NCBI GenBank assembly: GCA_002359495.1
Contig: DENB01000023.1
Coordinates: 1 to 40,606 of the forward strand
Source of the DNA: Enterobacteriaceae bacterium UBA2655
GTDB taxonomy: Bacteria; Pseudomonadota; Gammaproteobacteria; Enterobacterales; Enterobacteriaceae
Direction of reading: 5' to 3'
Length of the DNA: 40,606 nt
Numbering within the stretch: position 1 is the first letter of the stretch; each line of letters opens with the position of its first letter. A model generated the notes under the pieces. That model saw nothing but the letters and a program-made list of their open reading frames with translations, had not been told where the DNA came from and made no database searches. Both the position numbers and the translations under genes were made by a program. Shown one piece after another: positions 1-40,606 of the stretch.

Positions 1-1443
1 GACGATATCGGTCGCCAGGCCTACGCCGTGGAACTTACGCCCGTTGTAGTTCACTACGATGTCCACCTGGCCCAGCGCGTTTTCGCCGTGGCCTTTGGCG
101 GTCAGCTTGTAGTCGACCAGCTCGGCATCGAACTGTGTGATGCGGTTGATCGCCTGATAAACCGCGTCGACCGGACCGTTGCCGGTAGCCGCTTCCTCGC
201 CGCAGCCCAGATTGACCGAGGCGGTAGCGGTGATGCCGGAGCCGGACTGCACATTGAATTCGTTCAGCTGGAAATATTCCGGCTCTTCGTTCTGCTTATT
301 AATAAACGCCAGCGCTTCCAGATCGTAATCGAACACCTGGCCTTTTTTGTCGGCCAGCTTCAGGAAGGCGTCGTACAGCGTGTCCAGGTTATAGTCGCTC
401 TCTTTGTAGCCCATCTCTTCCATGCGGTGTTTCACCGCCGCGCGGCCGGAGCGGGAGGTCAGGTTCAGCTGGATTTTGTGCAGGCCGATCGATTCCGGCG
501 TCAGGATTTCGTAGTTTTCGCGGTTCTTCAGCACGCCGTCCTGGTGAATGCCGGAAGAGTGGGCGAAGGCGTTGGAGCCGACCACCGCTTTGTTCGCCGG
601 GATCGGCATGTTGCAGATCTGGCTGACGGTCTGGCTGGTGCGCCAGATCTCCTGATGCTGAATATTGGTGTGAACATTCATCACCTGCTGGCGGGTTTTG
701 ATCGCCATGATGACCTCTTCCAGCGCGCAGTTGCCGGCGCGCTCGCCCAGTCCGTTCAGGGTGCCTTCTACTTGACGCGCGCCCGCCTGTACGGCGGCGA
801 TGGCGTTGCCGGTCGCCATGCCCAAATCGTCATGGGTATGCACGGAGAGGATCGCTTTATCGATGTTCGGCACGCGCTGGATCAGCTGGCTGATGATGGC
901 GGCGTATTCGCCCGGCAAGGTGTAGCCTACGGTATCAGGAATGTTGATAGTGGTGGCGCCGGCGTTGATGGCCGCTTCCACCATACGGCAGAGATCGTCG
1001 ATCGGCGTGCGGCCGCCGTCTTCGCAGGAGAACTCCACGTCATCGGTATAGTTGCGCGCGCGTTTCACCATTCGCACCGCGCGCTCAATCACTTCCGGCA
1101 GCGTGCTGCGCAGCTTGGTGGCGATATGCATCGGCGACGTGGCGATAAAGGTATGAATACGGAAGGCCTCCGCGACGCGCAGCGCTTCATAAGCGGCGTC
1201 GATATCTTTTTCGACGCAGCGCGCCAGACCGCAGACCCGGCTGTTTTTGATAGTGCGGGCGATGGTTTGAACAGACTCGAAATCGCCTGGCGAGGAGACC
1301 GGGAAGCCGACCTCCATCACATCGACGCCCATGCGCTCAAGTGCCAGAGCGATCTGCAGTTTTTCTTTCACACTCAGGCTGGCCTGTAAGGCTTGTTCGC
1401 CATCACGCAGAGTGGTATCGAAAATAATAACTTGCTGGCTCAT
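1..1443 (-). CDS. leuA: 2-isopropylmalate synthase, 3' end cut by window edge
   Basis: LeuA condenses acetyl-CoA with 2-oxoisovalerate to give 2-isopropylmalate, the first committed step of leucine synthesis in the cytoplasm. Reading the minus strand from the ATG at 1443, the protein opens [19 protein letters not shown], the HMGL/IPMS-family metal and substrate motif, and carries the HTHDDLG metal-ligand motif near residue 200 and the GERAGNC segment. The 481 codons present run into the C-terminal leucine-binding regulatory domain ([12 protein letters not shown] and GVGLATDIV are readable); about 40 residues of the usual ~520 lie outside the window. It is preceded by the leader peptide leuL and an attenuator, so it is presumably the first gene of leuABCD. 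The long plus-strand open frame at 28-1389 is its antisense shadow. Confidence 0.97.
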
Positions 1444-1486
1444 TCTGTTCATCCTTTTGCGTTATCTTCGCCTGTGCAACGAGCAT

Positions 1487-1515
1487 AAAAAAACCCGCGC
1501 ATGGCGCGGGTTTTT
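1487..1515 (-). terminator. leucine operon attenuator terminator
   Basis: On the minus strand a GC-rich stem, CCCGCGC/GCGCGGG, with a 3-base loop is flanked by A5/T5 and ends in a run of seven T. It lies between the leuL stop codon (about 20 bases upstream) and the leuA start (about 45 bases downstream), the expected place for the leu attenuator. Confidence 0.93.
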
Positions 1516-1534
1516 AACTTTTTGCAGGTTCGAA

Positions 1535-1618
1535 TCAGTGTTTGATTTCGCCCACAAGTCCACCGCGCAACCTAATTGCGTTAAGTAGTAGACCTGATAG
1601 GCGGAAAGCGTGAAACAT
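1535..1618 (-). CDS. leuL: leu operon leader peptide
   Basis: A 27-residue open frame on the minus strand, ATG at 1618 and TGA at 1535, begins MFHAFRLSGLLLNAIRLRGG. It matches the E. coli LeuL pattern: a run of leucines after Gly, then Asn-Ala, then Leu-Arg-Gly. The three tandem leucines are coded CTA CTA CTT, and a further CTA sits just before. CTA is rare in enterobacteria, so translation here should be very sensitive to charged leucine tRNA. Ribosome stalling on these codons would favour the antiterminator over the hairpin at 1487-1515 and let transcription reach leuA. It is too short for ordinary gene calling; the Leu run and its position support it. Confidence 0.93.
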   Translation of the reverse strand: MFHAFRLSGLLLNAIRLRGGLVGEIKH

Positions 1619-1653
1619 GGATTCAAACCTCGTGAAATTTTTTGCTGCCCCTA

Positions 1654-1682
1654 TTGGTACTGGAATCAGAAGGGGATGTCAA
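1654..1682 (-). promoter_or_regulatory. leuLABCD promoter
   Basis: The minus strand has a perfect -35 TTGACA (1682-1677), a 17-base spacer and a weak -10 TACCAA (1659-1654), about 35 bases upstream of leuL. The -35 context TTGACATCC resembles the E. coli leu promoter, which also has a weak -10. Confidence 0.8.
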
Positions 1683-2030
1683 CCATAAGTAAAAGGTTAT
1701 TTAACGCAGCGGCAAAGGAAAATATGCTGCGATTAACGCCTCAGCCAGATTAAAGAAAAACAGTAACGGAAGGGAATAAAATTCAAAGCGAAAACGCATA
1801 AAAGCACTCAAGCGGTTTTTGTTTAATTCTTTGATTTAAGTTTGTTTTTTAAGTGATTTTTGCGCGATGCGCTTCAGCGGGGCGCCAGGCGTGACAGTAG
1901 AATGTCATGCTCGGCGACGATTTTAAGGATAATAACGCCAGAAATGAATTCAGCCGTAATATAGTGGGCTAAGCAAAGAAAAAAATAATTTTAAATATTT
2001 ATTACATCACGCTGAAAATAATTATAACGG

Positions 2031-2045
2031 CAGCATATTCCTCTG
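2031..2045 (+). promoter_or_regulatory. Candidate Lrp box (distal)
   Basis: CAGCATATTCCTCTG fits the Lrp consensus YAGHAWATTWTDCTR at 13 of 15 positions by eye. It lies about 310 bases upstream of ilvI. The E. coli ilvIH control region is the classic multi-site Lrp target, so a site here is expected. Confidence 0.5.
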
Positions 2046-2196
2046 TAGTTATGGCGGTGAATTAGCGTATTCCTCGCAGGGCGATCTTTCATTGCAGAAC
2101 CTTTTCTGCGGCATTTACGGCACGGCGGAAGTTTGGCGTTTGCCTGCCAACTTTTCTGCGGTTATGGTAAACGTCCTACTTTTAAAAGAATTAACT

Positions 2197-2211
2197 CAGC
2201 AGAATTCTCTG
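2197..2211 (+). promoter_or_regulatory. Candidate Lrp box (proximal)
   Basis: CAGCAGAATTCTCTG fits the Lrp consensus at 12 of 15 positions and keeps the CAG-N9-CTG arms. It closely resembles the distal box, with the same CAGCA start and CTCTGTA end, and lies about 140 bases upstream of ilvI. Confidence 0.5.
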
Positions 2212-2353
2212 TACCTGGATGGCGAAAATTAATTTCACCGTCTGTGCATAAACATAAGTTTTTGATCTTAATTGGCGAATCAGAAATGGAACGCTGCGAC
2301 GCGCCGGATGAGCGCGCGTTCATCAGTTCGTTTCTCACGCCTGGAGGCAGAAA

Positions 2354-4078
2354 ATGGAGATGTTATCAGGAGCCGAGATGGTCGTTCGCTCGTTGATCGA
2401 TCAGGGCGTAAAGCAGGTCTTCGGTTATCCGGGCGGCGCGGTGCTCGATATCTATGACGCTCTGCAGACGGTGGGCGGGATTGACCATATTCTGGTGCGC
2501 CATGAGCAGGGCGCGGTACATATGGCTGACGGCTACGCCCGTGCAACGGGCGAGGTCGGCGTGGTGCTGGTGACGTCCGGTCCCGGCGCCACTAACGCCA
2601 TTACCGGCATCGCCACCGCCTATATGGATTCCATTCCGATGGTGGTGCTCTCCGGTCAGGTGCCGTCATCGCTGATCGGCTATGACGCATTCCAGGAGTG
2701 CGACATGGTGGGCATCTCCCGCCCGGTGGTGAAGCACAGCTTTCTGGTGAAGCGTACGGAAGAGATCCCCGGCGTGCTGAAAAAAGCGTTCTGGCTGGCG
2801 GCAAGCGGCCGTCCCGGTCCAGTGGTGATCGATCTGCCGAAAGATATTCTTAATCCGGCGAATAAGCTGCCTTACGCCTGGCCCGACTCCGTCAGCATGC
2901 GCTCTTACAATCCGACAATTCAGGGCCACAAAGGACAGATCAAGCGCGCACTGCAGACGCTACTGGCGGCTCACAGGCCGGTGATGTATGTCGGCGGCGG
3001 CGCTATTACTTCGGCATGCGAAGCTGAACTGCTTCAGCTGGCGGAAAAGTTGAATATTCCGGTGACCTCCTCACTGATGGGGCTGGGCGCGTTTCCCGGC
3101 ACGCACCGTCAGAGCGTCGGCATGCTCGGCATGCACGGCACCTATGAAGCCAACATGACGATGCATCATTCCGATCTGATTTTCGGCATCGGCGTGCGTT
3201 TCGACGACCGTACCACCAACAATCTGGCGAAATACTGTCCGAACGCCACCGTGATGCATATCGATATCGATCCCACCTCCATCTCTAAAACCGTGGCGGC
3301 GGATATTCCGATCGTTGGGGATGCGAAGCAGGTCTTGCAGCAGATGCTGGAGCTGCTGGGCCAGAGCGAGGCGAAACAGCCGTTCGACAGCCTGCGCGAC
3401 TGGTGGCAGTCGATCGAAACCTGGCGCGGCCGCAAATGCCTGGAGTTCGATCGCAGCAGCAGTAAGATCAAGCCGCAGGCGGTGATCGAAACTATCTGGC
3501 GCTTAACCAAAGGTGACGCGTACGTGACTTCCGACGTCGGCCAGCATCAGATGTTCGCCGCGCTCTACTATCCGTTCGACAAGCCGCGCCGCTGGATCAA
3601 CTCAGGCGGTCTCGGCACCATGGGCTTCGGCCTGCCCGCCGCGCTGGGCGTGAAAATGGCGCTGCCGGAAGAGACGGTGATTTGCGTGACCGGCGACGGC
3701 AGCATTCAGATGAATATTCAGGAGCTTTCGACGGCGCTGCAGTACGATCTGCCGGTGCTGGTATTGAACCTAAACAACCGCTTCCTCGGCATGGTGAAAC
3801 AGTGGCAGGACATGATCTACTCCGGTCGCCATTCACAATCTTATATGGAGTCGCTGCCCGATTTCGTACGCCTGGCGGAAGCTTACGGGCATGTGGGCAT
3901 CGGCATTCAGCATCCCGAAGAGCTGGAGGATAAGCTGAGCCTGGCGCTGGAGGAGCTGGCGAAAGGGCGGCTGGTATTCGTGGACGTCACCGTCGACGGC
4001 AGTGAGCACGTCTATCCGATGCAGATCCGCGGTGGCAGTATGGACGAAATGTGGCTGAGCAAAACGGAGAGGACTTAA
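2354..4078 (+). CDS. ilvI: Acetolactate synthase III, large (catalytic) subunit
   Basis: IlvI condenses two pyruvates, or pyruvate and 2-oxobutyrate, in the first common step of valine, leucine and isoleucine synthesis, using thiamine diphosphate, Mg2+ and FAD. The 574 residues equal the E. coli length, and the start [14 protein letters not shown] is the same. The catalytic Glu of [12 protein letters not shown] is near residue 51, a central FAD domain follows, and the C-terminal ThDP motif runs from GDGSIQMN to NLNN. GGAGG lies just upstream of the ATG. It is followed two bases later by ilvH, the regulatory subunit. Lrp-like boxes upstream suggest activation by Lrp with leucine antagonism, as in E. 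coli. Confidence 0.97.
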
Positions 4079-4080
4079 TT

Positions 4081-4572
4081 ATGCGTCGTATCTTATCGGT
4101 TCTGCTGGAAAACGAATCCGGCGCATTATCTCGCGTGGTTGGGCTGTTTTCCCAGCGCGGCTATAACATTGAAAGCCTCACCGTCGCGCCTACGGACGAT
4201 CCCACACTGTCGCGCATGACGATCCAGACCGTGGGCGACGAAAAAGTGCTGGAGCAAATTGAAAAGCAGCTGCACAAGCTGGTCGACGTATTGCGCGTCA
4301 GCGAGCTGGGACAGGGCGCTTACGTTGAGCGCGAAATCATGCTGGTGAAAATTCAGGCTAGCGGTTACGGCCGCGAAGAAGTCAAACGCAGCGCGGAGAT
4401 TTTCCGCGGCCAAATCGTCGACGTGACCCCTTCGCTGTACACGGTTCAGCTTGCCGGCACCAGCGATAAGCTTGATGCCTTTTTAAATACGGTGCGCGAC
4501 GTAGCGGAAATCATCGAAGTTGCTCGCTCCGGCGTAGTCGGCGTCTCGCGCGGCGATCGTATTATGCGTTGA
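4081..4572 (+). CDS. ilvH: Acetolactate synthase III, small (regulatory) subunit
   Basis: IlvH binds IlvI, raises its activity and confers valine feedback inhibition. From the ATG at 4081 the protein has 163 residues, as in E. coli, and begins [20 protein letters not shown]. An ACT domain fills about residues 3-78, with the Gly-Ala loop (NESGALSRV) that binds valine. A C-terminal domain with [18 protein letters not shown] follows. The frame is open from 4051, but the start at 4081 is preceded by GGAGAGGAC and sits 2 bases after the ilvI stop, so it is preferred. The pair forms an operon ended by the hairpin at 4604. Confidence 0.97.
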
Positions 4573-4603
4573 TTTTTCCGCGCAATATCAGGCGAAGCTC
4601 TCT

Positions 4604-4630
4604 AACCCGGCGTAATGTCGGGTTTTTTTA
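4604..4630 (+). terminator. ilvIH terminator
   Basis: AACCCGGC and GTCGGGTT form an 8-bp stem (one G-U pair) with a 5-base loop, followed directly by seven T. It lies about 30 bases after the ilvH stop. Confidence 0.88.
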
Positions 4631-4769
4631 TTTTATGCGGCAGCGCCTCTTCAGTAACGAAAGCGGTTGCCCCGCACACTTTTCTGCTGTTAGATGTAAC
4701 AAACGTCTAATCCATAGCTAAACTGCGGATATTTTCGTCAGCAAAGCGTTGTTGAGGTGTGGGGTTCTT

Positions 4770-5780
4770 GTGAAACTGGATGAAATTGCGCGCCTGGCGG
4801 GCGTGTCGCGCACCACGGCCAGCTATGTTATCAATGGCAAAGCCAGGCAGTATCGTGTCAGCGACAAAACCGTCGAGAAAGTGATGTCGGTGGTGCGTGA
4901 ACATAATTACCATCCCAACGCGGTGGCGGCCGGGTTACGGGCGGGACGCACGCGCTCTATCGGCTTGGTGATCCCTGATCTGGAAAACACCAGCTATACG
5001 CGTATCGCCAACTATCTGGAGCGGCAGGCGCGTCAGCGCGGCTATCAGCTGCTTATCGCCTGTTCGGAAGATCAGCCTGATAACGAGATGCGCTGCATCG
5101 AACATCTGCTGCAGCGTCAGGTGGATGCGATTATCGTCTCCACCTCGCTGCCGCCGGAACATCCCTTCTATCAGCGCTGGATCAACGATCCTCTGCCCAT
5201 TATCGCGCTGGATCGCGCGCTGGATCGAGAGCATTTTACCAGCGTGGTCGGCGCCGATCAGGACGATGCCTGTGCGCTGGCGGCCGAATTGCGTCAGCTG
5301 CCGGTCAAAAACGTGCTGTTCCTCGGCGCGTTGCCCGAGCTGTCGGTAAGCTTTCTGCGCGAAGCGGGTTTTCGCGACGCCTGGAAAGGGGACGAACGCC
5401 CCATCGATTATATTTATTGCAACAGTTTTGAACGCAGCGCGGCGGCCGCGCTGTTTGAAAGCTACCTTGACGCGCATCCCATGCCGGAGGCGCTTTTCAC
5501 GACTTCGTTCGGCCTGTTGCAGGGGGTCATGGACGTGACGCTGAAGCGTACCGGACGGCTGCCCGCCGATCTGGCTATCGCGACCTTTGGCGACCATGAA
5601 TTACTGGATTTTCTCGAGTGTCCGGTGCTGGCGGTCGGGCAGCGTCATCGCGATGTGGCGGAACGCGTGCTGGAGCTGGTACTGGCGAGCCTGGATGAAC
5701 CGAGAAAGCCAAAACCCGGCTTAACGCGCATCCGCCGTAATTTATTTCGGCGGGGACAATTAAGCAGGAAAGTAAAATGA
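4770..5780 (+). CDS. cra: Catabolite repressor/activator, LacI family
   Basis: Cra (FruR) is the LacI/GalR-family regulator that senses fructose 1-phosphate (and possibly fructose 1,6-bisphosphate), repressing glycolytic genes and activating gluconeogenic ones. The N-terminal helix-turn-helix is [20 protein letters not shown], followed by the hinge helix region [10 protein letters not shown] and a periplasmic-binding-protein-like sensor domain from about residue 60. The GTG at 4770 is chosen because it gives the family N-terminus and has GAGGTGTGGGG upstream; a TTG at 4749 would add seven residues unlike any relative I recall. The length of 336 residues compares with 334 in E. coli. It stands alone between two terminators. 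Confidence 0.96.
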
Positions 5781-5784
5781 GTCA

Positions 5785-5815
5785 GCGGGCAGAAAATTGC
5801 TGCCCGCCTGGTTTG
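5785..5815 (+). terminator. cra terminator-like hairpin
   Basis: A perfect 8-bp stem GCGGGCAG/CTGCCCGC with a 7-base loop begins 5 bases after the cra stop. The T-tract after it is short and interrupted (CTGGTTTGTT), so termination may be partial. Confidence 0.7.
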
Positions 5816-6188
5816 TTATCGTCAAAAATCTATTTTCAAGCGCATTTTTAGCGTAAAAAAGCGTAAATTCCCGCCACGCTTGCTAACATTTTAGAATTAT
5901 TAATTTTTCCACAGTGTTTAAATCTGCATCAACGCAAAATGTCAGACGCCATCGCAACTTCTCCACGCGTCTTTCGGAAATCCCCTAAAATGCAGCCTTT
6001 GTCGCAGATTCGCGTCTGAATATAATTTTACGCAAAATTGTGTTATTTTTAGCCAATATATTCGCGTCAAAAATTTTTATTCCACTATTCATCAAGTTAA
6101 TATTTACTTTTTACAGCGTTTCTAATTAATTCCCTCCATTTTTAATTTCCGTCAGCAGTAAATAGTGATATTCAAACCCCGCTCCGGC
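5816..6188. other. AT-rich non-coding spacer upstream of the dcw cluster
   Basis: There is no supportable gene on either strand in these 373 bases. Much of it is AT-rich (about 5875-5935 and 6015-6150), in contrast to the GC-rich genes around it. It immediately precedes the mra promoter. Nothing beyond short T- and A-tracts was recognised. Confidence 0.6.
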
Positions 6189-6218
6189 TTGACAAGGATT
6201 TCGTCGGCTCCGTAAACT
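6189..6218 (+). promoter_or_regulatory. mra promoter (Pmra)
   Basis: TTGACA (6189-6194), an 18-base spacer and TAAACT (6213-6218) match the remembered elements of the E. coli dcw promoter Pmra. It lies about 60 bases upstream of mraZ and just upstream of the MraZ repeats. It probably drives most of the cluster. Confidence 0.88.
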
Positions 6219-6224
6219 CGTTTC

Positions 6225-6259
6225 GTGGTAAAAAGTGGGATAAAGTGGTGAAAACAGGT
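6225..6259 (+). promoter_or_regulatory. MraZ operator repeats
   Basis: Four direct repeats at an exact 10-base period, GTGGT (6225), GTGGG (6235), GTGGT (6245) and CAGGT (6255), are separated by A-rich 5-base spacers. MraZ is known to bind TGGG-N5 direct repeats in this position and repress its own promoter. The fourth repeat is degenerate. Confidence 0.85.
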
Positions 6260-6279
6260 GACTGAGGGGAAAGGCTGGC

Positions 6280-6738
6280 ATGTTCCGTGGAGCAACGTTA
6301 GTCAACCTCGACAGCAAAGGACGTCTGGCCGTACCAACGCGCTATCGTGAAACGCTGCTCGGGGAGTCGCAAGGACAAATGGTTTGTACCATTGACCTTC
6401 ATCAGCCCTGCCTGCTGCTCTATACCTTGCCCCAATGGGAAATTATCGAAAAAAAGCTGTCTCGCTTATCCAGCATGAATCCTCTTGAGCGCCGCGTACA
6501 GCGCTTATTATTGGGCCATGCCAGTGAGTGTCAGATGGACAACGCAGGCCGTCTGCTGCTGGCGAGTACGCTTCGTCAACACGCGCGCCTGACAAAAGAA
6601 GTGATGCTGGTCGGCCAGTTCAATAAGTTTGAACTGTGGGATGAACAGACCTGGTATCAACAAGTCAGGGAAGATATTGACGCAGAACAGTCGGCTCAGG
6701 AACCTTTATCTGAGCGGTTGCAGGACTTGTCGTTATAG
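6280..6738 (+). CDS. mraZ: Transcriptional regulator MraZ
   Basis: MraZ is an AbrB/SpoVT-fold DNA-binding protein that forms a ring-shaped oligomer and represses the dcw cluster. The 152 residues (E. coli length) contain the two family half-motifs: [14 protein letters not shown] near residue 11 and [15 protein letters not shown] near residue 86, each with the Asp-X3-Arg signature. It is the first gene of the cluster and its operator repeats lie just upstream. The start follows GAGGGGAAAGG closely. The stop is two bases from rsmH, so the two are translated as a pair; RsmH is reported in E. coli to be counterbalanced by MraZ dosage. Confidence 0.97.
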
Positions 6739-6740
6739 CT

Positions 6741-7682
6741 ATGCAGGAAAATTTTAAACATACCACTGTGCTGTTGGATGAGGCCGTCAACGGCCTGAAC
6801 ATCAGGGACGACGGCATTTATATCGATGGCACTTTTGGTCGCGGCGGACACTCGCGTTTGATCCTCTCGCAGCTGGGCGAGAAGGGCAAGCTAATCGCCA
6901 TCGATCGCGACCCGCAAGCTATTGCCGCAGCCGCTGAGATAAAGGATCCCCGTTTCTCTATTATTCACGGCCCTTTCTCCGAACTGGCCGGATATATGGC
7001 AGAGCGCGGACTTAGCGGCAAGATCGACGGCGTTCTGTTGGATTTAGGCGTCTCTTCGCCGCAGCTGGATGATGCGGAGCGCGGCTTTTCCTTTATGCGC
7101 GACGGCCCGCTGGATATGCGTATGGATCCGACGCGCGGCCACTCTGCGGCGGAATGGCTGATACAGGCGGAAGAGAGCGATATCGCCTTTGTGCTGAAAA
7201 CTTACGGCGAAGAACGCTTCGCGAAGCGTATCGCGCGCGCCATCGTCGAACGCAACCGGCTGGAGCCGATGACGCGCACCAAAGAGCTGGCCGAGGTTAT
7301 CGCGGCGGCTACGCCGGTGAAGGATAAGTTCAAGCATCCTGCGACGCGCAGCTTCCAGGCTATCCGCATCTGGATCAACAGCGAACTGGAAGAGATTGAA
7401 ACCGCATTGAAGGGCGCGCTGGAAGTCCTGGCGCCGCAGGGGCGTTTGTCGGTGATCAGCTTCCACTCGCTGGAAGATCGTCTGGTAAAACGGTTTATGC
7501 GCGATCAAAGCCGCGGCCCGCAAGTTCCGGCCGGGCTACCGATGACCGAAGCGCAGCTGAGCGCGCTCGGCGGACGCGAGCTTAAGCTGCTGGGCAAAAT
7601 GACGCCGGGCGAAGCGGAAGTGGCGGAAAATCCGCGCGCGCGCAGTTCAGTATTACGCATCGCTGAAAGGAACGCGTCATGA
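6741..7682 (+). CDS. rsmH: 16S rRNA m4C1402 methyltransferase
   Basis: RsmH (MraW) transfers a methyl group from S-adenosylmethionine to N4 of C1402 in 16S rRNA, tuning the decoding centre. Its 313 residues equal the E. coli length. The N-terminus [19 protein letters not shown] is typical, GTFGRGGHS near residue 30 is the SAM-binding loop, [18 protein letters not shown] near residue 100 is the family signature, and ISFHSLEDR lies near the C-terminus. It ends in a TGA that overlaps the ftsL ATG by 4 bases, which suggests translational coupling. Confidence 0.97.
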
Positions 7683-7999
7683 TCGGCAACGAGCGCCACA
7701 GTTTGCCCGCGGTTATCGCCTCCGATCTGCTGCGCTTCGGCAAAATCCCCTTGCTGTTGATTATTGCGGTACTGGTTTCTTCGGTGCTGGTGGTGACTAC
7801 CACCCATAAAACGCGTCTGCTCACCGCGCAGCGCGAGCAGCTGGTGCTGGAGCGCGACGCGCTCGACATTGAATGGCGCAACCTGATTCTGGAAGAGAAC
7901 GCGCTGGGCGATCACAGCCGCGTGGAACGCACAGCGACGGAAAAATTGCATATGCAGCATGTGGATCCTTCACAGGAAAATATTGTGGTACAGCAATAA
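7679..7999 (+). CDS. ftsL: Cell division protein FtsL
   Basis: FtsL is a small bitopic membrane protein that joins FtsB and FtsQ and helps activate FtsWI at the septum. The 106 residues have a short cytoplasmic N-terminus, one membrane segment (about residues 22-42, [17 protein letters not shown]) and a periplasmic coiled coil with the near-invariant [19 protein letters not shown]. The ATG overlaps the rsmH stop (ATGA). The protein lacks about 15 residues at the N-terminus compared with the 121-residue E. coli form; no upstream start in this frame gives a matching extension. The end [12 protein letters not shown] is typical. Confidence 0.95.
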
Positions 8000-8015
8000 G
8001 GAATCCCTGACGTAA

Positions 8016-9782
8016 ATGAGCGGTGCAAGCAGAACGCTGAAGGTGAAAAAACAGGAAGATAAAGCCAGCTTTGTAAGCTGGCGTTTTGCGTTGCTGTGCG
8101 GCTGTATTCTACTGGCGCTCTGCGGTTTGCTCTCGCGCGTCGCCTGGCTGCAGGTGATCAAGCCGGACAAACTGGTGAAAGAGGGCGACCTGCGTTCGCT
8201 GCGCGTTCAGGCGATTCCTACCGCGCGCGGCATGATCAGCGACCGCGCCGGCCGACCGCTGGCGGTGAGCGTGCCGGTCAACGCCATCTGGGCCGATCCC
8301 AAAGAGCTGCACGAGCATGGCGGCGTGACGCTCGACAGCCGTTGGAAAGCGCTCGCCGACGCGCTCTCGGTGCCTCTCGATCAGCTGGCGGCGCGCGTGA
8401 ACGCTAATCCAAAGGGGCGTTTCGTCTATCTTGCCCGCCAGGTGAACCCGGCAATCGGCGACTACATCAAAAAGCTCAAGCTTCCCGGCATCTACCTGCG
8501 CGAAGAGTCGCGCCGTTATTATCCGGCCGGCCAGGTGACCTCTCACCTGATCGGCTTCACCAATATCGATGGCCAGGGCATCGAAGGCATCGAAAAAAGT
8601 TTCGATAAGTGGCTGACCGGACAGCCGGGCGAACGGACGGTGCGTAAAGACCGCTATGGCCGCGTTATCGAAGATATCTCTTCCGTCGACAGTCGCGCGG
8701 CGCACAACCTGACGCTCAGTATCGACGAACGTCTGCAGGCGCTGGTTTATCGCGAGCTCAATAATGCCGTGGCGTTCAACAAAGCGGAATCGGGCACCGC
8801 CGTGCTGGTGGATGTGAATACCGGCGAAGTGCTGGCGATGGCCAACAGCCCGGCCTACAACCCGAATAACCTCAGCGACACGCCGAAAGATGTGATGCGC
8901 AACCGCGCCATTACCGACATCTTCGAGCCGGGCTCCACCGTGAAGCCGATGGTGGTGATGGCCGCGCTGCAGCGCGGCGTGGTGAGAGAAAACAGCGTAC
9001 TGAATACTGTGCCGTACCGCGTCAATGGTCATGAGATCAAAGACGTGGCGCGCTACAACGAATTGACCCTTACCGGGGTGCTGCAGAAGTCGAGTAACGT
9101 CGGCGTTTCACGTTTGGCGTTAGCGATGCCGTCCTCAGCGTTAGTAGAAACTTACTCGCGTTTTGGACTGGGAAAGCCGACCAATTTGGGATTGGTTGGG
9201 GAAAGTAGTGGCTTATATCCGCAAAAACAACGGTGGTCTGACATAGAGAGGGCCACCTTCTCTTTCGGCTACGGGCTAATGGTAACGCCGTTACAGTTAG
9301 CGCGAGTCTATGCAACCATCGGCAGCTACGGCATCGCCCGTCCGCTGTCGATCACCAAAGTCGACCCGCCGGTCGCCGGCGAGCGCGTCTTCTCCGAGTC
9401 CCTGGTTAAAACCGTGGTGCATATGATGGAGAGCGTGGCGTTGCCCGGCGGCGGCGGCGTGAAGGCAGCTATTAAGGGTTACCGCATCGCCATTAAAACC
9501 GGCACCGCGAAAAAAGTCGGACCGGACGGGCGTTACGTAAATAAATATATCGCTTATACCGCAGGCGTCGCGCCTGCCAGCCATCCTCGTTTTGCCCTGG
9601 TGGTGGTGATTAACGATCCCCAGGCCGGGAAATATTATGGCGGCGCGGTTTCCGCGCCGGTGTTCGGCGCCATCATGGGCGGCGTATTGCGCACCATGAA
9701 CATCGAGCCCGACGCGCTGCCGGTCAATGAGAAAAACGAGTTGGTAATTAACACAAATGGGAATCCAAGTGACAGATCGTAA
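8016..9782 (+). CDS. ftsI: Septal peptidoglycan transpeptidase (PBP3)
   Basis: FtsI cross-links septal peptidoglycan and is the target of aztreonam and piperacillin. The 588 residues equal the E. coli protein. A cytoplasmic tail and one membrane anchor (about residues 24-45) precede the pedestal domain with the [13 protein letters not shown] motif. In the transpeptidase domain the catalytic Ser307 lies in GSTVK, SSN is at 359-361 and KTGTA is near 494. It sits 16 bases after ftsL. Codon use changes sharply over about 9096-9310: TTA, TTG, GTA, GGA, ATA, AGG, CTA and CGA replace the GC-ending codons used elsewhere. The protein stays conserved there, which suggests an RNA-level signal. Confidence 0.97.
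9195..9270 (+). ncRNA. ftsO: Candidate ORF-internal sponge RNA FtsO within ftsI
   Basis: E. coli makes an Hfq-bound RNA, FtsO, from inside ftsI that sponges the envelope-stress sRNA RybB. Here, in the same part of ftsI, AAAGTAGTGGC (9202-9212) can pair with the RybB 5' end GCCACTGCTTT over 11 positions with one G-U pair. Thirty-two bases on, AGAGAGGG/CCTTCTCT (9245-9252 with 9256-9263) forms an 8-bp hairpin with a CCA loop followed by TTT, a plausible 3' end. The stretch uses rare codons (ATA GAG AGG, TTA, CTA) that the protein does not require. The ends are approximate and RybB itself is outside the window. Confidence 0.6.
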
Positions 9783-11256
9783 TCTGCGCGACTTACTGGC
9801 GCCGTGGGTGCCCGGCGCGCCGGCGCGCCCGCTTCGTGAGATGACGCTGGACAGCCGCAGCGCGGCATCCGGCGATCTGTTTGTCGCCGTAGCCGGCCAC
9901 CATGCCGACGGCCGGCGTTTTATTCCTCAGGCTATCGCCCAGGGCGTTTCGGCAGTGATCGCCGAAGCGGAAGGCGAGGCGGCTGATGGCGATATTCGCG
10001 AACTGCACGGCGTGCCGGTTATCTATCTGGCGCAGCTGCAACAGCGTCTTTCCGCGCTGGCCGGGCGTTTTTATCATCAGCCGGGCGAAAAGCTGCGGCT
10101 GATCGGCGTGACCGGCACCAATGGCAAAACCACCACGACGCAGCTGCTGGCGCAGTGGGCGAATCTGCTGGGCGAAACCGGCGCGGTGATGGGCACCGTC
10201 GGCAACGGCCTGTATGGCCGCCTGACGCCGACGGAAAATACCACCGGTTCCGCCGTTGAAGTTCAGCAGGTGCTGAACGAACTGGCGGGGCAGGGCGCGA
10301 CCCTGGCCGCGATGGAAATCTCCTCTCACGGCCTGGTGCAGCATCGCGTGGCGGCGCTGCCTTTCGCCGCTGGCGTCTTTACCAATCTGAGCCGCGATCA
10401 TCTCGACTATCACGGCGATATGCAGGGCTACGAATCAGCCAAGTGGCTGCTCTTTTCCGAACATCATCCGGGCGAGGCGATTATCAACGCCGACGATGAG
10501 GTAGGTCGCCGCTGGCTGCAAAAACTGCCCGACGCGGTGGCGGTCACGCTGGAAGATAATTTACAGCCGGATTGCCACGGCCGCTGGCTGAAGGCGACGG
10601 AAGTGCGCTACCACGATAACGGCGCCCGGATCCATTTTCGCTCCAGCTGGGGAGAAGGCGAGATTGAAAGCCGCCTGATGGGCGCGTTTAACGTCAGCAA
10701 CCTGCTGCTGGCGCTGGCTACCCTGCTGGCGCTCGGCTATTCGCTGGAGCAGCTGACGAAAACCGCGCCGCAATTGCAGCCGGTCTGCGGACGCATGGAA
10801 GTGTTTCATGCGCCGGGCAAGCCTACCGTAGTGGTCGATTACGCCCATACGCCCGATGCGCTGGAAAAGGCGCTTGAGGCGGCGCGCCTGCATTGCAAAG
10901 GCCGGCTTTGGTGTCTGTTCGGCTGCGGCGGCGATCGCGACAAAGGCAAACGTCCGCTGATGGGCGCCATCGCCGAACAGTTTGCCGATGTGGTGGTGAT
11001 CACCGACGACAATCCGCGCAGCGAGGAACCGGTGTCGATTGTCAACGATATCCTGAGCGGCCTGCTGGATCCGGGCCGGGCGCGCGTAGTTTCAGGCCGG
11101 GCGCAGGCCGTCACCAACGCGGTTATGCAGGCGAAGCCTGACGATATCGTGCTGGTGGCGGGAAAAGGCCACGAAGATTATCAGATCGTCGGCAACCGCC
11201 GTCTCGACTACTCCGACCGCCTGACGGTCGCCCGTTTACTGGGGGTGATCGTATGA
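9769..11256 (+). CDS. murE: UDP-MurNAc-tripeptide synthetase (meso-DAP adding)
   Basis: MurE adds meso-diaminopimelate to UDP-MurNAc-L-Ala-D-Glu in the cytoplasm, using ATP. From the GTG at 9769 it has 495 residues, the E. coli length. [13 protein letters not shown] is the P-loop, the [10 protein letters not shown] region holds metal and substrate ligands, and DDNPRSEEP carries the DNPR motif that selects meso-DAP over lysine. GTG is chosen over the in-frame ATG at 9757 because GGGA is correctly spaced before it and the product then starts [12 protein letters not shown] like its relatives. It overlaps the end of ftsI by 14 bases and the start of murF by 4. Confidence 0.96.
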
Positions 11257-12614
11257 TTCCCGTATCGTTAAAAACTCTGGCGGAAGTGACTGGCGGCAAG
11301 CTGGTCGGCAGCGATTTAACACTGAACGACGTCACCACCGATACCCGTAAAGTCACCGCCGGCAGCCTGTTTGTCGCGCTGGTGGGCGAGCGTTTCGATG
11401 CGCATGACTTTGTGGGTGACGCTATCGCCAACGGCGCGCAGGCGTTGCTGGTGAGTAAGCACTTACAGGTCGCTGTGCCGCAGGTGATCGTCAGCGACAC
11501 GCGCCTGGCGTTCGGCAAGCTCGCCGCCTGGGTGCGTCAGCAGGCGAAAGCGCGCGTCGTGGCGCTGACCGGCTCCTCCGGCAAAACCTCCGTGAAGGAG
11601 ATGACTGCGGCGATTTTGCGCCAGTGCGGCGAGACGCTCTACACCGCCGGCAACCTGAACAACGATTTTGGCGTGCCAATGACGCTGCTGCGTCTGACGC
11701 CGCAGCACGATTACGCCGTCATTGAGCTGGGCGCCAACCATCAGGGCGAGATCGCCTATACCACCGAACTGGTGCGCCCTGAAAGCGCGCTGATCAACAA
11801 CCTGGCGGCGGCGCACCTGGAAGGGTTCGGCTCGCTGGACGGCGTGGCGAAAGCCAAGAGCGAAATCTTCGCCGGTCTGCCGGCGCACGGCACCGCCATT
11901 CTGAACCAGGAGAGTAATGACTGGCCGCACTGGCAGACGCAGCTGCACGGCAAAACCGTCTGGCGCTTCGCGCCGCAGGCGCAGGCCGATAGCGACTTCT
12001 GGGCCAGCGATGTGCGGGTCGGCGTCGACGGCACGCGCTTCGTGATGCATACGCCGCGCGGCGAGGTCGATATTCTTCTGCCGCTGCCGGGACGTCACAA
12101 CGTGGCGAACGCGCTGGCGGCCGCGGCGCTGGCGCTCTCGGTCGAGGTGCCGCTCAGCGCGGTGCAGGCCGGTCTGAAAACGCTGCAGGCGGTGCCCGGA
12201 CGTCTCTTCCCGGTGCGACTCTCGGAAACGCAGCTGTTGCTCGACGACAGCTACAACGCCAACGTCGGCTCGATGACCGCCGCCGCGCAGGTGCTGGGTA
12301 CCATGCCGGGCTATCGCGTCATGGTAGTGGGCGATATGGCCGAACTGGGCGACGAAGCGGAGCAGTGCCATCGCGAAGTGGGCCTGGCGGCGAAGCTGGC
12401 GGGCGTCGATCGCGTGCTCAGCGTCGGCTCGCTCAGCCATTACATTAGCGAAGCCAGCGGCGTCGGCGAACATTTCGCCAGCAAGGCCGAACTGGTTAAA
12501 CGACTGCGGACGCTGTTGTCCGAACACCCGGAAATTACCGTTTTGATAAAAGGTTCGCGTAGTGCCGCCATGGAGCAGGTAATACAGAGCTTACAGGAGA
12601 AAGGAACATGTTAG
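11253..12614 (+). CDS. murF: UDP-MurNAc-tripeptide-D-Ala-D-Ala ligase
   Basis: MurF attaches the D-Ala-D-Ala dipeptide made by DdlB to UDP-MurNAc-tripeptide, completing the pentapeptide precursor. It has 453 residues against 452 in E. coli. The N-terminal domain recognises the UDP end ([16 protein letters not shown]), the central Mur-ligase domain has the P-loop [14 protein letters not shown] near residue 105 and [10 protein letters not shown], and the C-terminal domain has [11 protein letters not shown] and VVGDMAELG. The ATG overlaps the murE stop (ATGA) and the end overlaps mraY by 7 bases, so translation is tightly coupled. Confidence 0.97.
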
Positions 12615-13690
12615 TCTGGCTGGCCGAGCATCTGGTCACTCTGTATTCCGGCTTTAACGTCTTTTCCTATTTGACGTTTCGCGCCATCGTCAGCCTGCTG
12701 ACCGCGCTTTTCCTCTCGCTGTGGATGGGGCCGCGCCTGATCGCGTGGCTGCAAAAATTACAGATTGGCCAGGTGGTTCGTAACGACGGCCCGGAGTCGC
12801 ACTTCAGCAAGCGCGGCACGCCGACCATGGGCGGCATTATGATCCTCACCTCAATTACCGTGTCGGTGCTGATGTGGGCCTATCCTTCCAATCCTTACGT
12901 CTGGTGCGTGCTGGTGGTGCTGGTCGGCTTCGGCATCATCGGGTTTGTGGACGATTACCGCAAAGTGGTGCGTAAAGACACCAAAGGGCTGATTGCGCGC
13001 TGGAAATATTTCTGGATGTCGGTGATCTCCCTCGGCGTGGCGTTTGCGCTTTTTGTCGCCGGTAAAGGGACGCCCGCCACGCAGCTGGTGGTGCCGTTCT
13101 TTAAAGACATTATGCCGCAGCTCGGGCTGTTCTATGTGCTGCTGGCTTACTTCGTGATTGTCGGCACCGGCAACGCGGTCAACCTGACCGACGGCCTTGA
13201 CGGCCTGGCGATCATGCCGACGGTGTTTGTCGCGGCGGGCTTCGCGCTGGTCGCCTGGGCGACGGGCAACGTGGTGTTCGCGGAATATCTGCATATTCCC
13301 TATCTGCGTCATGCCGGCGAGCTGGTGATCGTCTGTACCGCCATCGTGGGCGCCGGACTTGGCTTTCTCTGGTTCAACACCTACCCGGCGCAGGTCTTTA
13401 TGGGCGACGTGGGTTCGCTGGCGCTGGGCGGCGCACTGGGCACTATCGCGGTGCTGCTGCGTCAGGAGTTTTTGCTGGTGATCATGGGCGGCGTGTTTGT
13501 CGTCGAGACGCTGTCGGTGATCCTGCAGGTGGGATCGTTCAAGCTGCGCGGCCAGCGCATCTTCCGTATGGCGCCGATCCATCACCACTATGAATTAAAA
13601 GGCTGGCCGGAGCCGCGCGTCATTGTGCGCTTCTGGATTATTTCGCTGATGCTGGTGCTGATTGGCCTGGCAACGCTGAAGGTACGTTAA
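12608..13690 (+). CDS. mraY: Phospho-MurNAc-pentapeptide transferase (lipid I synthase)
   Basis: MraY moves phospho-MurNAc-pentapeptide from UDP to undecaprenyl phosphate on the inner face of the cytoplasmic membrane, making lipid I. It has 360 residues, equal to E. coli, and about ten hydrophobic membrane segments. The catalytic Asp motif FVDDYRK, the [11 protein letters not shown] motif, the [11 protein letters not shown] motif and the [15 protein letters not shown] histidine motif near the C-terminus ([13 protein letters not shown]) are all present. AGGAGAAAGGAAC precedes the ATG inside murF. murD follows two bases after the stop. Confidence 0.97.
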
Positions 13691-13692
13691 TT

Positions 13693-15009
13693 ATGGCTGA
13701 CTATCGGGGCAGAAAAGTCGTCATTATCGGGTTGGGCCTGACCGGCCTCTCCTGTGTTGATTTCTTTTTAGCGCAGGGCGTTACGCCTCGCGTAGTCGAT
13801 ACGCGCCTGTCGCCGCCGGGCGTCGACAAGCTGCCGGACAGCGTCGAGCGCTATCTGGGCGGCATTAACAGCGACTGGCTGCTGGCGGCCGATCTGATCA
13901 TCGCCAGTCCGGGCATCGCGCTCTCCCATCCGGCCCTGAGCGAAGCGGCCGAAGCCGGAATCGAAATCGTCGGCGATATCGAACTGTTTTGCCGCGAGGC
14001 GCAGGCGCCGATCGTGGCGATTACCGGCTCCAACGGCAAAAGCACCGTGACGACGCTGGTGGGCGAGATGGCGAAGGCGGCAGGCTGGCTGGTGGGGATC
14101 GGCGGCAATATCGGCCTGCCGGCGTTATCCCTGCTGAAAGAGCCTGCGCAGCTTTACGTGCTGGAACTCTCCAGCTTCCAGCTGGAAAGCACCTGGAGCT
14201 TGAAGGCCGCCGCGGCGACGATCCTGAACGTTACCGAAGATCATATGGATCGCTATCCGCTCGGCATGCAGCAATACCGCGCGGCGAAGCTGCGCATCTA
14301 CGAAAACGCCGAAGTCTGCGTAGTGAACGCCGACGACGGCATGACGATGCCGGTGCGCGGCGCCGACGCGCGCTGCGTCAGCTTCGGCGTCGACGTGGGC
14401 GATTATCACCTGAACCGGCAGCAGGGCAGCATCTGGCTGCGGGTAAAAGGCGAAAAAGTGCTGAATACCGACGAGATGAAGCTGGTAGGACAGCACAACT
14501 ACACCAACGCGCTGGCGGCGCTGGCGCTGGCGGATGCCGCAGGCCTGCCGCGCGCTTCCAGCCTGAAGGCGTTGACGACCTTTACCGGTCTGCCGCACCG
14601 TTTTCAGCTGGCGCATGAGCGCAACGGCGTACGCTGGATCAACGACTCCAAGGCGACCAACGTCGGCAGCACCGAAGCGGCGCTGAACGGCTTGCAGGTA
14701 AAAGGCACGCTCTGGCTGCTGCTGGGCGGCGACGGCAAATCCGCGGATTTCACGCCGCTGGCGCGCTACCTGCAGGGCGACCATGTGCGGATTTTTTGCT
14801 TCGGACGCGACGGCGACGCGCTGGCCGCCTTACGGCCTGACATCGCCACGCGCACGGAAACCCTGCGCCAGGCGATGGAGCAGATCGCGCATCAGGTGCA
14901 GCCGGGAGATATGGTTCTGCTTTCGCCTGCCTGCGCCAGCCTCGACCAGTTCCGTAATTTTGAACAGCGCGGCGAGCAGTTTGCGCAGCTGGCGAAGGAG
15001 TTGGGATGA
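13693..15009 (+). CDS. murD: UDP-MurNAc-L-Ala:D-Glu ligase
   Basis: MurD adds D-glutamate to UDP-MurNAc-L-Ala in the cytoplasm. It has 438 residues, the E. coli length. The N-terminal Rossmann-like domain begins with [13 protein letters not shown], the P-loop is [16 protein letters not shown] near residue 110, and [20 protein letters not shown] and [15 protein letters not shown] are Mur-ligase signatures. [19 protein letters not shown] lies near the C-terminus. It is two bases from mraY and its TGA overlaps the ftsW ATG by 4 bases. Confidence 0.97.
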
Positions 15010-16229
15010 TGCGATTTCCCGGGCTGAACCTGGCGGGCGGCATTACCGAGCGCCTGAAAGAGTGGGTGATGGGCGTCGGCGCGCGCGAAAGCGACGGCGC
15101 CGCCATGGTGCTGTACGACCGCACGCTGCTTTGGCTGACCTTTGGTCTGGCGATCGTGGGCTTCGTGATGGTGACGTCGGCCTCAATGCCGGTGGGCCAA
15201 CGTCTGTCGGACGATCCTTTCTATTTCGCCAAGCGCGATGCGCTCTATCTGGCGTTGGCGCTGGGCATCGCGTTGGTGACGCTGCGGGTGCCGATGAGTG
15301 TCTGGCAGCGTTACAGCAACGCCATGCTGCTCGCGTCGGTGGTCATGCTGCTGATCGTTCTGGTGGTGGGCAGCTCGGTTAACGGCGCGTCGCGCTGGAT
15401 CGCGCTGGGCCCGTTGCGAATTCAGCCTGCGGAGCTGTCGAAGCTGTCGCTGTTCTGCTATCTCGCCAGCTATCTGGTGCGCAAGGTGGAAGAGGTGCGC
15501 AACAACTTCTGGGGCTTCTGCAAGCCGATGGGCGTGATGGTGGTGCTGGCGGTGCTGCTGTTGGCGCAGCCGGACTTGGGCACGGTGGTGGTGCTGTTCG
15601 TGACGACGCTGGCGATGCTGTTTCTCGCCGGCGCCAAGCTCTGGCAGTTTCTGGCGATTATCGGATCCGGCATTTTCGCCATGGTGCTGCTGATTATCGC
15701 CGAGCCTTACCGTATGCGCCGCGTGACCTCTTTCTGGGATCCGTGGGAAGACCCCTTCGGCAGCGGCTATCAGCTAACTCAGTCGCTAATGGCCTTCGGC
15801 CGCGGCGAATTCTGGGGACAGGGCCTCGGGAATTCGGTGCAAAAACTTGAGTATCTGCCGGAAGCGCACACCGACTTCATTTTCTCGATTATCGGGGAAG
15901 AACTCGGTTATGTCGGTGTGGTTTTGGCGCTGTTAATGGTATTCTTCGTGGCTTTTCGTGCGATGTCGATTGGCCGCCGCGCGTTAGAGATCGATCAGCG
16001 TTTCGCCGGCTTCCTGGCCTGCTCGATCGGCGTCTGGTTCAGCTTTCAGGCGCTGGTAAACGTCGGCGCGGCAGCCGGAATGCTGCCGACCAAAGGTCTG
16101 ACGCTGCCGCTGATCAGCTACGGCGGATCGAGCTTGATCATCATGTCGACGGCCATCGTATTTTTATTGCGCATAGATTATGAAACGCGCCTGGCGAAAG
16201 CGCAGGCGTTTACCCGAGGTGGTCGATGA
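15006..16229 (+). CDS. ftsW: Septal peptidoglycan glycosyltransferase (SEDS family)
   Basis: FtsW polymerises lipid II at the septum together with FtsI. It is a SEDS-family membrane protein with about ten membrane segments. The 407 residues compare with 414 in E. coli; the difference is in the variable cytoplasmic N-terminus. Visible signatures are [45 protein letters not shown] and the closing [13 protein letters not shown]. Two ATGs in tandem (15006 and 15009) can serve as the start; the first overlaps the murD stop. The end overlaps murG by 4 bases. Confidence 0.96.
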
Positions 16230-17305
16230 GTGGCAAGCGGCTAATGGTGATGGCGGGCGGAACCGGCGGACATGTATTTCCCGGACTGGCCGTCGCGCAT
16301 CATCTGATAGAGCAGGGCTGGCAGGTGCGCTGGCTGGGAACGGCGGACCGTATGGAAGCGGATCTGGTGCCGAAGCACGGCATCGACATTGAATTTATCC
16401 GCATCAGCGGGTTGCGCGGCAAAGGGATCAAAGCGCTGCTGCTGGCGCCGGTGCGTATTTTTAATGCCTGGCGTCAGGCGCGTGCCATCATGAAATCCTG
16501 GCGGCCGCATGTCGTATTGGGCATGGGCGGCTATGTTTCAGGTCCGGGCGGGCTGGCGGCGTGGAGCTGCGGCATTCCGGTGGTGCTGCACGAACAGAAC
16601 GGCATTGCGGGCCTGACGAACAAGTGGCTGGCGAAAATCGCGAAAAAAGTGATGCAGGCCTTTCCCGGCGCCTTTCCCGATGCGGAGGTGGTCGGCAATC
16701 CGGTGCGTACCGACGTGCTGGCGCTGCCTCTGCCGGCGCAGCGTCTGACTAACCGCAGTGGTCCGGTGCGGGTACTGGTGATCGGCGGCAGCCAGGGCGC
16801 GCGCATTCTGAACCAGACGATGCCGCAAGTGGCGGCGCGCATGGGCGAGCGCATTACCCTGTGGCATCAGGTAGGCAAGGGCGCGCTGCAGAGCGTAGAA
16901 CAGGATTACCGGCAGGCGGGACAGCATCAGCACAAGATCGCCGAATTTATTGATGATATGGCCGCCGCCTACGCCTGGGCTGACGTGGTGGTTTGCCGTT
17001 CCGGCGCCCTGACGGTAAGCGAAGTGGCGGCCGCAGGCTTACCGGCGATTTTCGTGCCTTTTCAGCATAAGGATCGCCAGCAGTACTGGAACGCGCTGCC
17101 GCTGGAGAAAGCGGGCGCAGCCAAAATTTATGAGCAGCCGCAATTTACTGCGGATGCCGTGGCGGAGACGCTGGGCCAGTGGGATCGCGCCACCTTGCTG
17201 ACGATGGCGGAAAAAGCCCGTCAGGTCGCGATTCCCGACGCCACTGAACGCGTCGCCGTCGAAGTGGCGAAAGCCGCAAATACTTTTTCCGGTCAGCCCG
17301 GCTGA
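16226..17305 (+). CDS. murG: GlcNAc transferase making lipid II
   Basis: MurG adds GlcNAc from UDP-GlcNAc to lipid I on the cytoplasmic face of the membrane, giving lipid II. It has 359 residues (355 in E. coli) in a GT-B fold. The first glycine loop is [16 protein letters not shown] near residue 10, the second is [10 protein letters not shown], and [14 protein letters not shown] with [13 protein letters not shown] forms the UDP-GlcNAc site. [12 protein letters not shown] is also typical. The ATG overlaps the ftsW stop. A 48-base gap separates it from murC, the first gap of that size since ftsI. Confidence 0.97.
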
Positions 17306-17353
17306 CCCGTGCCGTGATGCGGCACAAATCGAAATAACAGGTAACTGAGAAAG

Positions 17354-18829
17354 ATGAATACACAACAATTGGCAAAACTGCGTTCCATTGTGCCCGAGAT
17401 GCGTCGCGTCCGGCACATCCATTTTGTCGGCATTGGCGGTGCCGGCATGGGCGGTATTGCCGAAGTGTTGGCGAATGAAGGCTATCATATCAGCGGTTCC
17501 GATCTGGCGCCGAATGCGGTGACTCAGCATCTGACGTCGCTGGGCGCGACCATCTACTTCAACCACCGGCCGGAAAACGTCACCGACGCCAGCGTGGTGG
17601 TGGTCTCCAGCGCCGTCGCGCAGGATAACCCGGAGCTGATCGCCGCGCGTGAAGCGCGTATTCCGGTGATCCGTCGCGCTGAGATGCTGGCGGAGCTGAT
17701 GCGTTTCCGTCACGGCATCGCGGTGGCCGGAACGCACGGGAAAACCACGACCACGGCGATGGTCGCCAGCATCTATGCGGAAGGCGGACTTGATCCGACT
17801 TTCGTGAACGGCGGGCTGGTGAAAGCGGCCGGCACCCATGCGCGTCTGGGCAGCAGCCGCTATCTGATTGCGGAAGCGGACGAAAGCGACGCCTCTTTTC
17901 TGCATCTGCAGCCGATGGTGGCGATCGTCACCAATATCGAAGCCGACCACATGGATACCTATCAGGGCGATTTTGAGAACCTGAAGCAGACCTTTATCAA
18001 CTTCCTGCACAACCTGCCTTTTTACGGCCGCGCGGTAATGTGCGTGGACGATACCGTCATCCGCGATTTGATCCCGCGCGTCGGACGTCAGATCACCACT
18101 TACGGCTTCAGCGACGATGCCGATGTGCGTATCGAGAATTATGAGCAGCGCGGCGCGCAGGGCCATTTTACCCTGGTGCGCCATGACAAGCCGCTGATGA
18201 CGGTGACGCTGAACGCGCCGGGACGCCATAACGCGCTGAACGCGGCGGCGGCGGTTGCCGTGGCGACGGAAGAGGGCATTGAGGACCAGGCTATTCTGGC
18301 CGCGCTGGAGAGTTTTCAGGGCACGGGACGTCGCTTCGACCTGCTGGGCGAGTTCGCGACCGAGGCGGTCAACGGCGTCGCGGGCAGCGCGATGCTGGTG
18401 GACGATTACGGTCATCACCCGACAGAAGTGGACGCGACCATCAAAGCCGCGCGCGCCGGCTGGCCGGATAAAAGGCTGGTCATGGTGTTTCAGCCGCATC
18501 GTTACAGCCGTACGCGCGATCTGTTCGACGACTTCGCCAACGTGCTGTCGCAGGTCGACGTTCTGTTGATGCTGGACGTGTATGCGGCGGGCGAACCCGC
18601 GATCCCCGGCGCCGACAGCCGCTCGCTTTGCCGCTCCATTCGCGGCCGCGGCAAAGTCGATCCGATTCTGGTTTCCGATCATGACGCCTTGCCCGACATG
18701 CTGGCGCCGACCCTCTCCGGCAACGATTTGATCCTTATGCAGGGTGCCGGCAACGTCGGCAAAATCGCCCGTAAGCTGGCCGATGCGAAACTGCAACCGT
18801 CGCGCCAGCAGGAGGAACAGCATGGCTGA
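17354..18829 (+). CDS. murC: UDP-MurNAc:L-alanine ligase
   Basis: MurC starts the peptide stem by adding L-alanine to UDP-MurNAc. It has 491 residues, equal to E. coli, and begins [37 protein letters not shown] near residue 24 is the UDP-binding glycine loop, [13 protein letters not shown] near residue 125 is the P-loop, and [20 protein letters not shown] and [10 protein letters not shown] are Mur-ligase signatures. The end overlaps the ddlB start by 8 bases, and the murC 3' end supplies the ddlB ribosome binding site. Confidence 0.97.
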
Positions 18830-19742
18830 GAAAGTAGCGGTATTAATGGGCGGCACCTCTGCGGAACGCGAGGTATCGCTGATGTCGGGCAACGCGGTGT
18901 TGGCCGGCCTGCGCGAGGCGGGCATCGACGCGCATCCGATCGATACGCGCGATTTTTCCGTGTTGCGTCTGAAAGATGAAGGTTTCGACAAGACGTTTAT
19001 CGCCCTGCACGGTCGCGGCGGCGAAGACGGCACCTTGCAAGCCATGCTCGACTTTTTGCAGATCCCTTATACCGGCAGCGGCGTGATGGCATCGGCGATC
19101 ACCATGGATAAGCTGCGCACCAAGCTGCTGTGGCAAGGACGCGGACTGCCCGCCGGACGTTTCGTCTGGCTGACGCGTCGGCAGATGGAGAGCGGAATGG
19201 ACGCGAATACCGAGGCGGCCATCGCCGCGCTCGGCCTGCCGCTGTTCGTGAAGCCGAGCTGCGAAGGCTCGAGCGTCGGCATCAGCCGGGTTAACAGTCT
19301 TGATGCGTTGCCCGCCGCGCTGGAAGAGGCGTTCCGCCATGACAGCGACGTGCTGATCGAAGCTTTTCTCAGCGGCGCGGAGTATACGGTGGGGATCGTC
19401 GGCGATCGTATTCTGCCTTCGATTCGCATTCAGACCGCCAGCGAATTTTATGACTATCAAGCAAAGTATATTTCTGACGATACCCAATACTTCTGCCCGA
19501 GCGGTTTAAGCGCGGAGCGGGAAGCGGAACTGCAGGCGCTGGTGCTGTCAGCCTGGCAGACGTTGGGGTGTAGCGGATGGGGGCGCGTAGACGTGATGTG
19601 CGATGACCGCGGCGAGTTTCATCTGCTGGAGGTGAACACCTCTCCCGGCATGACCAGCCACAGTCTGGTGCCGATGGCGGCGAAACAGGCGGACATAAGC
19701 TTCTCGCAGCTTGTGGCGCGTATTCTGGAGCTGGCCGACTGA
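18822..19742 (+). CDS. ddlB: D-alanine:D-alanine ligase B
   Basis: DdlB joins two D-alanines with ATP to give the dipeptide used by MurF. From the ATG at 18822 it has 306 residues, equal to E. coli, and begins [20 protein letters not shown]. The ATP-grasp fold is shown by [25 protein letters not shown] and the Mg2+ site [12 protein letters not shown]. The frame is open from 18744, but only the ATG at 18822 has a strong ribosome site (GGAGGAAC) and the family N-terminus. Codons in about 19447-19590 are less GC-rich than in the rest of the gene. ftsQ begins one base after the stop. Confidence 0.96.
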
Positions 19743-19743
19743 T

Positions 19744-20583
19744 ATGTCACAGGCGGCGCTGAACGTACGAAACCGCGAACCCCAGGAGCGCACGCGCTCC
19801 GGGCGTAGCAACGGTGCCCGGCTTTTCGGCATTGCTTTTCTGCTGATCGTGCTCGGCATTATGGCTTTTGGCGGCTTGGTGGTGCTGAAGTGGATGAACG
19901 ACGCGTCCCGGCTGCCGTTGTCGAAACTGGTGGTCACCGGGCAGACGCACTACACCACCAACGACGATATTCGTCAGGCGATTTTGTCGCTGGGCGCGCC
20001 CGGCACCTTTATGTCGCAGGACGTTAACATTATCCAGCAGCAGATTGAGCGTCTGCCGTGGATCAAGCAGGTCAGCGTGCGCAAGCAGTGGCCGGACGAA
20101 CTGAAGATCCATCTGGTTGAGTACGTCGCCATCGCCCGCTGGAACGATCTGCACATGGTGGACGCCGATGGCGTGTCTTTCAGCGTTCCGGCTAACCATG
20201 CGGGCAAAGAGACGTTGCCGATGCTGTATGGGCCAGAAGGCAGCGAAAAAGAGGTGCTGGCGGGCTATCACAACCTCAGCGATGTATTGAAGGCCCATAA
20301 AATCAACCTGAAGGCGGCGTCGATGGCGGCGCGGCGTTCATGGCAGCTGGTCACCAGCGACGACGTGCGCATTGAGCTTGGACGCAATGACACTATGAAG
20401 CGTCTGCAACGATTTATCGAGCTCTGGCCGGTGCTGCAGCAGCAGGCGCAGGCGGAGAACAAACGCGTCGACTATGTTGATTTGCGTTATGACTCGGGCG
20501 CGGCGGTAGGTTGGTCGCCAGCGCTAATGGAGCCAAAGGACAGTAATCAGCAACAAAACCAGGCACAGGCTAAACAACAATGA
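19744..20583 (+). CDS. ftsQ: Cell division protein FtsQ
   Basis: FtsQ is a bitopic inner-membrane protein that recruits FtsLB and downstream divisome proteins. From the ATG at 19744 it has 279 residues (276 in E. coli). It begins [14 protein letters not shown], has one membrane segment at about residues 26-46, then a POTRA domain ([40 protein letters not shown]) and a beta domain with [14 protein letters not shown] near the C-terminus. The earlier in-frame start at 19711 lies within ddlB and gives an unrelated extension. The TGA overlaps the ftsA ATG by 4 bases. Confidence 0.96.
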
Positions 20584-21836
20584 TCAAGGCAACGGACAGA
20601 AAACTGGTAGTGGGACTCGAAATCGGCACCGCCAAGGTTGCCGCCCTTGTTGGGGAAATTCTGCCCGATGGTATGGTCAACATTATCGGGGTGGGCAGCT
20701 GCCCTTCCCGCGGTATGGATAAAGGCGGCGTAAACGATCTGGAGTCGGTGGTGAAATGCGTGCAGCGCGCCATCGATCAGGCGGAGCTGATGGCCGATTG
20801 TCAGATTTCTTCGGTCTACCTCGCATTATCGGGCAAACATATCAGTTGTCAGAACGAAATCGGGATGGTTCCGATTTCCGAAGAGGAAGTCACCCAGGAT
20901 GATGTGGAGAACGTAGTACATACCGCTAAATCGGTGCGCGTACGCGACGAACACCGCATTCTGCACGTCATTCCTCAGGAATACGCCATCGATTATCAGG
21001 AAGGGATTAAAAATCCGGTGGGACTTTCCGGCGTGCGTATGCAGGCGAAAGTACATTTAATCACCTGCCACAACGATATGGCGAAAAATATTGTCAAAGC
21101 CGTTGAACGTTGCGGCCTGAAAGTTGACCAACTGATTTTTGCCGGACTGGCGTCCAGCTTTGCGGTGCTGACCGAAGATGAACGTGAGCTGGGCGTCTGT
21201 GTTGTCGACATTGGCGGCGGTACAATGGATATCGCCGTCTATACTGGCGGGGCGCTGCGTCATACCAAGGTGATTCCTTATGCCGGAAACGTGGTCACCA
21301 GCGACATCGCCTATGCGTTCGGCACGCCGCCCACCGATGCGGAAGCGATTAAAGTGCGTCACGGCTGCGCCCTGGGCTCCATTGTCGGAAAAGACGAGAA
21401 CGTCGAGGTGCCGAGCGTCGGTGGACGACCGCCGCGCAGCCTGCAGCGTCAGACGCTGGCGGAAGTGATAGAGCCGCGTTATACCGAGCTGCTGAATCTG
21501 GTTAACGACGAGATTCTGCAATTGCAGGAGCAGCTGCGTCAGCAGGGGGTGAAGCATCATCTTGCCGCTGGCATCGTATTGACCGGCGGCGCGGCGCAAA
21601 TCGAAGGGCTGGCGGCCTGTGCGCAACGCGTATTCCATACGCAGGTGCGCATCGGGCAGCCGCTGAATATTACCGGCTTAACAGATTATGCGCAGGAGCC
21701 GTACTACTCAACGGCGGTTGGGCTTCTGCACTACGGAAAAGAATCGCATCTGAATGGCGATGCGGAAACGGAAAAACGAGCGTCAGTCGGCAACTGGTTC
21801 AAACGAATCAACAGTTGGCTGAAAAAAGAGTTTTAA
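20580..21836 (+). CDS. ftsA: Cell division protein FtsA (actin-like)
   Basis: FtsA is an actin-fold ATPase that tethers FtsZ to the membrane and signals to the divisome. It has 418 residues (420 in E. coli). The actin-family phosphate loops are seen in [16 protein letters not shown] near residue 10 and [14 protein letters not shown] near residue 210, with [10 protein letters not shown] as the adenosine motif near 336. The 1C domain occupies about residues 85-165. The C-terminus [14 protein letters not shown] is the conserved amphipathic membrane-targeting helix. It is coupled to ftsQ by an ATGA overlap; 71 bases with a hairpin separate it from ftsZ. Confidence 0.97.
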
Positions 21837-21847
21837 TTTTAGTAAAA

Positions 21848-21878
21848 GGGGATCATGCTGACACTATTAATGATCTCC
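21848..21878 (+). other. Hairpin in the ftsA-ftsZ spacer
   Basis: GGGGATCAT (21848-21856) pairs with ATGATCTCC (21870-21878) over 9 bp with one G-U pair and a 13-base loop, 29 bases before the ftsZ start. There is no T-run, so it is not an intrinsic terminator. It may affect mRNA processing or stability; that is inference. Confidence 0.5.
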
Positions 21879-21907
21879 AGGCGACAGGCACATAACGGAG
21901 AGAAATC

Positions 21908-23065
21908 ATGTTTGAACCTATGGAATTAACCAACGACGCGGTGATTAAAGTCATCGGCGTCGGCGGTGGCGGTGGCAACGCCGTAGAACACATGGTACGC
22001 GAACGTATCGAAGGTGTGGAATTCTTCGCTGTAAACACCGACGCGCAAGCGTTGCGTAAAACGGCGGTCGGCCAGACTATCCAGATTGGTAATAACATTA
22101 CCAAGGGACTCGGCGCGGGTGCGAACCCGGAAGTGGGCCGAACCTCAGCGGAAGAAGATCGCGAAGCGCTGCGTTCCGCGCTGGACGGGGCAGACATGGT
22201 GTTCATCGCGGCAGGCATGGGCGGCGGTACCGGTACCGGCGCGGCGCCTGTAGTGGCGGAAGTGGCTAAAGATTTAGGTATCCTGACGGTTGCGGTTGTC
22301 ACTAAGCCGTTCAACTTTGAAGGCAAAAAGCGTATGGCTTTTGCCGAGCAGGGTATCGCCGAGCTGTCGAAGCACGTTGATTCGCTGATCACTATTCCTA
22401 ACGACAAATTACTGAAGGTGTTGGGGCGCGGCATTTCTCTGCTCGACGCGTTCGGCGCGGCTAACGACGTGTTGAAAGGCGCGGTGCAGGGGATCGCTGA
22501 ACTGATTACCCGCCCGGGCCTGATGAACGTCGACTTCGCGGACGTCCGTACCGTGATGTCGGAAATGGGTTACGCCATGATGGGTTCCGGCGTCGCCTGC
22601 GGCGAAGACCGCGCGGAAGAAGCGGCCGAAATGGCGATCTCCAGCCCGCTGCTGGAAGATATCGACCTTTCCGGCGCCCGCGGCGTGCTGGTCAACATCA
22701 CGGCGGGCTTCGACCTGCGTCTGGATGAGTTCGAAACCGTGGGTAACACCATCCGCGCCTTCGCCTCTGACAACGCCACCGTGGTGATCGGCACTTCGCT
22801 GGATCCGGAAATGAACGACGAACTGCGCGTCACCGTGGTGGCGACCGGCATCGGCATGGATAAGCGTCCGGAAATCACGCTGGTCACCAACAAGCCCGCC
22901 AGTCAGCCGGTTATGGATCATCGCTACCAGCAGCACGGCATGTCTCCGCTGCCGCCGCAGGAGCAGAAACCGGCCGCTAAAGTGGTGAACGACCAGAATA
23001 CGCCGTCGAACAAAGAGCCCGACTATCTGGATATTCCGGCGTTTCTGCGCAAGCAGGCCGACTAG
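21908..23065 (+). CDS. ftsZ: Cell division GTPase FtsZ
   Basis: FtsZ is the tubulin-like GTPase that polymerises into the Z-ring. It has 385 residues (383 in E. coli). The nucleotide site shows [13 protein letters not shown] near residue 18 and the tubulin signature [14 protein letters not shown] near 107; the T7 loop is [11 protein letters not shown] near 207. A variable linker with Gln/Pro/Lys is followed by the conserved tail [14 protein letters not shown], which binds FtsA, ZipA and ZapD. CGGAGAG precedes the ATG. ZapD, one of its partners, is coded in this window on the minus strand at 28437. Confidence 0.98.
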
Positions 23066-23166
23066 GAATAAGCTGAGAATTGGGATTCTCCGCTCTTTGT
23101 GCTAAAGTACTCGCCCGCTGGTAAAGTATACTGGCGGTCGGATGGGCAATATTGCGAGATAATACG

Positions 23167-24084
23167 ATGATCAAACAAAGGACATTAAAACGTATTGTTC
23201 AGGCGACTGGCGTCGGTTTGCATACCGGCAAAAAAGTCACCCTGACGTTACGCCCTGCGCCGGCCAATACCGGGGTCATCTATCGTCGCACTGACTTGAA
23301 TCCACCGGTAGACTTTCCGGCTGATGCAAAATACGTGCGCGACACCATGCTGAGTACCTGCCTGGTGAACGATGAAGGCGTGCGTATTTCTACCGTTGAG
23401 CACCTTAACGCCGCGCTGGCGGGCCTGGGCATCGACAACATTATTGTTGAAGTCGATGCGCCGGAAATCCCGATCATGGACGGTAGTGCTGCGCCTTTCA
23501 TCTATCTGTTGATGGATGGCGGTATCGATGAGCTGAACAGCGCGAAAAAATTCGTGCGCGTGAAGCAAACAGTGCGTGTTGAAGATGGCGATAAGTGGGC
23601 CGAAATTAGACCGTTTAACGGTTTCTCGCTCGATTTTACTATCGACTTTAAACACCCGGCGATCGATGCCAGCTCGCAGCGTTACAAAATGAACTTCTCG
23701 GCTGAGGCCTTTATGCGCCAAATCAGCCGTGCGCGTACCTTCGGCTTTATGCGCGAAATCGAATATCTGCAGTCTCGTGGCCTGTGCCTGGGCGGTAGTC
23801 TTGATTGCGCCATCGTGGTTGATGATTTCCGCGTACTGAATGAAGAAGGTCTGCGTTTCGAGGATGAGTTCGTTCGTCACAAAATGCTGGACGCTATCGG
23901 CGATCTGTTTATGTGTGGTCACAACATTATCGGCGCGTTTACCGCCTTTAAATCCGGCCATGCGTTAAACAATAAACTGCTGCAGGCGGTGCTGGCGAAA
24001 CAGGAAGCCTGGGAATGGGCGACCTTCGAAGACGAAGCTGAACTGCCGTTGGCATTCAAAGCCCCGAATCTGGTTCTGGCATAA
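23167..24084 (+). CDS. lpxC: UDP-3-O-acyl-GlcNAc deacetylase
   Basis: LpxC is the Zn2+ deacetylase that commits UDP-3-O-acyl-GlcNAc to lipid A synthesis. From the ATG at 23167 it has 305 residues, equal to E. coli, and begins [21 protein letters not shown]. Zinc ligands are in [10 protein letters not shown] (His79) and [11 protein letters not shown] (His238, Asp242). The open frame extends upstream to 23152, but the family start is MIKQ. The protein ends [11 protein letters not shown]; in E. coli the LA-x5-AVLA tail is the FtsH degron, so here the first degron alanine is replaced by Leu. It has a 101-base gap from ftsZ, where a separate promoter is likely (TATACT at 23127). Confidence 0.97.
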
Positions 24085-24094
24085 GCTGTCAAAG

Positions 24095-24143
24095 CGGCTG
24101 GTCTCGCTGACACCCTCTCCGGTCAGCAGAACCAGCCGTTTTT
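24095..24143 (+). terminator. lpxC terminator
   Basis: CGGCTGGT pairs with ACCAGCCG (24095-24102 with 24131-24138) and an inner GCTGAC pairs with GTCAGC; five T follow at once. It begins 10 bases after the lpxC stop and should separate the dcw cluster from secM-secA. Confidence 0.9.
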
Positions 24144-24243
24144 ATTCCGTTCTTTGTAAATTGCGATCTTGCTTCCATGCTTTTACTTTCCTGTTGAAAC
24201 TCTGACCGAAAAAGCACGGTTTCTCTCCGGCTTACGCCAATCT

Positions 24244-24273
24244 TTGATGTGGAAACAGCGCAATAGTGATACT
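24244..24273 (+). promoter_or_regulatory. Candidate secM-secA promoter
   Basis: TTGATG (24244-24249), an 18-base spacer and GATACT (24268-24273) lie after the lpxC terminator and about 95 bases upstream of secM. Each box matches the sigma-70 consensus at 4 of 6. A promoter is needed here if the terminator is efficient. Confidence 0.45.
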
Positions 24274-24368
24274 ATCAGGCGCTTAATCAGGCAGGGTGCC
24301 TTCGCGCGATGCGCGACCGGCAAACCATTAATGTGTGCATTCTCCACGTTGTGCTCTACGGACAGGTT

Positions 24369-24878
24369 GTGATCGGAATTCTTTTTCGCTGGCGACAATT
24401 TGGCAGACGCTACTTTTGGCCTCATCTCCTGTTCGGGATGGTGGCGGCCAGCCTTGGCCTGCCGGTTAATGCGCAAAGCACCGAACCGAATGCCCAGCCT
24501 GACAAACCTTCCAGCAGCCTGTTTATCGGCAACGCCGTTCGTTTCGATCATCTGATTCGCCTGCAGGAAACGGCCCGACGCCCTAATTTCACGGTGGATT
24601 ACTGGCATCAACATGCCATTCGCACCGTTATTCGCCATCTCTCCTTTACGCTTGCGCCGCAGCATTTAACGGAGCAGGCCGATGCGCTGCCGCTGGCGGT
24701 GCAGAAGCTGGCGTTAATCGATTCACTGCATGCGTTGCTGACGCATCAGTCACAGCCTCTCCTGCTGCAGAACGCAGCTGAAAATACCCGGACGCATCAT
24801 GCCGAATCGTTTCACAGCGGTCGCTGGCGCGCGAAAGTTCTGGGCATTCGCGCCGGTCCCCGATTCGAACTCTGCTAA
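24369..24878 (+). CDS. secM: SecM secretion monitor (translation-arrest peptide)
   Basis: SecM is exported by the Sec system; when export is slow its nascent chain arrests the ribosome and exposes the secA ribosome site. From the GTG at 24369 it has 169 residues (170 in E. coli): a long signal peptide with RWRQFGRRYFWPHLLFGMVA, a middle with VDYWHQHAIRTVIRHLSF, and the arrest region at residues 148-164. The E. coli motif is F-x4-W-I-x4-GIRAGP; here F148 and W153 keep their spacing and GIRAGP is intact, but the Ile after Trp is Arg154. The chain ends RFELC instead of QRLT. GTG is chosen by alignment with E. coli; an ATG at 24309 would add 20 unrelated residues. Confidence 0.93.
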   Translation: MIGILFRWRQFGRRYFWPHLLFGMVAASLGLPVNAQSTEPNAQPDKPSSSLFIGNAVRFDHLIRLQETARRPNFTVDYWHQHAIRTVIRHLSFTLAPQHLTEQADALPLAVQKLALIDSLHALLTHQSQPLLLQNAAENTRTHHAESFHSGRWRAKVLGIRAGPRFELC

Positions 24879-24911
24879 GCTTGTTGGTTTTTTCACTCTG
24901 TTAAGATTTCG

Positions 24912-24932
24912 CAGCCCGTGTCGTCACGGCTG
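24912..24932 (+). other. Hairpin just upstream of the secA ribosome site
   Basis: CAGC-C-CGTG pairs with CACG-GCTG around a TCGT loop (8 bp, one bulged C). It ends 4 bases before GAGAAC, the likely secA ribosome binding site. It may form part of the secM-secA structure opened by SecM arrest; the full fold needs computing. Confidence 0.45.
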
Positions 24933-24951
24933 AATTGAGAACATATTCATC

Positions 24952-27657
24952 ATGTTAATCAAATTATTAACCAAAGTATTTGGAAGCAGCAACGATCGCA
25001 CCCTGCGCCGCATGCGCAAGGTGGTGGACCTCATCAACAAGATGGAGCCTGATTTTGTAAAGCTCTCTGATGATGAACTGAAAGCGAAAACGCAGGAGTT
25101 CCGTGCCCGTCTGGAAAAAGGCGAAGTGCTGGAGAACCTGATCCCGGAAGCCTTCGCGACAGTACGTGAAGCGAGTAAGCGCGTCTTCAATATGCGTCAC
25201 TTCGACGTGCAGTTGATCGGCGGCATGGTGCTGAACGACCGCTGCATCGCTGAGATGCGTACCGGTGAAGGTAAAACGCTGACGGCGACCTTGCCTGCCT
25301 ATCTCAACGCGCTGAGCGGCAAAGGCGTGCATGTTATTACGGTGAACGACTATCTGGCGCAGCGCGACGCCGAAAATAACCGCCCGCTGTTTGAGTTCCT
25401 TGGCCTGACCGTGGGCATCAACCTGCCGAACATGCCGGCGCCGGCGAAACGCGCGGCTTATGCGGCTGACATCACCTACGGCACCAACAATGAATACGGC
25501 TTCGACTATCTGCGCGACAACATGGCGTTCAGCCCGGAAGATCGCGTGCAGCGCAAACTGCACTATGCGTTAGTGGATGAGGTGGACTCCATCCTGATCG
25601 ATGAAGCGCGTACGCCGCTGATCATCTCGGGTCCGGCGGAAGACAGCTCCGATCTCTATATCAAAGTGAATAAAATCATTCCTCATCTGATTCGTCAGGA
25701 GAAAGAGGATTCCGATACCTTCCAGGGCGAAGGCCACTTCTCGGTTGACGAGAAAGCGCGTCAGGTTCATCTGACCGAGCGCGGTCTGGTCACTATTGAA
25801 GAGCTGTTGGTGAGCCAGGGCATTATGGAAGAGGGCGAGTCGCTCTATTCGCCGACCAACATCATGTTGATGCATCACGTGACCGCGGCGCTGCGCGCCC
25901 ATGCGCTCTTCACGCGCGATGTGGATTACATCGTCAAAGATGGCGAAGTTATCATCGTTGATGAACACACTGGTCGTACTATGCAGGGTCGTCGCTGGTC
26001 AGATGGTCTTCATCAGGCGGTTGAAGCGAAAGAGGGCGTCGAGATTCAAAACGAAAACCAGACGCTCGCCTCCATTACTTTTCAGAACTACTTCCGTCTG
26101 TACGAGAAACTGGCCGGTATGACCGGGACAGCGGATACGGAAGCCTTTGAATTCAGCTCGATCTATAAGCTCGATACTATCGTTGTGCCGACCAACCGTC
26201 CAATGGTGCGTAAAGATTTGGCCGATCTGGTCTACATGACCGAAAAAGAAAAAATCGACGCCATTATCGAAGATATCCGCGAGCGTACCGCTAACGGACA
26301 GCCGGTGCTGGTGGGAACCATCTCGATTGAAAAATCTGAGGTCGTGTCCAACGAGCTGACCCGCGCAGGCATCAAACATAACGTGCTGAACGCGAAGTTC
26401 CATGCGCGCGAAGCGGATATCGTCGCGCAGGCGGGCCAGCCGGGCGCGGTGACCATCGCCACTAACATGGCCGGCCGCGGTACCGATATCGTGCTGGGCG
26501 GCAGCTGGCAGGCGGAGATCGCCGAACTGCAGGAGCCGGACGCCGCGCAGATCGAAGCGATTAAAGCCGCCTGGCAACAGCGCCACGAAGCGGTGCTGGC
26601 GGCGGGCGGTCTGCATATTATCGGTACTGAACGTCATGAATCGCGCCGTATCGATAACCAGCTGCGCGGCCGTGCCGGTCGTCAGGGCGATGCGGGTTCA
26701 TCCCGTTTCTACCTCTCAATGGAAGATGCACTGATGCGTATTTTCGCCTCGGACCGCGTATCCAATATGATGCGTAAGCTGGGGATGAAGCCGGGCGAAG
26801 CGATTGAACATCCGTGGGTCACCAAGGCGATCGCCAATGCGCAGCGCAAAGTTGAAAGCCGTAACTTCGATATTCGTAAGCAGCTGCTGGAATATGACGA
26901 TGTGGCGAACGATCAGCGCCGTGCCATCTACACCCAGCGTAACGAGCTGCTGGATGTGGCCGACGTCAGCGAAACCATTAACAGCATCCGCGAAGATGTG
27001 TTGAAGTCGACCATCGACACCTATATCCCGCCGCAATCGCTGGAGGAGATGTGGGATGTGCCGGGTCTGGAAGAGCGCCTGCGTAACGACTTCGATCTCG
27101 ATCTGCCCGTCGCCGACTGGCTGGATAAAGAGTCGGATCTGCATGAAGAGACGCTGCGCGAACGCATTATGACGCGCGCCGTAGAGAGCTACGCGGCGAA
27201 AGAAGAGATTGTCGGCGCAGAGATGATGCGCAACTTTGAAAAAGGCGTGATGCTGCAAACGCTTGATTCGCTCTGGAAAGAACACCTGGCGGCGATGGAC
27301 TACCTGCGTCAGGGGATTCACCTGCGCGGCTATGCTCAAAAAGATCCGAAGCAGGAGTACAAACGTGAATCTTTCGCCATGTTTGCCGCTATGCTGGAAT
27401 CACTGAAATATGAAGTGGTCAGCACGTTGAGCAAGGTTCAGGTTCGCATGCCGGAAGAGGTCGAGGCGATGGAACAGCAGCGCCGCGAAGAAGCTGAGCG
27501 CCTGGCGCAGCAGCAGCAGCTGAGCCATGTCGATACCGAAACGGAAGCGGCGGTCGCGCTGGCGGCGCAGAGCGGCGAGCGTAAAGTGGGGCGCAACGAT
27601 CCCTGCCCGTGCGGCTCCGGCAAAAAATATAAGCAGTGTCACGGTCGTCTGGCCTGA
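24952..27657 (+). CDS. secA: Preprotein translocase ATPase SecA
   Basis: SecA is the motor that drives preproteins through SecYEG. It has 901 residues, equal to E. coli. The N-terminus [20 protein letters not shown] is typical; Walker A is [19 protein letters not shown] near residue 100 and the DEAD-like Walker B is [16 protein letters not shown] near 207. NMAGRGTDI and GRAGRQGD are helicase motifs of the second nucleotide domain. The C-terminus carries the zinc/SecB-binding motif [13 protein letters not shown]. It follows secM by 73 bases, and its translation is expected to depend on SecM arrest. Confidence 0.98.
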
Positions 27658-27670
27658 CAATGAGCTAACT

Positions 27671-27698
27671 AAAAAAAGGAGCCGCTGGCTCCTTTTTT
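27671..27698 (+). terminator. secA terminator
   Basis: AAAAAAGGAGCC and GGCTCCTTTTTT form a perfect 12-bp stem with a 3-base loop and an in-stem T-run. It begins 14 bases after the secA stop. Confidence 0.93.
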
Positions 27699-27802
27699 AT
27701 GGCATTTTTTCCTGGCTCGCTTGCGCGATATGATGAGCAAAGGCGATCGACGCCATGCGCTGGCGCGGCGCGCTTAACAATGAAAACAACCAGGACTGAA
27801 AT

Positions 27803-28198
27803 ATGAAACACCTGCAGGTTGCAGTAGGCGTCATTCGCAACGCCAGTAAACAGATATTCCTCACTCAGCGGGCGGCAACGTCGCATATGGCGAATAAATG
27901 GGAGTTCCCCGGCGGAAAAATCGAGGCGGGCGAAAGCGCTGAAGAGGCGTTAAAACGCGAGCTCCATGAGGAGACCGGCATCGAGGTGGCAGCGGCGCAA
28001 GCGATCGGCAGCGCCGACCACAGCTATAAAGATGTTCGCGTCACGCTGCATTTTTTCCTGGTGGAAAGCTGGAAAGGCGAACCCTGGGGACGCGAAGGTC
28101 AGCCGCAGCGCTGGGTTGCGCAGCAGCATCTGGTGGCGGAGGAGTTTCCCCCCGCCAACCATGACCTGGTTTCTCGCCTGGTTTCCGGCGAACTTTAA
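27803..28198 (+). CDS. mutT: 8-oxo-dGTP diphosphatase
   Basis: MutT hydrolyses 8-oxo-dGTP to the monophosphate and so prevents A:T to C:G transversions. It has 131 residues (E. coli 129). The Nudix box GX5EX7REXXEEXG reads GGKIEAGESAEEALKRELHE followed by ETGIEV, with the catalytic glutamates present. FPPANHDLVSRL near the C-terminus is a family feature. Conservation to E. coli is lower than for its neighbours, as usual for MutT. It follows the secA terminator, so a promoter in 27699-27802 is likely. It converges with yacG, 30 bases away. Confidence 0.94.
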   Translation: MKHLQVAVGVIRNASKQIFLTQRAATSHMANKWEFPGGKIEAGESAEEALKRELHEETGIEVAAAQAIGSADHSYKDVRVTLHFFLVESWKGEPWGREGQPQRWVAQQHLVAEEFPPANHDLVSRLVSGEL

Positions 28199-28228
28199 TC
28201 CGGGCAGGGCAGCACGCCTCACAACCGG

Positions 28229-28429
28229 CTAACGCTCTTCTTCGCTCCAGTCATCGCTGTCCGTCATATCGCCGCTGCTGGGAATGCGTTTCTCTTCCGC
28301 GGCCCACTCGCCCAGATCGATCAGCTGGCAGCGCTTGCTGCAAAAAGGCCGCCACGGACTTAACTCATCCCAAAGGACCACTTTTCCACAGGCCGGACAG
28401 TTTACGGTTATCATCTCATTTTGCATCAT
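28229..28429 (-). CDS. yacG: DNA gyrase inhibitor YacG (zinc protein)
   Basis: YacG is a small zinc-finger protein that binds GyrB and inhibits gyrase. The 66 residues show the four zinc cysteines CPAC and CSKRC in [12 protein letters not shown] and [14 protein letters not shown], then [12 protein letters not shown] and an acidic tail ending DWSEEER. The start is ambiguous: tandem ATGs lie at 28429 and 28426, with GAGAGG upstream better spaced for the second, and a third in-frame ATG at 28414 sits directly before ITVN. It is 7 bases downstream of zapD, in the coaE-zapD-yacG operon order of E. coli. Confidence 0.94.
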
Positions 28430-28436
28430 CGGCCTC

Positions 28437-29180
28437 TCAACAACATGCCAGTTCGAAATTCAGACGCGCCGGCACTTCGCCGCGCTCGCTGTCGAGCGGC
28501 AAAAAGCGTATCGCATAGCGGCTTTTATGCCCGGAAACCTGAGGATAAAGAGAAACCTCCAGCGTCAGCTGCAGGCGCAGCAGGTCGGCGCCTTCGGCAT
28601 TATCCTGATAAAACCCGTTCAGGCTGGTTTGATGGCGGAACGCACCCGACTGACGAATCAGGTTAAGGACAATCGCGAGGCTGGCCCGCAGCGGCGTCAG
28701 CGTCGCCAGCCACGCGTTCACCTGCTCGTCCCGCGCCGCCTGAGGCAGATGCAGCCAGATATGAAGACCCGGCAAATCGAAGCTGCAGCAGCCGCCGGGA
28801 ATGCTCAGACGCTGGCGCACCAGGCCGATTAAGCGATCTTCGCGCAGCGGCTGTCCCATACGGGGCGCGGCCATTAATTCCGCAGAGTGCGCTTTTAACT
28901 CATTGCGCAGGGCGTTAACACGCTCGCTGTCCACGCCGGGAACATCCGCCCAAGCCAGCAATTTTTGCTGCTGACGCTCAAGCTCCTTAAGCAGTTCGGT
29001 GCGCATATCGCCGCGTTCGAAAATATCCAGCAGCTCGCCTACGAGGCGAAAGAAGGTCAGCGCCGTCACGGTACTGGTGACCGGAATGGTCTCATGCAGT
29101 TGATTAATTAGAAACTCAACGCGCAGCCAGGTGCGCATTTTTTCATTCAACGGGTGTTCAAACAGAACGACTGTACTCAT
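28437..29180 (-). CDS. zapD: Cell division protein ZapD
   Basis: ZapD (YacF) binds the C-terminal tail of FtsZ and bundles its filaments. From the ATG at 29180 it has 247 residues, equal to E. coli, and begins [20 protein letters not shown]. The protein is largely alpha-helical; [31 protein letters not shown] and [14 protein letters not shown] are family blocks, and it ends LNFELACC. The open frame continues upstream to 29240 into coaE, but the extension has no family match. It lies 4 bases after coaE. Confidence 0.96.
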
Positions 29181-29184
29181 GATG

Positions 29185-29793
29185 TTAATCCTGTTTCGTT
29201 GCCGCCAGCGCCAGATAACGCTGGTGAAGTTCGGCAACATAGGGCAGCGCAGCGTCGGGCGCGCCGCTGTTATCTATGACGTCATCGGCAACTGCCAGGC
29301 GCTGTTGTCGCGTAGCCTGAGCAGCAAGAATATTTTTAGCCTGTTCGGGTGAAATGCCGTCGCGTTTCAAGGTGCGCGCGATCTGCGTCTCTTCATCCAC
29401 ATCAACGACCAGCACGCGATCGGCCAGCTTTTGCAGCCCATTCTCCACCAGCAACGGCACGACCCACAGGACATAAGGGGAGGCGGCCTGCATTCTGAGC
29501 TGCCGGGTACGGGCATGGATCAAAGGATGCAGCAGCTGATTCAGCCAGCTTTTCTCATCCTGCGAGCGGAAAATCACCTCGCGCAGGCGCGCGCGAAACA
29601 GGCTGCCGTCGGGGTTCAGGATCCGATCGCCATAACGATGCGAGATGGCCTGTAAAGCCGGGGTGCCCGGTTCGACCACCTCTCTGGCGATAATATCGGC
29701 ATCGATAATCTCAATGCCGAAAGCGGCGAACACATTGGCGATAGTCGTTTTTCCACTGCCGATTCCGCCGGTCAGCGCAACGGTATAGGGCAT
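29185..29793 (-). CDS. coaE: Dephospho-CoA kinase
   Basis: CoaE phosphorylates dephospho-CoA at the 3' hydroxyl of the ribose, the last step of coenzyme A synthesis. It has 202 residues (206 in E. coli). The P-loop is [15 protein letters not shown] near residue 8, followed by [14 protein letters not shown], the lid-side [16 protein letters not shown] and [21 protein letters not shown]. The ATG at 29793 starts [10 protein letters not shown] as in relatives. It is the first gene of a minus-strand unit with zapD and yacG, divergent from guaC. Confidence 0.96.
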
Positions 29794-29864
29794 GTCACTC
29801 TCTCACTGATTGTCATCGTAAAAACAAGCTGCGCCCGGACTCCGGACCTGGAGCGAAATGAGCG

Positions 29865-29880
29865 CGCGATCACAATCACA
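29865..29880. promoter_or_regulatory. Possible CRP site in the coaE-guaC divergent region
   Basis: CGCGA-TCACAA-TCACA resembles the CRP core TGTGA-N6-TCACA: the right half is perfect and continues into TTT, the left half is 3 of 5. It lies 72 bases upstream of coaE and 145 bases upstream of guaC. Weak evidence on its own. Confidence 0.25.
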
Positions 29881-30025
29881 TTTCACAGGTAAATTTATCG
29901 GATTGTAGCTTATATAAAGTGAAATTCGCAGTCTTGTCGGCGGCCAAATGCCGCGTATGATAACGTCACTGGAGCAGTGAGCTGCACCCGAACAGTGTTC
30001 GTCGCCACTAACCAGGATATTCCTT

Positions 30026-31066
30026 ATGCGTATTGAAGAAGATTTGAAACTGGGCTTTAAAGATGTGCTGATTCGGCCCAAACGTTCCACCTTAAAAAGC
30101 CGATCTCAGGTTGAACTGGAACGGACCTTCACCTTTAAACATTCCGGGCTGAGCTGGACAGGCGTGCCGATTATCGCTGCGAATATGGACACCGTAGGCA
30201 CTTTCGGCATGGCTGAGGCGCTGGCGTCGTTTAACATCCTGACCGCCGTGCATAAGCACTACAGCGTGGAGCAATGGCAAGCCTTTATCCAGCGCGTGCC
30301 GGCGTCGGTGCTGAATCATTTGATGGTCTCTACCGGCACCTCCGAAGCGGATTTCAGTAAATTAGCCGCTATCGTCGCGCTCTCCCCGGCGCTGAAATTC
30401 ATCTGCATCGACGTCGCTAACGGCTATTCAGAGCATTTCGTCGAGTTTTTACAGCGTGCGCGCGAAGCCTTTCCTGCCATGACGATTTGCGCAGGCAACG
30501 TGGTGACCGGCGAAATGGTCGAGGAGCTGATCCTGTCCGGCGCCGATATCGTCAAAGTGGGCATCGGCCCGGGGTCCGTCTGTACGACCCGGGTGAAAAC
30601 CGGCGTCGGTTATCCTCAGCTCTCCGCGGTAATCGAATGTGCCGACGCCGCACACGGCTTGGGCGGACAGATTGTCAGCGACGGCGGCTGTTCCGTGCCG
30701 GGCGATGTGGCGAAAGCCTTCGGCGGCGGCGCTGATTTCGTCATGCTTGGCGGCATGCTGGCGGCCCATGATGAATGCGAAGGCAGCATCATCGAAGAGA
30801 ACGGCGAACAGTTTATGCTGTTCTACGGCATGAGTTCCGAATCCGCCATGAAGCGTCACGTTGGCGGGGTCGCGCAATACCGCGCTGCAGAAGGCAAAAC
30901 GGTCAAGCTGCCTTTCCGCGGACCGGTCGCCGATACGGCGCGCGATATTCTGGGCGGTCTGCGCTCGGCCTGTACCTATGTCGGCGCCGAACGGCTCAAA
31001 GAGCTGACCAAGCGCACCACCTTTATCCGCGTTGCGGAACAGGAAAACCGTGTCTTTACGCGCTGA
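30026..31066 (+). CDS. guaC: GMP reductase
   Basis: GuaC reduces GMP to IMP with NADPH, releasing ammonia, in purine salvage. It has 346 residues (347 in E. coli) in an (alpha/beta)8 IMPDH/GMPR fold. It begins [20 protein letters not shown]; the catalytic Cys lies in [13 protein letters not shown] near residue 186, with [20 protein letters not shown] as the phosphate-binding loop and [13 protein letters not shown] as the active-site flap. No CBS domains are present, which separates it from GuaB. AAAGGA-type spacing before the ATG is weak (AGGATATTCCTT). It is divergent from coaE. Confidence 0.97.
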
Positions 31067-31078
31067 GCGAAAAACCAT

Positions 31079-31105
31079 TAACGGCGCGTGCGTAGCGCGC
31101 CGTTA
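31079..31105. terminator. Shared hairpin between convergent guaC and hofC
   Basis: TAACGGCGCG and CGCGCCGTTA form a perfect 10-bp stem with a 7-base loop, between the guaC stop and the hofC stop; the hofC TAA is within one arm. On the minus strand a T5 run follows 4 bases after the stem, so it suits hofC better than guaC. Confidence 0.7.
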
Positions 31106-32305
31106 GCCGATGGCGTCTCCCAGACCAAAAACCGGCAGATACATCGCCACCACCAGCGTTCCCACGATGCCCCCAATCACCACCATCATTATCGGTTCCA
31201 GCGACGCCGCGAGGCTTTCCGCGCGCTGCAATGTTTGCTCCTCATGCCACTCCGCCAGCCTTGCCAGCATCGTATCCAGCGCGCCAGCCTCTTCGCCGAC
31301 TTTGATTAGCTGGTGGCAAAGCGGCGTAAACAGCGCGTGCTGATGCAGCGCCTGATGTAAAGGCCATCCCTGGGCGATATGCTGCTGCAAATAGCCGACA
31401 GCTTCGCGCCAGAGCAGAGGCGTCAGGGTCTCCTCTACCGCCTGCAAACTTTGCAGCAGCGTCAGGCCCGCCTTTTGCGTAAGCTGCAGAACCGCGTAGA
31501 TCTGACTGAGATGGCTGCCGCGCCAGAGCGGGGCGATCAGCGGCAACCGCAGCATTAAAAGCTGCTCCCGACGTTGCCAGGCGGCTGATGTCTTATGCAG
31601 CTTCCGCCAGCCAAGCGCCACGCTCAGCGCCGCCGCCGCAACGGGCCCTCCCCATTGTTGCAGTCCCTGCGATAGCGCCATGACCGCAGCGGTAAAAGCA
31701 GGCAGCGGCGCATTGAACGCGCGGTAAACCGTAACGAACTCAGGCAGAACAAACAGCAGCATGCCGACGGTAACGCCGACGGCCACCAGCAGAATGAACA
31801 AAGGGTAACGCAGCGCTTTAACCACCTTTTGCCAGAGATGCTGCTGGCGCGCCTGCTGCTGCGCCAACTGGTTACAACATTCATCAAGCTGCCCGGTCAA
31901 CTCGCCTACCTGCATCAGCGCAGGATAGAGCGCCGGAAAAACCTGCGGCCACTGGCGTAACGCTGTGGAAAACGCTTTGCCCTGCAGCACGCTGAGTTGC
32001 AAATCGTTTAATAAAGCTTGCCATCCGGGGTGGGGATGGCCGTCAGCAAGCAGGCGCAACCCCTCTACCAAAGGCAGGCCTGCCCTGAGCAGGGTAGCCA
32101 ACTGGTGAAAAAGCGCGATTTTCTGCTGCCATTTCCAATCGCGGGCGCGCCAGGTTTTTCGCTTGCGCCACAAGACCGGCAACAGATCGCGATCGGCCAA
32201 CTGCCGCAGCAATGTTTCGCTGTTTGCCGCCAACCCCTCTCCCTGTTGCAGATCGCCTGCGCTATCGACCGCCTGCCAGTGAAACAGCGATACCTCATCC
32301 CTCAT
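31103..32305 (-). CDS. hofC: Type IV pilus-like inner membrane platform protein
   Basis: HofC belongs to the PilC/GspF family, the inner-membrane platform of type IV pilus and type II secretion machines. It has 400 residues, as in E. coli. Two repeated T2SSF domains are visible, beginning with FHQLATLLRAGLPLVEGLRLL near residue 65 and IYAVLQLTQKAGLTLLQSL near residue 270, with membrane segments near residues 165-190, 215-235 and 370-395. VGELTGQLDE and VGEEAGALDTMLARLA are family motifs. It overlaps hofB by 11 bases, in the operon ppdD-hofB-hofC. Its conditions of use are unknown, as in most enterobacteria. Confidence 0.94.
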   Translation of the reverse strand: MRDEVSLFHWQAVDSAGDLQQGEGLAANSETLLRQLADRDLLPVLWRKRKTWRARDWKWQQKIALFHQLATLLRAGLPLVEGLRLLADGHPHPGWQALLNDLQLSVLQGKAFSTALRQWPQVFPALYPALMQVGELTGQLDECCNQLAQQQARQQHLWQKVVKALRYPLFILLVAVGVTVGMLLFVLPEFVTVYRAFNAPLPAFTAAVMALSQGLQQWGGPVAAAALSVALGWRKLHKTSAAWQRREQLLMLRLPLIAPLWRGSHLSQIYAVLQLTQKAGLTLLQSLQAVEETLTPLLWREAVGYLQQHIAQGWPLHQALHQHALFTPLCHQLIKVGEEAGALDTMLARLAEWHEEQTLQRAESLAASLEPIMMVVIGGIVGTLVVAMYLPVFGLGDAIG

Positions 32306-33683
32306 CCATGCCTACCACGCGTTGCATCTCTTCCAGCGACGTGTCTCCGCGGCTAACCGCCTCCAGTCCGGACGCAAACAGGCTGCGCATGCCTTGCTGT
32401 TTCGCCAGCAGCAGGGTTTGTTCAAGAGGGGCGTCAGCGGCGATGGCGTTTTGTAATCTGGCCGTTATCGGCAGTACTTCAAACAACGCCAGCCGGCCAA
32501 AATAGCCTGAGAAGCAGTGATCGCACCCCGGTGCGCGCCAGGTCCGCAAGGTTCCCGGCCACAGCTCTGAAGGAAAATGGGAGACGACCTGCGAAGGTTC
32601 GCGACAGTAAGGGCATAGTCGTCGAACCAGACGTTGCGCGATGATAAGACGCAGCGCGGATCCCAGCAGGTAGCCCGGCAAACCCATTTGCCGGAGCCGG
32701 GTCAGGGTTTCGGCGGTGGAATTGGTATGTAAGGTCGAGAGCACCAAGTGACCGGTTTGCGCCGCCTTTACGGCGATTTCGGCCGTTTCCGCATCGCGTA
32801 TTTCGCCAATCATAATGACGTCCGGATCCTGGCGCAGCAGCGCGCGCAGTACCCGATTAAAATCGAGTCCATATTTAGGATGGATTTGGGTCTGGTTAAT
32901 GCCCGCCAGAGGGATCTCTACCGGATCTTCGACGCTGCAAAGATTTTTCTCCGCCACGTTGAGCGCGCTCAAACCGCTATAGAGCGTAAAGGTTTTTCCG
33001 CTGCCGGTGGGTCCGGTAACCAGAATCAATCCCTGCGGACGCGCCAGTGCCGCCTGAAACTGACGAAGCTGGCTGGCATGCATACCCAGCTTGTCCAGCG
33101 AAATGGCTGACGCTTCGCTTTGCAAAAGACGGATCACCGCTTTTTCTCCCCAGCGGGTCGGCAGCGTCGAGAGGCGAAAGGTCTCCTGCTTGCCGTTCAG
33201 CTCCAGTCCAAACTGACCATCCTGAGGTAAGCGTCGCTCGGCGATATCCAGTCCGCCCAATATTTTCAACCGGGCCAGCAGGGCGTTGGGCTGCGTTTCG
33301 GGCAGATTGGCAAGTGCCTGCAACACCCCGTCGATGCGCAGACGCACGCGCATCCCATTATGCTGAGGCTCAATATGAATATCAGAAGCGCGACGCTCCA
33401 GCGCCTGACTCAAAATCTGGTTTACCGCTTCGATGGCCGATTCGGCCGGGACGCGTTCATGCGCCCCGGCAACAGGCTCGTTCTGCTGCTGATACTGCTC
33501 AAGTCGGGCCTGCGGCCAGCACTCCACTTCGACCTGGCACTGACTGGCAAAGCGTAAAGCCTCAAGGAATTGCGTTGACGGCGTATCGGACAGCGCGACG
33601 CGTAGAACCTTGTCGTCATGGCTCAGGATCACGGCCCGGTAACGCTGGCAAATGGTCTGCAAAGTACGCAGCTGCTCGTTCAT
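32295..33683 (-). CDS. hofB: Type IV pilus-like assembly ATPase (GspE/PilB family)
   Basis: HofB is the PilB/GspE-type ATPase expected to power assembly of the PpdD pilin. It has 462 residues. An N-terminal domain precedes ASDIHIEPQHNGMRVRLRID, the Walker A LVTGPTGSGKTFTLYS lies near residue 225, the Asp box near 265 includes EDPVEIPLAGINQTQ, Walker B is LRQDPDVIMIGEIRDAETA and the His box is TGHLVLSTLHTNS. A four-cysteine zinc motif CPYC...CDHC follows near residues 375-405. All catalytic motifs are intact. It overlaps ppdD by 4 bases (ATGA) and hofC by 11 bases. Confidence 0.95.
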   Translation of the reverse strand: MNEQLRTLQTICQRYRAVILSHDDKVLRVALSDTPSTQFLEALRFASQCQVEVECWPQARLEQYQQQNEPVAGAHERVPAESAIEAVNQILSQALERRASDIHIEPQHNGMRVRLRIDGVLQALANLPETQPNALLARLKILGGLDIAERRLPQDGQFGLELNGKQETFRLSTLPTRWGEKAVIRLLQSEASAISLDKLGMHASQLRQFQAALARPQGLILVTGPTGSGKTFTLYSGLSALNVAEKNLCSVEDPVEIPLAGINQTQIHPKYGLDFNRVLRALLRQDPDVIMIGEIRDAETAEIAVKAAQTGHLVLSTLHTNSTAETLTRLRQMGLPGYLLGSALRLIIAQRLVRRLCPYCREPSQVVSHFPSELWPGTLRTWRAPGCDHCFSGYFGRLALFEVLPITARLQNAIAADAPLEQTLLLAKQQGMRSLFASGLEAVSRGDTSLEEMQRVVGMDEG

Positions 33684-34126
33684 TGTGCCCCTTCCTTATC
33701 AGCGAAACGGAACTGGCTGAGACAGTTATCGCGCAGGCTGCTGCTGTCGCTGTTACAGCTGCGCTGCCAGGTAACATAGCCCTCGTCGCTGTCCCAGACC
33801 GGCAGCATCTCCACGCTCAGGCCGCTCAGACTTTCTTGCCCGGTCAGGGTTATAGCGCCGTTTACCACGCTTAACGCAGAGACATAGCGCGATCCTTTCG
33901 ACGCCGGAATGCCGTTTTTTCCCGCGCTGCATTGTGTTGGGTCGCCATGCTCGATGGCGCACAGCTCTACGGCGGTTTTGTAGGGCACCATGGTTTGCAG
34001 CATGTCGGTCAGCGCGGCGCGCTGCAGATAATTTTGATAAGCGGGCAAACCGATAGCGCTGAGAATGGCGACGATGCCCACCACGATCATCAGTTCTATC
34101 AGGGTAAATCCCTGTTCTCTTGTCAT
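33680..34126 (-). CDS. ppdD: Prepilin PpdD (type IV pilin-like)
   Basis: PpdD is the major pilin of the enterobacterial type IV pilus. From the ATG at 34126 it has 148 residues (146 in E. coli). The prepilin signal is MTREQG|FTLIELMIVVGIVA: a short charged leader, cleavage after Gly6, Phe at +1 and Glu at +5, then the hydrophobic stem helix. Four cysteines (LCAIEHGDPTQC and SCNSDSSSLRDNC) fit the two disulfides of PpdD. A strong ribosome site AAGGAGG precedes the ATG. The frame is open further upstream but without pilin features. The prepilin peptidase is not in this window. Confidence 0.95.
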   Translation of the reverse strand: MTREQGFTLIELMIVVGIVAILSAIGLPAYQNYLQRAALTDMLQTMVPYKTAVELCAIEHGDPTQCSAGKNGIPASKGSRYVSALSVVNGAITLTGQESLSGLSVEMLPVWDSDEGYVTWQRSCNSDSSSLRDNCLSQFRFADKEGAQ

Positions 34127-34267
34127 TTTACAGCCTCCTTGTTGGGAAGGCATTACCATAAAAAGAACCCTATGACGGGAACAGCGGCAGATTACGTCAC
34201 TGGAAAGCGTTGCGCAGAGAAAGGGGGTTGTTGCAGAAAAACGAGGCGGAAGCGGAAGCCAGAGCAC

Positions 34268-34294
34268 AAAACAGCGCCCGTCGCACGGACGGGC
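34268..34294 (-). terminator. nadC terminator
   Basis: On the minus strand GCCCGTC and GACGGGC form a 7-bp stem with a 5-base loop about 12 bases after the nadC stop, followed by GCTGTTTTG. The T-run is short, so efficiency is uncertain. Confidence 0.6.
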
Positions 34295-34306
34295 AGCAGG
34301 CGACGT

Positions 34307-35245
<939 letters not shown>

Positions 35246-35288
35246 TTAGCGTGGATGGCGTCAGGTTGCCAGAAGCCCGACCGCTTAT

Positions 35289-35306
35289 TGTTTAGTATCC
35301 TTAACA
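35289..35306. promoter_or_regulatory. Candidate NadR operator between nadC and ampD
   Basis: TGTTTAGTATCCTTAACA matches the NadR box TGTTTA-N6-TAAACA at 11 of 12 fixed positions. It sits inside a longer perfect dyad, CTTATTGTT/AACAATAAG (35284-35292 with 35303-35311). On the minus strand a -10-like GATACT lies within it, with CAGACA 16 bases upstream, so binding could block a nadC promoter. Confidence 0.6.
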
Positions 35307-35447
35307 ATAAGGTTTTGTCTGATGTAGATATGCGCGGCGTTAAATCGCTTTCAGTCTGCGACATCGGCTGACGCAGCGCATTAAGCTACAAGAAGGCTAA
35401 AAAAATCATGCTATTCTCAGCCGAGACTAAGAAAAGGTAGATACGGC

Positions 35448-35999
35448 ATGAAACTGGAACAGGGCTGGATTGCGGAAGCGCGAAAAGTGCCATCGCCGCA
35501 TTGCAATGAGCGGCCAGATAACGAAGCGCCTTCGCTATTGATCATTCATAACATCAGCTTGCCGCCCGGGGAGTTTGGCGGGCCGTGGATCGATAGGCTT
35601 TTCACCGGGACGCTTCCCCCCGACGCGCACCCTTATTTCGCCGATATCTGTCAGCTGCGCGTCGCCGCGCACTGCCTGATCCGCCGCGACGGCGAGATCG
35701 TGCAGTACGTTGCTTTTGATAAGCGCGCCTGGCACGCCGGCGTCTCCGCTTTTGAAGGACGAGAAAACTGCAACGATTTTTCCATCGGCATCGAGCTGGA
35801 GGGCACCGATACCGCGCCTTACACGGATGCGCAATATCAGCAGCTGAGCGCCGTGACCCGGTTATTGCTGTCGCACTATCCGCTGACGCCGGCCCGCATT
35901 ACCGGGCACAGCGATATCGCGCCGCAACGCAAAACCGATCCGGGGCCAGCCTTTGACTGGAACCGCTACAGGACACAGATAGGGCAGGAGAAAATATGA
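35448..35999 (+). CDS. ampD: 1,6-anhydro-MurNAc-L-alanine amidase
   Basis: AmpD is the cytoplasmic zinc amidase that removes the peptide from anhydro-muropeptides during wall recycling; its loss raises AmpR-dependent beta-lactamase. It has 183 residues, equal to E. coli. Zinc ligands are expected in [16 protein letters not shown] (His34 region), [19 protein letters not shown] (His and Asp near residues 154 and 164), and [15 protein letters not shown] and KRAWHAGVS are amidase-2 signatures. E. coli has Cys where this protein has Ser after GH, a substitution not expected to affect zinc. It is followed by ampE 19 bases later. Confidence 0.96.
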
Positions 36000-36018
36000 T
36001 CTTGCGGGAGCCGCTGGT

Positions 36019-36873
36019 ATGACGTTGTTTACCCTGTTACTGGTTTTGGGCTGGGAGCGCCTGTTTAAGCTGGGCGAGCACTGGCAATTCGATCACCGGC
36101 TGGAGCCGCTGTTCCGCACGCGCAAACGTTTTTCGCTGCTGCGCACGCTGTTTATGACGCTGCTGGCGATGCTGGTAATCGGGCTGGCGGTCTGGAGCCT
36201 GAAAGGCGTACTGTTCGGCGTCGTACAGCTGCTGTTCTGGATCGTGCTCGGATTGCTGTGCATTGGCGCCGGTTCGGTGCGCCTTCATTATCATGCCTAT
36301 CTGAAGGCCGCCAGCCATGACGATCTCGCCGCTCACCAGGCGATGGCCGCGGAGCTGACCCTGATCCACGGCGTGCCGGTCGAATGCAGCGAAGGGGAGT
36401 TTCTGCGCGAGCTGCAAAACGCGCTGCTCTGGATTAACTTTCGCTTTTATTTAGCGCCGCTTTTCTGGTTTGTCGTCGGCGGCCCCTGGGGACCGGTGCT
36501 GCTGGTCGGCTACGCCTTTCTGCGCGCCTGGCAGAGCTGGCTGGCGCGCTATCAAACGCCGCTGGAGCGAGCGCAATCGGGGGTGGATAAGATTCTGCAC
36601 GTGCTGGACTGGATCCCGGTGCGGCTGGCCGGCGTCGCCTATGCGCTGCTGGGACACGGCGAACGCGCGCTACCCGCCTGGTTTGCTTCTTTGACCGACT
36701 GGCGCAGCGCGCAATATCAGGTGCTGACCAGCCTCGCGCAATTTTCGTTAGCGCGCGATCCGCATCTGGATAAAGTCGAGACGCCGCGCGTCGCGGTCGC
36801 GCTGGCGAAGCGGGTTTCGCTGGTGCTGGTGGTGGTGGTCGCGCTGTTGACGATCTACGGCGCGCTGGTGTGA
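36019..36873 (+). CDS. ampE: Inner membrane regulatory protein AmpE
   Basis: AmpE is an inner-membrane protein co-transcribed with ampD; a role in beta-lactam sensing was proposed, but its activity is not settled. It has 284 residues, equal to E. coli. It begins [21 protein letters not shown] and has membrane segments at about residues 40-60, 64-82, 140-160 and 262-282. [44 protein letters not shown] and [21 protein letters not shown] blocks are family features. The end [15 protein letters not shown] and LTIYGALV is conserved. Its last 19 bases overlap the convergent glycosidase gene. Confidence 0.95.
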
Positions 36874-37814
36874 TCGGCGGGCGGCACGCCGAAATCTGGC
36901 GTGCCGTCTTCGCGCCAGTGAAAGCTTTTTAACCGCGTATGACGATTGGGATCCCAGAAGGGATGCTGCCCGCAGTCGGTTGCGTTGCGTGCATGGTAAA
37001 CCATCACCTCGCGTCCGCTTTCATCCAGCGTAAAACTCATCTGTCCCGGACCGTACTGCCGGTTATGCCAGCTGGTGCCGAATACCGGACGCGCCGATTT
37101 ATGCCAGTTCGCGATCTGCATCGGGTCGGCGTTCACGTCGATGCTCAGCAGCCCCAGACAGTAATTCTCATCCGTCGCGCTGGCCGAATAGGTCACGAAC
37201 AGCTGGTCGCCGTGACGAATCGCCGCCGGTCCTTCGTTAACGCTGAACCCGGCGCACTCCCATTCATACTCAGGACGGCTCAGCATGATCGGCTGTCCTT
37301 TGATCGTCCAGGGATTCAGCAGCTGCGCCAGATAGAGGTTAGAGTTGCCGGGGATGGCAGGATCTTTCTGCGCCCAGAGATACCAGTGCTTGCCCTGATG
37401 CGCAAAGTGGGTCGCATCCAGCGAGAGGCTGTCGATGTGGCTGAATACGCGGCGGCACGGCTGCCAGTCGCCGCGCAATGGATCGGCATCCTGGCAAACC
37501 AGCGCGTACATACGGTGCTGCAATAAACCCGCCTGCAGCTCGCAGGCGGGCGCCGCCGCGAAGTAGATCACCCACTCTCCATTGATAACGTGCAGCTCCG
37601 GCGCCCGAATCAGCTGACTGAACGGGCCGCTGTCGGGTTTGCGCCACACCACTACCGGCGTGGCGGCGCGCAGACCGGCGATCGAATCGGCGCGGCGAAT
37701 CTCCAGCCTGTCGTGCTCCGGCACCGAGGCGATAAAGTAGTAGTGGGCATTGTGACGCAGAATAAAGGGATCGGCGCGCTGTTCGATAAAGGGATTCGGC
37801 CATGCATTGTTCAT
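36855..37814 (-). CDS. Glycoside hydrolase family 43, probable exo-alpha-1,5-L-arabinofuranosidase
   Basis: The 319-residue protein is a five-bladed propeller glycosidase of family GH43. The inverting triad is visible: Asp15 in EQRADPFIL, Asp133 in SLDATHF (pKa modulator) and Glu194 in NEGPAAI (general acid). The N-terminus resembles the Streptomyces avermitilis Araf43A type (GH43_26), which releases arabinose from the ends of arabinan, so arabinofuranosidase is likely; xylosidase remains possible. There is no signal peptide, so it should act on oligosaccharides in the cytoplasm. The ATG follows GAGGAG well spaced. No transporter or sugar regulator adjoins it, and E. coli lacks a gene here. 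Its 3' end overlaps ampE by 19 bases in convergent orientation. Confidence 0.88.
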
Positions 37815-37960
37815 ATCGCCACTCCTCGGGGGTGAACGAAAAGTATCTATGGCTTAGCAGCAGGATGACTGGCACCAGATGGTTGCGATAATGGACAAAA
37901 TGCGCGTGCGGTGAGAAATGTGAAGATGATCGGACAGTAAAGGAAGCGGGGCGGAGAGCG

Positions 37961-37996
37961 TTTTCGCCAGCGGCAGGGTTTGCCGCCGGCGGAAAA
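37961..37996. repeat. Imperfect inverted repeat between aroP and the GH43 gene
   Basis: TTTTCGCC-a-GCGGCA faces TGCCGC-c-GGCGgAAAA around a 5-base loop: a long stem with one mismatch and one bulge. It lies 34 bases after the aroP stop. The 3' arm ends in A rather than T on both strands, so it is not a textbook terminator. The rest of the spacer (37815-38029) shows nothing else firm. Confidence 0.55.
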
Positions 37997-38029
37997 TCGT
38001 CAGCAGGATCGGGATGTCGCCTGCGCCTT

Positions 38030-39385
38030 TTAGCGCTGCTGCGCCCGGTTTTTGATGAAATAACCGATGCCCAGAATCACCAGCCAGACAGGGATCAGCC
38101 AGACAGAAATAGCCATGCCGGGCGTCATCGCCATAATCACCAGAATAGCGAGCATAAACAGCAGACAGATCCAGTTGCCCGCCGGGTAGAAAATCGCCTT
38201 GAAGCGGGTGGTTACACCTTGTTGATCCTTTTTACGACGGAACTTCAGGTGTGCCATGCTGATCATCGCCCAGTTAATCACCAGCGCGGAAACCACCAGC
38301 GCCATCAGCAATCCAAAGGCTTCGCCCGGCATTAGGTAGTTGATCAGGACGCAGACGGCGGTAGCCAGCGCCGACAGACCCAGCGCCACATAAGGCACGC
38401 CGCGGCGATCGACTTTCAGCAGCGATTTGGGACCGTTGCCCTGTTTCGCCAGGCCGTACAGCATGCGGCTGTTGCTGTAAACGCAACTGTTGTAAACCGA
38501 CAGCGCCGCCGTCAGGATCACCACGTTCAGCGCATTAGCCACCAAGCTGTCGCCCAGCTCATGGAAAATCATCACAAACGGGCTGCCGCCTTCCACCACT
38601 TTGGTCCAGGGGTAGAGCGACAGCAGCACCGCCAGCGAACCGATATAGAAAATCAGGATACGGTAGATCACTTGGTTGGTGGCTTTCGGAATGCTCTTCT
38701 CCGGCTCATCCGCCTCGGCAGCGGTAATGCCGACCAGCTCCAGGCCGCCGAACGAAAACATGATCACCGCCATCGCCATCACCAGGCCGTTAATGCCGTT
38801 GGGGAAAAAGCCGCCTTTGGCCCAGATGTTGGTGACGGTCGCTTCCGGGCCGGCATGGCCGCTCAGCAGCAGCCAGCAGCCGAAGACGATCATTCCGACG
38901 ACGGCGGCGACTTTAATAATGGAGAACCAGAATTCCAGCTCGCCGTAAACCTTCACGTTGGTGAGGTTGATGGCGTTAATAAACAGAAAGAATACCGCGG
39001 CGGAAACCCAAGTCGGAATGCCGGGCCACCAGTACTGAATGTAGATGCCGACGGCGCTGAGCTCCGCCATCGCCACCAGCACGTAAAGCACCCAGTAGTT
39101 CCAGCCTGAGGCGAAACCGGCGAAGTTGCCCCAGTATTTGTAAGCGAAGTGGCTAAACGAACCGGCAACCGGCTCTTCCACCACCATCTCGCCCAGCTGG
39201 CGCATAATCATAAAGGCGATAAAACCGCCAATCGCATAACCCAGCAGAACCGACGGGCCGGCCATTTTGATCGTCTGCGCGATCCCCAGAAACAGGCCGG
39301 TACCCACTGCGCCACCCAGCGCAATCAGCTGAATATGGCGATTTTTCAGGCCACGTTTCAGCGTCTCGCCGTGCTGTTGTTCCAT
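38030..39385 (-). CDS. aroP: Aromatic amino acid permease
   Basis: AroP imports phenylalanine, tyrosine and tryptophan with protons across the inner membrane. It has 451 residues (457 in E. coli) and 12 predicted membrane segments of the amino acid-polyamine-organocation family. It begins MEQQHGETLKRGLKNRHIQL and has the family motif ALGGAVGTGLFLG; EEPVAGSFSHFAYKYWGNFAGF and FSFGGLELVGITAAEADEPE are typical of the AroP/PheP group. The match to AroP over PheP comes from the N-terminus and from its place next to pdhR. GAGG precedes the ATG, and two TyrR-like boxes lie upstream. Confidence 0.94.
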   Translation of the reverse strand: MEQQHGETLKRGLKNRHIQLIALGGAVGTGLFLGIAQTIKMAGPSVLLGYAIGGFIAFMIMRQLGEMVVEEPVAGSFSHFAYKYWGNFAGFASGWNYWVLYVLVAMAELSAVGIYIQYWWPGIPTWVSAAVFFLFINAINLTNVKVYGELEFWFSIIKVAAVVGMIVFGCWLLLSGHAGPEATVTNIWAKGGFFPNGINGLVMAMAVIMFSFGGLELVGITAAEADEPEKSIPKATNQVIYRILIFYIGSLAVLLSLYPWTKVVEGGSPFVMIFHELGDSLVANALNVVILTAALSVYNSCVYSNSRMLYGLAKQGNGPKSLLKVDRRGVPYVALGLSALATAVCVLINYLMPGEAFGLLMALVVSALVINWAMISMAHLKFRRKKDQQGVTTRFKAIFYPAGNWICLLFMLAILVIMAMTPGMAISVWLIPVWLVILGIGYFIKNRAQQR

Positions 39386-39433
39386 ACAAACCTCGTGATG
39401 TTTTTTTGTGCTTCTTTTGCAGCGCAGGCACGC

Positions 39434-39451
39434 TGTAATGAAGTTATTACA
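39434..39451. promoter_or_regulatory. TyrR box (strong) upstream of aroP
   Basis: TGTAATGAAGTTATTACA is a perfect palindrome that fits the TyrR box TGTAAA-N6-TTTACA with two symmetric changes and the essential G and C in place. It is 49 bases upstream of aroP. Confidence 0.75.
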
Positions 39452-39455
39452 TTAA

Positions 39456-39473
39456 CGTATTTATTTTTTTACG
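39456..39473. promoter_or_regulatory. TyrR box (weak) upstream of aroP
   Basis: CGTATTTATTTTTTTACG keeps the essential G and C 14 bases apart and 5 of 6 bases in one arm. Its centre is 22 bases from the strong box, the spacing used by TyrR hexamers on paired boxes in E. coli. Confidence 0.55.
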
Positions 39474-39854
39474 GTATCAGGCGTGCTGGTTACAGACGGA
39501 TGCTACCCTGGCGACAAGAATAGTGATAAGCGTGCGGCTTTGCACCTGGTTTCGCTTTTCGTGCTGAGATATGGCTGAAAAATCGGCAGTTACACAATTT
39601 TTTAACAATTTTCGCCTGCGGACATCGGGTCGAAATAAAAACAAATTAACTTCTGAAAAGCAGCGATGAAACGAAAGGCTAACTCTGTGTAAGGTTTGGT
39701 AAAATTTCAGGCATTTACCTCAGCCGGCTTAGGGCTATTTTTTGTTTTTTTCCTGCAGGCTTACGTCTGTTGCAGACTTTTAACTTCATTTATTGTGACG
39801 GCGTTCATATAGACAGCGCATGAATACTTTGTTAATTTACCGGCACCTTTTTGC

Positions 39855-39871
39855 AATTGGTATTACCAATT
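39855..39871. promoter_or_regulatory. PdhR operator
   Basis: AATTGGTATTACCAATT contains a perfect ATTGGT-N3-ACCAAT palindrome, the PdhR box, 34 bases upstream of pdhR. It indicates pyruvate-relieved autorepression of the pdhR-aceEF-lpd operon, as in E. coli. Confidence 0.92.
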
Positions 39872-39904
39872 TACTCCGGACGATTGGCATAATAAGAAGG
39901 GAAG

Positions 39905-40606
39905 ATGGCTTACAGCAAAATTCGCCAACCCAAACTCTCCGACGCCATCGAGCAACAGCTCGAATCCCTGATAATGGAAGGGACGCTGCGTCCGGGAGAA
40001 AAGCTGCTCCCTGAGCGCGAGCTCGCCAAACAATTCGATGTCTCACGTCCTTCATTACGCGAAGCGATCCAACGTCTGGAAGCCAAAGGACTGCTGCTGC
40101 GTCGTCAGGGCGGCGGCACCTTCGTGCAAAATAATCTGTGGCAAAGCCTCAGCGATCCGCTGGCGGGCCTGCTTGCCGAACATCCGGAATCGCAGTTCGA
40201 TCTGCTGGAAACCCGTCACGCGCTGGAAGGCATCGCGGCCTATTACGCCGCGCTGCGCGGTACGGAAGAGGACCTGCAGCGCATCCGCGACTGCCATTTG
40301 CAGATCCAGCAGGCGCAGGAGAGCGGCGATCTCGATGCCGAAGCGGACGCCGTGATGCAGTATCAGATCGCTGTCACAGAAGCGGCCCATAATGTTGTGC
40401 TTTTGCATTTGCTCCGTTCCATGGGCCCTATGCTGGAACAAAACGTCCGTCAGAATTTTGAATTGCTCTACTCCCGCCGTGAAATGCTGGCGAAAGTGAG
40501 CGGTCACCGCGCCAGAATTTTCGAGGCGATCGTCGCCCGCGAGCCGGAACAGGCGCGCGAAGCTTCGCATCGCCATCTGGCGTTCATTGAGGAAATCTTG
40601 CTGGAC
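39905..40606 (+). CDS. pdhR: Pyruvate dehydrogenase complex repressor, 3' end cut by window edge
   Basis: PdhR is a GntR-family (FadR subfamily) repressor that leaves DNA when pyruvate binds, and controls pdhR-aceE-aceF-lpd and respiratory genes. From the ATG at 39905, 234 of about 254 codons are present with no stop. [20 protein letters not shown] opens the winged helix-turn-helix: [20 protein letters not shown], then [17 protein letters not shown] and RRQGGGTFV. The all-helical FCD sensor domain follows from about residue 95, with [20 protein letters not shown] near the cut. A perfect PdhR palindrome lies just upstream. aceE is expected beyond the right edge. Confidence 0.97.

Follow-up and report, generated by a model that had tools for sequence, protein, structure and literature searches.

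In Escherichia coli, the closest described system is FtsO (b4810; also ftsI-decRNA, with STnc475 as the Salmonella homologue). According to Adams et al. 2021 (PMC7815308), E. coli FtsO pairs with RybB, as judged by RIL-seq and by mutant and compensatory tests, and has CpxQ as its second RIL-seq partner; its ends probably arise from processing, and its wobble identity is 91% versus 67% over 18 species. Dar and Sorek 2018 (PMC6156199) described ftsI-decRNA as an RNA of 173 nt that is conserved in Enterobacteriaceae, carries stable stem-loops at both ends, and is predicted to bind ProQ. Other reports add that the half-life of FtsO is 12.8 min versus 0.6 min for ftsI (PMC10349824), that its 3' terminus lies at the same position in several enterobacteria (PMC10687069), that it is stable in Salmonella (PMC10998600), and, in a review, that it acts as a sponge (PMC12101431). 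The ftsI and RybB passages of PMC7213987 and PMC10907235 contain nothing about FtsO.

The FtsO system, the excised RNA, its role as a RybB sponge and the conservation of its wobble positions are already published, and the locus described here is the ordinary counterpart of the one in E. coli. The additions made here are the extent of the constrained unit, a paralogue control, and the repeated losses. The text of the FtsO literature seen (figures and supplements apart) makes no mention of constraint past the 3' end or of lineage losses; no claim of priority is made.

The first-pass annotation of the window, i.e. the whole stretch of 40,606 nucleotides that was analysed, had proposed that an FtsO-like sponge is kept in this lineage. 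The host gene and the RNA are placed as follows.

8016..9782, plus strand: ftsI, the host gene, encoding the divisome peptidoglycan transpeptidase (588-aa ORF; alignment to annotated E. coli ftsI)
9088..9261, plus strand: FtsO, orthologue of the E. coli ncRNA ftsO, b4810 (gap-free mapping of the RefSeq annotation, 158/174 bases identical)

The RefSeq annotation of MG1655 places ncRNA ftsO at 92485-92658, which corresponds without gaps to 9088-9261 of the window. From the published length of 173 nt by itself, two positions relative to the conserved hairpins were possible, and it was the RefSeq annotation that decided between them. Base identity to E. coli is 158/174 in FtsO versus 820/1072 and 422/518 in the flanks, and wobble identity is 46/57 versus 165/325 and 75/140. 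No Rfam family reports FtsO at the gathering thresholds over the whole window, the single match being an ordinary leucine operon leader (RF00512, 89.2 bits) at 1487-1633 on the minus strand. That 9088-9261 represents FtsO, the RybB sponge which enterobacteria encode within ftsI, is highly probable, and by comparison with E. coli a working FtsO is very probably kept by this genome. The proposal is supported by the mapping of E. coli ftsO, by the match to the seed of the genome's own RybB, and by a local synonymous constraint.

9198..9212, plus strand: RybB-pairing site, consisting of the initially proposed 9202-9212 and four further bases (contiguous pairing with nt 1-15 of the RybB of the same genome, G-U at 4 of the 15 positions)

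The RybB of this genome starts with GCCACTGCTTTTCTTTGA, and its seed matches the site. The proposed element, AAAGTAGTGGC (9202-9212), pairs with nt 1-11 of this RybB with one G-U, just as had been claimed for the RybB seed. Only two 11-mers on both strands of the window are fully complementary to RybB nt 1-11, and the other one is on the minus strand. No other place on the two strands of the window pairs with RybB as strongly as 9198-9212 (-23.0 kcal/mol), the runner-up reaching -19.3. The predicted unpaired probability across 9202-9212 ranges from 0.10 to 0.92, and the RybB site is thus partly paired in the prediction.

A RybB seed was recognised for 89 large genomes; 79 of them have at least 8 contiguous pairs from RybB nt 1 and 41 at least 11, while 10 fall below 8. 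Chance complements to RybB elsewhere in the gene amount to 1.34 per ftsI for 8 nt and 0.01 for 11 nt, so that runs of 8 nt alone are weak proof of a site. The RybB seeds are nearly invariant, with 83 of the 91 recognised starting with GCCACTGCTTTTC. Covariation between site and seed was therefore not claimed; two cases read by eye are too few, namely G311, in which RybB carries A4G and pairing is preserved through a G-U, and G338, in which GCTACTACTTT and AAAGTAATGGC pair at 10/11 positions. In the reduced genomes G334 and G338 (RybB matches L312 and L310), the RybB 5' ends are altered and much of FtsO is still present in ftsI, which perhaps reflects decay of the regulator ahead of that of the sponge.

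The codon usage of ftsI changes over the same region. A switch to rare codons over some 70 codons had been noted by the first-pass annotation, and its listed codons (TTA, TTG, GTA, GGA, AGT, ATA, AGG, CTA and CGA) do make up 19 of the 71 codons at 9096-9308 versus 20 of 517 elsewhere (Fisher p 4e-9). Of all stretches of 71 codons in those genes of the window that were aligned to E. coli, the densest starts at 9093 with 20 listed codons, and the next, in hofC, has 14. The GC3 of ftsI is 0.55 within 9096-9308 and 0.74 outside. In the comparison with E. coli, synonymous identity over 7265 windows of 70 codons peaks at 9117-9324 (55/64 codons, z 6.05), the next gene being lpxC (3.76). FtsI is again first with 50-codon windows; with 30 codons lpxC is marginally above it (4.65 vs 4.61), and with 20 codons mraY is (4.25 vs 4.20).

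Two other genes of the window deserve mention in this respect. In the 5' part of lpxC (23170-23317), 40/50 synonymous codons match E. coli, the one species compared; with a z of 4.47, this window of 50 codons is surpassed by FtsO alone. The start region of lpxC is possibly under another RNA-level constraint. A short stretch of mraY (12617-12704) also has high synonymous identity to E. coli, with 19/20 codons at 12647-12704 (z 4.25).

The synonymous constraint was assessed across the family as pairwise codon identity above the amino-acid expectation.

9084..9327, plus strand: island of synonymous constraint (80 genomes; present in the all-genome repeat; absent in the paralogue)

In 80 family genomes, nearly all of different genera, synonymous conservation is raised from 9084 to about 9327, with 15-codon z values up to 8.8, and the other ftsI codons are mostly near zero; the exceptions include the last codons, at 3.0, and 8796-8870, at about 2. 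The RNA-level constraint originally placed at 9096-9310 is thereby borne out, in a slightly wider interval. A second, weaker peak, with 15-codon z up to 4.1, is seen at the 5' end of ftsI (8031-8120). The best conserved bases in these genomes are 9225-9257, not the RybB site.

Two groups were set apart by eye and are not in the 80-genome panel: 22 genomes judged reduced or divergent, of 0.5 to 3.3 Mb, and 11 judged to have lost the segment. Because such a selection raises the signal, the test was repeated with nothing omitted, using ftsI from 113 of the 132 genomes with an FtsI-like match. The z values for the blocks 9084-9155, 9180-9263 and 9264-9326 are then 6.2, 8.4 and 4.3, with flanks at -2.4 to -0.3. 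The corresponding values are 7.3, 9.0 and 5.0 in the 91 large genomes, 6.4, 10.2 and 7.1 in 81 named loci, and 1.3, 2.7 and 2.6 in the 22 reduced or divergent genomes. In all four sets, constraint is absent at 9156-9179 (z 0.1 to 1.5).

The predicted structure of the island comprises the following elements, for which pairing was scored over 147 distinct sequences (gapped and identical rows dropped, 159 to 147; lost and reduced genomes omitted beforehand).

9089..9127, plus strand: FtsO 5' stem-loop, predicted (pairing in 89% of cells, two-sided changes at 4 pairs)
9131..9168, plus strand: second stem-loop, predicted (pairing in 89% of cells, two-sided changes at 3 pairs)
9177..9199, plus strand: third stem-loop, predicted, in contact with the RybB site (pairing in 89% of cells, two-sided changes at 2 pairs)
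9232..9257, plus strand: stem A (9232-9239 with 9250-9257), alternative to hairpin B (99% pair, no two-sided changes)
9245..9263, plus strand: hairpin B, the FtsO 3' terminal stem-loop, proposed in the first pass (98% pair, 3 pairs with two-sided changes)
9275..9301, plus strand: hairpin D, past the annotated FtsO 3' end (90% pair, 2 pairs with two-sided changes)

Stem-loops are thus predicted and conserved at both termini of FtsO (9089-9127 and 9245-9263). The folding of 9084-9327 beats most shuffles (z -2.85, 3/200 as low). When the stems are slid along the alignment as controls, pairing is 7-55% for all stem-loops except 9245-9263, where it is 63-96%; the two-sided changes are therefore the better evidence for hairpin B. 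This hairpin, AGAGAGGG-CCA-CCTTCTCT (9245-9252/9256-9263), has 8 pairs, one of them G-U, and 3/8 pairs show two-sided changes. The hairpin with trailing T's that had been described at 9245-9265 is accordingly real and covarying as to its stem, but weak as to the T's, since the stem is followed by TTCGGC. Hairpin B is not recognisable as an intrinsic terminator, for there is no T run and a scan of 9000-9400 found no terminator-like site; nor was a sigma-70-type promoter found in that interval. Stem A is nearly invariant and mutually exclusive with hairpin B, and 124/147 rows allow all 8 pairs of both. In hairpin D, position 9281/9295 is G-A in all rows.

The enrichment of rare codons in 9096-9308 might also be read as a requirement of translation, i.e. 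a programmed slowing of the ribosome that helps FtsI to fold or to insert into the membrane, and not of RNA. The paralogue argues against this. In 20 genomes with a second ftsI-like gene, ftsI has z values of 8.0, 11.9 and 7.0 in the three blocks, but the paralogue, a member of the same protein family in the same genomes, is without constraint there (z -0.9, -2.0 and 0.1); these 20 paralogues were taken from the upper part of a longer list and all come from genomes that keep FtsO. The constraint is therefore not a property of the protein. Moreover, the segment has been lost in lineages with essentially the same protein, conserved slow codons are seen neither in these lineages nor in the paralogue, two-sided changes preserve the stems, and the RNA exists in E. 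coli. A translational origin is hence considered most improbable.

Long identical stretches across genera could in principle also be produced by recent recombination of the segment between genera, without selection. However, the identity of the core follows the divergence of the gene (correlation 0.60, 91 genomes), the segment is bounded alike across the family, and its changes preserve base pairs. Recombination is thus just as hard to credit, and selection on an RNA is the reading retained here.

The constraint continues across hairpin D, to about 65 nt beyond the 3' end annotated for ftsO. The block 9264-9326 has a z of 6.5 in the 80-genome panel, a value reached by 0/423 background blocks, and of -0.4 in the 11 genomes that have lost the segment. 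In the 91 large genomes, its conservation tracks that of the FtsO core, with a partial correlation of 0.72 given the gene background, versus 0.18 for a neighbouring control block. From this pattern hairpin D is read here as a part of the FtsO unit that is kept or lost together with FtsO, and its role is probably in the formation or protection of the 3' end. The comparison suggests that the conserved FtsO unit extends beyond its annotation and that several losses of it have occurred.

The losses were counted by pairing runs, because the classing of genomes as kept, partial or lost by synonymous identity is noisy, partly owing to a consensus that leans toward E. coli. The RybB site is missing in 14 of the 106 ingroup tips of a tree made with FastTree from the parts of ftsI that flank the segment, and parsimony requires 9 changes, outgroup included; where the RybB of a tip had not been fetched, the common seed was assumed. 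Of the 14 site-less tips, 12 have a RybB whose 5' end (GCCACTGCTTT) is intact; with fast filters, RybB was not found in G381 and G400. It follows from the 12 tips that the sponge is dispensable and that RybB does not depend on FtsO. For example, at a Tatumella locus (L081) the site is gone and the RybB seed of the same genome (L330) is intact. At three of the four Mixta-titled loci (L034, L036 and L038; not L028), the site stays and the rest is relaxed. An outgroup genome (G010) has a RybB match above the Rfam cut-off with an intact seed and no FtsO site, and RybB therefore looks older than, or independent of, FtsO.

The same losses bear on whether RybB is the main reason for which FtsO is kept. 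The RNA might instead be maintained mainly for another partner or role (CpxQ, ProQ binding and RNA stability are examples), and the RybB site would then be secondary. This would agree with the repeated loss of FtsO while RybB is intact, with a conservation of 9225-9257 at least as high as that of the RybB site, and with the published text naming CpxQ as the second E. coli RIL-seq partner (PMC7815308) and predicting ProQ binding (PMC6156199). On the other hand, the RybB site often persists where the rest is relaxed, 11 to 15 pairs being kept in G412, G373, G376 and G425, and CpxQ is without a good site: a duplex scan with E. coli CpxQ gives -18.6 to -21.4 kcal/mol with interrupted helices in both E. 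coli and the window. Such a shift of the main role away from RybB is considered unlikely, though less so than the translational and recombinational readings.

With RybB as the main partner, and by analogy with E. coli, FtsO in this species would be transcribed within ftsI, a stable structured fragment of about 9088-9261 would be cut from the ftsI mRNA by RNases, and Hfq would hold the excised RNA. FtsO would then present 9198-9212 to the RybB 5' seed, and the pairing would act as a sponge, lowering RybB and relieving its repression of outer-membrane-protein mRNAs. Hairpin D may help to form or protect the FtsO 3' end. A broader proposal, to which we give an even chance, is that selection maintains FtsO as a precursor of about 244 nt and not as the annotated 174-nt RNA, that hairpin D serves specifically as a signal for processing or protection and has come and gone with the sponge, and that several lineages dropped the unit and kept RybB, so that the division-envelope link would be an optional module.

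FtsO is a clear case of a protein message and a regulatory RNA message in one stretch of DNA. The natural losses, together with an unconstrained paralogue in the same genomes, are ready controls for the costs and gains of the RNA. The co-inherited hairpin D makes the production of FtsO, a question left open by Adams et al. (PMC7815308), testable by silent recoding.

In comparison with known systems, the present RNA is like E. coli FtsO in its place in ftsI, its RybB site, its terminal stem-loops and its wobble conservation. It differs by a C to T change at 9206, where a G-U replaces a G-C, and by the triplet at 9202-9204, which is AAA here and AAC in E. coli; owing to these differences, the pairing with RybB extends over 15 contiguous positions here and is interrupted after 8 in E. 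coli. RbsZ and the 3' ETS of leuZ, according to Adams et al. (PMC7815308), also pair with RybB and lower its activity, but they are encoded outside ftsI, unlike FtsO. The other ORF-internal RNAs of E. coli, aceK int, rlmD int, mglC int and ampG int, belong to other genes and have other partners.
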